A stretch of 64,000 nt of DNA from positions 1-64,000 of the forward strand of contig JAEUTO010000011.1 in NCBI GenBank assembly GCA_016787785.1, written 5' to 3'. Below, piece by piece: positions 1-64,000 of the stretch. Source of the DNA: Bacteroidia bacterium (GTDB lineage: Bacteria > Bacteroidota > Bacteroidia > B-17B0 > Aurantibacillaceae). The notes beneath the pieces were generated by a model. It was not told the origin of the DNA, did not search any database, and saw only the letters and a list, made by a program, of their open reading frames with translations. Position 1 is the first letter of the stretch; each line of letters begins with the position of its first letter. The position numbers and the translations under genes are program-made.

Positions 1-1376
1 AGAGGTGACTACACCACCTCCGGTTAATACAGACCAGGTGCCTGTTCCTGTGGTTGGCGTGTTAGCGGCTAAGGTTGCGGTTGGTGAACTGATACAAACG
101 GTTTGGTTAGAGCCAGCGTTAGCAATACTCGTTGCAGGGTCTACCTGGATGGTCATTGTACTTGTTGTACTCGAACAAGTTCCTGCTGATGTTATTGTCC
201 ATTGTAAAACGTTTGTGCCTAATGTTAATCCGGTAACCGTTGTGTTTGCACTTGTTGAAGAGGTCACCACACCACCACCGGTTAATACAGACCAGGTTCC
301 TGTTCCTGTGGTTGGAGTATTTGCCGCTAAGGTTGCATTTGGTGAACTGATACAAACGGTTTGGTTAGAGCCTGCGTTGGCAATACTTGTTGCAGGGTCT
401 ACCTGGATCGCCATTGTACTTGTTGTACTCGAGCAAGTTCCTGCTGATGTGATGCTCCATTGTAATATGTTGGTGCCTAATGCCAAGCCCGTAACCGTTG
501 TGGTTGGGTTGTTCGAGTTGGTGAATACTGCTGAACCGGATACCACTGACCAGCTTCCTGTTCCTGTGGTTGGAGTATTTGCCGCTAAAGTTGCGGTTGG
601 TGAACTGATACAAACGGTTTGATTTGATCCTGCATTGGCAATACTCGTTGCAGGGTCTACCTGGATGGTCATCGTACTGGTTGTACTCGAGCAAGTTCCG
701 GCTGATGTGATTGACCATTGTAAAATGTTTGTACCTAATGTTAATCCGGTAACCGTTGTGTTTGCACTTGTTGAAGAAGTGACTACACCACCACCGGTTA
801 ATACAGACCAGGTGCCTGTTCCTGTGGTTGGAGTATTCGCTGCTAATGTTGCGGTTGGGCTAGAGATACAAACGGTTTGATTGCTTCCGGCATTAGCGAT
901 GCTGGTTGCAGGGTCCACTTGGATCGTCACCGTTGAACTTGTACTCGAGCAAATCCCATTACCAATTTCCCATTGCAAAATATTTGTTCCAAGCGTTAGC
1001 CCTGTAACTGTTGTGTTATTTAAGTTTGGACTAGTGATCGTCGCTCCGCCGGAAACAACAGACCATGTGCCTGTTCCAATTGCTGGATTATTCCCGTTTA
1101 AGGTTGTGCTTGGCGAAGAGATACAAAGTGTTTGATTGGATCCAGCATTCGCAGCAGTCGGATTCGCATTAACCGTTATTGTTACATCTGAAACTGAGGT
1201 GCAGGTTCCACTTGTAATTGTCCACTCAAAAACATTTGCACCAACAGCCAAAGCCGTTATCCCTGTTGTTGGCGATAAAGAATTTGTAATTGTACCTCCG
1301 CCAGCAATTAACGACCATGTACCAACACCAGCAGTAGGCGTATTGCCGACCATTGTAAAAGTTGTTGCACAAATTG
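1..1376. repeat. tandem 258-bp coding repeats
   Basis: A marker sequence (gtttg followed by a t-rich stretch) recurs at 101, 359, 617, 875, 1130 and 1376, giving periods of 258, 258, 258, 255 and 246 bases, i.e. 86, 86, 86, 85 and 82 residues. The first four units (nearest the left edge) are almost identical at the DNA level, while the two nearest the N-terminus have diverged. The array runs off the left edge, so the copy number is unknown. Confidence 0.9.
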
Positions 1377-2583
1377 TTTGACTTGTTCCTGCAACAGAAA
1401 CATCTGGAGGAACACAGGATGTAGTGCTATAAGAAATAAAAGTTGAACCGATTTTACCACTTTCGAAAGTTGCCTGAATATATTCGGGAGTGCGGACTGA
1501 ATTAGAAATTCTTATCTCATCAAAATCGCTATCAATATCGCGAATGTTATTGTCTTGCGATTCTCCGATACTCAATGTCGTCAAAGTTCCTCCTGCAGGA
1601 GCATTGGTATAAGCAACGGCAGTACCAAGTTGAATTCCATCAACATAAAAATTTACAACACCGTTTGTAACATCCCTTACCGTTGCAAGATGATACCAAG
1701 TTCCTGCAACTAAAGTAGTTGTTGCATTAGAAACAATCGATTCATTGATACCGGCGCCATACTCCCAAAACATACGCAGTTTATTGGTGTTAGCGCCAGC
1801 TCCATTATAATTAAATAAATAAAATAAATTATCAGGAATTCCAACTTCTCCAACCGCACCACAAGAAATAAAAACGTTATCGTTTGCAGTTAGTTGAACT
1901 GTTTCAAAATTCACCCATGTTTCCAAAGTAACGTCCCCATTTGTTTGAACAGCACCGTTTGGAGAACAAAACATACTTTCAGTTGTTTCAATATCTCTGC
2001 CGTCGGCCGCTAGCGCTGGTGTTTGAAGGTTAGTTCCGACAAGACTCAAATTATTTCCGTTACTCGTAACATCATTTTGATTTAAATTTAAATGATAGGC
2101 AGCAACAAAATTTGCGTCCCAGGTTGAAGTAGTAGAAGGGTCTACAGAAACCGTAGCATTTCCAAAGTACATGTAAAAATCTGTATTAACCGTTGCGCTA
2201 AGTAGCGGGATCTGAACCCAGGCTACAAGTTCGCCCGTCACAGGATCGTATCTTTCAACCTGATGATTGATAAGCGTTGTACCGTTTGATGACGTGAAGA
2301 CAATATCAAAACCACTGATGTTGTTTACCTTTCCGCCATTACTCGTATGCTTAAGATCGTTATCAGTTAGGCGAACTAAAACCGGAAAATTTACAAGGTT
2401 AGTTGTACCAACAGATATCTGTGCTTCTTGTGTAGTAAGTTTTTTAAAATAATTGTAACCGGGAACACTACCGAATGCACTGCAAACGCTGAAAAAAGTG
2501 AGAACAAGAATAGCATAGAATACTATTCCTCTTTTTTGAGAAGATATGCGAAATGGCCTGATAGTCTGATTTTTAACAGTTAT
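1..2583 (-). CDS. giant secreted repeat protein with DUF2341 and LamG-like domains (3' end outside window)
   Basis: Reading leftward from about 2583 the frame stays open to the window edge, so the C-terminus (probably a T9SS sorting domain) is missing. The N-terminus has basic residues (RPFR, QKRG) followed by a hydrophobic stretch ([17 protein letters not shown]) that looks like a signal peptide. Next comes a DUF2341-type region ([30 protein letters not shown]), then a LamG/concanavalin-like domain ([48 protein letters not shown]), then PKD-like repeats of about 82-86 residues with the core [20 protein letters not shown]. The start is a problem: no ATG, GTG or TTG exists in frame between the upstream stop (2632-2634) and the signal peptide. 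I placed the end at an ATA codon (2581-2583), but ATT at 2617-2619 is equally possible. Likely a surface adhesin or matrix protein; function not known. Confidence 0.75.
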
Positions 2584-2818
2584 AAAGCTAAAACATTTTA
2601 CGGATAATTGAGCGATAATTCGATAAAAAAACTAACCGAATCGCCAAAACAAAAAACTTAAATACTTGATAATCAATAATTTAATAAAGCTGTAAATTTA
2701 TTCACTCATTCATGCAAAAAAAAAGAAATTTTTGTCGAAAAAATCTAAAACGAAACAGTTAAAATTACGGCTATCTCTTTGCACAAAATAATCGTAGAAA
2801 ACTTAAAAAAAAGAAAAA

Positions 2819-4420
2819 TTATTTCCTGAATTCTTGTTTTAATTCTTCCAAACTGAGTGCATTTAAACAAAATTCTTTGCTTAACATTCCTTTTCTCGCT
2901 GCGCAAACACCATAGTACATATCATGGAAACCCTCTCTGTGATGGGCATCCGGGTTGATCGAGATCTTTACATTTTTTTCCAGGCAATACCAGATCCATC
3001 TCCAATCAATGTCTAAACGATAAGGGTGCGCATTTAACTCCATGCTCACTTTGTTTGCGGCACACGCATCAATAACTTTTTTATGATTGATAGGATAGCC
3101 GGGACGCGCCAATAGCAAGCGTCCTGTGGGATGACCTAAAATGGATGTGTAAGGATTTTCAATGGCTTTGATCAATCTTTCTGTTGCCTTTTCTTCATTC
3201 ATTTTCAAATTTGAATGAACTGATGCAACAATAAAATCAAAAGTTTTTAAAATTTCTTCTGGATAATCCAAAGAACCGTCGTTTAAAATATCGCTTTCAA
3301 TTCCTTTTAGTACCGTAAAGTTGCTAAACGTTAGGTTCAATTTATCGATCTCTTTTTGCTGTTCTAAAACTTTTTCGATTGGCAAACCATTTGCGTAAAA
3401 AGCCGATCTTGAGTGATCGCAAATTCCTAAATATTGGTAACCCAGATCCTTGCAATAGCCCGCCATTTCTGATAAAGTATGTACACCGTCGCTATAGGTT
3501 GTGTGATTGTGAAGTATGCCTTTGAGGTCTTCCATCTCGATCAATTTTGGAATTTCATGTTCCAAAGCAAGATCAACTTCATTCAATCCTTCACGCAATT
3601 CCGGTTCTATATATTGCAAATTTAATGCGCTGTAAATTTCTTCATCGTCAAAAAATTCTGTTGAATCCAACCCAACAAAATTTATTTTTTCAAGATGCAA
3701 AGGGGTTGATGTTAACTCAACATATTTGTAAAAAAACTCAGCAGGTTCACATAAAATATATTTTATCTTTAACGGAATAGTTTTTTCTAAGGACGAAATA
3801 TCCACTGAAATTTCGCCGTCTACCAATATCTCAATTTTATCAACTATCTCGCATTTCCTTGCCAGTTGGCCAACTGCGGCCACCTGTAACTCATTTTGTT
3901 GTTCAGAGATAAATTCTATTAAATTTTTTACCGGCTTTTCTACAGACGCGAAATGAAACTTATTATTGTTGGCCAATTTAAACTCTATATTCAATTTTAT
4001 TGCAGCCTGCGTTTTTTCTCCGAAACCTTTTAATGCAGTTAAACGGTTTTCGTTGCAGGCATATAATAATTCTCCAACGCTTTCCACATTTAATTCTAAC
4101 CAAAGCTGCCGTACTTTTTTTGGTCCAAGACCTTTGATACCAAGCATTTCAACAACTCCTACCGGTGTTTTTTCATATAGCTCGGATAATTCTTTTGTTG
4201 TGCCTGTAGTTAATAGTTCATGAATTTTTGCAGCAATACTTTTTCCAATTCCTTCTATCGAGGAAATTTCTTCCTGCGTTTTTCCTTCAAAATCGTATCT
4301 TAATTTATCTAATTTATAAGCCGCGGCGGCTATTGATTTAATCTTAAATGGATTTTCGTTATGAAGCTCCATCAGTTTCGCAGTTATTTCTAACGCATTT
4401 GTTACATCGTCGCTATTCAT
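2819..4420 (-). CDS. polX: PolX-family protein with PHP phosphoesterase domain, polymerase site degenerate
   Basis: The protein has about 533 residues with the layout of bacterial PolX: N-terminal 8-kDa/helix-hairpin-helix region (IEGIGKSIAAKI, IKGLGPKKVRQL, LKGFGEKTQAAI), a central nucleotidyltransferase-like region, and a C-terminal PHP domain. The PHP metal ligands are all visible (HNHTTYSDG, ICDHS, GIESDI, ASVHSN, GHP, MELN, NPDAH), so 3'-5' exonuclease/phosphoesterase activity is plausible. In the polymerase region the usual G-S-x-R-R and D-x-D read GQLARK and KIE, and the third Asp position reads Lys, so DNA synthesis is doubtful. I chose the ATG at 4420 (MNSDDV) over the one at 4453; it overlaps the end of ispD by 8 bases, indicating a two-gene operon. 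In the family PolX acts in base-excision repair. Confidence 0.85.
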   Translation of the reverse strand: MNSDDVTNALEITAKLMELHNENPFKIKSIAAAAYKLDKLRYDFEGKTQEEISSIEGIGKSIAAKIHELLTTGTTKELSELYEKTPVGVVEMLGIKGLGPKKVRQLWLELNVESVGELLYACNENRLTALKGFGEKTQAAIKLNIEFKLANNNKFHFASVEKPVKNLIEFISEQQNELQVAAVGQLARKCEIVDKIEILVDGEISVDISSLEKTIPLKIKYILCEPAEFFYKYVELTSTPLHLEKINFVGLDSTEFFDDEEIYSALNLQYIEPELREGLNEVDLALEHEIPKLIEMEDLKGILHNHTTYSDGVHTLSEMAGYCKDLGYQYLGICDHSRSAFYANGLPIEKVLEQQKEIDKLNLTFSNFTVLKGIESDILNDGSLDYPEEILKTFDFIVASVHSNLKMNEEKATERLIKAIENPYTSILGHPTGRLLLARPGYPINHKKVIDACAANKVSMELNAHPYRLDIDWRWIWYCLEKNVKISINPDAHHREGFHDMYYGVCAARKGMLSKEFCLNALSLEELKQEFRK

Positions 4421-5090
4421 TGTGCAGCAAGGCTTTTGCGATGGCCAGGTCAAATTGATCGGTGATCTTTATGTTCTCAATATTGCCTTCCACCAGGTTT
4501 ATTTTTTCACCGATAGCTTCTAAAACCGTGGCATCATCAGTAAAGGAAGAATTGTACTCCTGCAAAAAAGCTTTTTTAATTTTTGAAGCCAAAAAACATT
4601 GTGGTGTTTGAATTATCTTGTAATTGTTCCGGTTCACTGAAGCATTTTTTTCTCCATTTACCGTTCGTAAACTATCGTTTATTGCAATAACGGGTATGGC
4701 ATTTCCTTTTTCTTTTGCAGTATCAAAACAATTCTTGATTGTTTGTATTGACACTGAAGGTCTTGCTGCGTCGTGGATCCCAACGATCGCATTTTCGTCA
4801 TCAACCAAAACCAATCCATTCTTTACCGAGTGGAAGCGAGTATCCCCTCCAAGAACAACTGAAATGTTTTTTTTACCCGGAATGTGTTTTGCGATCAATT
4901 CATCGAGGCAGGTCTTAAAATCGCGATGTACGCTAATAATTATTTTGATGGCAGGATCGTAATTTAAAAAAACGTTAATCGTTCTGATAATAATAGCCTG
5001 GCCATTAATTTCTATGAATTGTTTTGGCGTTGTGCTCTGCATGCGGGTTCCGGTGCCACCCGCTACTATTATTATAAACTTTTGATCCAC
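4413..5090 (-). CDS. ispD: 2-C-methyl-D-erythritol 4-phosphate cytidylyltransferase
   Basis: IspD couples CTP to methylerythritol phosphate in the non-mevalonate isoprenoid pathway (cytoplasm). The 225-residue length is normal. Visible motifs: N-terminal AGGTGTRMQ and PKQF (nucleotide binding), GGDTRFHSV, HDAARP, TPQCF, FTDDATVLEA and the C-terminal NIKITDQFDL. The start codon is GTG at 5088-5090. The stop overlaps the PolX gene start, so the two are probably co-transcribed. A terminator at 5119-5148 separates it from the upstream peptide-binding protein gene. Confidence 0.95.
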   Translation of the reverse strand: MDQKFIIIVAGGTGTRMQSTTPKQFIEINGQAIIIRTINVFLNYDPAIKIIISVHRDFKTCLDELIAKHIPGKKNISVVLGGDTRFHSVKNGLVLVDDENAIVGIHDAARPSVSIQTIKNCFDTAKEKGNAIPVIAINDSLRTVNGEKNASVNRNNYKIIQTPQCFLASKIKKAFLQEYNSSFTDDATVLEAIGEKINLVEGNIENIKITDQFDLAIAKALLHNE

Positions 5091-5118
5091 AAATTAAAAT
5101 TAAGTACAATTATAGTAA

Positions 5119-5148
5119 TAAAAAAATCCCAACCTTTTTGGCTGGGAT
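5119..5148 (-). terminator. rho-independent terminator after the peptide-binding protein gene
   Basis: On the minus strand, a 9-bp stem (ATCCCAGCC / GGTTGGGAT, one G-T wobble) with an AAAAA loop is followed by a T run. It lies just past the stop of the gene ending at 5169. Confidence 0.85.
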
Positions 5149-5168
5149 CTTTTCTAAAATTTTATATT

Positions 5169-6932
5169 TTATTTTTTAGTTAGTTTATCTAACGGAATTA
5201 AATAAGTTGTTGTTGCATTAATGTAATTCATTGGATTTTCCGGTAAATTACGAACGTTCTTTTGTTCTAACCTAAAATTCTCATCGTAAAAAATTGGCAT
5301 GAAAGGCGCATCATCCAACACAACTTGCTCTGCCTGTGCTAATAAAGCAAAACGTTTTGCTTTTTCAGGTTCAACACGTGCTGCCATAAATAAAGAGTCA
5401 AATCTTGCATTTTTGTAACGGAAGAAATTGATGTATGATTTTTCTGTAGCATTTGCAGGAACGTGTTTACCATAAAATAAGGTTAAGAAAGATTCCGGAT
5501 CTGGATAATCACTTACCCATGCAAAACGGAAGAAATCTGATTTACCACCTTGAATATTCTCGATATGCTCAGCAAATGGAACTGTATTAATGTTTACAGT
5601 AACACCTAAGTTCTCTTTCAACATTTTTTGTATTACCTCAGCAATTAAGATATTTCTATCTCCACCACCACTGTTAATCTCTAAAGTGATCTCCGGGAAA
5701 CCCTTACCATCAGAGTAACCTGCGGCTTTTAATAATTCTTTTGCTTTTGCCGGATCGTAGGTGTATCCTTTTAAAGATTTGTAGTCGTAACCTTCTTTTT
5801 CAAACGCTTCTGTATAAGGCACCATCCCGTAGTCGGCAGATGTACCTTCGCCCTGGATTGTGAAGTCGGCTATTTTATGGCGATCGATAGCGTAGTTGAA
5901 GGCTAAACGAACATCTTTTTTAGCAAATACAGGATTGGCTTGTAAATTAAAGCCGAAGAAATTAGTGTTCAGTGCAGTTGAAGAAACGATATCAAATTCA
6001 GGATTATTGCTTTTTGCATTTCCCAGTTCACCCATAAATTCGTGGAACATCTCAACAGGAATACGGTAAACCATGTCTAAATTACCACGTTTAAATTCAA
6101 GGATCTCAGATTTTTTATCACGAATAAAAGACCATTTAATACCATCTAAATATGGAAGTTTATTTCCAAACTCGTCATAACCCCAATAAGCCTGATTTTT
6201 TTTCATGATAATTACTTCACCTTCTTTTACTGTTTCAACAAAGAAAGGTCCTGTGCCAACACATTTTGTGCGCATATCTGCGCCGTATTTTGCAACAGCC
6301 TCTTTAGCATAAACATAACAGCCTGGCATTGCTAATAGGTTTAAGAAACTGCCATCAGGATGAATTAATTTTATTTTTAGAGTAGTATCGTTTACAACTG
6401 TTACACCTTTTACACCAGTTGCTTTACCTGTTTTTGAAGCTTCAAAGTTTTCGTTTGCTCCGAGCACACGGTCTTTTAACGTAATATCAAATTGATTGTT
6501 ATTTGGATCTTGAGTACAAACTTTGTCTAAGCAATATTTAACGTCAGCGGCAGTTGCCATACGTCCTTTTCCCTCAGGGAAACAAGGATCGTCATGAAAC
6601 TTTGCATTTCCTCTTAGATGAAATGTGTATTCAGTCTGGTCTTCACTAACCTCCCAACTTTTTGCAATCCCAGGCATTAAAGTAAGATCTACCTGATTAT
6701 ATTTTAACAAACCTTCGTATACCTGAGAGCCAATGTGAAAACTATTTATCTCATTGATCGCAATAGGCATAAGGCTTTTGATGTTTTCAACTTCATTTAA
6801 CCTTAATATTCCCCCCATGTAAACCCCTCCTTTTGCCTCGGAAGTATCACTATTGTTATTTTTTTTATCGCCACCGCAAGACGTTAACAATAATGATAAA
6901 GAGATAGAACTAAATAGAAATAATTTATTCAT
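5169..6932 (-). CDS. peptide ABC transporter substrate-binding lipoprotein (SBP family 5)
   Basis: A 587-residue lipoprotein. Its signal peptide ends in the lipobox LLTSC (Cys 19), so it should be anchored in a membrane facing the periplasm. The rest matches the DppA/OppA family: MPGIAKSWEVSEDQTEYTF, FHLRGNAKFHDD, ADVKYCLDKV, VGTGPFFVE, YWGYDEFGN, DVRLAFNYAIDR, AKELLKAAGYSDGKGFP and a C-terminal APFMPIFYD. It captures oligopeptides for an ABC importer. No permease genes are adjacent; a fused Dpp-type ATPase lies at 39875-41710. Transcription probably starts at the TATATTTG box at 6961-6968, and the gene is followed by its own terminator. Family assignment is firm; the exact substrate cannot be read from the sequence. 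Confidence 0.9.
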   Translation of the reverse strand: MNKLFLFSSISLSLLLTSCGGDKKNNNSDTSEAKGGVYMGGILRLNEVENIKSLMPIAINEINSFHIGSQVYEGLLKYNQVDLTLMPGIAKSWEVSEDQTEYTFHLRGNAKFHDDPCFPEGKGRMATAADVKYCLDKVCTQDPNNNQFDITLKDRVLGANENFEASKTGKATGVKGVTVVNDTTLKIKLIHPDGSFLNLLAMPGCYVYAKEAVAKYGADMRTKCVGTGPFFVETVKEGEVIIMKKNQAYWGYDEFGNKLPYLDGIKWSFIRDKKSEILEFKRGNLDMVYRIPVEMFHEFMGELGNAKSNNPEFDIVSSTALNTNFFGFNLQANPVFAKKDVRLAFNYAIDRHKIADFTIQGEGTSADYGMVPYTEAFEKEGYDYKSLKGYTYDPAKAKELLKAAGYSDGKGFPEITLEINSGGGDRNILIAEVIQKMLKENLGVTVNINTVPFAEHIENIQGGKSDFFRFAWVSDYPDPESFLTLFYGKHVPANATEKSYINFFRYKNARFDSLFMAARVEPEKAKRFALLAQAEQVVLDDAPFMPIFYDENFRLEQKNVRNLPENPMNYINATTTYLIPLDKLTKK

Positions 6933-6960
6933 AGTGTTTTAATAACAAAGTTTTGAACAA

Positions 6961-6968
6961 CAAATATA
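6961..6968 (-). promoter_or_regulatory. Bacteroidota -7 box (TATATTTG)
   Basis: Exact match to TAnnTTTG on the minus strand, 28 bases upstream of the ATG at 6932. No TTG is seen at the -33 position. Confidence 0.6.
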
Positions 6969-7023
6969 GGTTTTTGATTGATTTTTGCTAATTTTTTTGC
7001 CGAAAATGTGTAAAATTTATTTT

Positions 7024-7785
7024 TTATTCGATTTCAAGTAAAACAGGGCAATGATCGCTATGCACAGCATCGGCTAAGATCACCGACCTTCTAAGCCTTG
7101 CAACAAGTTGGGCCGATGCCAAATTATAATCAATTCGCCAACCTAAATTCTTTGATCTTGATCCTGCCCTGTAACTCCACCAGCTATATTGGTGGGGTTC
7201 CTGGTTAAAATGCCTGAAAGTATCAATAAAACCGGTATTTATAAATTGTTCCATCCATTCACGTTCTTCAGGCAAAAAGCCGCTGGTATTGGCGTTTGAC
7301 TTAGGATTATGAATATCTATGGGTTTATGACATATGTTAAAATCGCCACATAAAATAAGGCTGGTATGTGTTTTTTTTAATTCGGCTATATAGTTATTAA
7401 AATCAGCCAGCCATTTCATTTTAAAAACCTGGCGCAAATCGCCACTACTGCCGCTTGGATGATAAACGCTCATCACAGAAATATCGTCAAAATCAACGCG
7501 TATTATCCTGCCTTCATCGTCGTACTCTTTGATACCACAACCATAAACTACATTTTTCGGTTCTATTTTTGAAAAAATGGCTACGCCGCTATATCCTTTT
7601 TTTTGGGCTGGGTACCAATAGTGATGATACCCTAATTCTTCGAACTCAAAAACACCCACTTGTTCGGGTGTTGCTTTAACTTCCTGCAAACACAGCACAT
7701 CCGGATTAGTTGCTTTGATCCAGTCAAGCAAACCATGACCCATGGCCGCTCTAATTCCGTTAACATTATAGGTAATTATCCTCAT
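7024..7785 (-). CDS. xth: exodeoxyribonuclease III
   Basis: AP endonuclease/3'-5' exonuclease of the ExoIII/ExoA family, which repairs abasic sites. About 253 residues from the chosen start. Visible family motifs: MRIITYNVNGIRAA at the N-terminus, LCLQEVKA (metal-binding Glu), YHPSGS, LILCGDFNICH (Asp/Asn pair), GFIDTFRH, YSWWSYRAGSRSKNLGWRIDY and the C-terminal SDHCPVLLE (catalytic Asp-His). A longer frame begins at 7830, but that start lies inside a perfect -7 promoter box (7828-7835), and the family begins at MRIITYN, so 7785 is the real start. The next gene is divergent. Confidence 0.93.
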   Translation of the reverse strand: MRIITYNVNGIRAAMGHGLLDWIKATNPDVLCLQEVKATPEQVGVFEFEELGYHHYWYPAQKKGYSGVAIFSKIEPKNVVYGCGIKEYDDEGRIIRVDFDDISVMSVYHPSGSSGDLRQVFKMKWLADFNNYIAELKKTHTSLILCGDFNICHKPIDIHNPKSNANTSGFLPEEREWMEQFINTGFIDTFRHFNQEPHQYSWWSYRAGSRSKNLGWRIDYNLASAQLVARLRRSVILADAVHSDHCPVLLEIE

Positions 7786-7827
7786 TTTATGTGTAAGTGC
7801 AATTTTACCTGAAATAAAAGAAAAAGA

Positions 7828-7835
7828 CAAACTTA
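7828..7835 (-). promoter_or_regulatory. Bacteroidota -7 box (TAAGTTTG) for exonuclease III
   Basis: Exact TAnnTTTG match on the minus strand, 42 bases upstream of the ATG at 7785. It supports the shorter start of that gene. Confidence 0.6.
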
Positions 7836-7901
7836 TTTTGTGGCAAAATTGTGTACCTGCTAAGTAAATTTTATTTATTTTTATGACTCAACTTAATATC
7901 C

Positions 7902-9341
7902 ATGAAAAAATTTACACAGCATTTTCTTGCAACTATTATTATTTTAGTTAGTCAAAATCTATTTTCGCAACGCGATAAAGATGAAACAGATCCCTTATTT
8001 ACAAGTGCTTATGAGAAGTTTGAAAAAGGCGAATACAAAGAATCATATAATGATTATACAGCCTATTTAACGAAAAAACCTAATGATAATAATGCACTAT
8101 ATAACAGAGGATTGTGCGCTTATGAGATGCAAGATTATAAAGATGGTATTACCAACTTTAGCAAAAGTATTTACAATGGTAGAAAAAAACACGATGCTTT
8201 TTACGGAAGAGGATTGTGTAACTACAAATTAAAGAACTATAAAGTAGCAATTGCAGATTTTGATACTGCGATCTCTTATAAACCGGATTATGCAAGGGCA
8301 CTTACTTTTAAAGGGGCTGCATTAAAGGAACTTGCAAGTTACAAAGAAGCTTTGCCGGTTTTAAATAAAGCAGTAGAATCTGATCCGGGTTACGAAAGCG
8401 CTTATTATTACCGCGGTATTGTAAAATATTATTTAGAAGATTTTGATGGCGGATTAGCTGATTGCAACAAAGCTTTATCTATCCATTCTTATTACGATAC
8501 ATATTTCTGGCGTGGTTTAATTTATATCAGCTTAAAAAAATATAAAGAATCTATTCAGGATTATGATACTGTCATCCATCACGATCCAAAATATGCTACA
8601 GCATATTACAACAGGGCAATTAGTTATTACGAATTAAAGAATTATGAAAAAGCTTTATCAGATAACAATAAAGCTATTGAATTAGACGCTGCAAAACCTG
8701 AAGCCTATTACAACCGCGCGCTATGTAAATTTGAATTATTTAAGTACAAAGAAGCAGAACCGGATTTTAATGCTGCAATAGACCTTAAGTTAGACGATTC
8801 TAAACATTATTTATGGCGTGGGGTAAATTATTATTACCAGGATAAATTTTCTGAGGCAATGACTGATCTTAACATGTCTTTACAAAAAAACAACAAAAAT
8901 GAAACGGCTTATTATTATCGCGCCATAGTTAAATATGCGCTGCAAGATGATAAAGGTGTTGTTGAAGATTGTACTTCTGCGTTAGCTTTAAAAAAATCGC
9001 ACGATACTTATTATCAACGCGGCATTAGTAAATACATGCTAAAAGATTACACGGGGGCTATTGAAGATTTTAATGAATCGCTAAAAATAAAACCAGATTA
9101 TAAGTTAGCTTTATTAGAAAGAGGCGTTACTTATTACCAGACCGAAAAAGATGCTTTAGCGTTGGCTGATCTTAGTAAAGCTATTGAGTTAGATCCAAAA
9201 AGCGGAAGAGCTTATTATTTTAGAGGTAAACTAAAAAAATACATGAGTGATGTTTCTGGATCGTGTGCTGATTTAAAACAAGCAAAGTCACTAAAATATG
9301 AGAAAGCAGAAGATGAGTTAATTAAGAATGGTTGTAAGTAA
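7902..9341 (+). CDS. secreted tetratricopeptide-repeat protein
   Basis: A 479-residue protein with an N-terminal signal peptide (MKKFTQHFLATIIILVSQNLFSQ) followed almost entirely by about twelve TPR units of 34 residues. Typical unit signatures are ALYNRGLCAYEMQDYKDGI, AYYYRGIVKYYLEDFDGGL, AYYNRAISYYELKNYEKAL and AYYFRGKLKKYMSD. It ends with SCADLKQAKSLKYEKAEDELIKNGCK. TPR arrays bind other proteins, so it is probably a periplasmic or outer-membrane scaffold. No catalytic domain is present. It is divergent from exonuclease III and convergent with the HTH gene, so it is likely transcribed alone. Confidence 0.85.
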   Translation: MKKFTQHFLATIIILVSQNLFSQRDKDETDPLFTSAYEKFEKGEYKESYNDYTAYLTKKPNDNNALYNRGLCAYEMQDYKDGITNFSKSIYNGRKKHDAFYGRGLCNYKLKNYKVAIADFDTAISYKPDYARALTFKGAALKELASYKEALPVLNKAVESDPGYESAYYYRGIVKYYLEDFDGGLADCNKALSIHSYYDTYFWRGLIYISLKKYKESIQDYDTVIHHDPKYATAYYNRAISYYELKNYEKALSDNNKAIELDAAKPEAYYNRALCKFELFKYKEAEPDFNAAIDLKLDDSKHYLWRGVNYYYQDKFSEAMTDLNMSLQKNNKNETAYYYRAIVKYALQDDKGVVEDCTSALALKKSHDTYYQRGISKYMLKDYTGAIEDFNESLKIKPDYKLALLERGVTYYQTEKDALALADLSKAIELDPKSGRAYYFRGKLKKYMSDVSGSCADLKQAKSLKYEKAEDELIKNGCK

Positions 9342-9348
9342 CTGCCAG

Positions 9349-9729
9349 TTACTTTTTATGTTTTGTTTTCTTTTCAAGTAAGCCGTTTATCTTTTTAAGG
9401 TAATTCACTTCATTTTGTAATACTTCTATCTGTTTTTGAAGCGTTTTTATCTCCTCGCTTTGAATTTTATTATAAAGTGTATTGGGTTCATTAACAAAAT
9501 AGCTTTTTGTGTTGCTGTTATTATATTCTTTTTGAATGGAATAAAGAGAAAAAAAATCACATTTCAACTCCTTACCGATCTTATTTAAAAGTGCGGTGTC
9601 AATACTTTCCCGTTCAAAGATATTATACACTACATTTCTGCTTCGGTTTATTCTTTTAGCAAAATCGATAACTGATACCCCCTGACGAAAAAGTTCTTCT
9701 CTTATTTTTTTTCCAATGTGTATTGCCAT
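9349..9729 (-). CDS. small XRE-like helix-turn-helix protein with coiled coil
   Basis: A 126-residue protein. Residues 5-65 resemble an XRE/lambda-repressor-type helix-turn-helix (IREELFRQGVSVIDFAKRINRSRNVVYNIFE as two adjacent helices, then LLNKIGKELKCDFFSLYS). Residues 85-120 form a leucine-rich coiled coil (IKTLQKQIEVLQNEVNYLKKI), suggesting dimerization. The tail is very basic. It stands alone, convergent with the TPR gene; its target is unknown. Such proteins in Bacteroidota are common and usually unstudied. Confidence 0.75.
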   Translation of the reverse strand: MAIHIGKKIREELFRQGVSVIDFAKRINRSRNVVYNIFERESIDTALLNKIGKELKCDFFSLYSIQKEYNNSNTKSYFVNEPNTLYNKIQSEEIKTLQKQIEVLQNEVNYLKKINGLLEKKTKHKK

Positions 9730-9808
9730 ATATCAAAGTTACTGGCAAGGAATAAAAGAAAATGAATTAACTGCACCAAATAATATTACACTTTGTAACA
9801 AATATTAG

Positions 9809-9816
9809 TACATTTG
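9809..9816 (+). promoter_or_regulatory. Bacteroidota -7 box (TACATTTG)
   Basis: Exact TAnnTTTG match 29 bases upstream of the ATG at 9846. The nearest upstream TTTG (9792-9795) is too close to be a good -33 element. Confidence 0.5.
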
Positions 9817-9845
9817 TATGAAGAGCTTTTTTATTTGTTATTAGA

Positions 9846-10364
9846 ATGACAAAACTTAAACTATTGATCGCGGCCTTGTTTATTACTGAAATTACTTTTA
9901 ATGCTTGTGATCAGGCTGACAATGAAATAAAAGAAAATTCCTTACCGGTAACTATTAAGAAAGAATATGCTAATAAATATTTTCAGGAATACTCATTTAC
10001 AATATCCTCCAACAACTGGAAAATAGTAAATAGCAAAGTGTGCTTTGTTGACTTACCAATAGATAGCATTACTGAAACAACGATAAAAGAGGGTCTTTTA
10101 ATGTTGTATTTAAAAGAAAGAAACGAATACACTGCCTTACCGTTTAATTATTACCAGGTGCGCAAGATCCTCTCTTTCCAACCTTCCTTTGAACCCGGCC
10201 ATGCATATATAAATGTTTATGGAAATTTTATTATAAATGTAAGTCCCAAGTATGAGTTTAAATTAGTAATCGTTTCTCCGGAGGGTTTTAGGAAGAGCAA
10301 AAATGTTGATTGGCGTGATCTTGAAAAAGTGAGGGCCTTAATGAAAATAAAAAGTACAATTTAA
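9846..10364 (+). CDS. hypothetical lipoprotein
   Basis: I do not recognise this 172-residue protein. It starts with a short basic and hydrophobic leader (MTKLKLLIAALFITEITFNAC) whose Cys 21 could be a lipidated residue, although FNAC is an imperfect lipobox. The remainder is a soluble mixed alpha/beta sequence without recognisable catalytic motifs. It sits between the divergent HTH gene and the convergent SpoIIE phosphatase gene, with one base separating its stop from the latter's stop. Size and lipoprotein character recall gliding lipoproteins such as GldH, but I could not match GldH motifs. Confidence 0.65.
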   Translation: MTKLKLLIAALFITEITFNACDQADNEIKENSLPVTIKKEYANKYFQEYSFTISSNNWKIVNSKVCFVDLPIDSITETTIKEGLLMLYLKERNEYTALPFNYYQVRKILSFQPSFEPGHAYINVYGNFIINVSPKYEFKLVIVSPEGFRKSKNVDWRDLEKVRALMKIKSTI

Positions 10365-10365
10365 A

Positions 10366-12417
10366 TCAGATCTTTATTCCAATAAACGTTACATCATCTA
10401 TCTGCTCGTTGTCGCCTTTCCAGCTTGTGAAATATTTCTTTATTTCTTCTTCCTGAACCGATAATTGTTGTTCGCCAATTTCGTTTAATTTTTGTTCTAC
10501 GTTTTTTACTTTGAGTTTTTTGTTCTTTGGTCCGCCAAACTGATCGGGATAACCGTCTGTAAACGTATATATGATATCTCCTTCTTTTAGCTCAATAGAA
10601 TTGTTTGTAAAAGGTTCATTCTGGCGCGGACCTTTACCCACAGGCATCTTATCGCTTTTATATTCAGTCAAAACTTTTTCATTTTTATGGGCAATAAAAA
10701 AACGACTATTAGCGCCGGCGTAATTTAATTTTTTTGTTTTGTTATCCAATACACAAACCAACCCATCCAATCCATCCTGGCTATCGCCAATAAGTGTATG
10801 AATTAATTTTTTTCGCAACATATTTAAAATACCCGCGGCGTCCAACGTTTTTTCTTCGTGAATGATCTCGTTTAAAAACGAGATGCAAATTAAACTCATA
10901 AATGCGCCAGGAACCCCATGGCCGGTGCAATCTGCAGTAATGTAAATGAACAGATCGCGCTTGTTATCTTTAACTGTATGTGCCCAATAAAAATCGCCGC
11001 TAACTACATCTTTAGGTGCGAAAAAAATAAAATATTCTTTCTCACGGGCAGCAAAAACAGTGCGAGCCGGTAACAAAGCATTCTGAATATTTTTAGCGTA
11101 GTTAATGCTATCATTTATTTCGGTTTGTTTTACCTGAAGTTGTGAATGTTGTTTAGTAATGATCTCATTCTGCTTTTGTTTTTCTTTATTACTCTTAAAG
11201 AATGTATACGCAAAAAAAGCTACTACCGATAAAAACAAAACCAATAACGTGATAATAACTGTTGTGCGTTTAGAAATAGCTTCCTGTTTCTCCTGCTCAA
11301 ATTTTACTGCTACCTCGGCCTGCACTCTTTTTATACTATCTTGTTTTAATTTTTGATCGGTCTCATATTCCAATGTTAAATTAGCGATCTCATCTTTTTT
11401 TCTATTGCCATACATACTATCTGTAATATGAAAATAAATATCCTGATACAAAAGCGCGTTCTTATAATCTCCAGATTCAGTATAAACATCTTTTAAAACT
11501 GCAGCAGCTTTTTGCTTTATATTACCGTTCTTTATACTATCGGCTAAAACAAATGCTTTGTTGGCATAAGTTTTTGCCAAAGAATTATTTTTGAGTTTGT
11601 GGTAGGTTTTTCCAATGTTAACATAAGATTCTACAACGGCCTGGAAGGGTGATTTGCCCTTTATTCGCCACATACAGCCCTGTTCAAAATAACGCAACGC
11701 TGTAGGGTATTCATTCTTATTAAAATATGCAGTGCCAATATTATTGTAAGATTGACCTATAGATGGTAAATTTTTTATTGCCTCACGGATCTTTACACTT
11801 TTTAAAAAATAATAGATGGCCGAGTCGGGCATGCTTGCTTCTAAAAAGTAATTTCCGGCATTATTATAAATATTAGCTTCTACGATCTTACTGGGTTGTT
11901 TATTTGCAGCATACAAGAGCCAGGGCAAATTACTTTTATTGCCATCCTTATCTACCATATAGGAATACACAAGACCTTTTTTTACTCTTAGAATAACGTA
12001 ATTAGAATCTTTGGCATTCTCAGGCAAAAATTTAAGCGCATTGTTAAAATTGATGAGCGCCTTAGCTAAATTATCGCGATTAAGATACATGATGCCCAAT
12101 TTTCCATAAGCCACTCCTTTTAAACTATCATTCTTTAATTCTTCACTCAATTTTATTGCATCATAATAAGAAGTAATAGCCTCTTTTAATTTGTGTTCTG
12201 AATTAAGAACAGCAGCTTCAGCGAGCTTATAATAATATTTGTCAAGAACGGATCTGGCTTTAACTTTTAGCGCATCTAACTTTTTGTGTTTTGTAATTGA
12301 GTCAAGGCTACGGATATTATTTTGAATCTGATCCGACTCAGATACAATTGATTGTCCGGATAAAAAATTAGAACAGCAAAAAAGTAATAAGATCGTTATT
12401 TTTTTTAAACTGTTCAT
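10366..12417 (-). CDS. TPR sensor protein with C-terminal SpoIIE/PP2C phosphatase
   Basis: A 683-residue membrane protein. The order is: signal peptide (1-21), TPR repeats (about 60-330; e.g. AYFNKNEYPTALRYFEQG, GKTYHKLKNNSLAKTYA), coiled coil, one membrane span (TVIITLLVLFLSVVAFFAYTFF, about 387-408), a second coiled coil, and a SpoIIE-type phosphatase. The phosphatase shows the metal-binding motifs VVSGDFYW, ADCTGHGVPGAFMS, LDGLVCVLD, LNYAGANSRFF, YTFTDGYPDQFGG and the final DDVTFIGIKI. The TPR part should be periplasmic and the phosphatase cytoplasmic. In this family the enzyme dephosphorylates Ser/Thr of anti-sigma antagonists or similar proteins. No partner kinase is adjacent. Confidence 0.88.
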   Translation of the reverse strand: MNSLKKITILLLFCCSNFLSGQSIVSESDQIQNNIRSLDSITKHKKLDALKVKARSVLDKYYYKLAEAAVLNSEHKLKEAITSYYDAIKLSEELKNDSLKGVAYGKLGIMYLNRDNLAKALINFNNALKFLPENAKDSNYVILRVKKGLVYSYMVDKDGNKSNLPWLLYAANKQPSKIVEANIYNNAGNYFLEASMPDSAIYYFLKSVKIREAIKNLPSIGQSYNNIGTAYFNKNEYPTALRYFEQGCMWRIKGKSPFQAVVESYVNIGKTYHKLKNNSLAKTYANKAFVLADSIKNGNIKQKAAAVLKDVYTESGDYKNALLYQDIYFHITDSMYGNRKKDEIANLTLEYETDQKLKQDSIKRVQAEVAVKFEQEKQEAISKRTTVIITLLVLFLSVVAFFAYTFFKSNKEKQKQNEIITKQHSQLQVKQTEINDSINYAKNIQNALLPARTVFAAREKEYFIFFAPKDVVSGDFYWAHTVKDNKRDLFIYITADCTGHGVPGAFMSLICISFLNEIIHEEKTLDAAGILNMLRKKLIHTLIGDSQDGLDGLVCVLDNKTKKLNYAGANSRFFIAHKNEKVLTEYKSDKMPVGKGPRQNEPFTNNSIELKEGDIIYTFTDGYPDQFGGPKNKKLKVKNVEQKLNEIGEQQLSVQEEEIKKYFTSWKGDNEQIDDVTFIGIKI

Positions 12418-12443
12418 GTATCTAATGTAGCAATTATTTAAAT

Positions 12444-12479
12444 AAAAAAAGCCAATCGAAATTATCGAATGGCTTTTTT
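12444..12479 (-). terminator. terminator after the giant type A protein gene (T-rich on both strands)
   Basis: Stem GCCA-x-TCGA / TCGA-x-TGGC with one A-A (T-T on the other strand) mismatch at 12451-12473, flanked by seven A on the left and six T on the right. It can act for minus-strand transcription from the gene ending at 12498. Confidence 0.7.
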
Positions 12480-12497
12480 CATATTAATATTAATTCG

Positions 12498-15400
12498 TTA
12501 TTCTTTTATCGCCTTTAAAACTAAAGCGTTCGATCCTCTTATACTAAAATAATACAGGCCTGAAGCATATTTACTCAGATCAATACTTGCGCTATTAGAA
12601 CTAATTTTTTGAGAAAAAAGTAATTGACCTATAGTGTTGTATATATCAACACTCATGTTCTCGGAAATTTTATCGCCAATAATATTAAAAATACCGCTTG
12701 AAGGATTTGGAGAAATAATTGTTTGTCGCGCCTCCAATGCACTTGAACCGGCAATTCCAGTGCACAAGCTTACATTTTGTGTAAATAGTGTATTGGTTGA
12801 ACAGCCAAAACTGCTTGTGCCCGTAACACCAAAATTAGTTGAAATAAATAACGTGGCTGTAATTGCTGGGCCCAGCACCAAAGTACTCCATGTATATGTA
12901 TTAGCTCCGCTTGCTGTTAAAGTAACGGATTGTCCGGCGCAGACCAATGGCATACTTGACGTAACCGTAATAATTGGGAAAGGCTGTACACTAACGTTTG
13001 CAATAGCCGAGCCAAAGCAACCATTGGCATCATCACCTGAAACGGTATAAGTTGTATTTACCGTAGGTGTAACATTTATTGAAGGTGTGAAAGCACCTGT
13101 ACTCCATGAATAAGTTGTTGCAACGTTGCTTGCAAATAAATTTGCCGAATTTCCAATACATATGTTGGTGCTGGTTACTGCAATACTTGTATTTGTATTT
13201 ACAATTACAGCGATGGTTTTAGTAGATGTGCAATTGCCGCTGGTACCACTTATTGAATACACAGAAGTTGATGAAGGTGTAACAGCAATGGCATTTGTAT
13301 TTGCGCCAGTGCTCCAGGTATATGTTGCTGCACCAAAAACATTTAGATTAGAAGTATTTCCTACACACACTGCAGTTGGACTGGAACTTACATAAAGTGT
13401 TGGTGATGGATTTACAAACACATAACCTATTTGCGTGTTTTTACAGTTATTTAAGTCGGCGCCGGTTACTGTATATTGTGAAGACACCGGTGGATTTACG
13501 CTTGTTGTATTGGTAAATGCTCCGCTACTCCATGTATAAGAATTAGCGCCACTGGCCGTTAATGTTGCGAAAGCGCCGGAGCAAGTTGTGGCATTTGAAA
13601 CCGAAACCGTTGGATTTGGCAATACATTTAAAGTAGTTGTGGCGGCTTTACTGCACCCTGCTGCACTATACCCAATTACATTAAATGTAAAGGTGTTATT
13701 AACATTAAAAATTGAAAATGTACAAGTTGGGCCTGAACAAACATTATAATTGGCTGCGCCGGTAACAGTAATAACTGCTGTTTCACCCAGGCAAACTGAA
13801 AATTGAGGTTGGCTAAAACCAGTAGCTGGGAGGGGATTTACAACCACATTAACGGTTTGTGTGGCAGGACACGAATTATTAGTACTATAACCTGTTACCG
13901 AATACAAGGTGCTAACCGTTGGGGTAACGGTTGTTGTATTTCCTATTGCGCCCGTACTCCATGTATAAGTATTTGCGCCATTACAAGATAAATTAGTTGA
14001 ATTTCCAATACACACTGCGGTTGGACTGGCGCTGGCGTTAATAGTTGGAATTGCAACTGCCGTTATTGTTTTTGAAATACTTCCTGAACATCCATTTGTA
14101 CCTGTACTGGCAACGCTTATAACGGTATTCGATGTTGGCGAAAGCGTTATACTGTTACCGAAAGAGCCTGTACTCCAAGTATACGTAGAAACATTGCTGC
14201 TAACTGAAAGTGTTATAGGAGAGCCCGCGCAGAGAGACGGAGTGAACGGCGGCGTTACGGTCATTGTTGGTGGTAACAGCGCCTTAATGAAATAAGTTGG
14301 TGATGGTATGGCAGAGTAGCAACCGTTAGTATAACTTCCATAAGCCAACATGGTGTGCGAACCAAACAAAGTAAATGAATTAATAGAGGTGGTTGTGCTA
14401 TAATTACCTGAAAGGGTATTATACAGATAATTGGTTGCGCCACCCAGCGTTATAGTTACAACGCTGTTAATACAAGCCGAATCAGGCGCAAGAATAGTTA
14501 CCGTTGGGGTTGGGAGAATATTTACGTTAAAAGTGGCCTGCGTAATAGCGCAACTGTTTTCAACTGATAAGGTATGCACACCGCTAGAGGTTGGTATATA
14601 AGATCCAACATTATTACTAAATTGATTGTCAACTGAATAAGTAAGATTGCAGCATTGATAGTTAAGCTGACCAAGATTTATCGGATTGCCATTGCAAACC
14701 GTATAATTAGTTGCTAGAGGGGTAATTGTAGGACTACCGTTATTTACGCCAACACATGCAGAAATATAATTTTTACACCCATTTGTAGCTGTTGCAGAAT
14801 AAGAGAAGCAAACGTTAGTAGTTGGAGTAATCACAAAACTATTTGAGTTACTTCCAGTGTTCCATGTGTATGTATTTGCTCCACCTGCCGTTAAAGTAAA
14901 GGAATCACCAAGGCAGATTCCAAAACTTGGATTTATCTGCACCCCATTAACATCTACGGTAGGTGATGGCAGCGTGTTTATACCGATCGATGCGGTATTT
15001 TGGCAACCATTTAGATCTCCGGCTATGACTGTTATAGTTGGATTACTATTAACTGAAGATGAAATATAAGTTGGATTTGTTCCTGTTTGCGGAGAACCCG
15101 ACGAATTAATAAAACTATAAGTATTTGCACCAGTTGCCGACCATGTATACGTGTTACCAGGGCATACGCTGGTTGGCCCTGTAATTGTTACGTTAGGTAA
15201 TGGGTTTACGGTAAGCGTAAAAGGTGTTGCCAAATTACCACAAAAATTATTACTGTAAACAGTGTAGTTTGTAGTTACCGTTGGGTTTAAAGTGATCGTT
15301 GGCGAATTACTTCCAGTGCTCCAGGTATAAGATGTTGTAGCGGCACCGCTCACAGTTAGTGTAATATTGTTGCCAATACAAATATTTGGATTAGGGCTTA

Positions 15401-17048
15401 CACTCAAACTCGCACTATATACAATCGGATAAAATGTATAAGTACTTTTACACCCCGTTAAAGTATTAGTTCCTGTAACAAAATACAGATCGGTTGGTGA
15501 TGGTGCGCTTGGAAACACCAACTGATTGCCTGATGAAATTGTATTATTACTTACGATTGCTGCATAGGTATATGTGTCTGCTCCTGAAGGAATAATTGTG
15601 CCGCTACCTGTACTGCAAAACGTATTGCCTGTGATGGATAAAACCGGCAAAGGGTTAACCGTTATGTTCAGCGTTTTAGTTGCAGAGCAACCAAAAATAT
15701 TAAACCCATTTATAAAATAAGTGCAGGAAGTTGTAGGTGTAACCGAAATGTTTGTGGCGTTTGTATAATTACTATAGCCACAACTTGAACTAATTGAATA
15801 GGTAGTTGCGCCGCTCATGGTAAAAGTAATCGGCGAAGGCCCACAAACTACAGTTGCTATGGGTGTTACGTTTATATTTGAATTTGAACCAACCGTAAAG
15901 TTAATTACAGAAGGTAGATTTGTACAACCAGTGCCGTTTGGAATAGTTAAATTTAGTGTGTAAGATCCTGCCTGATTGATTTGTACGCTTTGCGTTGTTA
16001 GGCCATTAATGCCTGTGCCTTGCCAATAATAAGATGAAGCGCTTGCCGGCCCAACTGCTATTGCCGTATTTGAATTACATACGCCAATATTGTAAGGCTG
16101 TGTAGTTATGGGGTAATTGTTTCCGTTAATGCTAAATATATTATTAGTATAAGTTGTAATTGTATTAACTACATCAAAATAAGCGTAACCCCCATGGCCA
16201 AGATACGAACACTCCGATGCCGAAAGCTCTACCTTGACAGAATTGCCAATAGCAGAACTAAGGTCAACGCAAAAAACATCCCAATTGCTATTATAATAAT
16301 AACTTGGAAAGCTTGAGCTTGATAAGGTTTGTGTGTAAAAATTACTTCCGGCACAGGTACCTAAATTTGCCAGCTCACTGGCTTGAATAAATTTATTTAG
16401 CAAAACGGTATTTCCTGAAAGCTCTGTTACTTTAATATTTACAAAAGGCTGTCCGTCGCAACTATGAAGTGCCCGTTCAAGGATATATTTAGTTGCGATT
16501 TTTAAATAATTATTTGAGGCAGTAACTGCGATCGTATTTTCTATGGAGGTAAGCTGCTGTCCTATTAAATTGGTTGAATTTAAACGCGCTATCCAATTGC
16601 CACCAAGCGGTGAGGTTAAATTAAAACCTATGTTTGGATCAAAGCCACCGTTTAGCACCATAGCATTAGCTGTTGGCGTTATACAACATGTTTGTAGTGG
16701 AATACTTGCAACGTTAGCTCTTGTTGAGACAGACCAGCCACTTAAATTTCCTGCTTCAAAATCCAAATTACCTGCCATTACAGAATTGTTCGAACTAATA
16801 AGTTTAGCACTTTGGTTAATTTTCGATGGCGCTAAATTGTATTTGGCATTTTTAAACTCTCTTTTCTTTTTAGAAAGCAGAAATGCTTCTTCGGCAGAAT
16901 TTAAGTTATTTTGAACAGCAAATTGTTTTAGGGCGGTACTGTCAAATCCTTTTAATGAATCATTTGTTTCATTTTTTTGTGCCGTAATTTTTATACTGCA
17001 CAAAAAAACCAGAGAAAAATATAAAAGTATTTTTTGCTTCAAAATCAT
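12498..17048 (-). CDS. giant secreted Ig-like repeat protein with T9SS type A sorting domain
   Basis: A 1516-residue protein. A signal peptide (MILKQKILLYFSLVFLCSI) is followed by a short module (DSLKGFDSTALKQFA ... KKKREFKNAKYNL), then a jelly-roll-like domain at about 90-300 (LDFEAGNLSGWSV, SPLGGNWIARLN, HSCDGQPFVNIKV, GHGGYAYFDVV). A long stretch of Ig/PKD-like repeats with the hallmark TYTWSTGA, CVGNSTNLS and ITVNPLP follows. The last ~75 residues are a Por-type/T9SS type A sorting domain (ISPNPSSGIFNIIG, VDIYNTIGQLLF, LSKYASGLYYFSIRG). It should cross the outer membrane through the T9SS and be anchored at, or released from, the cell surface. Adhesin or matrix role is inferred. The N-terminal half resembles that of the protein at 24296-29464. 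A terminator follows at 12444-12479. Confidence 0.9.
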   Translation of the reverse strand: MILKQKILLYFSLVFLCSIKITAQKNETNDSLKGFDSTALKQFAVQNNLNSAEEAFLLSKKKREFKNAKYNLAPSKINQSAKLISSNNSVMAGNLDFEAGNLSGWSVSTRANVASIPLQTCCITPTANAMVLNGGFDPNIGFNLTSPLGGNWIARLNSTNLIGQQLTSIENTIAVTASNNYLKIATKYILERALHSCDGQPFVNIKVTELSGNTVLLNKFIQASELANLGTCAGSNFYTQTLSSSSFPSYYYNSNWDVFCVDLSSAIGNSVKVELSASECSYLGHGGYAYFDVVNTITTYTNNIFSINGNNYPITTQPYNIGVCNSNTAIAVGPASASSYYWQGTGINGLTTQSVQINQAGSYTLNLTIPNGTGCTNLPSVINFTVGSNSNINVTPIATVVCGPSPITFTMSGATTYSISSSCGYSNYTNATNISVTPTTSCTYFINGFNIFGCSATKTLNITVNPLPVLSITGNTFCSTGSGTIIPSGADTYTYAAIVSNNTISSGNQLVFPSAPSPTDLYFVTGTNTLTGCKSTYTFYPIVYSASLSVSPNPNICIGNNITLTVSGAATTSYTWSTGSNSPTITLNPTVTTNYTVYSNNFCGNLATPFTLTVNPLPNVTITGPTSVCPGNTYTWSATGANTYSFINSSGSPQTGTNPTYISSSVNSNPTITVIAGDLNGCQNTASIGINTLPSPTVDVNGVQINPSFGICLGDSFTLTAGGANTYTWNTGSNSNSFVITPTTNVCFSYSATATNGCKNYISACVGVNNGSPTITPLATNYTVCNGNPINLGQLNYQCCNLTYSVDNQFSNNVGSYIPTSSGVHTLSVENSCAITQATFNVNILPTPTVTILAPDSACINSVVTITLGGATNYLYNTLSGNYSTTTSINSFTLFGSHTMLAYGSYTNGCYSAIPSPTYFIKALLPPTMTVTPPFTPSLCAGSPITLSVSSNVSTYTWSTGSFGNSITLSPTSNTVISVASTGTNGCSGSISKTITAVAIPTINASASPTAVCIGNSTNLSCNGANTYTWSTGAIGNTTTVTPTVSTLYSVTGYSTNNSCPATQTVNVVVNPLPATGFSQPQFSVCLGETAVITVTGAANYNVCSGPTCTFSIFNVNNTFTFNVIGYSAAGCSKAATTTLNVLPNPTVSVSNATTCSGAFATLTASGANSYTWSSGAFTNTTSVNPPVSSQYTVTGADLNNCKNTQIGYVFVNPSPTLYVSSSPTAVCVGNTSNLNVFGAATYTWSTGANTNAIAVTPSSTSVYSISGTSGNCTSTKTIAVIVNTNTSIAVTSTNICIGNSANLFASNVATTYSWSTGAFTPSINVTPTVNTTYTVSGDDANGCFGSAIANVSVQPFPIITVTSSMPLVCAGQSVTLTASGANTYTWSTLVLGPAITATLFISTNFGVTGTSSFGCSTNTLFTQNVSLCTGIAGSSALEARQTIISPNPSSGIFNIIGDKISENMSVDIYNTIGQLLFSQKISSNSASIDLSKYASGLYYFSIRGSNALVLKAIKE

Positions 17049-17136
17049 TATAAAGATAACACTATAAAGTGTCTAAAAAACTAAACGTTAGTTCTATAGC
17101 GCAATATTTGTATAAGTGGTCGGTTTTATGAGTACT

Positions 17137-17170
17137 TAAAAAAAATCCCCAACCATTGCTGATCGGGGAT
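17137..17170 (-). terminator. rho-independent terminator after the pyrophosphatase gene
   Basis: On the minus strand an 11-bp stem (ATCCCCGATCA / TGGTTGGGGAT, two G-T wobbles) closes a GCAA tetraloop and is followed by eight T. It lies just past the stop at 17193. Confidence 0.9.
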
Positions 17171-17192
17171 CTTAAATATAATTTTAAAAAGA

Positions 17193-19961
17193 TTATTTAT
17201 TCTGTCCTGCCTCTAATGTAATTTCAATCCTTACATCTTCACCTAAGCCGCCACCTTCGCCAATACCATAATCTAAACGTTTAATTGTTGTTGCGCCTTC
17301 AAACCCTGCAACATCCACTTTTTTGCCATCCCATTCTTGTTGAGATATGCCAACATAGTTAAACTCTAATTCAACATCTTTTGTTACACCTTTCAATGTT
17401 AATTTACCTTTTGCCTTGTAAGCATATTTACCCGGTGTAGTATTTTTTTCTATGCTTGTAGCTTCAAACGTTGCTTTTTTATTTTTTGCAACATCAAAAA
17501 ATTCAGGCTTATCTTTTAAGTGACCATCACGGAAAGAGTTTTGCGTATTTAAACTCGTCATATCCATTTGAATAAATATTTTTGGTCCGCTTGCATTATC
17601 AAAATTCACATAACCACTGTCAACATTAATCGTTCCACGGGTATCAGTAACAATATGTTTAATGCTAAATGCAACAGAACTGTGTGCGCCATCTACAGCA
17701 AAATTTCCTTTTACCTCAGCAATGTCTTTTACATTAGCAGCTAAAGCGCTATCTAATTGTGCTTTTGAAGTAAAGTTCATTTCAACACCGTTGATGTTTA
17801 ATTTATATTCTTCTTTAGTAACCGTTCCTTCATGCCCACCTTCAACACCTACAACTGCGATATAAGGAGCAATAACAAGAGAAACGATACTCATTAATTT
17901 AATTAAGATATTCATGGATGGGCCTGATGTATCTTTGAAAGGATCACCTACTGTATCACCAGTAACTGATGCTTTGTGTGGTTCCGATTTTTTGTAGAAC
18001 ATCTCACCATTAATTAAAACACCTTTCTCAAAAGATTTTTTTGCGTTATCCCATGCACCGCCGGCGTTAGATTGGAAGATACCCATTAACACACCGCTAA
18101 CCGTTACCCCTGCCAATAAACCACCTAATACTTCTGGTCCAAAAATAAAACCAACGATAACTGGTGTAATTAAAGCAATTGCACCCGGCATCATCATTTC
18201 ACGAATAGAAGCTTTAGTAGAAATAGCAACGCATTTTTCGTATTCCGGCTTTGCTTTGTATTCCATAATACCCGGGATCTCGCGAAACTGACGACGTACT
18301 TCTTGCACCATATCCATAGCTGCTTTACCAACCGCCTGGATACATAATGCTGAGAAAATAAACGGGATCATACCACCCACAAATAAACCTGCTAAAACAG
18401 GCGCTTTGTAAATATCAATAGCAGAAATTCCTGCAATACCAACAAAGGCTGCAAATAAAGCAAGAGAAGTTAAAGCTGCAGAAGCAATTGCAAATCCTTT
18501 TCCGGTTGCTGCTGTTGTATTACCAACTGCATCTAAATTATCTGTACGTTCACGAACTTCAGGAGGTAACTGACTCATCTCGGCAATACCACCAGCGTTA
18601 TCAGCAATCGGACCAAAAGCATCAATTGCCAATTGCATAGCTGTTGTTGCCATCATACCCGCAGCAGCAATTGCCACGCCGTATAAACCTGCAAAATAAT
18701 AAGAAGCCATAATACCACCTGCTAATGTTAAGATAGGAATAACTGTTGATTTCATACCTACAGATAATCCACCAATAATATTTGTAGCGTGACCTGTAGA
18801 AGATTGTTGAATGATAGAGAGAACAGGTTTTTTACCCATTGCGGTGTAATACTCGGTAACAATACTCATAATAGCGCCTACAACAGTACCAACTAATATG
18901 GCCAGAAAAACTCCCATTTTAGTGAATTTGTGATCACGTAAAAAAATGTCGCCTTCAGGTAACATCCAATTTACTACAAAGTAAGAAGCAATAACGGTTA
19001 AGATCATTGAAGACCAGTTACCTAAATTTAAAGCGTTTTGTACATTCGACTTTTCGTCTTTAATAGTAACAAACCAGGTTCCAACAATAGAAAATAAAAT
19101 ACCTAAACCACAAATTACCATTGGTAATAAGATAGGAGACATACCACCAAATTTATCTGCAAGTGTAATTTCTTGTCCTAATACCATGGTTGCTAGAATC
19201 GTTGCAACATACGATCCGAAAAGATCGGCGCCCATTCCGGCAACGTCGCCTACGTTATCACCTACGTTATCGGCAATGGTAGCAGGGTTACGAACATCAT
19301 CTTCAGGAATTCCAGCTTCAACTTTACCAACTAAGTCTGCACCAACGTCGGCAGCTTTTGTATAGATACCACCACCAACACGCGCAAATAAAGCGATGGA
19401 TTCGGCTCCTAAAGAAAAACCGGTTAAAACTTCGATAGCTGTTTTTACTGTATCTGCGCCAAGATCAGCAAAGATCATTAAGAAAGCAATGAATAAACCA
19501 CCCAAACCTAAGATAGCTAAACCTGCAACACCAAGTCCCATAACGGTTCCACCGGTAAAAGAAACTTTTAACGCTTGCTTTAAACTCGTACGAGCTGCTT
19601 GTGTAGTACGAACGTTGGCCTTAGTAGCCACTTTCATACCAATATAACCTGCAGTTGCAGAAAAAACGGCACCAATGATAAAGGCAATGGAAATGATCCA
19701 ACTTGAGTGGATCGGTTTACCATTAACTTCATGAATTGTACCCGAATAAGCTAATAAAGCAGCTGCAAAAACAACAAATATGCTTAATACCTTCCATTCT
19801 GCTTTCAAAAAGGCCATTGCACCATCGGCAATATAACCAGCTAGCTCCTGCATATTCTTGTCGCCCGCATCCTGTTTGGATACCCAGGCCGACTTAATTG
19901 CCATTACTATTAAACCAACAATACCTAAAAGAGGCACTAAATAAATAACACTATCGTTCAT
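17193..19961 (-). CDS. hppA: K+-dependent-type membrane pyrophosphatase fused to a C-terminal YceI domain
   Basis: Residues 1 to about 730 are a membrane-bound, ion-pumping pyrophosphatase that couples PPi hydrolysis to H+ or Na+ transport. Diagnostic motifs are [56 protein letters not shown] and [15 protein letters not shown]. The Ala after GNTT, where K+-independent enzymes have Lys, indicates the K+-dependent class; H+ versus Na+ cannot be decided here. After a linker, residues 752-922 form a YceI-like lipocalin-fold domain ([60 protein letters not shown]). YceI proteins bind isoprenoid lipids in the periplasm. Since the family's C-terminus is thought to face the non-cytoplasmic side, the fusion fits a periplasmic lipid-binding domain. 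One continuous frame, no internal start. Promoter box at 19984-19991. Confidence 0.92.
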
Positions 19962-19983
19962 AATTCTTTAATTTATAGGGCTG

Positions 19984-19991
19984 CAAAAATA
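19984..19991 (-). promoter_or_regulatory. Bacteroidota -7 box (TATTTTTG) for the pyrophosphatase gene
   Basis: Exact TAnnTTTG match on the minus strand, 22 bases upstream of the ATG at 19961. The rest of the 19962-20206 gap shows only AT-rich sequence. Confidence 0.6.
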
Positions 19992-20206
19992 GGCATTTTA
20001 CCTGAAATAAAAAATAATAAATATTTTATAATATATTGATAATCAGTGTTCAGCAAAAACTATAACGAACTATTTGTTTTTAAATATTAAGATGATTTTA
20101 CTGTTTTTTTTCTTGAGTTACACATTATTTGTTGTTACAAATTACCGATTTAGATAAAAAAGCAACCATTTTAGTACACACAAAAATCGTATCTTCAACT
20201 TTTGTT

Positions 20207-21700
20207 ATGGAACAATTTGGCATTATGGATCAATACGACCTGATCGTTATTGGAGGCGGTCCGAGCGGATATGCCGGGGCCATGCGCGCCATTGATTTTG
20301 GTAAAAAAGTTCTATTGATAGAAAAAAAACGTGTTGGCGGATCGGGTATTTACGATGGCGTATTAACCTCTAAAACCTTATGGGAACAAGCTTTAAAGGT
20401 TTCTTCAATTAGAGAAATGATCCCCGATTACGATGTTAATTTTGAAACCATTTCTAATATTGTAAATGAAGCTGTGTTTGAGCGCAAAACTCAAATGACC
20501 GTGCATTTAAAACTTCTCGAAAAATTAGAACGTCGGTTATTTTATTATGAAAAAGGTACGGCGTTTATTGAAGACAGAAACACCGTTCGCATTACAAAAG
20601 AAGATGGTTCAATAAAACATGTTACGGCAGATAATATTTTAATTGCAACCGGTAGTCGCCCAAGAGTACCGGCAAATATTAAAGTTGACGAACAAATAAT
20701 TGTTACCAGCGATGGCATAAAGAATTTTAAATCATTCCCAAAAAGTATGGTTGTGCTGGGAGCTGGTGTTATTGGTTGTGAGTTTGCTACTATATTTTCA
20801 TCGTTCGGAAAAACAAAAATTACCTTAATAGATAAAGCCGCGCGCATTTTACCATTCGAAGATGAAGACATTGCAGAAGTTATTAAAGATAATTTAGAAG
20901 CCAGTGGCGCGCATGTTCATCAAGGTGCTTCTTTAAAAAGAATGGAAATTAAAAATGGTAAAGTTGAATATGAGTTAGAGTACTATGGCGGCAGAACAGA
21001 AATTCATAATGTAGAAAAAGCATTAATATCTATTGGTAGAATTCCAAATGTTGAAAATATTGGATTAGAAAATGTAGGTGTAAAATTAAATGAACGTGGT
21101 TGCGTTTGGGATGATGATACACAAACAAACATTAGTAATATTTATGTAGCCGGCGATGTTACTACCGAAATGGCTTTGGTAAATGTTGGTGAAAGAGAAG
21201 CGCGTCATGCTGTTGTAAGAATGTTTGGTCCAACGGTTAAACCACTGACGTATAAAAATATTAGTTCTATCATGTTCTTAAATCCTGAGGTAGCAGCCGT
21301 TGGGATGAACGAACAGGAGTGTGTTGCAAAAGGCATAGCACATAAAGTTGTAAAGCTTGATTACACTACAAATGCACGTGCCATTGCCATGCGCAAAACA
21401 AAAGGTTTTTTTAAAATAATTGTAACTAACGATAACGGTATGCGCATTTTAGGTATGCGTGTTGTTGGCGAGCATGCCAGCAGTGCTATACAAGCTGTGG
21501 CGTATTTGATACATACCAACCAGGGCATTCGCGAACTCGCTGATATGATGCACCCGCACCCAAGTATTATAGAAGGTGTGCAGGAATGTTTACGCATGCT
21601 TTTAAATAAGTCTATTTACAAACCTTATGTTTTTAAGGATCGCCTAAAATGCTACATCTGCGAAAGCGGCGTTTGCACGCCCGTTGAGAGCTTGGTTTAA
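20207..21700 (+). CDS. FAD-dependent pyridine nucleotide oxidoreductase lacking the redox disulfide
   Basis: A protein of about 497 residues with the fold of dihydrolipoamide dehydrogenase / soluble transhydrogenase. It shows the FAD-binding IVIGGGPSGYAGAMRA near the N-terminus, the ATG-type motif ILIATGSRPRVP, the NAD(P) site VVLGAGVIGCEFATIFSSFG, and the second FAD motif NIYVAGDVTTE. Where the disulfide enzymes have GGTCLNVGCIPSK this one reads GGSGIYDGVLTSK, with both Cys replaced (residues 45-57). SthA transhydrogenases also lack one of the Cys. The C-terminus keeps HPHPSIIEGVQE and ends in an unusual Cys-containing tail (KCYICESGVC). A longer TTG-initiated frame begins at 20129; I prefer the ATG at 20207, with 20225 also possible. 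Possible hydride-transfer enzyme; substrate unknown. Confidence 0.8.
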   Translation: MEQFGIMDQYDLIVIGGGPSGYAGAMRAIDFGKKVLLIEKKRVGGSGIYDGVLTSKTLWEQALKVSSIREMIPDYDVNFETISNIVNEAVFERKTQMTVHLKLLEKLERRLFYYEKGTAFIEDRNTVRITKEDGSIKHVTADNILIATGSRPRVPANIKVDEQIIVTSDGIKNFKSFPKSMVVLGAGVIGCEFATIFSSFGKTKITLIDKAARILPFEDEDIAEVIKDNLEASGAHVHQGASLKRMEIKNGKVEYELEYYGGRTEIHNVEKALISIGRIPNVENIGLENVGVKLNERGCVWDDDTQTNISNIYVAGDVTTEMALVNVGEREARHAVVRMFGPTVKPLTYKNISSIMFLNPEVAAVGMNEQECVAKGIAHKVVKLDYTTNARAIAMRKTKGFFKIIVTNDNGMRILGMRVVGEHASSAIQAVAYLIHTNQGIRELADMMHPHPSIIEGVQECLRMLLNKSIYKPYVFKDRLKCYICESGVCTPVESLV

Positions 21701-21750
21701 ATGAGCCTATAAATTATCATTTTTTAAAGAATATTTTAGTATTTAAAAAG

Positions 21751-21758
21751 TATCTTTG
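21751..21758 (+). promoter_or_regulatory. Bacteroidota -7 box (TATCTTTG) for the histidine kinase gene
   Basis: Exact TAnnTTTG match ending only 7 bases before the ATG at 21766. If functional, the transcript would be almost leaderless. Confidence 0.5.
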
Positions 21759-21765
21759 CTAGGCA

Positions 21766-23307
21766 ATGAATAAACGGCTTTTATTAATAATTTCTATTTC
21801 CTTTTCGGTTGCACTTTTAATATTGATCTTTATACAGGTGTATTGGATCAATTATGATTTTGGTGTTAGGCAGGATCTTTTTGAACAGCGTGTTACCGAA
21901 GCTTTAAATATCACTGCTTCCAAATTAGAAAAATTAGATACTAAAGGTTCTTACAAAAAAATAAAAACCCGAACGCAAGGTATAACCTTTAATGTACCAG
22001 CTATAAATGGAAAACTTTCTGATCAAATAAATTTTAAACTCTTTAAAGAATCGAGTGTAGATAGTAATGGTTATTCGCACAGCGAGTTTGCTACAAAAGA
22101 TATTGTTGCCGATTCATTAAAGTTAGACCCTGCGGCAGCAAGTTTTTTGAAAGAGCTTAAAGAAAAATCACTCGGACTTCAGCAAAGCAATAACGATCTT
22201 TTTAATCCACTTAAGGGTTATAGTTTTTTTGATGAAACATCTACGCGAAATTATTATACCGACTTTAAACAAAAAGTTGACACACTTTTACTGGATTCTA
22301 TTTTAGGATTAGAATTAAAAAAACAAAATGTAAGAGCAAAATATAATTATTATTTAACGCTTCTTCATCCTGGCAGCGCGCATCACGCTAATTTAGTGAA
22401 TGCCGAAGCCTCAATGGATTCACTCGGTCCAGCCTATAAAGTAAATCTTTCGCCAAGTAATCGTTTTGTGGATCCTGAATATCTAATTGTACGTTTTCCA
22501 AATCAAAACAAAGATGTGTTCAAAGAAATGTGGCCCTTTATCATTATATCTATTATTGTAATAGTAATTCTTATTTTTTCTTTTTATTACATTATGGCCA
22601 ATAATCTTAAGCAGAAAAAACTATCTATAATAAAAAATGATTTTATTAGTAACATGACGCATGAGTTTAAAACACCCATCAGTACTATTTCATTGGCAAG
22701 CGAAATGTTGGGCGATGGAAGTATTTCACAAACTCCCGAAAAACAACAGCGTTATCTTAAAATGATTCGCGATGAAAATAAACGCTTAAGTGTTTTGGTA
22801 GAAAGTATTTTACAAACTTCTATTTTAGATAAGGGCGAGTTTATTCTTAAGCTCAGCGAAGTTGATGTGCATGAAATAATTAATTCGGCCATAAATAACA
22901 CACAGCTTTTAATAGATCAGCGTCAGGGCACCATCCAAACTCAATTGAATGCCAAGAAATTTAAGCTTCAGGCAGATAGGGTGCATTTAACCAATATCAT
23001 CTTTAATTTAATTGATAATGCTATAAAATACTCAAAGGGGGTTCCGGAGATATTGATCTCTACCAATAACACTGCCGAGGGTATTATGATAAGGGTAAAA
23101 GACAATGGTTTGGGTATTAGTAAAGAGAATCAACGCAAGATCTTCGATAAATTCTATAGAGTGCCAACGGGTAACGTTCACAACGTAAAAGGCTTTGGCT
23201 TAGGACTTTCCTACGTTTTAGCCGTAGTTTTAAAACATAATGGCACCATTTCTGTTGATAGTGAATTAGGAAAAGGCAGCACCTTTAATGTGCATTTACC
23301 CATTTGA
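21766..23307 (+). CDS. two-component sensor histidine kinase
   Basis: A 513-residue inner-membrane kinase. One membrane span lies at about 5-27, a periplasmic sensor region of about 230 residues follows, and a second span lies at about 258-280 (FIIISIIVIVILIFSFYYIM). The HisKA dimerization box is FISNMTHEFKTPISTIS with the phospho-accepting His. The ATPase domain shows the N box (NLIDNAIKYS), G1 (DNGLGIS), F box (FDKFYRVPTG) and G2 (GFGLGLSYV). The sensor region has no recognisable fold, so the signal is unknown. The response regulator gene follows 73 bases downstream and is the likely partner. Confidence 0.93.
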   Translation: MNKRLLLIISISFSVALLILIFIQVYWINYDFGVRQDLFEQRVTEALNITASKLEKLDTKGSYKKIKTRTQGITFNVPAINGKLSDQINFKLFKESSVDSNGYSHSEFATKDIVADSLKLDPAAASFLKELKEKSLGLQQSNNDLFNPLKGYSFFDETSTRNYYTDFKQKVDTLLLDSILGLELKKQNVRAKYNYYLTLLHPGSAHHANLVNAEASMDSLGPAYKVNLSPSNRFVDPEYLIVRFPNQNKDVFKEMWPFIIISIIVIVILIFSFYYIMANNLKQKKLSIIKNDFISNMTHEFKTPISTISLASEMLGDGSISQTPEKQQRYLKMIRDENKRLSVLVESILQTSILDKGEFILKLSEVDVHEIINSAINNTQLLIDQRQGTIQTQLNAKKFKLQADRVHLTNIIFNLIDNAIKYSKGVPEILISTNNTAEGIMIRVKDNGLGISKENQRKIFDKFYRVPTGNVHNVKGFGLGLSYVLAVVLKHNGTISVDSELGKGSTFNVHLPI

Positions 23308-23380
23308 TAATAAATGTTAAAATTGTTAAAATGGCACAGTAAGTGTTTACCTTTAAGTAAATAATTTAACATTTAAAAAG

Positions 23381-24082
23381 ATGGAAACTGTTAAAACAAG
23401 AATACTTTTAGTGGAAGACGATCCAAGCTTAGGACCTCTTTTGCAAGAATATTTAGACGCAAAGGGTTTTGAAACTAAGTTGGCCGATGATGGCAAAAAA
23501 GGTGCCGATATATTCTTTAAAGGCGCTTTTGATCTGCTTCTTTTAGACGTGATGATGCCGGTAAAAGACGGTTTAACATTAGCAAAAGAAATTAGAGTTA
23601 GCGATAAGAACATACCGATTATATTTTTGACTGCTAAAAGCATGAAAGAAGATACGATCGAAGGTTTTAGCGCAGGCGCTGATGATTATATTACAAAACC
23701 ATTTAGTATGGAAGAATTATTGGCCCGTGTTACCGCAGTGTTAAGACGTACCAATAAAATTCGTTCATCTGAAAGCGAAGAAGTAAATTTTAAAATAGGC
23801 AAATACCAATTCAATTCTGAAAAACAAATTTTACAGCATGATGGTATTGAGCAAAAATTAACTACTAAAGAAAGTCAGTTGTTACGTTTGTTATGCGTTC
23901 ATCAAAACGATGTTTTAGATAGAACCTTTGCTTTAAAATCTATTTGGCAAGACGATAATTACTTTAATGGCCGTAGTATGGACGTTTATATTGCAAAACT
24001 TCGTAAGTATTTAAAAGACGATTCTAAAGTTGAGATCATCAATATTCATGGTAAAGGATTTAAACTTTTAGTTAACCAATAA
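23381..24082 (+). CDS. OmpR/PhoB-family response regulator
   Basis: A 233-residue regulator. The receiver domain (about 5-125) shows the acidic pair LVEDD, the phosphorylated Asp in LLLLDVMMP, the Thr of FLTAK and the Lys of DDYITKPF. The C-terminal winged-helix DNA-binding domain (about 135-230) shows LTTKESQLLRLLC, IWQDDNYFNGRSMDVYIAKL and the closing INIHGKGFKLLV. It should be phosphorylated by the kinase encoded just upstream. A strong terminator follows at 24106-24138. Confidence 0.95.
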   Translation: METVKTRILLVEDDPSLGPLLQEYLDAKGFETKLADDGKKGADIFFKGAFDLLLLDVMMPVKDGLTLAKEIRVSDKNIPIIFLTAKSMKEDTIEGFSAGADDYITKPFSMEELLARVTAVLRRTNKIRSSESEEVNFKIGKYQFNSEKQILQHDGIEQKLTTKESQLLRLLCVHQNDVLDRTFALKSIWQDDNYFNGRSMDVYIAKLRKYLKDDSKVEIINIHGKGFKLLVNQ

Positions 24083-24105
24083 ATAGTAGCATCATTTAAA
24101 TTCAT

Positions 24106-24138
24106 AAAAAAAACCCGCTTAAGTTAAGCGGGTTTTTT
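24106..24138 (+). terminator. bidirectional rho-independent terminator
   Basis: A perfect 10-bp stem AAACCCGCTT / AAGCGGGTTT with loop AAGTT, A-rich on the left and T-rich on the right. It ends the response regulator transcript and could also serve minus-strand transcripts. Confidence 0.92.
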
Positions 24139-24160
24139 ATTTGCCCATAAACTCAGTGTT

Positions 24161-24220
24161 TTATTTTATTAAAGTAACAACCACCTCATTCTGTTCGTTT
24201 TTTCTTTGTTGAACCCTAGT
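24161..24220 (-). pseudogene. possible relic of a T9SS type B gene 3' end
   Basis: On the minus strand the last codons read VVVTLIK then stop. The final bases (24161-24180) match 19 of 20 bases at the end of the adjacent giant gene (24296-24315), whose C-terminus is HVTLMK. Both ends are followed by a terminator at a similar distance (about 20 bases). The reading frame is closed by a stop 19 codons upstream, so only a remnant remains. A chance match of a short AT-rich stretch is possible. Confidence 0.3.
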
Positions 24221-24248
24221 TCACGATGAATTTAAAATTCTTTACTGC

Positions 24249-24277
24249 AAAAAAAATCCCCAACTTTCGTTGAGGAT
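24249..24277 (-). terminator. rho-independent terminator after the giant type B protein gene
   Basis: On the minus strand a 9-bp stem (ATCCTCAAC / GTTGGGGAT, one wobble) closes a GAAA tetraloop and is followed by about eight T. It lies 19 bases past the stop at 24296. Confidence 0.9.
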
Positions 24278-24295
24278 CTTTTATTTTATCATTTA

Positions 24296-27200
24296 TTATT
24301 TCATTAAAGTAACATGTCCGGTTTTGTTATGGATCTTACCATCAATGTCTTTAAATTTAATTTTGTAAACATAAACATCGCTTTTTAAAGGCTCATCTCC
24401 TCTGTTTTTAACAGTACCATTCCAACCCACTGTTGCATCTTTGGTTGAGAATAATTGCTCACCCCAACGATCGAACACATCTAAGCTGTATGTTTTAAGA
24501 TCTAAACCATATGGCGAGAATACCGGAATAAAGTAATCATTTAAACCATCGTAATTTGGCGTGAATGAATTTGGTATGTAAATTCCAAAGTCGTTCTTCA
24601 CCTGGATCACTTTACTTACAACATCTTTACAACCATGAATTGTAGTAGCTGTTAAAGTAATTTCATAATCACCAGCTTGCGGGAAGATCACTTTTGGATC
24701 TACATCATTTAACTGGTAAAGATTTCCTATTTGCCACTGATAAGTGCTGTGTCCCAAGATTGTTGTTAAGTTAGAGAACTGAACTTCTGGAGTTGCTATT
24801 GTAACTTCGTCTGGGTTGTAGCTAAAGCCTGCATGCGGTACTTCATAAACTTCTATCGGATGATCTAACACGGCTTGTGTAGAACAACCGATCTCATCTT
24901 GATAGTTAAATGTTACGGTATACGAACCCGGATTTGCATAAACGTGAGTAAGAGATAATCCTGGTTGCGGGTCTGACCCGTCACCTAAATTCCAAAGACC
25001 TGTTCCGTTGTTTGCACTTGGCGTATTAAGGATAACCTCAACAGGCGCACAACCTTTATCAATATTACTTAAGATAGAAACAACAGGAAGATCGTTAACC
25101 TGAATGCGTATTGCGCTTGTATCAGGACATAAACTTGCTGTAGGCATAGAGTGCGTTAAATAAGTAATAACGTTATTATTCCCTATGTTAGCATTTGCAG
25201 GAGTAAAGATACTTCCAACAACACCCGGTCCATTCCAAAGTCCACCTGGATTTTGAACGATACTATTTAAATTAACAGGCGCATCATTTCTGCAATATGG
25301 CCCTGCATATTTCGCAAAATCTGCAGATACAAATTGTTCAATTGTAACAGTTGTAGTTGCAAAAGCAATACAAGGTCCAGATGTAACAGTGTAATTAATT
25401 AAGTTATCGCCAATGATACCGAAGGATGGGCTGAAGCCACCACTTGGAGTTGTAGCTCCATTATTAACACCGCTAAACACGCCACCTAAAGGCGAAACCT
25501 GTAATTGAATCGGAGCAGCAACATTACAGAAAGGTCCTGCCTTAGTGATAGCCGGAGGAGCTAAAGAGAATACATTAACAGCTAATGTTGCTTGCGCAGG
25601 ACATAAACCGCTTGGCGAAGAAGAAGTATTGTAAGCTATAACGATACTTCCTACACCTGAAGTTGAAGGATTAAATAATGTTCCTGTAACGCCAGAACCA
25701 GTCCAGATACCCAGGTTATTTGTAGCAAGTGGTATTAAGTTTATTGCTGCATTTGTATTACACTGATCAGCTATACTACCTGTAATTACAGCGGGCACGT
25801 AAGCTTCAACAGAAATTGTTTTTGTATCAGATACGTTACAGGTGTTTGTTCCTATAACATAGGTAACAACATTAGGGCCTATCGAAGCAAGCGATGGGCT
25901 AAATGTACCAGCAGTATTATTATACGCAGTTGCTGTCCATGTTCCGCTATTAGGCGCAACAGCTAAAGCAAAATTAGGTGCGTTGTTACATATTGGGCCA
26001 GCTTGAACAATTGTCGGTTGTGGTGGGTTTAACACCGACACCAATAACTGTCTTGTATCCGGACACAATGTTGTATTAGGTGCAGAAGTTGTGTTGTAGT
26101 TTAATGTATAAATAGCAGTTGGTAAACCAACCGGGTTAAATGAATACGTTCCAACAACACCAGTGCCTGACCAAACACCATTTACAGTACTTTGAACAAT
26201 GGCATTTAAATTGGCGGCCGGACTAGTAACACATAAGTTACCCACTGACCCTGTTAGAGCAGCAGTATTAAATTGCGATACATTAAACGATGCCGTATTT
26301 GTAGCAACGCAGGTACCAATACCCACCGAATACATAAATGTATTTGTTCCAATTGCTGCTAACGATGGTGTAATAACACCAGTGTTAAGATTGATAGGAA
26401 GTGAAGCAACGCTTGTTGTAAATGTTCCACCAGTAGGAGTAACTGTGATTGTTATTGGCGATGCATTTGTACAAAACTCGTTTATTGGAGTAATTGTAGG
26501 CGTTACAGGATTAACAACTGTTACAGCAAACGTATTTGTTATTGGACAGTTTACAAATGTTGGCGTTACAACAACTGAGTAGTTTAGTGTTGTAGCTGTA
26601 CCTGGCAAAGTAGTTGGTGTAACAATACTTGTAGATTGAGTTGTGCTCGACAAGAATGTTGCAGGCGACCATGCAAACGTAAACATATTTGCAGTAGTTG
26701 TAGGACAGTTACCAAACTTACTATTAGGCCTGTTTGGAGACAATCCAGCAAACCCGGCGGTTCCGCAAATTGAAGTCATGTTAAAACCGTAGTTAAATAC
26801 TGTAGAGTTGTAAGTTGTTGGGGTATAAAAACATGTTGCACCAATAAATTGCCAGTTTGCCGGATTTTGACAAAGATCAACTAAGATGTTTGAAGTGCCA
26901 TCCCAGAAATACGGTGTAGCAAAGTTATGTTGGTTCCAACCAGTTACAGGGGTATAATTTGGATTGTTATATACCTGGGTTAAACCAACGTTATCCATTG
27001 TTGTTACAACAGAAGCGGTAGTACATTTAATTTTAATAGTATAACCGGGAATATTATTTATACCATTCACCGCGCTACAGTTAAAAGATAAGCTTGTTAA
27101 ATAGCCGGGCATAACACCGGCTGCGGTTAATTCCGATGCTCTGTATAAAATTTGTGTACGATGTGAATAATAGTATTTCGAATACGGTTGAGGGAATTGC

Positions 27201-29464
27201 CATTGTTGGCCAACCGTACTAGAGTTACCTATTTGAGCAACATTTGGATTTCCACAAGCCGGCCCAACACCTGTATTAGAACAAGGCGTACCCACTATTT
27301 GATTAACAAGATTCACTGATGTAGTAACATTATTACCCTGACATATTGTAGGTGTGAGTGGCGCTATATTATAAGTAAAGGTATAGGGTGTTACTGTAAA
27401 TGTTGTAGTGTACTTACAAGATCCATCAAAAGCGACGACACTATATGTACCACCAGCTAAACCAGTTGGAACAAATGTGTTTGAAGCGGTTGGTGTTAAG
27501 TTCACTGAATAAACCGGCCCGCTTGTTGAGAATACCTGATATGAATTTAAACCCGCAGGTGCATTTGCGGCAGGCGTAATTACAACTGCAGCAGTACCAT
27601 TGGTAGCGGCAGGACAAATAACTCCAATACTAGGAACAGATACAGCACCTGGAGGTGTTGATTGAAGCGTATATTTTACCGAGTCTTTACACCCTTGAGG
27701 AGTAACATACGATAACCAATAAACAGCGCCGTTAAGCGGGTTGTTTACTGTGTAGTTTGGCGCTGTACCAAGAGGTGCCGGAATAGGTGTTAGGTTATTA
27801 TACCATTGAAAGTTAGTTCCCCCGACCGTAGTTAGATAAGCCTGGCTACCGCAAAACGGTTTCGTAAATTGAAATAGGTTAGGTGGTGATGTACCAATTA
27901 CAAATGTGGATGTTGCTGTACCACAACTACCGCCACCACCTTGTACAGCAATAGAGTATGAGCCAGGTGGTAAGTTATTTATAACAGATGCGGTGGATGC
28001 AGTTAAATTAAGTGTAGGATTTGAAATGCTTGTATAGGTATACGTTATTTGCGAACTACTACCCGAAGCAAATACCGTTGCAGCACCGCTGGCCCCGCCG
28101 GGACAAGTTGACGCTGTTGCTATACCATTAATATAAACGCTTGAAACTTTAATTGTATCTATTGCAGTGAATGTACAACCAGAAGCCGAAACCATTGTAA
28201 CAGTAAATACCTGACCTGCAGCAACTGGCGAAACAGTAATTGTTGGTGCATTAGCTAATGTGGGTGTATATTGAACCGCAGCAGGTCCAGTCCATTGGTA
28301 TGATGCGTAACCTAAAGGTGCAACTATACTTGCTACGTTTGAACCAAAACAGAAACTAACAGGACCGCCAACCGGACCACCATTACCACCCAAACCACTT
28401 CCAACTAAATTACCACCACATTTCGCATCAAAAAAACAAGAACCGTGATGAGCACCACCGTTACAATCACCACTGGTAACTTTAATAGTAACACAAGAAC
28501 CTAAATATGGAGTTAAGTCAATATACTTTACAACCCAGTTTGTCCAAGACACAAGTGTAGTTGGATCTACAGTATATCCGGGTACACCAGAAGTACAACC
28601 CGACCCTGAAGGTGTTAAACTGATTGAAGAACAAGGAAGGGGTTGACCCGCGCAATTATATAAATCTACTTTAAAGAAAGGTTGATCACAGCAAGCATGG
28701 CCTGATCCATCCCATGAACCTGCATAAGCAAATTGAAATAATGTATTAGCTGCCGTTACAGGAAATGTTTGTTTGATCTGATTGATCAAAACTCCTGGGT
28801 TTGTATTACCCATGCGGATAACTCTTGTTCCTCCTAATGGTGAGTGAGGAAGTGATCCAAGGTACTGTACAGCAGCAATTGGTGTTGCTACAACCGAAAA
28901 TTCCGGACTACCATTAGCTCCATAATTAGGTGTAACACAAGCACCACCGTTTGGAAATCCATTGTTACCACTACCAATTGTCCACCCCGCTACCGCTAAT
29001 CCTGTATTATAAACGCCAACCGGAGTTGCCTCAAAGTCTTCGTTAACACAAGGCGCAACCAAAACAGAGTTAGTGCCACTTCCGGGAGGCTTGTTACCAA
29101 ATGATGTAGGATCCGGAGCAGCGTAACTTCCAATTTTATATTTTTGATTAATGAACTCACGTTTTTGCGTATTCATTACATACATGAACTCAGCTCCATA
29201 AAAGCCTCTACCTAAAAGTTGAGCTTTTAAAGTATTTTCATCAAAACCTTTTAATGAATCGGCATAAAAATGAACATAATTCTTAAAAGACGAGGCAGAG
29301 TTTAGATAATCTTGATTCTCAACAAAACCTTTCTTTACGTCTGTTACAACTTCACCTTGCGTTTGAGTATCAGAGTTATTCCCAATACTTTTATTTGTTT
29401 GCGCACTAACAGATAAATTGATTGTTAGTGTAAGAAACAACGCCGCTTTAAATAATCTTTTCAT
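24296..29464 (-). CDS. giant secreted protein with PKD domain and T9SS type B (gliding-associated) C-terminus
   Basis: A 1722-residue secreted protein. A signal peptide (MKRLFKAALFLTLTINLSVSA) is followed by the module DSLKGFDENTLKAQLLG ... TQKREFINQKYKI, then a jelly-roll-like domain (NEDFEATPVG, SPLGGTRVIRMGN, HACCDQPFFKVDLY, AHHGSCFFDAKC). Long Ig-like repeat regions contain TLYNTTS-like and GTNTFMYSVG-like segments, many starting with a P-x-I-x-x-A-G-P-x-C pattern. A PKD domain (LWNLGDGSDPQPG, YANPGSYTVTFNY) and the gliding motility-associated C-terminal domain close it (YIPNSFTPNYDGLNDYFIP, DVFDRWGEQLF, SDVYVYKIKFKD, KTGHVTLMK). Type B domains direct export and surface attachment by the T9SS. 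Adhesive role inferred. A terminator with a GAAA loop follows. Confidence 0.92.
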   Translation of the reverse strand: MKRLFKAALFLTLTINLSVSAQTNKSIGNNSDTQTQGEVVTDVKKGFVENQDYLNSASSFKNYVHFYADSLKGFDENTLKAQLLGRGFYGAEFMYVMNTQKREFINQKYKIGSYAAPDPTSFGNKPPGSGTNSVLVAPCVNEDFEATPVGVYNTGLAVAGWTIGSGNNGFPNGGACVTPNYGANGSPEFSVVATPIAAVQYLGSLPHSPLGGTRVIRMGNTNPGVLINQIKQTFPVTAANTLFQFAYAGSWDGSGHACCDQPFFKVDLYNCAGQPLPCSSISLTPSGSGCTSGVPGYTVDPTTLVSWTNWVVKYIDLTPYLGSCVTIKVTSGDCNGGAHHGSCFFDAKCGGNLVGSGLGGNGGPVGGPVSFCFGSNVASIVAPLGYASYQWTGPAAVQYTPTLANAPTITVSPVAAGQVFTVTMVSASGCTFTAIDTIKVSSVYINGIATASTCPGGASGAATVFASGSSSQITYTYTSISNPTLNLTASTASVINNLPPGSYSIAVQGGGGSCGTATSTFVIGTSPPNLFQFTKPFCGSQAYLTTVGGTNFQWYNNLTPIPAPLGTAPNYTVNNPLNGAVYWLSYVTPQGCKDSVKYTLQSTPPGAVSVPSIGVICPAATNGTAAVVITPAANAPAGLNSYQVFSTSGPVYSVNLTPTASNTFVPTGLAGGTYSVVAFDGSCKYTTTFTVTPYTFTYNIAPLTPTICQGNNVTTSVNLVNQIVGTPCSNTGVGPACGNPNVAQIGNSSTVGQQWQFPQPYSKYYYSHRTQILYRASELTAAGVMPGYLTSLSFNCSAVNGINNIPGYTIKIKCTTASVVTTMDNVGLTQVYNNPNYTPVTGWNQHNFATPYFWDGTSNILVDLCQNPANWQFIGATCFYTPTTYNSTVFNYGFNMTSICGTAGFAGLSPNRPNSKFGNCPTTTANMFTFAWSPATFLSSTTQSTSIVTPTTLPGTATTLNYSVVVTPTFVNCPITNTFAVTVVNPVTPTITPINEFCTNASPITITVTPTGGTFTTSVASLPINLNTGVITPSLAAIGTNTFMYSVGIGTCVATNTASFNVSQFNTAALTGSVGNLCVTSPAANLNAIVQSTVNGVWSGTGVVGTYSFNPVGLPTAIYTLNYNTTSAPNTTLCPDTRQLLVSVLNPPQPTIVQAGPICNNAPNFALAVAPNSGTWTATAYNNTAGTFSPSLASIGPNVVTYVIGTNTCNVSDTKTISVEAYVPAVITGSIADQCNTNAAINLIPLATNNLGIWTGSGVTGTLFNPSTSGVGSIVIAYNTSSSPSGLCPAQATLAVNVFSLAPPAITKAGPFCNVAAPIQLQVSPLGGVFSGVNNGATTPSGGFSPSFGIIGDNLINYTVTSGPCIAFATTTVTIEQFVSADFAKYAGPYCRNDAPVNLNSIVQNPGGLWNGPGVVGSIFTPANANIGNNNVITYLTHSMPTASLCPDTSAIRIQVNDLPVVSILSNIDKGCAPVEVILNTPSANNGTGLWNLGDGSDPQPGLSLTHVYANPGSYTVTFNYQDEIGCSTQAVLDHPIEVYEVPHAGFSYNPDEVTIATPEVQFSNLTTILGHSTYQWQIGNLYQLNDVDPKVIFPQAGDYEITLTATTIHGCKDVVSKVIQVKNDFGIYIPNSFTPNYDGLNDYFIPVFSPYGLDLKTYSLDVFDRWGEQLFSTKDATVGWNGTVKNRGDEPLKSDVYVYKIKFKDIDGKIHNKTGHVTLMK

Positions 29465-29609
29465 AGTATATGTTATTTTATATTGTAAAACTAAGGTATA
29501 AGCCGAAAATGCAGCTATTTTTCACTCATTTATGTGATAATCTCACGAATTGAAACGACCAATTGGCAGATTTTAACATTTTAAAAGGCCGTTTTTGTCG
29601 ATTTATGCC

Positions 29610-29635
29610 AAAAAAAAGGTCGACAAATGCCGACC
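29610..29635 (-). terminator. rho-independent terminator after the BI-1 family gene
   Basis: On the minus strand a 5-bp GC-rich stem (GGTCG / CGACC) with an 8-base loop is followed by eight T. It lies 29 bases past the stop at 29664. Confidence 0.7.
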
Positions 29636-29663
29636 CACAAAATTTCTAAAATTTTAGTTTTTC

Positions 29664-30398
29664 TTATTTTCTACCGCCAAATAAACGCAATAAAAATAAA
29701 AATAAATTAATGAAATCAAGGTATAAAGTTAGAGCGCCCATAACCGCATATTTACGACTTTCAGTAGAATCTCCGGCTTGCTCACCTATGTTCTTTATCT
29801 TTTGAACGTCATAAGCCGTTAAACCGGTAAAAATAATTACGCCAATTATACTAATCACATAATCCATTCCCGGACTACGCATAAAAAGATTGATCAATGA
29901 TGCAATTACAATACCAATTAAACCGATCATTAACAGGCTACCCATTTTTGTAAGATCCGTTTTAGTTGTGTAACCTGCGATAGCCATTAATGCAAATAAA
30001 CCGGCTGTGCTTAAGAAAACTTTGTAAATGGAACCGATATTATATACAAAAAAGATAAAGCTAAAACTGATTCCGTTGATAATTGAATAAGCTACAAAGG
30101 TTGTTATTAAAACGGGTAACGACATTTTGTTGATACCAAAACTCATTGCCAATACAAAAAGAAGCGGGGCAAACATCACTACATAAGCTAAGGTGCTTGG
30201 TGCAAAACCTCCAAATTCATTTGGCTCTAATAACAGAGAAGTTAATTGTGGAACGTAGGCAAATACAATTGCAGAAAGTGTTGTAAGTACCATTGCTAAA
30301 CTCATCCAAGCAAACGCCGAACGCAAAACTGTGTTTTGTGTTGTTAAGGTTGTACTTTCCATTTTCTCAATGGGTGTGTTTCTAAAATTTGTGCTCAT
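29664..30398 (-). CDS. Bax inhibitor-1 family inner-membrane protein
   Basis: A 244-residue protein with about seven hydrophobic spans and the BI-1/YccA family signatures FAWMSLAMVLTTLSA, PLLFVLAMSFGINKMS, YSIINGISFSFIF and the C-terminal GLTAYDVQKIKNIGE and GALTLYLDFINLFLFLLRL. The conserved acidic residue of the TAYDVQ motif is present. Relatives are pH-sensitive calcium leak channels or modulators of membrane protease FtsH; the role here is unknown. It is preceded by a full consensus promoter at 30417-30445 and followed by a terminator, so it is probably a single-gene transcript. Confidence 0.9.
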   Translation of the reverse strand: MSTNFRNTPIEKMESTTLTTQNTVLRSAFAWMSLAMVLTTLSAIVFAYVPQLTSLLLEPNEFGGFAPSTLAYVVMFAPLLFVLAMSFGINKMSLPVLITTFVAYSIINGISFSFIFFVYNIGSIYKVFLSTAGLFALMAIAGYTTKTDLTKMGSLLMIGLIGIVIASLINLFMRSPGMDYVISIIGVIIFTGLTAYDVQKIKNIGEQAGDSTESRKYAVMGALTLYLDFINLFLFLLRLFGGRK

Positions 30399-30416
30399 AG
30401 TTTAAATTTTGAAATA

Positions 30417-30445
30417 CAAATTTACAAAATTAAAGTAACAAGCAA
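30417..30445 (-). promoter_or_regulatory. full Bacteroidota promoter: TTG, 18 bases, TAAATTTG
   Basis: On the minus strand TTG (30443-30445) lies exactly 18 bases from an exact TAnnTTTG box (30417-30424). The ATG at 30398 follows 18 bases further. This is the clearest promoter in the window. Confidence 0.8.
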
Positions 30446-30458
30446 TAGTTAAGAATAA

Positions 30459-31328
30459 TTAAAAGTAAAGGTCGCTTGTTTTTAAGCGAAGGAAGCGCAG
30501 AACGGCCAACATAGCGCTAAACGCAGAGATAATAACTCCCACCAGCACAATGGCTGAAAATAAAATGAGCAGTAAATTCTCATCCTGCAATTGCAAAAGA
30601 TCCGGAATAAATCGTGTACTGATGGCTAACAAACCAACCAATAACACACTCGCAATAATTCCGGCAATAATGCCCTGGCGCACACCTTTAAAAATAAAAG
30701 GTTTGCTAATGAATGATCGTGTTGCGCCAACCAAATACATTGTTCTAATTAAAAAACGTTGCGAATAGATAGAGAGGCGAATAGTGTTATTTATAAGTGC
30801 AATAGCTACAACCAAAAGTGCGCCGCTAAAAATTAAAATAAAAAAAGCAATGGCTTTTGTGTTCTTATTTAAGTTGTTGATCATGTCTTTTTGATAAACA
30901 ACTTCTTTAATATAATTTTTTTGCAACAGATTTTTTTCAATGATCTGCAAAGTATCTGTGTTTGTGTAATCGGCATTCAGCTTTACCTCCAACGAATTCA
31001 ATAATGGATTGCTTCCTAAAAAAGACACAAAATCCTCACCAAGATCAGCCTTTAATTTTTGTGCGGCTTGTTCTTTATTGATAAGATTTACACTTTTTGC
31101 ATATTTAGAATTGCTTATCTCTTGCAGCAAACCATCTGTTTGTGCCGAGCTTGCAGTATCTTTTAAATAGATCTGAAAACCAACGTTCTCTTTGAAGTGT
31201 TTTGAAAGTTTATTGGCATTAATTACCAACAAGCCCAAAGCTCCTAACATGAACAATACCAACGATAAGCTAATGATCACTGTTATTCCCGAAGTACGTA
31301 ATCGTTTTTTTGTTAGGGTATCGCTCAC
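30459..31328 (-). CDS. ftsX: cell division ABC transporter permease FtsX
   Basis: A 289-residue FtsX-family permease. It has an N-terminal membrane span (about 13-33), a periplasmic loop of about 130 residues (QIYLKDTASSAQTDGLL, LGSNPLLNSLEVKL) and three C-terminal spans, with the family segment INNTIRLSIYSQRFLIRTM and LVGATRSFISKPF. Together with the ATPase FtsE it activates peptidoglycan hydrolases during division; ftsE is not in the window. The start codon is GTG at 31326-31328. It lies 84 bases downstream of uppP on the same strand. Confidence 0.93.
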   Translation of the reverse strand: MSDTLTKKRLRTSGITVIISLSLVLFMLGALGLLVINANKLSKHFKENVGFQIYLKDTASSAQTDGLLQEISNSKYAKSVNLINKEQAAQKLKADLGEDFVSFLGSNPLLNSLEVKLNADYTNTDTLQIIEKNLLQKNYIKEVVYQKDMINNLNKNTKAIAFFILIFSGALLVVAIALINNTIRLSIYSQRFLIRTMYLVGATRSFISKPFIFKGVRQGIIAGIIASVLLVGLLAISTRFIPDLLQLQDENLLLILFSAIVLVGVIISAFSAMLAVLRFLRLKTSDLYF

Positions 31329-31412
31329 AATAAATAATTTATAAGCGAATTTATTTTTTTATTCGATGCTTAAATTCGAATACCAAAAGATTAATTAACA
31401 AGACAGTGTTTG

Positions 31413-32207
31413 TTACACTACTGCAATTTTTATTCCCATTGCAAACAGGATGATCAGCGCCCCGCCAACAATGATGCGGTAAACACCAAAATATTTAAAG
31501 CCATATTTATTTAACACGCCAATAAAGAATTTAATGGCCAACACAGCCACTACAAATGCCACCACATTTCCAAATACCAATAATTTAATTTCGTGAGAGT
31601 TGATCGTTATTCCATCTTTATAAAAATCCAACAGCTTTTTTGCAGTAGCTGCAAACATCGTAGGCACAGCTAAAAAGAACGAGAATTCTGCCGCTGCCTG
31701 ACGTGTTAATTTTTGCGTCATACCGCCAATAATTGTAGAAGCACTTCTGCTAACACCCGGAAATAAAGCAAGGCATTGAAACAAACCAATCTTAAAAGCT
31801 GAAGGATAAGAAATATCTTCTTCGCTTTTTATTATCGGGTTTTTAAACCATTTATCTACAAATAGTAAAATAATTCCACCCACAAAAAGAGCAATTGCAA
31901 CGCCAAAAACATTTTCCAATTGGGCATCTATCCAGTCGCCCAAAAGCACACCGGCAATTGCACTGGGAATAAAGGCAACAACTAACTTCAAATAAAAATT
32001 AACTGATTTAAAAAAGCGTTTAAAATATAACACCACTACGCTTAAAATTGCACCCAGCTGAATGGCAATGGTAAATAATTTTACAAATGGTGTAACCTCC
32101 ATTCCTAAAACAGCTGTTGTTATCATCATGTGGCCTGTAGAAGAAATGGGAAGGAACTCCGTTAATCCTTCAACAATTGCAATAATTAGCGCTTGTAGGT
32201 ACGACAT
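31413..32207 (-). CDS. uppP: undecaprenyl-diphosphatase
   Basis: A 264-residue integral membrane enzyme (UppP/BacA) that dephosphorylates undecaprenyl pyrophosphate to recycle the lipid carrier for cell-wall and polysaccharide synthesis. Motifs: [17 protein letters not shown] (the E-rich PISSTGH site) and [15 protein letters not shown] (the PGxSRSxxT site). The length and spans are standard. It follows the small gene ending at 32213 by 5 bases and precedes ftsX, consistent with an envelope operon starting at 32859. In this neighbourhood other Bacteroidota have the same genes in a different order. Confidence 0.95.
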
Positions 32208-32212
32208 ATTAT

Positions 32213-32623
32213 TTACTTAACTAACGAAACGTGGTCAACAAAATAATCGGTGTCTCCCTGCCAAAAAAAATTCTTAATTACCTGCCTGTACTTAAGCACC
32301 ACCTTGCGCCCCTGGTATACTTCCAGCGAATCGTAAATTTGTTTTTTTGTTGTAGAGAATTTAAAGATAGTTAGTGGCATTATCGTTCCTTCGCCCTGGT
32401 TAACCCCGCCAATATTCAATTCGCCTTCATAGGTCTTAAAAATAAATCCTTTGCGCGAAACTTTTGTCAATATGCCCGATCGCGTTCCGTCGCTATAAGA
32501 CATACCGCAAATAAAATAATAAATGAACCAGATCAGGATAAGAAATACCAGAGTAATTAGTGCAAATTTTTTAAACTTGCTTTTCTTTTTTGGGGGTAAT
32601 GATGTGGCTTGTGCTTCGCTCAT
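32213..32623 (-). CDS. small single-span membrane protein, unknown function
   Basis: A 136-residue protein with a basic cytoplasmic N-terminus ([11 protein letters not shown]), one membrane span (about 24-46, [20 protein letters not shown]) and an extracytoplasmic C-terminal part ([25 protein letters not shown]). This arrangement is common in Bacteroidota envelope operons and is usually annotated as hypothetical. Its start ATG shares one base with the stop of the DUF3098 gene (TAATG), so the two are translationally coupled. Confidence 0.75.
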
Positions 32624-32859
32624 TAGTTAGCAGCTTCAGCTTCTTGTTTTGGTCTCCACATAATGGCAACCACAATGGTAACAAAACCAATTAAACAGCA
32701 GATAGGCGCTAATGTTATGCGCTGGAAATCAAAGATAGCAGGGTTAAAAATATTCGGATCTTCGCTTCCGCCACCTATCATTAATAAATAACCAAGTGCA
32801 ATAAATACTATTCCTACCAATAAGATGTAATAGTTCTTTTTTGTGAAAGTAGTTTTCAT
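32623..32859 (-). CDS. DUF3098 family membrane protein
   Basis: A 78-residue protein with two membrane spans (YYILLVGIVFIALGYLLMIG and APICCLIGFVTIVVAIMW) separated by GGGSEDPNIFNPAIFDFQR. This short two-span pattern with NIFNPxIFDFQRITLAP is typical of DUF3098, which lies beside ftsX and uppP in Bacteroidota. Its function is unknown but the neighbourhood links it to the cell envelope. It is the first gene of the minus-strand set running to ftsX, with a promoter box at 32897-32904. Confidence 0.88.
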   Translation of the reverse strand: MKTTFTKKNYYILLVGIVFIALGYLLMIGGGSEDPNIFNPAIFDFQRITLAPICCLIGFVTIVVAIMWRPKQEAEAAN

Positions 32860-32896
32860 GTATGTGTATTTATATGTTTATGTATCAAACAAAGGT

Positions 32897-32904
32897 CAAA
32901 TATA
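32897..32904 (-). promoter_or_regulatory. Bacteroidota -7 box (TATATTTG) for the DUF3098-uppP set
   Basis: Exact TAnnTTTG match on the minus strand, 37 bases upstream of the ATG at 32859. Confidence 0.55.
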
Positions 32905-32984
32905 CTTAAAAAAAGCCTTATCATCTGCCGTTTTTAGCTGATTTTTATACGTTAATTTTTTGTAATATTGTTACTTTAAACAAT

Positions 32985-34073
32985 ATGGCAAAAGTAGCAC
33001 TTATTACAGGGGTAACCGGGCAAGATGGCGCTTATCTTTCAGAATTGCTGTTAAGCAAAGGATATGAAGTGCATGGCGTTAAACGCCGCAGTTCTTTATT
33101 TAACACAGATAGGATCGATCATTTATACCAGGACCAGCATGAGAAACATGTAAATTTTAAATTGCATTATGGCGACCTTACCGATAGCACAAATCTGATA
33201 CGGATTGTGCAGGAAGTAAAACCCGATGAGATCTATAATTTAGCGGCTATGTCGCATGTAAAAGTGAGTTTTGATACCCCAGAGTATACTGCAAATGCAG
33301 ATGGCATTGGTACACTTCGTATTTTAGAAGCTATCCGTATTTTAGGGTTAGAAAAGAAAACCCGCTTTTATCAGGCTTCCACATCCGAATTATATGGATT
33401 GGTGCAGGAGATCCCTCAAAAAGAAACAACTCCATTTTATCCGCGCAGCCCTTATGGCGTTGCAAAATTATACGCTTTTTGGATCACAAAAAATTACCGC
33501 GAAGCCTATGGCATGTATGCCTGCAACGGTATTTTATTTAATCACGAAAGTCCGCTACGCGGCGAAACTTTTGTAACCCGTAAAATTACGCGTGGTGTTG
33601 CTAAGATTAGTTTAGGCCTGCAAGAAAAATTATTTATGGGCAATATCGATTCTGAAAGGGATTGGGGTCATGCTAAAGATTATGTAGAAGGGATGTGGCG
33701 AATGTTGCAGCAAGAGCAAGCTGATGATTTTGTATTAGCAACCGGCATTAAAATCACCGTGCGCGAATTTATAAATATGGCATTTGCCGAAGTGGGAATA
33801 AAATTGAAGTGGGAAGGCAAAGCCGAAAATGAAAAAGGAATTAATACGGCAACAGGAAAAACAGTTGTTGAAATTGATCCAAAATATTATCGCCCTGCCG
33901 AAGTAGATCTTTTAGTTGGCGATGCTACAAAAGCAAAAACTAAAATGGGCTGGACGCCAACCTATACAGTTGCTGAACTTTGTAAAGAAATGGTTTTAGC
34001 AGATGTAGAGTTATTTAAACGCGATAAATATTTAATTGAAGGTGGACACAAAGTGCTTAACTACAAAGAGTAA
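32985..34073 (+). CDS. gmd: GDP-mannose 4,6-dehydratase
   Basis: A 362-residue short-chain dehydrogenase that converts GDP-mannose to GDP-4-keto-6-deoxymannose, the first step to GDP-L-fucose. Motifs: nucleotide-binding [12 protein letters not shown], the NADP-type signature [13 protein letters not shown], catalytic STSELYG and the [15 protein letters not shown] segment with Tyr and Lys, plus [16 protein letters not shown]. Length is standard. It starts the plus-strand polysaccharide operon; fcl follows after 17 bases. Confidence 0.97.
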
Positions 34074-34090
34074 AAGCCGGTAATAAACTC

Positions 34091-35032
34091 ATGGACTTAA
34101 ATTCGAAAATATACATTGCTGGCCATCGTGGAATGGTTGGGTCGGCCATTCATAGAAATTTACAGCAAAAAGGTTTTACAAATTTTATTTTAAAAACTTC
34201 GGCCGAGCTTGACCTTCGAGATCAGGCAAAAGTGGCCGCTTTTTTTGAAAAAGAAAAACCCGAATATGTTTTTTTAGCTGCCGCAAAAGTTGGCGGCATA
34301 AATGCAAATAATATTTATCGCGCCGATTTTTTGTACGATAATTTAATGATCCAAAATAACATCATTCATTCTTCTTTTGTAAATAAAGTAACTAAACTTT
34401 TATTCTTAGGCTCTTCGTGCATCTACCCTAAATTGGCACCTCAGCCTTTAAAAGAAGAATATTTGTTGAGCGGTTTGTTAGAGGATACAAATGAGCCTTA
34501 CGCTATTGCGAAAATTACAGGTATTAAATTGTGTGAGAATTATCGTCGCCAATATAACTGCAATTTTATTTCGGTAATGCCTACTAATTTATACGGACCA
34601 AACGATAATTATAATTTAAATAATTCGCATGTACTGCCTGCACTGATTAGAAAGTTTCACGAAGCAAAACAAAACAACGTGTCCTTTGTAGAAATGTGGG
34701 GAACCGGAATGCCAATGCGCGAATTTTTACATGCCGATGACATGGCCGATGCCTGTGTGTATTTGATGAAAAATTATAACGGCTCGCAGCATGTTAATAT
34801 TGGCACAGGTGTTGATCTTTCTATAAAAGACCTTGCGCTCATGATACAAAAAATTGTGGGTTATGCCGGCGAAATAAAACACGATCTTAGCAAACCCGAT
34901 GGCACACCGCGCAAATTAATGGATGTTAGTTTTCTTCATAGCCTTGGCTGGAAACATAAAGTTGAATTAGAGGACGGCGTTAAATTAGTTTACGAAGACT
35001 TTAAGAAAAAAGAAAATGTAAAGGTTTGGTAG
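34091..35032 (+). CDS. fcl: GDP-L-fucose synthase
   Basis: A 313-residue epimerase/reductase that converts GDP-4-keto-6-deoxymannose to GDP-L-fucose. Motifs: [14 protein letters not shown] at the N-terminus, [29 protein letters not shown], the catalytic [15 protein letters not shown] (Tyr, Lys), [18 protein letters not shown] and [13 protein letters not shown]. It directly follows gmd, so the organism can make activated fucose for surface glycans. The sequence after its stop holds a repeat-like element (35053-35132). Confidence 0.97.
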
Positions 35033-35052
35033 TTCCGATACAAGACTGAAGG

Positions 35053-35132
35053 GATGCAAGACGCAAGACAAATGTTCGATACAAAAATCTCATACAAGTA
35101 CAAATCCGTCTTGCTTCTTATCGTCCTGCATC
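35053..35132. repeat. imperfect inverted repeat overlapping the start of the Wzi-like gene
   Basis: The left arm (35053-35069) reads GATGCAAGAC then GCAAGAC. The right arm carries GTCTTGC (35108-35114) and GTCCTGCATC (35123-35132), its complement with one mismatch and a small internal insertion. Such CAAGAC/GTCTTG-rich palindromes look like interspersed repeats. The right arm lies inside the next gene, where it encodes the hydrophobic core of the signal peptide. Confidence 0.55.
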
Positions 35133-36637
35133 TCGCCTCTTTTAAAGGCAAAGCACAATTTTACAACATGCCCAACGATTTTCATTTTTCGTTACTTACC
35201 GAAAGATCTTTGGCAACAAAAGACTCCGCTACGCACTCTGGCATAAAGCCATACATTCATTTTTTTAATTCAAAGTACATTCATGTGGCAGATACACATC
35301 GCATCTTTAAGTATATTTCTGACGATCCTGCATTAGATGCCATGTTCTTTAAACATGTTGTGCGTGTTGAGCCACCCAAAGAGAACTTTAAATTGCGGCT
35401 TGATCCAATTTTAAATTTTGAAGAAGGGCGCGATTTTAGTGATACGCTCAATCGACGTTTAAATACCAATACGCGCGGCCTTATTGGAAGCGGTTACATT
35501 GGTAACAAATTTTATTTTGAGACCATGTTTGCAGAAAATCAATCTTTTTTTCCGGTATATCTTGCACGTTATGTTAACGCAAATCAAATAGTTCCCGGGC
35601 AAGGGCGCTGGAAGATCTTTAAAGGTGTAGGGTATGACTACGCTTTTTCTTCAGGTTTTATTTCTATACAACCGCTAAAAAATTTAAATATACAAGTTGG
35701 GCATGGCAAACAAAAAATTGGCAATGGCTACCGTTCACTGTTATTAAGCGATAACGGATTTAATTATCCTTACGCACGCATCACGCAACAATGGTTTAAA
35801 GGCCGGGTAAGTTATACTAACATTTATTCGGTTTTAATGAACCTCGATTATGCATCGGTAATAATTACGCCTAATGCAGAAAGGCTTTACCAGAAAAAAG
35901 CAGCGTCTTTTCAATACTTAAGTGCAAATGTTACCAGATCTATTAATGTTGGCTTGTTTCAGGGAATGATCTGGCATGCCGCTGATGGCAGAAATAAACA
36001 GGATATTAGCTGGCAGTATTTTAATCCAGTTATTTATTCTAACCTGCCACAGTATCAGTTAAACAATAAGAACAATATTTTAATTGGTGCAGATATTAAA
36101 ATTAAAATTACAAGTAAAATAAATATCTATGGCCAACTAATGGCCGATGATCTTAGTAATACAAAACAATATGGCAATGGCGTGGGCTACCAGGTTGGCG
36201 CAAATTGTTTTGACGCTTTTGGCGTAAAGAATTTATTTTTTCAGGCAGAATATAATGATGTAAATGAAAATAGTTATGTGAGTCCGCTTGGCACAACATC
36301 AAATCAATCTTACTCGCATTATAACCAAAACATAGCTTTTACACCGGGCTGGGGTAGAGAAATTATTGTTATAGGCGATTATAAATGGAAGCGTTTTTTT
36401 GTGAATTTAAAATACAATTACCAGAATTTACTTAAAAGTGGCGAATACTACTACACCAATCAACTTGTAAATGCCCGAATAGGTTATTTAGTTAACCCTG
36501 CTTACAATTTTAATGTAAATTTAGGAATGACCTATAGGGGTCAAAATTTTAATAACTTTACAAATCTAAACAACCAAACTAATTATATATATTTAGGCAT
36601 TAGAACCAGTATATATAATTTATATTACGATTTTTAA
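35072..36637 (+). CDS. Wzi-like outer-membrane beta-barrel protein
   Basis: A protein of about 521 residues. A signal peptide (KSVLLLIVLHLASFKGKAQ) is followed by a long series of amphipathic strands and a final aromatic residue (LYYDF), as expected of an outer-membrane barrel. The segment VGHGKQKIGNGYRSLLLSDN with NYPYARI resembles capsule-assembly Wzi-like proteins of Bacteroidota. Position between fcl and a glycosyl-1-phosphate transferase fits a role in exporting or anchoring a surface polysaccharide. An upstream ATG exists at 35054; I prefer 35072 (MFDTKIS). Its stop is immediately followed by the ATG of the next gene. Confidence 0.75.
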   Translation: MFDTKISYKYKSVLLLIVLHLASFKGKAQFYNMPNDFHFSLLTERSLATKDSATHSGIKPYIHFFNSKYIHVADTHRIFKYISDDPALDAMFFKHVVRVEPPKENFKLRLDPILNFEEGRDFSDTLNRRLNTNTRGLIGSGYIGNKFYFETMFAENQSFFPVYLARYVNANQIVPGQGRWKIFKGVGYDYAFSSGFISIQPLKNLNIQVGHGKQKIGNGYRSLLLSDNGFNYPYARITQQWFKGRVSYTNIYSVLMNLDYASVIITPNAERLYQKKAASFQYLSANVTRSINVGLFQGMIWHAADGRNKQDISWQYFNPVIYSNLPQYQLNNKNNILIGADIKIKITSKINIYGQLMADDLSNTKQYGNGVGYQVGANCFDAFGVKNLFFQAEYNDVNENSYVSPLGTTSNQSYSHYNQNIAFTPGWGREIIVIGDYKWKRFFVNLKYNYQNLLKSGEYYYTNQLVNARIGYLVNPAYNFNVNLGMTYRGQNFNNFTNLNNQTNYIYLGIRTSIYNLYYDF

Positions 36638-37729
36638 ATGGCAGTACTAATACTCGTTTTTTTAACAGCATTTATTGTTGTGCTTTATTCTACTCCGGCG
36701 CTTATTAAAGTGGCGGTGTTAAAGCGCTTAATTGATGTGCCATCGGAAGATCGCAAGATCCACAAAGGATCTGTGCCTACCATTGGCGGTATTATTATTT
36801 ATGCCGGAACTTTATTTGCTTTTTCATTATGGTATAATATTGACGATATGATCCATTACGAAACCATTTTTGAGTCGGTAAAAGAGTTTAAATTAATTGT
36901 AGCAACCAGCCTTATTTTATTTTTTGTTGGCGTAAAGGATGACATTATTGGTACTGCGCCCGTTAAAAAATTATTTGCACACATTGTTGTTGCACTTATC
37001 CTGGTTTTAATGGGTGATATTCGTATTACCGGCCTTCATGGTATTTTTGGTGTTTATGATATACCTTATTGGGGCAGCGTGTTTATTTCTATTTTTACTT
37101 ATGTTGTGGTGGTTAACTCTATTAATTTAATTGATGGCGTAGATGGTTTAGCTGCAGGTATTGGACTTATTACCAGTACCAGTTTTGGCATTTGGTTCAT
37201 TTACGCGAACGATTTTCCTTATGCAGCATTGTCATTCGCGCTCGCAGGTTCTTTACTTGGCTTTTTGATCTTTAATTTTTCTCCTGCAAAAATTTTTATG
37301 GGCGATTCGGGCTCCCTGGTAATTGGTGTTTTCTTATGCATCCTTGCCATAAAAATGATCGAATTTCCAATACAAAAATTAGATCATTTTTGGGTTAATG
37401 TAAGCAAGCCTGTTTTTGCAATTGCCGCTTTAATTTATCCTTTATTAGACACGTTGCGTGTTTTCATAACAAGGGCTTTAAAGGGTCAGTCGCCATTTAA
37501 TGCAGATAGAAATCACTTGCATCATAAACTAATTGACTGTGGATACAGTCATGCAAAAACAGTTGTTATCATTTATTCTTTTAGTATTGTTACCATTGGC
37601 GCATCGCTGTTAACTTACTTTTTCAATCAACCAACCTTTGGTTTAATAACAATCGTTAGCACTAGTCTGGTGTTTTTAATTTTTGTTATTACCCTAAACA
37701 CTAAGGCGGTTAAAAAAAATACTGCTTAA
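36638..37729 (+). CDS. WecA/MraY-family undecaprenyl-phosphate glycosyl-1-phosphate transferase
   Basis: A 363-residue polytopic enzyme that transfers a sugar phosphate from a UDP-sugar to undecaprenyl phosphate, starting a lipid-linked glycan. Family motifs are DRKIHKGSVPTIGG, FFVGVKDD (Asp pair), NSINLIDGVDGLAAGI, FSPAKIFMGDSGSLV and the C-terminal FNADRNHLHHKL. The NADRNHLHH motif is closer to WecA/TagO types than to MraY, so a surface polysaccharide or wall-glycan role is likely. It is the last gene of the gmd operon and abuts the previous stop with no gap. Confidence 0.92.
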   Translation: MAVLILVFLTAFIVVLYSTPALIKVAVLKRLIDVPSEDRKIHKGSVPTIGGIIIYAGTLFAFSLWYNIDDMIHYETIFESVKEFKLIVATSLILFFVGVKDDIIGTAPVKKLFAHIVVALILVLMGDIRITGLHGIFGVYDIPYWGSVFISIFTYVVVVNSINLIDGVDGLAAGIGLITSTSFGIWFIYANDFPYAALSFALAGSLLGFLIFNFSPAKIFMGDSGSLVIGVFLCILAIKMIEFPIQKLDHFWVNVSKPVFAIAALIYPLLDTLRVFITRALKGQSPFNADRNHLHHKLIDCGYSHAKTVVIIYSFSIVTIGASLLTYFFNQPTFGLITIVSTSLVFLIFVITLNTKAVKKNTA

Positions 37730-37821
37730 AGCTCCCTCATTTTCCGCTCAAAACCTTAAAATTTGCCGTTAGTGTAAGTTTTGATTTTTTAAGTCTTTTA
37801 CCACAATAATTTATTTAATTT

Positions 37822-37829
37822 TATGTTTT
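37822..37829 (+). promoter_or_regulatory. possible -7 box (TATGTTTT) for the TolC-family gene
   Basis: One base from TAnnTTTG (last base T), 10 bases upstream of the ATG at 37840. No -33 element seen. Confidence 0.3.
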
Positions 37830-37839
37830 AATCCTGCAC

Positions 37840-39249
37840 ATGAAAAACTTACTGATCGCCATTTTGCTTTTAATGTCATTACTTCTGAGCTCTCAAACAG
37901 GTTGGGACCTTCAGCAGTGTATTGCTTATGCCGAAAAGCACAACATTACTTTAAAGCAAGCATCTTTAAATTCACAAATAAATAAGAACAATACTACACA
38001 GAGTAAAGCATCCGTATTGCCATCCTTAAATGCAGGCGTGCAGCATAATTATAATTTTGGGCAAACCATTGACAGGTTTACAAATACCTTTGCAAACACG
38101 CAGGTATTATCGCAAAATTTTTACATTGCAAGTAGCGTTGTGTTATGGAGTGGTTTAAGCCAATACAACAATATTAAAGCAAACGAATATAATTATTTAA
38201 GCAGTGTTGAAAATTATAAACAGATACAGAACGATCTTTCTTTAAATGTTGCCAATGCTTACATCTCCGTAATTTTTGCTGAAGAGCTTTTAAAGATCTC
38301 CGAAAATCAAACTAACATAACCAAAGAGCAATTAGAGCGTACACAAAAATTAGTTAATGCCGGCTCTGTTGCAAAAAGCATTGAGTACGATATTAAGGCG
38401 CAATTAGCCAACGAACAAGTAAATTTTATTACCGCTGAAAACAATCTTGCTATCTCTATGTTAAATTTAAGGCAGCTAATGAATTTAGATTCAGTTACAA
38501 ATTTCTCCATCGTAAGGCCTGCGTTAGATGTTACGGAAGGAGCGCTTTTAGCAGATAATATACAATTCATTTACGAATCGGGTTTAAAAAATCAACCAAG
38601 CATAAAACGTGGCGAATATTCTATTTTAAGCGCTGAAAGAAATTTAGCTGCCAGCAAAGGAAGATTAAGTCCAACACTTACGTTCAATGCCAGTATGGGA
38701 ACAGGTACTTCTGGATTGGCAAAAGACATTTTGGGAGTTAATTACACAGGCTATCAGGTAAGTGGAATTACTAACAAAGGTGACAGCGTTTATACACCGG
38801 TAACCGAATTAGTGACCCGCAAAACGCCGTTCTCTGATCAATTCAACAATAACGTTAATAAAAGTTTAGGCTTTACCTTAAACATACCTTTATTTAATGG
38901 CTGGCAAAGCGTAACTGCTATCAAGAATGCAAAACTAAATGCGCTAAATGCACAATTCACACTCGATCTTGCAAAACAAAATCTTTACAAAACTATTTCG
39001 CAGGCTTATGTTAGTGCAAAAGCAGCTTTAAATAAATACATGGCTTCAAAGTCAAGTGTTGAAGCTGCAAATGAATCTTTTAAATATGCACAACAAAAAT
39101 TTGATGCAGGTGTAATAAGTGCATTTGATTTTAGTACTGCAAAAAATAGATTATTTGCAGCCGAAAGTAATTTGCTACAGGCTAAATACGATTATGTTTT
39201 TAAATTAAAGGTGTTAGATTATTACCAGGGAAAACCGTTAGGTTTTTAA
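37840..39249 (+). CDS. TolC-family outer-membrane efflux protein
   Basis: A 469-residue protein with a signal peptide (MKNLLIAILLLMSLLLSSQ) and the duplicated OEP layout of long helices. Typical segments: WDLQQCIAYAEKHNITLKQ, PSLNAGVQHNYNFGQTID, LNVANAYISVIFAEELL, PSIKRGEYSILSAERNLAAS, LNIPLFNGWQSVTAI and KFDAGVISAFDFSTAKNRL. It should form the outer-membrane exit duct of a type I or RND/ABC efflux system. No membrane fusion or pump gene is adjacent, so the partner is unknown. It is convergent with dedA; the two stops overlap by 4 bases. Confidence 0.92.
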   Translation: MKNLLIAILLLMSLLLSSQTGWDLQQCIAYAEKHNITLKQASLNSQINKNNTTQSKASVLPSLNAGVQHNYNFGQTIDRFTNTFANTQVLSQNFYIASSVVLWSGLSQYNNIKANEYNYLSSVENYKQIQNDLSLNVANAYISVIFAEELLKISENQTNITKEQLERTQKLVNAGSVAKSIEYDIKAQLANEQVNFITAENNLAISMLNLRQLMNLDSVTNFSIVRPALDVTEGALLADNIQFIYESGLKNQPSIKRGEYSILSAERNLAASKGRLSPTLTFNASMGTGTSGLAKDILGVNYTGYQVSGITNKGDSVYTPVTELVTRKTPFSDQFNNNVNKSLGFTLNIPLFNGWQSVTAIKNAKLNALNAQFTLDLAKQNLYKTISQAYVSAKAALNKYMASKSSVEAANESFKYAQQKFDAGVISAFDFSTAKNRLFAAESNLLQAKYDYVFKLKVLDYYQGKPLGF

Positions 39250-39872
39250 ACCTTTTCTTTTTTTCTAAAAATTATTCTTAGAATAGGAATTGCAGTAATA
39301 ATTATTAGCGTAATAAAAATGTAGCCCATGTAATTTGTAATACCAGGAAATATCTGAACCAAAATATAGGCAGTGCCGCTAAGGCCAAATATCCATGCAA
39401 AAGCGCCTATTATATTAAATAACATAAATTTAAAAAAATCAACTTTTATAACGCCTGCAATTATTGGCGCAAAGGTGCGCACAACGGGTAAAAATCGTGC
39501 AATAATAAGCGTCATGTTTCCCCCATATTTATCGTAATATGTTTTAGTTACCTCTATGTGCCTTTTTTTAAAGAACCAACTTTCTTTTTTCGCATATAAT
39601 TTTTCGCCAGCCGTTCTTCCAAACCAATAACCAAAAACATTCCCTAAAACGGCGGCCACCGTCATTAAAGAAGCCAACGTAAAATAATTTACGTGAATAA
39701 GATCAGGATGTGTTTTACACAATATGCCAGCTAAGAAAATTAAATTATCGCCGGGTAAAAAAAAGCCAACTAATAAGCCGGTTTCGGCAAAGATCACGAA
39801 AAGCAATAACCATAAACCCCCATACTCTATAATGCTGTTTGGGTTAGTTAACTGTTTTAAGAAATCCCACAT
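39246..39872 (-). CDS. DedA family (VTT domain) membrane protein
   Basis: A 208-residue DedA protein. It shows the family signature GNVFGYWFGRTAGEKLY, the conserved RFLPVVRTFAPIIAG segment with its essential arginines, and an N-terminal FAETGLLVGFFLPGD. DedA proteins are proton-dependent lipid (undecaprenyl phosphate or phospholipid) transporters/flippases. It starts 2 bases after the ABC ATPase gene ends, so the two are probably transcribed together. Confidence 0.93.
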   Translation of the reverse strand: MWDFLKQLTNPNSIIEYGGLWLLLFVIFAETGLLVGFFLPGDNLIFLAGILCKTHPDLIHVNYFTLASLMTVAAVLGNVFGYWFGRTAGEKLYAKKESWFFKKRHIEVTKTYYDKYGGNMTLIIARFLPVVRTFAPIIAGVIKVDFFKFMLFNIIGAFAWIFGLSGTAYILVQIFPGITNYMGYIFITLIIITAIPILRIIFRKKEKV

Positions 39873-39874
39873 GG

Positions 39875-41710
39875 TTATTCTTTGGTTGAGACATTACTCA
39901 TCCAATCAGAAAAAGGTTGATTTTCTTTGCTGGCAATAGCTGCTTTAATGTTCTCTATATTTCCTTTTGGAATGGAGTCTATTAGTTTACGTGTGTATTC
40001 GCTTTTAGGATTAACATAGATCTCATCAGGATCGCCCATCTCTTCTACTCTACCCTGCTGCATCACAACCATACGATCGCTCATAAATTTAACCACACTC
40101 AGATCGTGGCTAATAAAAATATAGGTGAATTTAAATTCTTCTTTTAGTTCGTTCAATAGATTTAAAACCTGTGCCTGCACACTTACGTCTAACGCACTTA
40201 CGCTTTCATCACAAATAATAAATTTCGGATTTAATCCTAATGCACGGGCAATGCAAATACGTTGGCGTTGCCCGCCACTAAATTCATGCGGGTAACGGTA
40301 ATAGTATTTCTCATCCAAACCAACTTTTCTTAAAAGTTCGTAAACCCTTTCGCGACGTTGTTTGCTGGTAGGTAAAATATTATGAAATTTCATGGGTTCC
40401 ATAATTGCATCGCCAACCGTGATCCGTGGATTTAAAGATGAATAAGGATCCTGAAAAATAATTTGCATATCCTTTCGGTGATGCCTGAAATCTGATTCTT
40501 TCATGCGCAACAATTCCTGCCTCTTATAAAATATCTGGCCATCAATTGCTTCGGTCAATTTTAAGATAGTACGGCCCAATGTTGTTTTACCGCAACCACT
40601 TTCGCCAACCAACCCAAGCGTTTCTCCTTCATAAACATCAAAAGATACATCATCAACTGCTTTTGTATAGGTTAATACCTTTCCAAACAACGTTTTTTGA
40701 GAAGGGAACCATGTTTTTACATTTTTTAATTCAAGGATCTTATCGCGTTGATATAATTCTATATGATTTTGTTTGCGTTCTTCAGGACTAATTGTAACAG
40801 AATTAATAGCATCGGTTACTTTTTTATTTAGCTCAATAATTTCACCATCATCGCCGCGCATCATAAAATCGCTTACAACAGGTAAACGCTTTAAACGCTT
40901 GTCTAATGGTGGACGGCAGGCTAATAAACTTTTTGTATAGGGGTGTTTAGGGTTAGAAAAAATTTCTAGAACCGGCCCTTGCTCTACTACTTTACCTTTG
41001 TACATGACCACAACTTTATCGGCCAATTCTGCAATAACACCAAGGTCATGAGTAATAAATAAAATACCCATGTTATGTTCCTTCTGTAGTTTTTTCATTA
41101 ACTCCAGAATGGTTTTTTGAACAGTTACATCCAACGCCGTTGTTGGCTCATCGGCAATTAAGATATTTGGGTTACAGCTCATTGCCATGGCTATCATTAC
41201 CCTTTGTTTTTGCCCACCCGATAATTGATGCGGATATCTGTCCAGCATTAATGTAGGATTTGGCAGTTGTACCTCTTCAAATAATTTTATTGTTTTTTCG
41301 CGCGCTTCGCTCTTACTTATTTTTTGATGCAGCAATAATACTTCCATTACCTGATTCCCGCATGTAATTACGGGGTTTAAAGAAGTCATTGGTTCCTGGA
41401 AGATCATGGCTATCTCGTTGCCACGATAATGACGCATTTCATCGTTCTTGGTCTTAACCAGATCAACTATTTTGTTATCTTTTGTGTGGTAAATTATTTC
41501 TCCATGCGTGATCTTGCCGGGAGGGTTTGGAATAAGCTGCATGATGGAAAGCGATGTAACTGATTTACCCGATCCACTCTCGCCAACAATACCAATTGTT
41601 TCGCCTTTATGTAGCGTGAACGAAATATCGTTAACGGCTTTAATAAATTCGTCGTCGGTCTTAAATTGAGTAACCAGATTCTTAACTTCCAACAAGGGCT
41701 GCTTTTCCAT
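39875..41710 (-). CDS. fused oligopeptide ABC transporter ATPase (DppD-DppF type)
   Basis: A 611-residue protein with two complete ABC ATPase domains. First domain: Walker A GESGSGKS, signature LSGGQKQRVMIAMA, Walker B NILIADEPTTALDV. Second domain: Walker A GESGCGKTT, signature FSGGQRQRICIARAL, Walker B FIICDESVSALDV. Each is followed by an oligopeptide C-terminal segment (HPYTKSLLACRP after the first; SEYTRKLIDSIP after the second), the mark of Dpp/Opp importers. It powers peptide uptake, and the binding lipoprotein at 5169-6932 is a candidate partner, though the permeases are not here. Confidence 0.95.
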   Translation of the reverse strand: MEKQPLLEVKNLVTQFKTDDEFIKAVNDISFTLHKGETIGIVGESGSGKSVTSLSIMQLIPNPPGKITHGEIIYHTKDNKIVDLVKTKNDEMRHYRGNEIAMIFQEPMTSLNPVITCGNQVMEVLLLHQKISKSEAREKTIKLFEEVQLPNPTLMLDRYPHQLSGGQKQRVMIAMAMSCNPNILIADEPTTALDVTVQKTILELMKKLQKEHNMGILFITHDLGVIAELADKVVVMYKGKVVEQGPVLEIFSNPKHPYTKSLLACRPPLDKRLKRLPVVSDFMMRGDDGEIIELNKKVTDAINSVTISPEERKQNHIELYQRDKILELKNVKTWFPSQKTLFGKVLTYTKAVDDVSFDVYEGETLGLVGESGCGKTTLGRTILKLTEAIDGQIFYKRQELLRMKESDFRHHRKDMQIIFQDPYSSLNPRITVGDAIMEPMKFHNILPTSKQRRERVYELLRKVGLDEKYYYRYPHEFSGGQRQRICIARALGLNPKFIICDESVSALDVSVQAQVLNLLNELKEEFKFTYIFISHDLSVVKFMSDRMVVMQQGRVEEMGDPDEIYVNPKSEYTRKLIDSIPKGNIENIKAAIASKENQPFSDWMSNVSTKE

Positions 41711-41829
41711 AGATAGCTTTACGAGGGATTTAAATTACACTTTATTTTTAGAACTAAAAAGTAAAATTAGATGAGCTTATTTATACGGCCTATAAAAGCC
41801 AAGATACTGATGTACAGATACAAAATACC

Positions 41830-42498
41830 TTAATCCAGCTTAAAACAAATGTACTTAATGTCTTCACCTTTTTCGGTGAACAACGTTTCATAATGCGTCT
41901 TAATGTTTATAAGCTCTTGTCTGTCTGCAGGACAATTCTTGTAAAGATCGTTCGTATGCCAGATAATGGGCAAATTATTTTCGGCAATTACTTCTTGGGT
42001 AAATTCGTAAAGACTGGTACTGTCTGTTTTTAAATGCACAATGCCGCCTTTTTTCAGGAATTTTCTATAGCGGTCTAAAAATAATTTATGCGTTAAACGT
42101 TGCTTTGCGCGTGGGCTCTGCGGTTGCGGATCGGGAAAGGTGATCCAGATCTCATCTACTTCATTCGTATCAAAACAATAATCAATAAAATCAATTTTAG
42201 TGCGCACAAAAGCCACGTTCCCCATCTTATTTTCTATGGCTTGTTTAGCGCCTGTCCAAATACGATTGCCTTTTATATCCACGCCAATAAAATTTTTTTC
42301 AGGATGTTTTTGCGCAAGGCCAATGGTGTATTCGCCTTTGCCACAGCCCAACTCCAACACAATTGGTTTTTGATTCTTAAAATGTTCTTTATGCCATTTT
42401 CCTTTTAAGGCAAAACCCTTGCTAAGGTTCTCCCAAAAAAGAGTTACACAATTGGTAAACGATTCGAACTCGGCAAATTTTTCTAGTTTAGTGGGCAT
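41830..42498 (-). CDS. trmB: tRNA (guanine-N7-)-methyltransferase
   Basis: A 222-residue SAM-dependent enzyme that makes m7G46 in tRNA. Motifs: SAM-binding ELGCGKGEYT, GVDIKGNRIWTGAKQA, WITFPDPQPQSPRAKQRLT (the catalytic FPDP segment) and GGIVHLKTDS. Length is normal. It starts one base after the stop of the ABC exporter gene and belongs to the minus-strand set with truA. Confidence 0.96.
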   Translation of the reverse strand: MPTKLEKFAEFESFTNCVTLFWENLSKGFALKGKWHKEHFKNQKPIVLELGCGKGEYTIGLAQKHPEKNFIGVDIKGNRIWTGAKQAIENKMGNVAFVRTKIDFIDYCFDTNEVDEIWITFPDPQPQSPRAKQRLTHKLFLDRYRKFLKKGGIVHLKTDSTSLYEFTQEVIAENNLPIIWHTNDLYKNCPADRQELINIKTHYETLFTEKGEDIKYICFKLD

Positions 42499-42499
42499 A

Positions 42500-44257
42500 T
42501 TAAATTTCTACTGTATTATTTAATTCGTACAATTTTTTAAACTTAGAATCGCTGCTTAACAATTCTTGTACACTTCCTTCTTCAATAATTTTTCCATGAT
42601 CGAACACAAAAATTTTATCTACATGTTTTATGGTTGATAAACGGTGCGCAATAATAATTGATGTTCTTCCCTCCGAAATTTTTTCCGCGGCCTTTTGTAT
42701 CAACTGTTCAGTTTGCGTATCAATAGTAGCTGTTGCTTCATCTAAAATAAAAATACTGGGTTGGTAAACAAAAGCGCGGATAAATGCCACCAGCTGGCGC
42801 TGCCCTGCCGATAAGCCTTGTCCACGTTCGGTAACTTTATAATCGAAACCATCCGGCAACGACATTACATATTCGTACAAACCAATTTGTTTTGTGGCAG
42901 AAACAACATCTTCAAATTTTATGTCGGGGTTATTTAAAGTAATGTTGTTCAATAGCGTATCATTAAACATATAAACATCTTGCAAAACAACACCCGTATT
43001 TTTTCTTAGGGTAGAAAGATCTATTTTGCGAATATCAATTCCGTCAACCAAAATCTCACCTTTATTCAATTCATAAAAGCGGCTTAATAAATTGATAATG
43101 GTTGATTTTCCTGCGCCGGTAGCGCCAACAAGCGCAACTGTTTGTCCTGCTTTTATTGAAAAGGAAATGTCTTTTAAAACAAAATGCTCATCCTTATAAG
43201 CAAACCAAACATTTTTAAATGAAATATTTTGTTTTACATTTTCAAATTTTATGGTCCCGTTGTTATCAATTTTTTCATCTGTATCTAAAACTTTAAAAAC
43301 ACGCTCTGCCGATACAACGCCCATTTGCAGAGTATTTAAACGATCTGCCAGCATTCTTATTGGTCTAAAAAGCATATTTATCATCATTATAAAAAAGGTA
43401 ATATCGCCCAAACCAAAATTATAAGTATGACCTTTTACACCAACAAACCAAATAATTAAAGCAATGGCAACAGAAGACAAGATCTCTACAATTGGAAAAA
43501 AAACAGAATAGTAAAAAATAGATTTTATGTTTGCTACACGGTGTTGTTTGTTTATTTCTTTAAATTTATCAAACTCTTCTTCTTCTCTATTAAATAATTG
43601 TACCAGGCGCATACCCGTAATATGTTCCTGCGTAAATGTGTTTAAAGCAGACACTGCATTACGCACCATGGTAAACGTCTTTTTTACGCCACGCTTAAAT
43701 AAAGCGGTTGCCACAAATAATAATGGAATGGTGCTTAGAGCAAGTAACGCTAATACCCAATTCTTGGCAAACATTACACAAATAAAAATAATGAGCATAA
43801 CTATATCGCCGGCAATAACTATAAAACCTTGTGCAAAAACATCGCTCAAACTTTCAATATCAGAAATGGCGCGTGTAACCAAAGTGCCAACGGGGGTTGT
43901 ATCAAAATAAGAGTTCTTTAAATGAATAATGTGTTTGTAAACCTGGTTACGAAGATCTTTTACTATGTTTTGTCCAAGCAAATTTGTGATGCGCAGATTT
44001 ATTATTTGTAAAAGCGCTTCAACAAATAATAAAGTGAGAATGAGCAGGCAAATAAAATTTAAGCCGTCAATATCTTTTCCTTTTGTTACATGTTCGTTCA
44101 ACGCTTCGCTTATTAAAAGCGGACGCACAATGGCAAGACCCGACAGCATTAAGGTAAAGCACACAGAGCCGTAAAAAAGTTTGTTGTAGGGTTTTGTGTA
44201 ACTTAAAATGCGTTTAAGAAGCCCAATATTCAATCCCTTATTTTTTTCCTTAGTCAA
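42500..44257 (-). CDS. MsbA-like ABC exporter (membrane and ATPase domains)
   Basis: A protein of about 585 residues with a six-span ABC membrane domain (about 30-310; VRPLLISEALNEH, TTPVGTLVTRAISDIE) and an ATPase domain (Walker A ALVGATGAGKSTI, Q loop VLQDVYMFNDT, signature GLSAGQRQLVAF, Walker B IFILDEATATID, His switch IAHRLST). Exporters of this type move lipids or drugs across the inner membrane as homodimers or heterodimers. No ATG lies near the N-terminus. Either TTG at 44287 or, as chosen here, TTG at 44257 starts it; the latter overlaps the truA stop by 8 bases, the usual arrangement for coupled genes. Substrate not known. Confidence 0.88.
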   Translation of the reverse strand: MTKEKNKGLNIGLLKRILSYTKPYNKLFYGSVCFTLMLSGLAIVRPLLISEALNEHVTKGKDIDGLNFICLLILTLLFVEALLQIINLRITNLLGQNIVKDLRNQVYKHIIHLKNSYFDTTPVGTLVTRAISDIESLSDVFAQGFIVIAGDIVMLIIFICVMFAKNWVLALLALSTIPLLFVATALFKRGVKKTFTMVRNAVSALNTFTQEHITGMRLVQLFNREEEEFDKFKEINKQHRVANIKSIFYYSVFFPIVEILSSVAIALIIWFVGVKGHTYNFGLGDITFFIMMINMLFRPIRMLADRLNTLQMGVVSAERVFKVLDTDEKIDNNGTIKFENVKQNISFKNVWFAYKDEHFVLKDISFSIKAGQTVALVGATGAGKSTIINLLSRFYELNKGEILVDGIDIRKIDLSTLRKNTGVVLQDVYMFNDTLLNNITLNNPDIKFEDVVSATKQIGLYEYVMSLPDGFDYKVTERGQGLSAGQRQLVAFIRAFVYQPSIFILDEATATIDTQTEQLIQKAAEKISEGRTSIIIAHRLSTIKHVDKIFVFDHGKIIEEGSVQELLSSDSKFKKLYELNNTVEI

Positions 44258-45014
44258 TAAAAATTTCTTTTGGATAGTGTATGCCAACTAAGAACAGCGC
44301 GTTGGGCGCCACATTTGCGCCTGCAGCGTTGCGGTCTTTAGCTTCAATTATTTTTTTAAAATCGCTTAACGATATTTTATTTTTTCCAACCAATAATAAT
44401 GTGCCAACAATGGCCCTTACCATACCACGCAAAAAACGATCGGCGCTAATTGTAAAACGCCACTGACCATCGCCGGTCTTTTGCCAGATGGCTTTGGTTA
44501 TAACACAATTATTAGTTTTATTTTGTGTGTGTAATTTACTAAAGCTGGTAAAGTCTGTATACTCCAAAAGCATTGCAGCTGCTTTGTTCATTAGATCAAG
44601 ATCAAGTTCGCCATATACATACAAACTAAAATTATCAATGAATGGGTTTTTCTTTTGATGTATAAAATAATAGTAGGTGCGCGATCTGGCGCTGTACCTT
44701 GCATGCGCTTCAGGCGCAACAGCGCGTATATCCTGTACAGCAATTTCAATGGGCAATACCGTATTGAATTTATAGATCCAGTGTTCTTTATTTGCGATAA
44801 GGTCTTTACAATTACTTTCAAAATGTGCTATGTAATTTTTTGCGTTCACACCCGTGTCGGTTCTTCCGCAACCCGAAAATTCAATTTTCTCTTTTAAGAT
44901 CATCGACACTTTTTCTTCTAAAACTTGTTGTACGGTGTTAGCGGTATTGTCTTGAATTTGCCAACCGTTAAAGTTGGTGCCATTATAAGAAAGCGTTAAA
45001 AAGTAACGGGCCAT
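44250..45014 (-). CDS. truA: tRNA pseudouridine synthase A
   Basis: A 254-residue TruA that makes pseudouridine at positions 38-40 of tRNA. Motifs: YNGTNFNGWQIQ at the N-terminus, the catalytic Asp in GCGRTDTGVNA, ARYSARSRTYYYFI, DFTSFSK and FLRGMVRAIVGTLL. Length is standard. It is the first gene of the minus-strand set running to trmB and is divergent from rlmD. Confidence 0.96.
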   Translation of the reverse strand: MARYFLTLSYNGTNFNGWQIQDNTANTVQQVLEEKVSMILKEKIEFSGCGRTDTGVNAKNYIAHFESNCKDLIANKEHWIYKFNTVLPIEIAVQDIRAVAPEAHARYSARSRTYYYFIHQKKNPFIDNFSLYVYGELDLDLMNKAAAMLLEYTDFTSFSKLHTQNKTNNCVITKAIWQKTGDGQWRFTISADRFLRGMVRAIVGTLLLVGKNKISLSDFKKIIEAKDRNAAGANVAPNALFLVGIHYPKEIFID

Positions 45015-45064
45015 TTTGCAAAATTACGCTATAATTTACAATTAACTAAAAGTCTTTACTTAAG

Positions 45065-45093
45065 TTGTGATGAGCAGAAAATTGCTACTTTTA
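45065..45093 (+). promoter_or_regulatory. Bacteroidota promoter: TTG, 18 bases, TACTTTTA, for rlmD
   Basis: TTG (45065-45067) lies 18 bases from TACTTTTA (45086-45093), one base from TAnnTTTG. The ATG at 45103 follows 9 bases later. It rules out the earlier in-frame starts at 45067 and 45070. Confidence 0.65.
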
Positions 45094-45102
45094 CAGCCCG
45101 CT

Positions 45103-46512
45103 ATGAGCAAGATCAAAAAGAATTTTATATTAGAGAACCTTGAAGTAATTGACACCAGTACTGAAGGCAAAGCTATTGCAAAACACGATGGCATGGTGGT
45201 TTTTATTGATGGCGCTGTGCCGGGCGATGTGGTGGATGTAATGGTACATCGCAAAAAAAATAATCTTGCCGAGGGGAAAGTAGATAAGATCATAAAATTC
45301 TCAGAACTAAGAGCAACTCCAAAATGCGAACATTTTGGAACCTGCGGTGGTTGCAAATGGCAAAATCTTTCTTACAAAAGTCAGCTGGAGTTTAAGCAAA
45401 AATATGTTTACGATGCTTTCACACGCATTGGCAAATTAACTTTTCCCGAAATTACACCTATACTTGGTAATGCGGATGAATATTATTACCGCAACAAATT
45501 AGAGTTTGGTTTCTCTAACAAAAAATGGTTAACCAACGAGCAAATTGCGTCTAAAGAAGAGGTTGAAAATAAAAATGGTTTGGGTTATCATATTGCCGGA
45601 TTGTTTGATAAGATCCTGGATATAAATAATTGTCACTTACAACCCGAGCCAAGTAATTCAATACGTAATGCTGTAAAGGAATACGCTTTAAAGAACGATC
45701 TTTCTTTTTTTGGAATAAGGGATAAAGTGGGTTTATTGAGGACCTTATTGATCCGTACAACCAGTATTGGCGAAATTATGGTTGTTGTTTCTGTTTTTGA
45801 ATGGCAGGAAAAAGAAGTGTTTGCTTTGCTGGATTTTTTGAAAACAACGTTCCCGCAAATAACTTCGTTACAGTACACGCATAACAATAAAGGAAACGAT
45901 ACTTTTTTTGGCCTGGATATTAAGACCTATTATGGTCGCGATTACATTTTGGAAGAGATGGAAGGGCTTAAATTTAAGATCAGCGCTAAATCTTTTTACC
46001 AGACCAATTCGCCGCAAGCCTATAATTTGTATAAAATTACCCGCGACTTTGCGGGTTTAACCGGAAATGAGGTAGTTTATGACCTTTATACCGGAACCGG
46101 AACCATTGCCAACTTTATAGCCAATAATGCGAGGCAAGTTATTGGTATTGAATATGTTGAAGATGCTATTAAGGATGCCATTGAGAACTCAAAAGCCAAT
46201 AATATTACCAATACTACCTTTTTTGCAGGTGATATGAAGGATGTTTTGGACGATAAGTTTATATTAAAAAATGGTAAACCCGATGTTATTATTACCGATC
46301 CGCCCAGAGCGGGCATGTTTGAAGGTGTAATTAGTGTGATCTTAAGGGTTTTACCTAAAAAAGTGGTGTATGTGAGCTGTAATCCGAGCACACAGGCCAG
46401 AGACCTTGCCTTAATGGAGGGCCATTATAACATTGTTAAGGTGCAACCGGTAGATATGTTCCCTCAAACAGCTCACGTTGAAAACGTTGTTTTGTTGGAG
46501 CTGAGGCCTTAA
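45103..46512 (+). CDS. rlmD: 23S rRNA (uracil-5-)-methyltransferase, RlmD/RumA family
   Basis: A protein of about 469 residues that methylates a uridine of 23S rRNA (U1939 in E. coli RlmD; family members can also hit U747 or tRNA U54). An N-terminal TRAM domain (about 1-70) is followed by the Fe-S cysteine cluster CEHFGTCGGCKW with a later Cys in NNCHLQ. The SAM domain shows DLYTGTGTIANFIA, GIEYVEDAIKDA, TDPPRAGM and the catalytic VYVSCNPSTQARDL. I chose the ATG at 45103 because of the promoter at 45065-45093. It is divergent from truA. Confidence 0.92.
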   Translation: MSKIKKNFILENLEVIDTSTEGKAIAKHDGMVVFIDGAVPGDVVDVMVHRKKNNLAEGKVDKIIKFSELRATPKCEHFGTCGGCKWQNLSYKSQLEFKQKYVYDAFTRIGKLTFPEITPILGNADEYYYRNKLEFGFSNKKWLTNEQIASKEEVENKNGLGYHIAGLFDKILDINNCHLQPEPSNSIRNAVKEYALKNDLSFFGIRDKVGLLRTLLIRTTSIGEIMVVVSVFEWQEKEVFALLDFLKTTFPQITSLQYTHNNKGNDTFFGLDIKTYYGRDYILEEMEGLKFKISAKSFYQTNSPQAYNLYKITRDFAGLTGNEVVYDLYTGTGTIANFIANNARQVIGIEYVEDAIKDAIENSKANNITNTTFFAGDMKDVLDDKFILKNGKPDVIITDPPRAGMFEGVISVILRVLPKKVVYVSCNPSTQARDLALMEGHYNIVKVQPVDMFPQTAHVENVVLLELRP

Positions 46513-46655
46513 TACCACTATTTTAACTCTTTTTTACAGTTAATTCTCAACTTTTTGTAGAAATACCCTGCGATGGGTAGTCACATTGTTATTAAAAAGT
46601 TTGGCCATGTGGTTATTTATATGTTATTTCGCATTAAACTTTAAAAAACTCAAAA

Positions 46656-46901
46656 ATGAAAAAAATTACTTTACTAGCAATTGCAGTTGTTGCAATTAGC
46701 TTTGCGTCTTGTAAAAAAGAACGCGAATGTGAGTGCACGACTACTAGCACAGCTGGTAGCTCTAGCTCAACAGGTACGTATACTGTAAAATACGCTAAGA
46801 TCTCTAAAGGAGATGCTAAAACTGTATGTACAAAAACTTCTCATGTTAGCACTAACACTGGTGGTAGTTCTTCATTCATTACAGATTGTAAAATAAAATA
46901 A
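46656..46901 (+). CDS. small Cys-rich lipoprotein, array member 1 (type A)
   Basis: An 81-residue protein with a lipoprotein signal (MKKITLLAIAVVAISFASC, lipobox FASC, Cys 19). The mature part begins CKKERECEC, then a Ser/Thr-rich linker, the motif YAKISKGDAKTVC, another Ser/Thr stretch and the end DCKIK. The Cys positions are 19, 25, 27, 58 and 78. It is first of five tandem paralogs; the next gene begins 11 bases after its stop. I do not recognise the family and assign no function. Export to the periplasm or surface and one or two disulfides are inferred. Confidence 0.8.
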   Translation: MKKITLLAIAVVAISFASCKKERECECTTTSTAGSSSSTGTYTVKYAKISKGDAKTVCTKTSHVSTNTGGSSSFITDCKIK

Positions 46902-46912
46902 TTATTAAGAAA

Positions 46913-47203
46913 ATGAAAAAACTAATTTTATTAGCAGTAGTAGCTGTAGCAGTTACTAGCGCTTCATGCAGAAAAGATCACACTTGTACTTGCAACAATA
47001 CACAAACAAATACAGTTACTCCAACTTCTGGTTCAGCTATCGTTACAACGACAACTGATACTGACGTTTGGACTGCATCTAAACAGAAAAAAGGTTTCGC
47101 AAGAAACGCTTGGGATTGCCATGAGAAAACTACAACTTCTACTTCATCAGGTACTGGTTACACCAGCACTACTGTAACTGAAGAGAAATGTACTTTCAAA
47201 TAG
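46913..47203 (+). CDS. small Cys-rich lipoprotein, array member 2 (type B)
   Basis: A 96-residue paralog. Lipobox SASC with Cys 19, mature start CRKDHTCTC, a Thr-rich middle, then the type B motif SKQKKGFARNAWDC and the end EEKCTFK. The Cys positions are 19, 25, 27, 69 and 93. It differs from member 1 in the longer middle and the KQKK...N..C motif. A terminator at 47224-47255 ends this first pair. Function unknown. Confidence 0.8.
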   Translation: MKKLILLAVVAVAVTSASCRKDHTCTCNNTQTNTVTPTSGSAIVTTTTDTDVWTASKQKKGFARNAWDCHEKTTTSTSSGTGYTSTTVTEEKCTFK

Positions 47204-47223
47204 TAGTTACATACTAAATATAT

Positions 47224-47255
47224 AAAAAAGCCGTTCTTAACGAACGGCTTTTTTT
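47224..47255 (+). terminator. rho-independent terminator between lipoprotein genes 2 and 3
   Basis: A 7-bp GC-rich stem (GCCGTTC / GAACGGC) extended by six A-T pairs, with loop TTAAC and a long T run. It divides the lipoprotein array into a pair and a triplet. Confidence 0.92.
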
Positions 47256-47272
47256 ATGCCTTTTAAATTCAT

Positions 47273-47280
47273 TACCTTTC
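47273..47280 (+). promoter_or_regulatory. possible -7 box (TACCTTTC) for lipoprotein genes 3 to 5
   Basis: One base from TAnnTTTG, 16 bases upstream of the ATG at 47297 and just past the terminator, so the triplet probably has its own transcript. Confidence 0.35.
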
Positions 47281-47296
47281 CATTCTAAAATAATAA

Positions 47297-47551
47297 ATGA
47301 AAAAAATTAAGTTAGTTTTAAGTATAGCCCTGCTTGTTCTTTTCTTTGCCTGCAAAAAAGACAGAACATGTGAATGTACAGCAACTACCTTAAGCCCTTC
47401 TGGCAACACTACCACCGCCCCAACAAAAACCGAAACTTATACAAAAATGAAGTTGAGCGAAGCTAAATCAATTTGCCAACGATCAACTGTAATAACTGCC
47501 AACGCACAAGGCAGTGTTACTACCGTAACCAACGATTGTAAACTTAAATAA
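47297..47551 (+). CDS. small Cys-rich lipoprotein, array member 3 (type A)
   Basis: An 84-residue paralog with lipobox FFAC (Cys 19), mature start CKKDRTCEC, type A motif YTKMKLSEAKSIC and the end NDCKLK. Cys positions are 19, 25, 27, 60 and 81. The stop TAA shares one base with the ATG of member 4, showing translational coupling. It follows a terminator, so it probably starts the second transcript of the array. Function unknown. Confidence 0.8.
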   Translation: MKKIKLVLSIALLVLFFACKKDRTCECTATTLSPSGNTTTAPTKTETYTKMKLSEAKSICQRSTVITANAQGSVTTVTNDCKLK

Positions 47552-47838
47552 TGAGAAATAAATTTTTAATACTCTTTTTTCTTTCTGTTATCCTTTGCAT
47601 CTCTTGCAGAAAAACGCGTACCTGTGATTGCAATTTAACAACTGAAAAAAATACAGTTGTTGGAACAACCACTAATACCGAAACAACAACAACTTACACT
47701 ATTACAACCAAGAATAAACAAAAAAAAGAAGAGTTTAAAAAAAACGAGTCCTGCTACAACTCAAGCCTAACATACACTACAGAAATAATTGGAGGCACTA
47801 CGGTTACAAAAGAAACTAAAAAGTGCACTTTAAAATAA
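47551..47838 (+). CDS. small Cys-rich lipoprotein, array member 4 (type B)
   Basis: A 95-residue paralog. Signal MRNKFLILFFLSVILCISC (Cys 19), mature start CRKTRTCDC, a long Thr-rich region, type B motif NKQKKEEFKKNESC and the end KKCTLK. The Cys positions of the mature protein are 19, 25, 27, 68 and 92. It overlaps member 3 by one base and is followed 19 bases later by member 5. Function unknown. Confidence 0.8.
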   Translation: MRNKFLILFFLSVILCISCRKTRTCDCNLTTEKNTVVGTTTNTETTTTYTITTKNKQKKEEFKKNESCYNSSLTYTTEIIGGTTVTKETKKCTLK

Positions 47839-47857
47839 TTTCTGATAAAAATAAAAT

Positions 47858-48088
47858 ATGAAAAAAGCAATAAGTTTATTACTTATATTGTTTTGTTTAA
47901 TTTCCTGTAAAAAAGACAGGCTTTGCGAATGTGTCGTTGAAACTGCAGCGGGAACCACGGTTACCGAAACCACATTATATGATGTAAAAAAACGTGAAGC
48001 TCGCCTTAATTGCATAGGGAGTCAAACAGTTACTAAAACGGCCACAAGCACTACAACAAGTGTTAAAACAACCTGTAAATTAAAATAA
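47858..48088 (+). CDS. small Cys-rich lipoprotein, array member 5 (type A)
   Basis: A 76-residue paralog, the shortest. Lipobox LISC (Cys 17), mature start CKKDRLCEC, type A motif YDVKKREARLNC and the end TTCKLK. Cys positions are 17, 23, 25, 52 and 73; the spacing from the lipid Cys to the CxC pair (6) is the same as in all other members. It ends 4 bases before the stop of the convergent VWA gene. Function unknown. Confidence 0.8.
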   Translation: MKKAISLLLILFCLISCKKDRLCECVVETAAGTTVTETTLYDVKKREARLNCIGSQTVTKTATSTTTSVKTTCKLK

Positions 48089-48092
48089 AGGT

Positions 48093-49232
48093 CTAGTTGG
48101 CGCGGATACTTCCATTCTTAATAATATAATCAAAACCATTTATATTAAATTTTTTACCCGAGGTTTGATTTATTAATTCAGTGATGTCTTGCTCAATAGT
48201 GTGTATAGACCCTTTTGTTTTATAAGCAATATTTAAATAATCGGTGTTTATTTCCATCCCTTCATAAACGCCACACAAGATCACCCTCACCGGCACCTTT
48301 ATTCTCGAAAGCAAAAGAATGTCGCGCACTTTTGCCCAGTTATCTGCAATTAAAATAACATTATCGGGCTTCCGCACTTTTTTTAAGCCGGTTAAAATAG
48401 CTTCTATCACATTCTCAGGCGAATCGCCACCTGAGCCTTTTTTGATGGTTAGTTTCATGGTATTCACAAGGTCTTCGCAGGTTTTTGCACGGCACACATA
48501 AATGCCACCGGTAACACCTAATTTTTTATCCGCGTCGCGTTTGTTATCACCATCGTTAAAAAAAACAAAGTATTGTTGCGCGGTATCTTTTACAAAAAAT
48601 AGTTTTAGCCAGGTGTTAATTTGTTTCGCATAAGGATACATGCTCGACGTAAGATCTGTTACAATAATATTTTTTTTCCATTTTGGGTTTCGGTTCAAGA
48701 TCTTGTAAACACTATTGTTTACAGTATCCTCAATGTCTGCCTCAAATTCTATTGGTCCGGTTGTAGTACGACTTTCAAAATCAAATTTACCTGTCTTGGT
48801 GTACACCTTATAAACTCCGTCTAAATTTCCTTTTTTATAATAGCCTTCCGCTTTTAAGCGTCCGTTTGTATGGTAGGTCAACTCAAGACCTTCTTTTACG
48901 CCATTTTTATAATTCTCTATAAATTCTTTAGCGCAGTTTTTAGAATAAAACGTTACCGGCCCGTCTAATTGCCCGTTGTTATAATAGGTTTCTTGTTTTA
49001 CGCAACTGCTGTGGTACCAGCTTATTTCTAAACCATGCTTTTTATTGTTTCTGTATGTAACCTCATTCTTTAATTTACCGGTGGGCCAATAGCTTCGCCA
49101 CACGCCTTGTTTAAGACTGTCTTTATCAATCGCGTTAATAGTATCGCCCTCGTGTATAGAATAAGAAACCAATTGTGCCTTTGTTAGGGGCGCATTGATC
49201 AGCAAAAATGCTATCAGCAAAAGAAACCTCAT
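48093..49232 (-). CDS. secreted protein with MORN-like repeats and a VWA-type domain
   Basis: About 379 residues from the chosen start. A signal peptide (MRFLLLIAFLLINAPLTKAQ) is followed by YwqK/MORN-like repeats at about 30-155 (GVWRSYWPTGKLKNEVTY, NNGQLDGPVTFYSKN, NGRLKAEGYYKKGNLDGVY). The C-terminal half resembles a von Willebrand A fold, with the metal-site-like IIVTDLTSSMYPYAKQI, a second motif GSGGDSPENVIEAIL and VILIADNWAKVRD. I chose ATG 49232 over the longer start at 49274, since the former begins directly with the signal peptide. It is convergent with the lipoprotein array and divergent from pheS. Role unknown; binding of another surface protein is a guess from the domains. Confidence 0.75.
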   Translation of the reverse strand: MRFLLLIAFLLINAPLTKAQLVSYSIHEGDTINAIDKDSLKQGVWRSYWPTGKLKNEVTYRNNKKHGLEISWYHSSCVKQETYYNNGQLDGPVTFYSKNCAKEFIENYKNGVKEGLELTYHTNGRLKAEGYYKKGNLDGVYKVYTKTGKFDFESRTTTGPIEFEADIEDTVNNSVYKILNRNPKWKKNIIVTDLTSSMYPYAKQINTWLKLFFVKDTAQQYFVFFNDGDNKRDADKKLGVTGGIYVCRAKTCEDLVNTMKLTIKKGSGGDSPENVIEAILTGLKKVRKPDNVILIADNWAKVRDILLLSRIKVPVRVILCGVYEGMEINTDYLNIAYKTKGSIHTIEQDITELINQTSGKKFNINGFDYIIKNGSIRAN

Positions 49233-49253
49233 CTTATAATCTTTAAAATTGTT

Positions 49254-49261
49254 TATTTTTG
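49254..49261 (+). promoter_or_regulatory. Bacteroidota -7 box (TATTTTTG) for pheS
   Basis: Exact TAnnTTTG match 27 bases upstream of the ATG at 49289. It lies in the short divergent gap with the VWA gene. Confidence 0.55.
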
Positions 49262-49288
49262 TACAGATTATCAAGTAATTAAGTAAAT

Positions 49289-50314
49289 ATGCTCGAAAAA
49301 ATACATAAGTTGTTGGAAGAAGTGGAATCTTTTGGCGCGCAAAGCAAGGACCAGGTTGAAGAGTACCGCATTAAGTGGCTTAGCAAAAAAGGAGAGGTTA
49401 CGGCTTTATTTGACGATTTTAAAAATGTACCCTCTGATCTTAAAAAAGAAGTTGGCCAAAAATTAAATCTTTTAAAAACAAAAGCTCAGGAAAAAATAAA
49501 TGAGCTTAAAGAAAAATTTGAGTCAGAATCCGATATTAACGATAAAAAAAGTATCGATCTTACTTTACCCGCCCTCCCTACTTTGCAGGCTGGCAGCCGT
49601 CACCCGCTCTCTCTTGTAAAAAATCAGATCATTGATATTTTTGCCCGCATTGGTTTTACCGTGAGTGATGGAAAAGAAATTGAAGACGATTGGCATAATT
49701 TTTCTGCATTAAATACGCCCGAAAATCATCCTGCGCGCGATATGCAGGATACTTTTTATGTGAACATAAATCCCGAAATGGTTTTAAGAACACAAACTTC
49801 TTCTGTGCAGGTTCATATAATGGAACATCAAAAGCCGCCTATTCGTACTATTTCACCAGGCCGCGTTTACCGTAACGAAGCCATCAGCGCCCGCGCGCAT
49901 TGTCAGTTTCATCAGGTAGAAGGTTTGTATATTGATGAGAACGTTTCGTTTGCCGATCTGAAGCAAACGCTTTTGTATTTTTCGAAAGAGATGTTTGGCG
50001 CAGAAACAAAAATAAGATTACGCCCAAGTTATTTTCCATTTACTGAGCCAAGTGCCGAAATGGATATTAGTTGCACCATTTGCAAAGGCAAAGGTTGTAA
50101 CGTTTGTAAATATACTGGCTGGGTTGAGATCTTAGGTTGCGGAATGGTAGATCCTCAGGTACTCACGAATTGCGGAATTGATGCCAATAAATACAAAGGC
50201 TTTGCTTTTGGAATGGGCATTGAAAGAATAACCATGTTAAAATACCAGGTTAAAGACCTGCGTTTATTTTTTGAGAACGATGTGCGTTTCTTAAAACAAT
50301 TTACCTCTGCTTAA
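49289..50314 (+). CDS. pheS: phenylalanyl-tRNA synthetase alpha subunit
   Basis: A 341-residue catalytic subunit that charges tRNA-Phe together with PheT (not in the window). An N-terminal coiled coil (about 1-90) is followed by the class II core: HPLSLVKNQIIDIFARIGF, FYVNINPEMVLRTQTSSVQ, PGRVYRNEAISARAHCQFHQVEG split over motif 2, SYFPFTEPSAEMD, the Cys-rich CKGKGCNVCKYTGWVEILGC and motif 3 GFAFGMGIERITML. Length is normal. A TPR gene follows after 13 bases. Confidence 0.97.
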   Translation: MLEKIHKLLEEVESFGAQSKDQVEEYRIKWLSKKGEVTALFDDFKNVPSDLKKEVGQKLNLLKTKAQEKINELKEKFESESDINDKKSIDLTLPALPTLQAGSRHPLSLVKNQIIDIFARIGFTVSDGKEIEDDWHNFSALNTPENHPARDMQDTFYVNINPEMVLRTQTSSVQVHIMEHQKPPIRTISPGRVYRNEAISARAHCQFHQVEGLYIDENVSFADLKQTLLYFSKEMFGAETKIRLRPSYFPFTEPSAEMDISCTICKGKGCNVCKYTGWVEILGCGMVDPQVLTNCGIDANKYKGFAFGMGIERITMLKYQVKDLRLFFENDVRFLKQFTSA

Positions 50315-50327
50315 CGTTTAAGCATTT

Positions 50328-50648
50328 ATGGATCGTCTAAATCGCATAGACATGTTATTGGCCATGCTTGAAAAAGAGCCTGACGATATTTTTTTAAACT
50401 ATGCTTTAGGTACCGAATACGTTGGCGAACTAGATGTTGAGCAGGCAGAATTTCAATTTAAAAAAGTGCTGCAAATGGAACCAAGTTATATTGCAGCCTA
50501 TTACCAACTGGGAAAGTTATTTGAATCGCAATTAAAAAATACAGAAGCGTTACATTTTTTTAAATTAGGGTTAGAAAAAGCCAAAGAAGCAAAAAACAAT
50601 AAAGCTGTTAACGAGTTTGGTGAAGCTATTTTTATGCTCGAAGAGTGA
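50328..50648 (+). CDS. small TPR protein
   Basis: A 106-residue cytoplasmic protein made of about two TPR units (LLAMLEKEPDDIFLNYALG, AEFQFKKVLQMEPSYIAAYY, LGKLFESQLKNTEALHFF). No signal peptide. It lies 13 bases after pheS and is likely co-transcribed with it. It ends 3 bases from the convergent SWIM gene. Partner unknown. Confidence 0.85.
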   Translation: MDRLNRIDMLLAMLEKEPDDIFLNYALGTEYVGELDVEQAEFQFKKVLQMEPSYIAAYYQLGKLFESQLKNTEALHFFKLGLEKAKEAKNNKAVNEFGEAIFMLEE

Positions 50649-50651
50649 AAA

Positions 50652-52187
50652 CTAACTATATATTTTATAAATATACGTTAGCATATGTCTTTCAAACATT
50701 AGTTTTGATTTAAGAGTTTCCAACATTTTTTCTCTTTCATCGGATGGAAATTTATCCAAATATAATTTTGCAATATTGAAGATCTGCTCCTGGAAATACG
50801 GAAACTTAGCATCGGTAATTGCCTGAACTAAATGATTAATATAAATAGCAATAAATTTGGCATCGTGCTCAGGGAATTTTTGAATGGCAATTTTATGAAG
50901 TAACCTGAATTTATTTTTCTCTTTTTTAATTTCTTCTATCAATTCATTCAACCTGTTTTGATGAAACAAAACAACGGCTATTTTCTCGAATGTATAAAAA
51001 ACAGAATGAGCTTTTATCTCATTAACTAACGTCTCGGTTTGGCCATTTTCTATTTCAAAATAGCGCTCCAATTCGCTTTCATCAATAACTAATCCATAAA
51101 TAAATTTTTCTTTCAAATACTCAGCTTCAATTTTTTCATCGTTCTTTTCTCGTGCAAAGGTCAAGGTCTCATCTACAAGATCGTGGTATTTATTTATATT
51201 TTGTGCTTTTACTTTTTCGCCGTATTGCTTTAAAATAGCAAATGCTTTTTCGTTTTTATTCTTACAAAACTCCAACCCGGCCAGGGCAATTGGTAACTCA
51301 AGGGTTGTCTCATAATTTTTAGTAGAATATGTTTTACCATTTAGTTTAGCTAATGCAATAGAAAGTTGCAATTCAGCAATTGTTTTTCTGTCGATGGGAT
51401 CAAGTCGATTTCGGTTTTGCTTGCGTTTTTTTAGTTGTGATCTTAAATATTCGAGCTCGTTTTTATCTTTTGCAAAAACACAAACGCGTGAAATTAAAAA
51501 AGAAAAAACACCGGTCCTGAAATTGGATTGCGATCGCACGGAATTATTTGCTGCCTCAATAAAAGCCGATCGTTCTTGACTATCGAGCCCTTTTGCAAAA
51601 GAAATCTCTACTTCTTTTAATGAATTTTTAATGAAAGCGCTCAATACATTTTCCTTATCTGAATAATTGAAATTTGAAACTTTTGAAAGCTCTAAGATAA
51701 TTGCAAGATGAAAATAAAACTGTTGTTTAAGTGCGGAAGCGCCGCTGAGTTCGAAATTTATTTTTTTATTTATCTCTGTTATCTGAGCTTGTTTTAATTT
51801 AGGAAGCGCTGCAAATGTTGCTGTAATTATTTTAATACTGTTTTGGTATTTTTGGAGGATCTTGTGGGTAGAAATTCTTTTTTTTGTTTCTGATTTTTTG
51901 CCTTTTACAGGCTTTTCAAATTTTAAAATCTCTTGCTGCAAATAAAAATTAGCAGCGGCAAGATGCTCGCAATAATTCTTACTCAAGCAATAACAGGTAT
52001 AATTTAGTATCCTTCCGCCATTTATGCGGACAGAAATTTCTCCGGCTCTTTTATCATGTATTAAAAATGTAAATGTATTTTCTGCTTTCTCTTTTAACTC
52101 TAATTTGTTGTTAATGAATAATTTCAGCCCTTTTTCGAGCTTATTTTCTTCAATTTTATGTTCAAATTCTTTTTGGTCAAAAAGCAT
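50652..52187 (-). CDS. SWIM zinc-finger domain protein, unknown function
   Basis: A 511-residue cytoplasmic protein. Near residue 65 it has a SWIM-type zinc-finger pattern CxCx(n)CxH (YTCYCLSKNYCEHLAAA), preceded by strands typical of that domain (ISVRINGGRILNYT). The remaining ~420 residues are mostly charged and helical with no recognised domain. SWIM domains bind DNA or proteins. It stands alone between two convergent/divergent neighbours. No MoxR ATPase, a common partner of bacterial SWIM proteins, is nearby. Confidence 0.75.
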   Translation of the reverse strand: MLFDQKEFEHKIEENKLEKGLKLFINNKLELKEKAENTFTFLIHDKRAGEISVRINGGRILNYTCYCLSKNYCEHLAAANFYLQQEILKFEKPVKGKKSETKKRISTHKILQKYQNSIKIITATFAALPKLKQAQITEINKKINFELSGASALKQQFYFHLAIILELSKVSNFNYSDKENVLSAFIKNSLKEVEISFAKGLDSQERSAFIEAANNSVRSQSNFRTGVFSFLISRVCVFAKDKNELEYLRSQLKKRKQNRNRLDPIDRKTIAELQLSIALAKLNGKTYSTKNYETTLELPIALAGLEFCKNKNEKAFAILKQYGEKVKAQNINKYHDLVDETLTFAREKNDEKIEAEYLKEKFIYGLVIDESELERYFEIENGQTETLVNEIKAHSVFYTFEKIAVVLFHQNRLNELIEEIKKEKNKFRLLHKIAIQKFPEHDAKFIAIYINHLVQAITDAKFPYFQEQIFNIAKLYLDKFPSDEREKMLETLKSKLMFERHMLTYIYKIYS

Positions 52188-52325
52188 AATTGCTCAAATT
52201 TAACTGCATTAAGTCAATTTAATGGTTTCTCTTTTTCAAATAAATCTTAAAATTGGCAAATTACTGAGTTAAACGGCGTTTTTACTAAGTAAAGAGCTTC
52301 AAAACTAAAATCTAAATCCTTATAT

Positions 52326-52333
52326 TAGTTTCG
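52326..52333 (+). promoter_or_regulatory. possible -7 box (TAGTTTCG) for the 2178-residue protein gene
   Basis: One base from TAnnTTTG, 14 bases upstream of the ATG at 52348. No -33 TTG. Confidence 0.3.
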
Positions 52334-52347
52334 ATTATGCGCAACAA

Positions 52348-55300
52348 ATGAAAAAGTATATCCTCTTACTTTTTTGCATTTTTTCTTTTGCAACTGCTTT
52401 CTCACAAAAAGGGAAAAACGGTGCTGGGAATATCGTGGCCAGCACTGTAGTTAATGCTTACACGTCTTTAACGGCTGATGCTTTTGTTGGTAACACAACC
52501 ATTAACGTTGCAAGTGGCGCAGGTTATGGTGTTGGTGACTTGATCTACATCATTCAAATGCAGGGTGCAGGCGTAAATTGTTTCATCAATGTTTGGGGAA
52601 ATCCAAACAGTGCCGAGCCGCTATCTCCGGCATTTGGAAAGATAGTGAATTACAATAACGCTGGTAACAATGAATACGCCGAGGTTTCATCGGTTGCAGG
52701 AAATGTTATTACTATTGACTGTCCATTAAAAAATAATTATACGGCAGCTGGAAAAGTGCAGGTTGTAAAAGTTCCACGCTATACCTCTCTTACTATTGGT
52801 GCAACCGGAACAATTACCTGCCCTGCATGGAACGGTACAACGGGCGGCGTTATCGCGCTTGAGATAGACGGTAACACAACTATTTCCGCGGGAGGAATGA
52901 TAGACGCCAGCGGCCTAGGTTTTAGAGGGGGTACATTAAGTACCGGCGCTTTTTTTGGTGCCGGAGCATGGTGTCACAACAATCCACAAGAAGGTGCCCG
53001 TAAGGGAGAGAGTATTGCAGGTGATGTAACAACCTACATGGCTAATTTTAATGGTCAATACTGCAGAGGTGCTGTTGCCAACGGCGGCGGCGGCGCTAAC
53101 AGTAACAATGCAGGCGGCGGCGGCGGCGCTAATGCAGGAGATACAGGTCTTTACACCGGTTTTGGTAATCCTGATATTTCTCTTGCTGGTTATATAACAG
53201 CTTGGAACTTAGAATCCGCCGGCTTTGCGGCGTCAAGTTCTTCCGGTGGCGGAAAAGGTGGTTACACATTTTCTAATGCCAACATAAGTCCTCTAACAAA
53301 TGCGCCCGGGGCTGCAGCATGGACTGCTGATGGTAGACGCGCAGTTGGTGGTATGGGGGGCAGACCTCTAAATTATAATACAGGTCGTTTATTTTGTGGC
53401 GGCGGTGCAGGTGCGGGCGATCAAAATGATGGTTACGGCGGCGCCGGTGGTAATGGCGGCGGAATAATAAATATAATTAGTTATGGTACGGTAAGCGGTG
53501 CCGGACAAATAGTTTCAAATGGCCAGAATGGTTTTAATACAAATACAACAGGCGCTGCTCCTTTTAATAACTGTAATGGTCGAGATGGAGCTGGCGGCGG
53601 CGGCGGCGGCGGAGCTATTGTAATTAATTCTCTTGGTGCAATAAACACTATTATAGTTTCCGCAAAAGGCGGCAACGGTGGTAATCAACAAATGAAATCG
53701 GGCTTTCTTGGCACTACTGCAATGGCTTACGGTCCGGGTGGTGGTGGTGGTGGTGGTTACATTGGTACTACCGCAGCTGCTATAACCACTTCTGTAAACG
53801 GTGGCGTCAATGGAATAGTTCAGTATCTGTCCGGAAATGAAAACTGTCAGATCGATAATCTGTTTCCCGCAAATGGTGCTACCAGTGGTGGATCAGGAAT
53901 TGTTACATCAACCTTATTAGTGGTTCCAACAATAACAGCTAGTCCTGATGTTACCATTTGTGTGAATAATTCAGCTAATTTAACAGCAACTACAACAGGA
54001 ATAGTTGGCCCTACAATTGGCTGGTATACAAATTTTGCCGGACCAACTTTACTTGGCACAGGTAGTGCATTTACTACATCAGTATTTACAGTACCCGGCA
54101 CTTACACTGTTTGGGCAGGCTTTTGTCCTAGTGGCATTTATCGCGACCCCGTTGTTATTACAGTTACCAACGGGCCAACACTTACACCTGTCTCTGCAAC
54201 AGTTTGTGCAGGGCAAACAGGAACCATTTCTGTTTCAGGTGCTACAACCTATACCTGGAGCACTGGATCGAACAGCGCTACGATTACCGCTACGCCAATA
54301 GCCACAACGGTTTACACCGTTACGGGGTCAATTGGCACTTGCACCACTGCAACAACAGCAACCATTACTGTTAATGCCAGTGCGTCCATAAGTGTTAACT
54401 CACCAACGATCTGTAGCGGACAATCTGCTACGTTAACAGCAGGCGCTGCAACGTCTTATACCTGGAGTACTGGTGCCAATACATCAACTATCGGTGTCAA
54501 TCCATTAACAACGACTGTTTATACTATCAACGCTACTTCTGCAGGAGGTTGTTTGGTTACAAATACTTCTACGGTTACTGTAAATGCAACACCAACGTTA
54601 AGCACTATCAGTTCTACAGTATGTGCCGGACAAACCGGTACTGTTTCTGCATCAGGCGCAACAACTTATACATGGAACACCGGATCAAACAGTGCGACGA
54701 TCAACGCTTCGCCTGCAGCTACAACGGTTTACACTGTTACGGGCGCTAACGGTACCTGCACCTCTTCGGCAACGGGAACAATTACTATAAATGCAAATCC
54801 AATCATTAACGTAACAAGCGCAACGGTGTGTGCGGGCCAAACGGGAACAGTTACGGCTTCCGGTGCTACAACCTATACCTGGAACACAGGATCGAACAGC
54901 GCTACAATTACTGCTACACCACCGGTAACTACAACATACACTGTAAATGGAACAACTGGAACCTGTACGTCTTCTACAACCGGAACAATTACTGTTAACG
55001 CCGCTGGCTCTATAGCGGTTAACTCTCCAACTATTTGTACCGGACAGTCTGCAACACTAACAGCGGGTGCAGCAACATCGTATACATGGAGTACAGGCCC
55101 AACTACTTCAACCATTAGTGTCAATCCCTTAACTACAACAATTTATACAGTCAACGCTACATTGGCCGGTGGCTGCGTTGCATCTAACACATCAACAGTT
55201 ACTGTAAATGCAACACCAACTTTAAATACGATCAGTTCTACAGTATGTGCCGGGCAAAGCGGAACTGTTTCTGCTTCGGGTGCAACAACGTATACATGGA

Positions 55301-58300
55301 ACACCGGATCGAACAGTGCCACGATTAACGCTTCACCCGCTGCGACAACGGTTTACACTGTTACGGGAGCTAACGGCACTTGTACTTCCTCAGCTACCGG
55401 AACAATTACCGTAAATCCTAATCCAGTAATTAATGTCGTTAGCGCTACGGTATGCGCCGGCCAAACCGGAACTGTTATAGCTTCAGGCGCAACAACCTAT
55501 ACGTGGAACACCGGATCGAACAGTGCAACAATTACAGCTAGCCCGCCAGCTACAACAAATTATACAGTAAATGGAACAACAGGAACATGTACTTCTTCTG
55601 CAACCGGAACAATAACTGTAAACCCTGTTGCACCAATTGTGGTTAACTCTGCAACAATTTGTAGTGGTCAAAATGCAACAATAACAGCAGGAGCTGCAGC
55701 ATCTTATACCTGGAGCACGGGCGCCAATACGCAAACCGTTAGTGTTAATCCTATTGCTACAACAATTTATTCGATCAGCGCAACTATCGGCGGTTGCATT
55801 TCTTCAACTACTTCAACTGTTACGGTAAATGCTACGCCTACTTTAGCAATATTTAATACCACTGTTTGCCCTGGACAAACTGGAACTATTTCTGCTGCGG
55901 GTGCAGCAACTTATACCTGGAGCACAGGTGCAAATACAGCAAGTATTTCTGCAACACCACCTATATCAACAACCTATACAGTTACAGGTGCAAACGTTAC
56001 GTGTACCTCTTCTGCCACTGCAAGTATTAGTGTTGGAGCCATTGGTTCTATTGCTATCAACTCGCCAACAATTTGTGTTGGACAATCTGCCACCTTAACT
56101 GCAGGCGCTGCCGTTACATATACCTGGAGCACAGGCGCCAACACGCAAAGTGTGAGTGTTAATCCTATTGTTACTACAGTCTATACAGTTAACGCTGTTA
56201 CTGCAGGCGGATGTAATGTTGTGGGAACATCAACGGTAACGGTAAACTCTGCGCCGGTATTAACTGTGTTTGACGCAACAATTTGCCCAAGCCAAACAGG
56301 AACAGTTTCTGCATCAGGCGCCACAACTTATACCTGGAACACAGGGTCTAATAGTCCAACACTCACAGCTTCACCCGCTGTAACAACGGTTTACACTGTT
56401 ACGGGTGCTAATGGCACGTGTACCTCATCTGCCAGTGCAAGCATTACAGTTAATGGAAGTACGATAAGCGTAAATTCTCCAACCATTTGTAACGGCCAAC
56501 CAGCTATTCTCAATGCTGGCGCGGCAACATCTTACACCTGGAGTACCGGCGCCAACACGCAAAGTATCTTAACCGCACCTAGTGTAAATACAGTTTATAC
56601 AATTACCGCAACTTTAGCGGGAGGTTGTGTTGTTTCAAACACAAGTAATGTAACTGTACTAACAAGCCCAACGGTATCTGCAAACAACCCTAGCATTTGT
56701 GTGGGCCAATCAGCAACAGTAACCGCAATTGGTGCGCCAACCTTTACCTGGACCTTTGGTGGATTAACGGCGCAGGTAGTGCTATCGCCAACAGTAACTT
56801 CGGGTTATACATTTACCGGAATATTACCAAACGGTTGTTATGCTCTTGGATCTGTTACAGTTTTTATTGTGCCACCGCCGACATTAGCCGCAACGAGTAT
56901 GACCGTGTGTGCCGGGCAGGCGGCTACTTTAACTGTTAATGGCGCAACAACTTATACATGGGATCCAACTGGATTAAATGTTGTTAGTCCTTCGTTTACA
57001 GACGCGCCTGCTGCAACGACTGTTTATACGGTGATAGGAGCAACCAATGGATGTACTGCAAGTACAACCGCTTCAATAGTTATTGGTAGTAATCTTTCTA
57101 TTACAACTAACACGCCAACAATCTGTTCGGGGCAAACTGCAACTTTATCTGCTTTAAGCACCGCAACAAATTATGTTTGGAGTAACGGAGGAAATACAGC
57201 CACGATTTTTGTGAATCCTGTTGTAAATACTACCTACACCGTAATTGGAAGTAAAGGGGCCTGCACGGGAAGTGCCGTTGCGAACGTTGTTGTAAATCCA
57301 TCACCTAACGTAAATATCACTGCAGCGCCGGTTTGCGCCGGCGGTACTGTAGCCTTAATGGGAAATGGTGCGCCATCATTTTCTTGGTCAACCGGTGCTA
57401 ACAACATGACTTCAATTGTTGTATCACCAACTGCTAATACAAGTTATACCGCTATTGGAAGCGCCGGCTCGTGTACTGCATCAGCGGTTTATAATTTAAC
57501 CATAAGTCCTTCACCAACAATTACTGCAGCTAATGTTAGTATTTGTAATGGCGCAACAGCCACTCTTACCGCAAACGGTGCTATAACATACACCTGGCTT
57601 CCCGCCGGAACTCAAAGTAATTCAATAACTGTTACTCCTTCTGTAAACACCACTTACACAGTAATTGGTGATAACGGCGCCTGTAACGCCCAAACATCTG
57701 TTACGGTTACTGTGCTAAATGGCTTAACTGCCCCTGTAAACAACGCAAGCATTTGCCAGGGGCAAACAGCAAACATAGGAACAACATTAAACGGAACTTC
57801 TTATTTGTGGAGTAACGGCGCAACAACTCAAAGTATAAATGTTAGCCCGCCTGCTACAACAAGCTATAGTTTATTAGTGGTTGCCGGAAACTGCAGTTAC
57901 ACCGCAAGTTCAAATGTTACAGTTATTCCAACCCCAACTATTCAGTTGAACAACGCTTCTATCTGTCTGGGTCAATCTGCAACTTTAACCGCCACGGGCG
58001 CAACGAATGGTTATACATGGAATCCGGGTAATGTTACCGGCAATGCCATAACCGTTACCCCTACCGTTACAACCAATTATGTTGTAACAAGCGCAAACGG
58101 CGCTTGTCCGGCTACAGCAACCACGCAGGTAATTGTAAATACCAAACCTGTTTTAGTTATTGCACAATCGGCAGATCTTGTTTGCCCAAATACCCCTGTA
58201 ACTTTTAGTGCAACAGGTGCAAACATTTACGAGTGGTACGTTAACGGTAATTACCATTTTGGTAATCCTTTAAATATTGTTGCTACGCAAAACTCAACCA

Positions 58301-58884
58301 TTACTTTGGTTGGTTCTAATGGCGGCTGTTCTACAACTTCAGGCGCAATTTTAAATGTGAGCGATGTGGTTGCCTCATTTAATCCAGAAAGTAATTATGT
58401 AGATTACCCGGGAACATTAACATTTACAAACACATCAACCGGTGCTACAACTATTGCCTGGGATTTTGGCAACGGCCAAACATCTACCAACTCCGTTACA
58501 ACTGCTTCGTATGAGTACCCTGGTAAATACCTTGTAGCTTTAGTGGCGCAAAACAGCATGGGTTGCATGGATACAACTTACTATGTGATAGAGGCAGGTT
58601 GTGGTAAAGGCGATTTTTACATGCCAAATACATTTACACCAAATGGCGATGGACTGAATGAAGATTACAGAATATTTGGAGGCACCTGCGTTACTAAATT
58701 TATTGGGTCTGTATTTGACCGTTGGGGAACCGAGATCTTTAAATGGAAAAATATTTCAGATACCTGGGATGGAACCTATCGTGGTAAAGAAGTTGAAGAA
58801 GGTGTTTATAATTATTTAATCTCTTATACACTGTACAACGGCAAAGTGTTCACTAAAACAGGCCACATTGCTATTATCCGTTAA
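52348..58884 (+). CDS. giant Gly-rich/Ig-repeat surface protein with T9SS type B C-terminus
   Basis: A 2178-residue protein. Signal peptide MKKYILLLFCIFSFATAFSQ; then a strand-rich region with GDLIYIIQMQGAGV and a glycine-rich stretch at about 185-495 (AGGGGGANAGD, GAGGGGGGGAI, GPGGGGGGGYIG). From about residue 608 to 1935 come some 19 Ig-like repeats of about 70 residues with the core PTICSGQSATLTAGAATSY and YTWSTGANTQ. A degenerate repeat, a PKD domain (IAWDFGNGQTSTNS, YEYPGKYLVALVA) and the gliding-associated C-terminal domain (FYMPNTFTPNGDGLNEDYRI, VFDRWGTEIF, GVYNYLISYTLYNG, KTGHIAIIR) follow. It should be exported by the T9SS and surface-bound. It ends 2 bases before the next gene. Confidence 0.92.
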   Translation: MKKYILLLFCIFSFATAFSQKGKNGAGNIVASTVVNAYTSLTADAFVGNTTINVASGAGYGVGDLIYIIQMQGAGVNCFINVWGNPNSAEPLSPAFGKIVNYNNAGNNEYAEVSSVAGNVITIDCPLKNNYTAAGKVQVVKVPRYTSLTIGATGTITCPAWNGTTGGVIALEIDGNTTISAGGMIDASGLGFRGGTLSTGAFFGAGAWCHNNPQEGARKGESIAGDVTTYMANFNGQYCRGAVANGGGGANSNNAGGGGGANAGDTGLYTGFGNPDISLAGYITAWNLESAGFAASSSSGGGKGGYTFSNANISPLTNAPGAAAWTADGRRAVGGMGGRPLNYNTGRLFCGGGAGAGDQNDGYGGAGGNGGGIINIISYGTVSGAGQIVSNGQNGFNTNTTGAAPFNNCNGRDGAGGGGGGGAIVINSLGAINTIIVSAKGGNGGNQQMKSGFLGTTAMAYGPGGGGGGGYIGTTAAAITTSVNGGVNGIVQYLSGNENCQIDNLFPANGATSGGSGIVTSTLLVVPTITASPDVTICVNNSANLTATTTGIVGPTIGWYTNFAGPTLLGTGSAFTTSVFTVPGTYTVWAGFCPSGIYRDPVVITVTNGPTLTPVSATVCAGQTGTISVSGATTYTWSTGSNSATITATPIATTVYTVTGSIGTCTTATTATITVNASASISVNSPTICSGQSATLTAGAATSYTWSTGANTSTIGVNPLTTTVYTINATSAGGCLVTNTSTVTVNATPTLSTISSTVCAGQTGTVSASGATTYTWNTGSNSATINASPAATTVYTVTGANGTCTSSATGTITINANPIINVTSATVCAGQTGTVTASGATTYTWNTGSNSATITATPPVTTTYTVNGTTGTCTSSTTGTITVNAAGSIAVNSPTICTGQSATLTAGAATSYTWSTGPTTSTISVNPLTTTIYTVNATLAGGCVASNTSTVTVNATPTLNTISSTVCAGQSGTVSASGATTYTWNTGSNSATINASPAATTVYTVTGANGTCTSSATGTITVNPNPVINVVSATVCAGQTGTVIASGATTYTWNTGSNSATITASPPATTNYTVNGTTGTCTSSATGTITVNPVAPIVVNSATICSGQNATITAGAAASYTWSTGANTQTVSVNPIATTIYSISATIGGCISSTTSTVTVNATPTLAIFNTTVCPGQTGTISAAGAATYTWSTGANTASISATPPISTTYTVTGANVTCTSSATASISVGAIGSIAINSPTICVGQSATLTAGAAVTYTWSTGANTQSVSVNPIVTTVYTVNAVTAGGCNVVGTSTVTVNSAPVLTVFDATICPSQTGTVSASGATTYTWNTGSNSPTLTASPAVTTVYTVTGANGTCTSSASASITVNGSTISVNSPTICNGQPAILNAGAATSYTWSTGANTQSILTAPSVNTVYTITATLAGGCVVSNTSNVTVLTSPTVSANNPSICVGQSATVTAIGAPTFTWTFGGLTAQVVLSPTVTSGYTFTGILPNGCYALGSVTVFIVPPPTLAATSMTVCAGQAATLTVNGATTYTWDPTGLNVVSPSFTDAPAATTVYTVIGATNGCTASTTASIVIGSNLSITTNTPTICSGQTATLSALSTATNYVWSNGGNTATIFVNPVVNTTYTVIGSKGACTGSAVANVVVNPSPNVNITAAPVCAGGTVALMGNGAPSFSWSTGANNMTSIVVSPTANTSYTAIGSAGSCTASAVYNLTISPSPTITAANVSICNGATATLTANGAITYTWLPAGTQSNSITVTPSVNTTYTVIGDNGACNAQTSVTVTVLNGLTAPVNNASICQGQTANIGTTLNGTSYLWSNGATTQSINVSPPATTSYSLLVVAGNCSYTASSNVTVIPTPTIQLNNASICLGQSATLTATGATNGYTWNPGNVTGNAITVTPTVTTNYVVTSANGACPATATTQVIVNTKPVLVIAQSADLVCPNTPVTFSATGANIYEWYVNGNYHFGNPLNIVATQNSTITLVGSNGGCSTTSGAILNVSDVVASFNPESNYVDYPGTLTFTNTSTGATTIAWDFGNGQTSTNSVTTASYEYPGKYLVALVAQNSMGCMDTTYYVIEAGCGKGDFYMPNTFTPNGDGLNEDYRIFGGTCVTKFIGSVFDRWGTEIFKWKNISDTWDGTYRGKEVEEGVYNYLISYTLYNGKVFTKTGHIAIIR
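52900..53830. repeat. glycine-rich coding segment with GGC/GGT runs
   Basis: Short runs of glycine codons recur here (e.g. 53083-53095, 53111-53128, 53593-53612, 53738-53757). They code for 5-8 glycines each inside the giant protein and differ in codon choice (GGC versus GGT), so they look selected as protein rather than as DNA repeats. Confidence 0.7.
54172..58155. repeat. about 19 tandem Ig-like coding repeats with a higher-order 624-bp period
   Basis: Units average about 70 residues. In the first part, three unit types (VNSPTIC, STISSTVCAGQ, INVTSATVCAGQ) follow each other and the triplet recurs: the third-type marker ACCAAC lies at 54591 and again at 55215, exactly 624 bases (208 residues) apart. 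Later units are more diverged. Confidence 0.8.
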
Positions 58885-58886
58885 TT

Positions 58887-59417
58887 ATGGACGAATTAAA
58901 ATATCCGGTGGGTCACTATAAAAAACCTGCAGTTTTTACGAAAGAAATTTTAAGCAACGCCATCTCTGTTATCGAAAATTTTCCAAAAAAAATAAAACAG
59001 GAAACCGAGAATTTATCCGACGAGCAGTTAGATACGCCTTATCGTCCTGAGGGGTGGACCGTGAGACAGGTTGTTCATCATTGTGCCGATAGTCATATGA
59101 ATGCTTTTATAAGACTTAAACTTGCTTTATCAGAAGATACTCCAACCATTAAACCTTATACCGAAGCGCTGTGGGCTGAAATGGTCGACGCAAAGCGTTT
59201 TCCTGTTCGCTCTTCTTTTTTGATCATTGAAGGCGTGCACGCGCGTTGGACAGTTCTGCTTAAAAGCTTGACAGACGTTGATCTTAAACGCGGCTTCATT
59301 CATCCCCAAAAAAAAAGAGAATTGTCACTGTACGAAAGTACAGATATGTATGCCTGGCATTGCAACCATCATCTGGCACATATAACAAATCTTAAAAAAA
59401 GAAAAGGCTGGATATAA
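58887..59417 (+). CDS. YfiT/DinB-family metal-dependent protein
   Basis: A 176-residue DinB-fold protein. Conserved His residues that bind a metal are visible in VRQVVHHCADSH and in the C-terminal WHCNHHLAHI. N-terminal YPVGHYKKP and LDTPYRPEGWTVRQ match the B. subtilis YfiT group, related to thiol (bacillithiol) S-transferases. The exact substrate cannot be told. It starts 2 bases after the giant protein's stop. Confidence 0.88.
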   Translation: MDELKYPVGHYKKPAVFTKEILSNAISVIENFPKKIKQETENLSDEQLDTPYRPEGWTVRQVVHHCADSHMNAFIRLKLALSEDTPTIKPYTEALWAEMVDAKRFPVRSSFLIIEGVHARWTVLLKSLTDVDLKRGFIHPQKKRELSLYESTDMYAWHCNHHLAHITNLKKRKGWI

Positions 59418-59444
59418 GTCATAAATTATTTCAAAGATTGTGAG

Positions 59445-59452
59445 TAAATTTG
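59445..59452 (+). promoter_or_regulatory. Bacteroidota -7 box (TAAATTTG) for the fatty acid hydroxylase gene
   Basis: Exact TAnnTTTG match ending 7 bases before the ATG at 59460, the same geometry as at 21751-21758. An almost leaderless transcript is implied. Confidence 0.5.
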
Positions 59453-59459
59453 CAGCCGG

Positions 59460-60356
59460 ATGGAAGAGTTTAGAGAATCTTTATTAGTATTAATTTCTGT
59501 GCCAATTTACGCCATTGTTATTGGTTTCGAATTCTTCTATTCTTATTTCAAAAATAAAGGCCTGTATACTACCAAGGGCTTGCTTTCAAATATTTATCTC
59601 ACCTCTTTAAATATGGGTCTTGATATTTTAGTGAGAGGATTATGCCTGTTCATCTTAAATTATTTTTTTCAATTTGCATTTTTTGATTGGAGTACCTCAA
59701 ACGTTATTTTGTATTGGTGTGTTTTGGTAGTGGCTGAAGATTTTATGTATTATTGGTTACACCGTATTGATCATTTCTGTCGATTTTTCTGGGCAGTGCA
59801 TGTAACACATCACAGTAGCGAAGAATTTAATTTTACAGTTGGCTTCCGCTCATCCGTTTTTCAACCGCTTTACCGTTTTGTATATTTTATTCCATTAGCG
59901 TTGGCTGGATTTAGAGGCATTGACATTATGTTTATTTACAGCGCCACACAAATATTTGGAATTTTAGCGCACACACAAACCATCAATAAACTGGGCTTTT
60001 TAGAGTACATTATTATTACACCATCGCATCACCGCGTGCATCACGGCAGTAACGTACGCTATCTTGATAAGAACATGGGCATGTTGCTTGTTTTCTGGGA
60101 TAAATTATTTGGCACTTTTCAGGCAGAAGAAGAGAGCGATCCTGTAAAATTTGGATTAACCGAGAACATAGGCACTTATCATCCCATTAAAATGGTCTTT
60201 CACGAATGGAAAAATATTTTTAATGATCTTAAAAAAGAATCTTCTTTTAAAGCCAAGCTCATGTATGTGTTTGGTCCGCCAGGCTGGAGCCACGATGGTT
60301 CTAAAAAAACCAGCAGCCAGTTACGCGCTGAACTAAAAAATAAATCAAACAACTAA
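59460..60356 (+). CDS. fatty acid hydroxylase / sterol desaturase superfamily membrane protein
   Basis: A 298-residue polytopic protein with the His clusters that bind the di-iron centre: YYWLHRIDHFCRFFWAVHVTHHSS (split here as HRIDH and HVTHH), HTQTINKL and SHHRVHHGSNVRY. Hydrophobic spans lie at about 8-30, 50-75, 80-100 and 135-165. Members oxidise lipids (fatty acid, sterol, carotenoid or alkylglycerol ether). The general fold resembles alkylglycerol monooxygenase. The substrate is unknown. Its stop overlaps the start of the helicase gene by one base. Confidence 0.9.
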   Translation: MEEFRESLLVLISVPIYAIVIGFEFFYSYFKNKGLYTTKGLLSNIYLTSLNMGLDILVRGLCLFILNYFFQFAFFDWSTSNVILYWCVLVVAEDFMYYWLHRIDHFCRFFWAVHVTHHSSEEFNFTVGFRSSVFQPLYRFVYFIPLALAGFRGIDIMFIYSATQIFGILAHTQTINKLGFLEYIIITPSHHRVHHGSNVRYLDKNMGMLLVFWDKLFGTFQAEEESDPVKFGLTENIGTYHPIKMVFHEWKNIFNDLKKESSFKAKLMYVFGPPGWSHDGSKKTSSQLRAELKNKSNN

Positions 60357-62284
60357 TGGCCACAACCTCAGCCATTGAACGTTTAAAGGGCTTAAAACAA
60401 TTATTAAAGATAGAACGCGACGAAGATTACCGTTTGTATAAAGAGCAATTCTTGCGCGTTACACTTGATCAACGAAAAAAGAACGGCGTTACCTGGTATC
60501 CTATAAAAATAAATTCTGAGGAGTTAGGCTCCGGCGACCTATTGCATTTGGAAATAGAACGCACCACACAAATTGACAAAGCACATCAGTTCAGCTCCGG
60601 AAAAAATGTAAGCTTATTCTCTAATCAAAATGAAGAGACCTACGAAATTACTGGAACGATAAAATCGGTTTCAAAAAATTCTTTAAAATTAATTATTCAT
60701 TCTGATGAATTACCCGATTGGTGCTACGACGGAAAATTGGGCATAAACATTCAGTTTGACGACAACAGTTACAACGAAATGCAGAATGCATTGGATGTGG
60801 TGATCAATGCAAGGAATAACCGTATTGAAGAATTGCGCGAAATGATCGAAGGTGCACTTCCTCTTTCTTTTGAAAAAATTAATAACGATGTTTTAATTCC
60901 GCAATTAAATCTTTCGCAAAATAAAGCGGTACGCCATATTTTAAGTGTAAACGACATTGGTGTTATTCATGGTCCGCCGGGCACCGGTAAAACAACCAGC
61001 ATAGTACAAGCCATTCGTTTAACTTTGCAAACAGAAAGCCAGGTGTTGGTTTGCGCGCCGACCAATTCGGCAGTTGATCTTATTACCGAAAAATTATTAG
61101 AGTTGGGTGTAGATGTTTTGCGTATGGGACATCCTGCAAGGATCTCTGACGAATTACAGAACAGCAGCATCGATGGTAAGATTTCTTCTTCGCCATATTA
61201 TAAAGACATTAAAAATTTACGTCGTAATGCCGAAGAATATTTTCGCATGGCCGGTAAATACAAACGTGTGTTTGGAAAAGAAGAAGCGCAACAACGCACT
61301 GCTTATTATACCGAAGCAAAGAATTGTATTAAAGAAGCACGTCTGTTAGAAGATTTTATTGTGGACGAATTATTTAAGACCACTAAAGTAATTTGCTGCA
61401 CACCGGTAACAAGCACACACAGGGGATTAGCAAAGAAAAGATTTGGCACTTTGTTTTTTGATGAAGCCTCGCAGGCTCTGGAACCTATGGTGTGGATACC
61501 TTTGTTAAAATGCAAACGTTTAATTTTAAGTGGCGATCATTTTCAGTTGCCGCCGGTTGTAAAAAGTATAGAAGCAAAAAAAGCTGGGCTCGATGAAACG
61601 TTGTTGGATCGCTGTATAAAATATAAAGAATCAGTTTCTTTATTAACCCGACAGTATCGTATGAACACCGCCATTATGGGCTTTAGTAATAATTATTTTT
61701 ACGAGAACGAGTTAATTGCCGATGAATCTGTTTCTGCACAGGTATTGGTAAACGACGAGAATTCGATGTTGAGCAAGTCGATAGAATTTATTGATACCGC
61801 GGGCTGTGGCTTTGATGAAATTCAGAATACAGAAACACTTAGTCATTTTAATCCGAAAGAAGGCGATGTATTATTTAAACATTTGCAACAGTTGTTAATT
61901 GAATACGGCACACACGAACAGTTGCCTGCTATTAGTGTTGGTATAATTTCTCCCTACAAAGAACAGCGTGAATGGTTAAAAGATAACATTAGCGATTTTG
62001 AATTCGATAAAACAAAATTACTTTCGCTGAGCATAAAAACTATTGATGGTTTTCAGGGAGAAGAACGCGATGTAATTTATATTTCGTTAGTAAGAAGTAA
62101 CGAACGACAAGAGATAGGTTTTTTAAATGATCTGCGAAGAATGAATGTTGCCATCACCCGTGCAAAGAAAAAACTAGTGGTTATTGGCGATAGCTCAACC
62201 ATTGGCGCCAGCAAATTTTATAATTCCTTTTTAGAATATTGCGAAAAGCATGGAGCGTACAGGACTGCGTGGGAATGGTCGTAG
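60356..62284 (+). CDS. superfamily 1 UPF1/IGHMBP2-like helicase
   Basis: A 642-residue helicase. Motif I VIHGPPGTGKTTSIVQ, Ia VLVCAPTNSAVDLI, II TLFFDEASQALEP, III LILSGDHFQLPPVV, IV LTRQYRMNTAIM, V IKTIDGFQGEERDVIYISLV, VI LRRMNVAITRAKKKLVVIGD. An N-terminal domain of about 190 residues precedes the core, like IGHMBP2-family proteins. These use ATP to move on DNA or RNA; substrate not known here. It shares one base with the preceding stop (TAATG). A palindromic repeat follows. Confidence 0.93.
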   Translation: MATTSAIERLKGLKQLLKIERDEDYRLYKEQFLRVTLDQRKKNGVTWYPIKINSEELGSGDLLHLEIERTTQIDKAHQFSSGKNVSLFSNQNEETYEITGTIKSVSKNSLKLIIHSDELPDWCYDGKLGINIQFDDNSYNEMQNALDVVINARNNRIEELREMIEGALPLSFEKINNDVLIPQLNLSQNKAVRHILSVNDIGVIHGPPGTGKTTSIVQAIRLTLQTESQVLVCAPTNSAVDLITEKLLELGVDVLRMGHPARISDELQNSSIDGKISSSPYYKDIKNLRRNAEEYFRMAGKYKRVFGKEEAQQRTAYYTEAKNCIKEARLLEDFIVDELFKTTKVICCTPVTSTHRGLAKKRFGTLFFDEASQALEPMVWIPLLKCKRLILSGDHFQLPPVVKSIEAKKAGLDETLLDRCIKYKESVSLLTRQYRMNTAIMGFSNNYFYENELIADESVSAQVLVNDENSMLSKSIEFIDTAGCGFDEIQNTETLSHFNPKEGDVLFKHLQQLLIEYGTHEQLPAISVGIISPYKEQREWLKDNISDFEFDKTKLLSLSIKTIDGFQGEERDVIYISLVRSNERQEIGFLNDLRRMNVAITRAKKKLVVIGDSSTIGASKFYNSFLEYCEKHGAYRTAWEWS

Positions 62285-62287
62285 ATG

Positions 62288-62381
62288 CTTAACCACAAAG
62301 GGCGCTAAGAAGGCGCAAAGAGCACTAAGAATATTTTCTTTGTGAACTTCGTGAAAAAACTTTGTGTGCTTTGTGGTTAAG
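62288..62381. repeat. palindromic intergenic repeat, 94 bp
   Basis: Perfect 13-bp terminal inverted repeats CTTAACCACAAAG (62288-62300) and CTTTGTGGTTAAG (62369-62381) enclose an interior that itself alternates short CAAAG/CTAAG and CTTTG/CTTCG words, so much of the element can fold on itself. It fills the convergent gap between the helicase and the peptide transporter. It resembles the short non-coding palindromic repeats of many environmental bacteria and has no coding potential. Confidence 0.75.
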
Positions 62382-62392
62382 TAATATGAGAT

Positions 62393-64000
62393 CTAATTCT
62401 CTTTTCCTTCATGAAAAACCTTATTCAGGCGTTTCAATAAAAGCATCATAATTAAAAAAGCAAACATAAGCAAAGCAAAATTCAACCAAAAGTAATTTGC
62501 TTTGTTATCAAACTTATCCCAATTCTTTGCAAGTACACCGCTTAATTTATTACCAATAGAAGTTGCTAATTGCCAACCACCCATCATCAACGCTGCTAAA
62601 CGTAAGGGCGCTAATTTAGATACCATCGATAGTCCCATCGGACTAAGCAACAATTCGCCAACCGTTATAACACCATAACTTCCTACCAACCACCAGGCAC
62701 TGGCCTTATGCATACCATTATCAGTGTAATGTACCGCTGCAACCATTACCAGCGTTGATAGTGCGCTAATAAATAACCCATAAGCAATTTTTGTTGCAGT
62801 AGTTGGTTCTTTGCCTCGCTTGCGCATAAATGCAAAAAAAGCAATTATAAAAGGTGTGAGAGCAACAACAAAGAACGGGTTAATAGATTGAAAGATCTCC
62901 GTATTTAAAAGGTTAACAGATTGACCCGGCGCAGGCATTTTAGAACTATCAATGTTTTTAAAGTATAATGGATAATCCATACACTTCACCGGCTTACCAT
63001 CCGGGCCTTTTATTTTCCTGAACTGTTCGTCTACCTGGTTAACTTCTTTATTTTTTGCAACCAACTCTTCTGAAAAGCTAAAAAACTTGGTAACCGGTAG
63101 TACAGAGGTAGGAATTTCTCTGTTCGTATAGCTTTCGGCATAGGTTGTTAGCGCTGTGCCGTTCTGTTTAAAGATCGCCCAAAACAGTATCACAATAATA
63201 AAAATAGTGAACATGGTTCCTAACGGTTTTCGCTCTTCCGCATTTGCCTTTTTAAATATAGAAGCATAAAAATATACTACCGGAATGCAGAACATAAAGA
63301 AGGCATCGGTACTCTGGCTTCCCATAATGGTAAATACTTCATTCTCTTTTCCTCCAATAGCGTTTGGCAAGATCCAGCCCACAACCGCGAATGCTAGGCC
63401 TGTTAAAAGCACCTTTACAAACTGCATAATAAATGGTTTATCTTCCGGCTTAGGTTCTTTACGCACATCTACATGCTTGTAATGTTTCATACCTAACCAA
63501 AACGTTATTACGCCTAAGAACATGCCTATACCTGCAGTAATAAAAGCGCCGTGCCAGCCAATTTTATTTCGCATAATGGCCGCCACAAAATTACAAACAA
63601 GGGCGCCAACGTTAATGCCCATATAAAAAATATTGTATCCTGTATCTTTATTGGCACGGTAGCGTGGGTCGTTATATAAATTTCCTAAAAGGGTTGCAAT
63701 GTTTGGTTTAAAGAAACCATTACCAACTACCATTACCGCAAGCGAAGTAAAAAAGGCCCACTTTTCGGGAATGGCCAACATGCAGTAGCCTACGCCCATT
63801 AAAATGCCGCCCAGCGTAATTGAAAAACGATAACCTAATTTAAGATCGGCTAAAAGACCTCCCATAAAAGGCGTTAAATATGCTAAAGCAATAAAGGTTC
63901 CAAATATATCGGCACCGGTAGCATTGTCCCAACCCATCCCTCCTTCCTTGGTATCAGCCGTCATGTAAAGGAAAAAAATACCGATCATTAAGTAATAACC
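62393..64000 (-). CDS. POT family proton-dependent peptide transporter (5' end outside window)
   Basis: At least 535 residues of a polytopic MFS peptide:proton symporter. The frame runs to the right edge (GYYLMIGIFFLYM), so the usual N-terminus with the ExxERFxYY motif lies beyond it. Visible signatures: DIFGTFIALAYLTPFMGGLLAD, GNGFFKPNIATLLGNLY, DTGYNIFYMGINVGAL and the late GELLLSPMGLSMVSKLAP. It imports di- and tripeptides. A large insertion (about residues 285-350) between central spans is typical of Bacteroidota members. It is convergent with the helicase gene. Confidence 0.93.
   Translation of the reverse strand, partial: GYYLMIGIFFLYMTADTKEGGMGWDNATGADIFGTFIALAYLTPFMGGLLADLKLGYRFSITLGGILMGVGYCMLAIPEKWAFFTSLAVMVVGNGFFKPNIATLLGNLYNDPRYRANKDTGYNIFYMGINVGALVCNFVAAIMRNKIGWHGAFITAGIGMFLGVITFWLGMKHYKHVDVRKEPKPEDKPFIMQFVKVLLTGLAFAVVGWILPNAIGGKENEVFTIMGSQSTDAFFMFCIPVVYFYASIFKKANAEERKPLGTMFTIFIIVILFWAIFKQNGTALTTYAESYTNREIPTSVLPVTKFFSFSEELVAKNKEVNQVDEQFRKIKGPDGKPVKCMDYPLYFKNIDSSKMPAPGQSVNLLNTEIFQSINPFFVVALTPFIIAFFAFMRKRGKEPTTATKIAYGLFISALSTLVMVAAVHYTDNGMHKASAWWLVGSYGVITVGELLLSPMGLSMVSKLAPLRLAALMMGGWQLATSIGNKLSGVLAKNWDKFDNKANYFWLNFALLMFAFLIMMLLLKRLNKVFHEGKEN

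Follow-up and report, generated by a model that had tools for sequence, protein, structure and literature searches.

A family of small Cys-rich lipoproteins in Bacteroidia, encoded as adjacent A-B gene pairs

Introduction

Five consecutive genes for small, Cys-rich lipoproteins, alternating in type in the order A-B-A-B-A, occupy positions 46656-48088 of the window, by which we mean the whole 64,000-nucleotide stretch of DNA analysed here (contig JAEUTO010000011.1 of the Bacteroidia bacterium assembly GCA_016787785.1). The locus raises the question of what these proteins are, and whether the two types belong together. The first-pass annotation of this DNA knew of no described family with the pattern, and took the alternation to suggest the duplication of an A-B pair. 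Our conclusion is that the array lipoproteins are a real, uncharacterised family, and that their organisation is surprising. These small lipoproteins are numerous in the genus and are found in part of the class, and yet they are without a family model. An obligate A-B pair, cassettes bounded by terminators and a linked thiol oxidase would also lead to clear predictions on pairing and on disulfides in Bacteroidota envelopes.

The five genes of the array

All five plus-strand open reading frames are present (Table 1; loci other than the array are given by L numbers). In each of them a K-rich start is followed by a hydrophobic stretch and a lipobox Cys, the K/R-rich start, hydrophobic stretch and Cys that mark a substrate of signal peptidase II, as read from the sequence. 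All five then have C-[KR]-K-x-x-x-C-x-C, as proposed for the array, one further Cys, and C-[KT]-[ILF]-K at the C-terminus. When the five are aligned over their whole length, the invariant positions are M1, the lipid Cys, K at +3, the CxC, the middle Cys and the near-C-terminal Cys. The division into two types is also real, although the type motifs need adjusting: the helix motif of type A is better written [KR]x(1-2)[ED]A[KR]xxC, and the motifs of the two B genes can be aligned only with a shift of one residue.

Two of the five genes stand apart from the others. B1 matches the B profile weakly (E=9e-9) and forms a long branch outside the supported B clade of the tree. A3 is an outlier with a long branch outside the A clade and no B gene downstream; its best match is a singleton from a sister genus (L196). 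The ATG of B2 overlaps the stop codon of A2 by 1 nt, and only 4 nt separate the stop of A3 from the end of a gene that converges on it.

For the mature parts of A2 and B2, compared with two relatives, dN/dS is 0.04-0.06 and 0.13-0.15 respectively, with dS near 1. Both are therefore under purifying selection, which argues that the array genes are real and not chance open reading frames. Paralogues and orthologues of the array genes occur across the genus.

It is worth adding that the convergent gene (48093-49274, minus strand) encodes a MORN-repeat protein with an uncharacterised C-terminal half. It is found at the array site in 7 genomes and is absent from the site in others (L166, L172, L185).

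Table 1. Features of the array, its surroundings and related loci. Coordinates are those of the window; names of housekeeping neighbours are by sequence reading.
Feature	Location	Strand	Remarks
RNA uracil-5-methyltransferase, rlmD-like; flanking, outside the system	45067..46512	+	Pfam tRNA_U5-meth_tr; fixed-site marker in 11 genomes
Bacteroidota-like promoter elements (TTTG ... TTATTTCG), ahead of A1	46595..46655	+	consensus reading only
A1, four-Cys lipoprotein, first member of pair 1	46656..46901	+	81 aa; A clade; A-profile E=6e-20
B1, four-Cys lipoprotein, second member of pair 1	46913..47203	+	96 aa; 11 nt after A1
Intrinsic terminator closing pair 1	47224..47254	+	13-bp stem, T tract; fold z-score -5.5
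A2, four-Cys lipoprotein, first member of pair 2	47297..47551	+	84 aa; alignment, tree
B2, four-Cys lipoprotein, second member of pair 2	47551..47838	+	95 aa; alignment, tree
A3, unpaired A-like lipoprotein, last gene of the array	47858..48088	+	76 aa; open reading frame
pheS; flanking, outside the system	49289..50314	+	Pfam tRNA-synt_2d, E=4e-99; fixed-site marker on the other side
Loci linked to MauE-thioredoxin	L171, L186, L188, L189, L190, L191, L193, L194, L196		
Housekeeping neighbours	L010		groEL
Housekeeping neighbours	L230; L234		gap; pgk
Housekeeping neighbours	L236; L235		2-oxoglutarate dehydrogenase E1/E2; Lon-like
Housekeeping neighbours	L089 and L090		mnmA, E2 acyltransferase

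Definition and distribution of the family

The family set consists of 155 distinct mature sequences gathered from relatives. The spacing of exactly six residues from the lipid Cys to the CxC, first noticed in the array, holds in 155/155, with a search pattern that permitted offsets of 5-7, and position +3 is K in every one of the 155. Besides the lipid Cys there are exactly four Cys in 154/155 members and six in the remaining one; none has an odd number.

Within the genus, the family was found in 37 of 40 genomes (profile, E<=1e-5), most of which hold 2-12 confident copies and some very few. The window's own genome has a second A-B pair elsewhere (L009, 3614-4199, minus strand), as well as several looser paralogues. 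In the class as a whole, 76 of the 395 genomes sampled gave matches at E<=0.003, this threshold being used because E<=1e-6 is too strict for a profile of 65 residues. Viral contigs and plasmids were also searched and contained no family members.

Comparison with known families

No Pfam, NCBIfam, PADLOC or PDB family covers the array proteins, which bears out the view that they belong to no described family. All Pfam matches of the window genes were below cut-off (New_glue PF21827, 18.2 bits against 31; DUF4995 PF16386, 17.0 against 28.4), as was every NCBIfam match of a window gene; scans of the wider family gave no assignment either, and a sequence/profile search of the PDB gave 0 matches. 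A literature search for such a lipoprotein family found nothing.

The nearest approach to a curated family is to the PG1828 lipoproteins (NF050142). The founding member, from Porphyromonas gingivalis, is triacylated. PG1828 lipoproteins resemble the array in being small Bacteroidota lipoproteins with a K-rich start and a Ser/Thr-rich mature part, and a weak match to their model is seen for 54 of the 109 array-family members compared (best E=1.7e-7). Against membership, the best window member scores only 31.9 bits where the cut-off is 50, no match rises above cut-off across 21 genomes, and the similarity is confined to the signal peptide and the Ser/Thr-rich part. The model's other sub-threshold matches in relatives differ from the array in lacking the CxC and the two later Cys. 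We therefore rejected the assignment, and regard it as hardly plausible at all. Two matches that fall just short of the cut-off, L092:1462-1659 and L093:1347-1541 (both minus strand), are low-complexity lipoproteins that are unrelated to the array and have no CxC.

Two better known groups of lipoproteins offer a more general comparison. RcsF, Llp and Cor are small outer-membrane lipoproteins in which a lipid-anchored domain is held together by disulfides. The likeness is in the way of working, as a small lipid-anchored domain stabilised by disulfides; the array differs in having no significant fold match in the PDB and in its A-B pairs, RcsF, Llp and Cor being single genes. The NCBIfam model for Cor gave one chance-level match, to a single family member. 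Braun lipoprotein (Lpp) is likewise small and often present in multiple copies, and many array-type proteins share with it a Lys end; the array proteins, unlike Lpp, are predicted to form a beta domain with disulfides and not a coiled coil. The C-terminal Lys by which Lpp is cross-linked to peptidoglycan is not a constant feature here, since Lys is the last residue in 107/155 members and N, S, D, E, Q, L or I in the rest.

Predicted fold and disulfides

Structures for A2 and B2 were predicted by AlphaFold2, using the window sequences together with related ones. The mean pLDDT is 85 for A2 (about 95 in the mature part) and 87 for B2, with blocks of the mature parts at 93-96. The predicted mature fold of both is beta-beta-alpha-beta-beta. 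Foldseek comparison with the PDB gave best E values of 0.18 (A2) and 0.073 (B2), with TM-scores of about 0.4 or less, and comparison with the viral structures of BFVD gave no significant match. The mature domain has about 57-80 residues and starts almost at the lipid; in the models, strand 1 begins two residues past the lipid Cys, so that the domain would have to sit close to the membrane. Conservation peaks near both termini of the mature protein (residues 19-28 and the last five), in the helix and at the hairpin glycines, while the strand faces and loops are variable.

In the models strand 1 carries the CxC, the third Cys comes just past the helix, and the final strand carries the fourth. 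We infer, with good support, that the four Cys form two disulfides, which tie the CxC strand both to the end of the helix and to the final strand. In support of this, the number of Cys is always even, and the lone exception to four gains two; a conserved, even number of Cys in an exported domain is what a two-disulfide domain should have, and this is what is found in the family. The window's genome encodes a VKOR.

A second candidate catalyst came from the neighbours of family genes elsewhere. In nine loci (Table 1) a gene for a MauE-thioredoxin fusion lies 55-73 nt downstream of a family gene, on the same strand. The fusion protein has a MauE domain with NCGCFG, and a thioredoxin-like C-terminal part with CPHC; in the three of the nine proteins that were scanned, the MauE domain (PF07291) scores 78-85 bits against a gathering threshold of 27 (E=1e-22). 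MauE is known from the maturation of methylamine dehydrogenase, and CPHC is the active site of DsbA. With its MauE domain well above the Pfam cut-off and its C-terminal CPHC part, the fusion resembles MauE/DoxX and VKOR-thioredoxin fusions, and its sequence suggests that it is likely to be a disulfide catalyst, thiol-oxidase-like; its genomic partner is however this family of small lipoproteins, and not methylamine dehydrogenase as for MauE.

The nine loci span two lineages, one a different family of the same class (f69) and the other a genus (g156) within the family to which the window belongs. Apart from the fusion gene, the neighbours in one lineage are not those in the other, which implies that the adjacency is not mere shared synteny. 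In L171, the two members of the pair beside the fusion gene share 72% and 59% identity with the first pair of the L164 array. A strong terminator-like hairpin separates the family gene from the fusion gene in 9/9 loci, with little room for a promoter, an arrangement that would be compatible with low-level read-through, giving much lipoprotein and little enzyme. In the window's genus an orthologue of the fusion is present as a single copy in 37/40 genomes (33/33 of the good ones), and in the loci that were read it is not beside the array. Given this, and the terminator in the nine loci, any link would be by read-through or looser.

These observations bear on the possibility that the CxC and the two further Cys bind copper or zinc, which would make the proteins metal chaperones or buffers. 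CxC is a common metal ligand motif, and many copies occur in one genome. Nevertheless, the even number of Cys, and the exception that gains two, are as disulfides predict; the Cys have no conserved His or Met beside them, no metal-transport genes were recognised among the neighbours, and the neighbour in nine loci is thiol-oxidase-like. Metal binding thus seems to us very improbable.

A and B genes as pairs

The first-pass annotation had distinguished A and B as types that might always be neighbours, and the two do co-occur consistently. Two profiles, one of the A clade (19 rows, support 95/92) and one of the B clade (15 rows, 95/88), were used to search 40 whole genomes of the genus, with adjacency on the same strand read from the coordinates and A matches taken at E<=1e-19. 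B lies just downstream of A in 20/20 cases, and A just upstream of B in 23/23. The B profile was built from genes beside A genes, the search itself being genome-wide, and it found no orphan B gene among its 23 matches in the 40 genomes. No natural A-B fusion, which would have spoken for contact, occurs among 114 members.

The spacing of the genes points to the same units. Gaps within pairs are about -5 to 32 nt and those between units 65-191 nt, and an intrinsic terminator is found in 0/57 of the short gaps and in 14/15 of the long gaps between family neighbours. The array itself is probably transcribed as two units, A1-B1 and A2-B2-A3, divided by the terminator that closes pair 1.

The distances of 41 first members, set against those of their second members, show a mirror correlation of r=0.78. 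Shuffling the partners within genomes that have several pairs gave a mean of 0.39 and a maximum of 0.72, with 0/5000 shuffles reaching the observed r. The A-B pairs are inherited as units. Contact between the two proteins does not follow from this, because linked neighbours give mirrored trees anyway; physical A-B pairing is our inference.

The main alternative is that these are abundant and largely independent structural lipoproteins, an envelope 'filler' or stress protectants, in which A and B are adjacent through tandem duplication and co-transcription and make no contact. This would suit the single domain and conserved base common to all members, the mirrored trees, which linkage alone leads one to expect, and the free variation in copy number, down to very few members in some genomes. 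It would also suit the singletons and odd-numbered arrays (A3; L186, L187, L195 and L196), which indicate that some members need no partner. Tandem duplication should however also yield A-A and B-B neighbours and orphan B genes, and none were seen among the 23 B genes. The partner shuffles, too, break the correlation, though linkage also predicts that. We consider independent lipoproteins a serious possibility, if probably not the right one.

A fixed chromosomal site with changing content

The array occupies a fixed site, truA-rlmD-[2-6 family genes]-pheS. The genes truA-rlmD precede the array in 11 genomes, and pheS follows it in all ten whose contig continues. Among close relatives the flanking genes are 78-98% identical while the pairs turn over. 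Comparison of the window with L163 or L164 illustrates this: identity is 94-98% for truA, rlmD, the MORN-repeat gene and pheS, and the A2-B2 pairs are orthologous, while the first pair is of another lineage, being 48-56% identical in the mature part and 83% in the signal peptide.

This disagrees with the proposal that the alternation arose by duplication of an A-B pair, at least in its simple form. Within the A clade, A1 and A2 are not placed together, and close relatives retain A2-B2 but have a different first pair. A1-B1 and A2-B2 are thus old, separate lineages, and A-B-A-B-A is not the product of one recent pair duplication; it is a local mix of old pair lineages together with one unpaired A-like gene, A3, of another lineage.

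The sequence upstream of A1 is shared with that upstream of the first gene in the syntenic L161, L163, L164, L165, L169 and L159. Such conservation of the leader holds even between genes of different pair lineages; between the window and L169, for example, identity is 98% in the DNA of the signal peptide and 54% in that of the mature part. This looks as though cassettes had been exchanged, or genes converted, behind a leader that stays the same.

Across window positions 46586-46720 and the same six loci the upstream and signal DNA of the first gene is far more conserved than the mature part. Three more fixed sites were seen in which the number of family genes varies from species to species while the neighbours are constant (L158/L170; L160/L182/L183/L184; L167/L180).

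Such turnover could be the mark of a diversifying envelope repertoire, in which pairs serving as phage or bacteriocin decoys, receptor blockers or immunity lipoproteins are swapped behind a conserved promoter and signal peptide. The different first pair in two relatives, despite the near-identity of their flanking proteins, the contrast between signal and mature DNA in L169, and the variable copy number at several fixed sites all fit this reading. Orthologous pairs are however under strong purifying, and not diversifying, selection; no toxin or defence genes were recognised beside the arrays; PADLOC gave one chance-level match (E=0.008) in 109 members and no known anti-phage defence system, and PHROGs only stray weak matches. 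The lack of homologues in viral contigs and plasmids speaks against it too, and for the same reason an origin from phage or plasmids was rejected. We consider a diversifying repertoire unlikely.

Location in the envelope

Surface export of lipoproteins depends on an export signal (LES) that needs two acidic residues after K (PMC5080379; similarly PMC6222051), K-D alone being insufficient in C. canimorsus (PMC5080379). The signal was taken as K-(D/E)2 at +3 to +5 (Capnocytophaga) or S-(D/E)2 (Bacteroides). C-x-K-[DE][DE] is present in 0/155 members, most of which have C-[KR]-K-[DE]-[RY], and surface export by LES was therefore rejected. This absence leads us to favour the periplasmic face of the outer membrane as the probable location, on a consensus that comes from other groups and may not be that of this order. 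No SusD homologues were found in the window's genome. The O-glycosylation sequon D[ST]x is rarer in the family than in shuffled tails (13 against 60), the shuffle being an unfair control in that Asp sits in fixed motifs (DAK, DC).

Proposed mechanism

The proposal that we prefer is as follows. The proteins would be exported by Sec, processed by signal peptidase II and carried by Lol to the outer membrane, and their four Cys would be oxidised in the periplasm by the MauE-thioredoxin fusion, by VKOR or by both. Each A would be made together with its B from a single dicistronic message, and the two would act as matched partners, probably a heterodimer, with the basic, conserved base at the membrane and the variable, Thr/Ser-rich hairpins pointing away from it. 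Pairs would duplicate, diverge and be replaced as whole units at fixed sites, leading to species-specific sets. As a complete chain, with lipidated, two-disulfide A and B proteins acting as cognate pairs in the outer membrane, we put this forward tentatively, at slightly less than an even chance.

A bolder version would see a modular repertoire of heterodimers, in which promoter and signal peptide are conserved and the cognate pairs behind them, oxidised by a dedicated MauE-thioredoxin enzyme, are exchanged as cassettes and give each species its own modules for envelope recognition or exclusion. This is speculative, and we think it decidedly improbable.

Other family loci

Single family genes or small groups of them often adjoin core housekeeping genes (Table 1). 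A long subtype of about 122 aa was also seen, at L230:4234-5543 (minus strand), directly 3' of a gene for a larger lipoprotein and a gene whose start resembles that of a TonB receptor. The same subtype of about 122 aa occurs in L089 and L090, with other neighbours.
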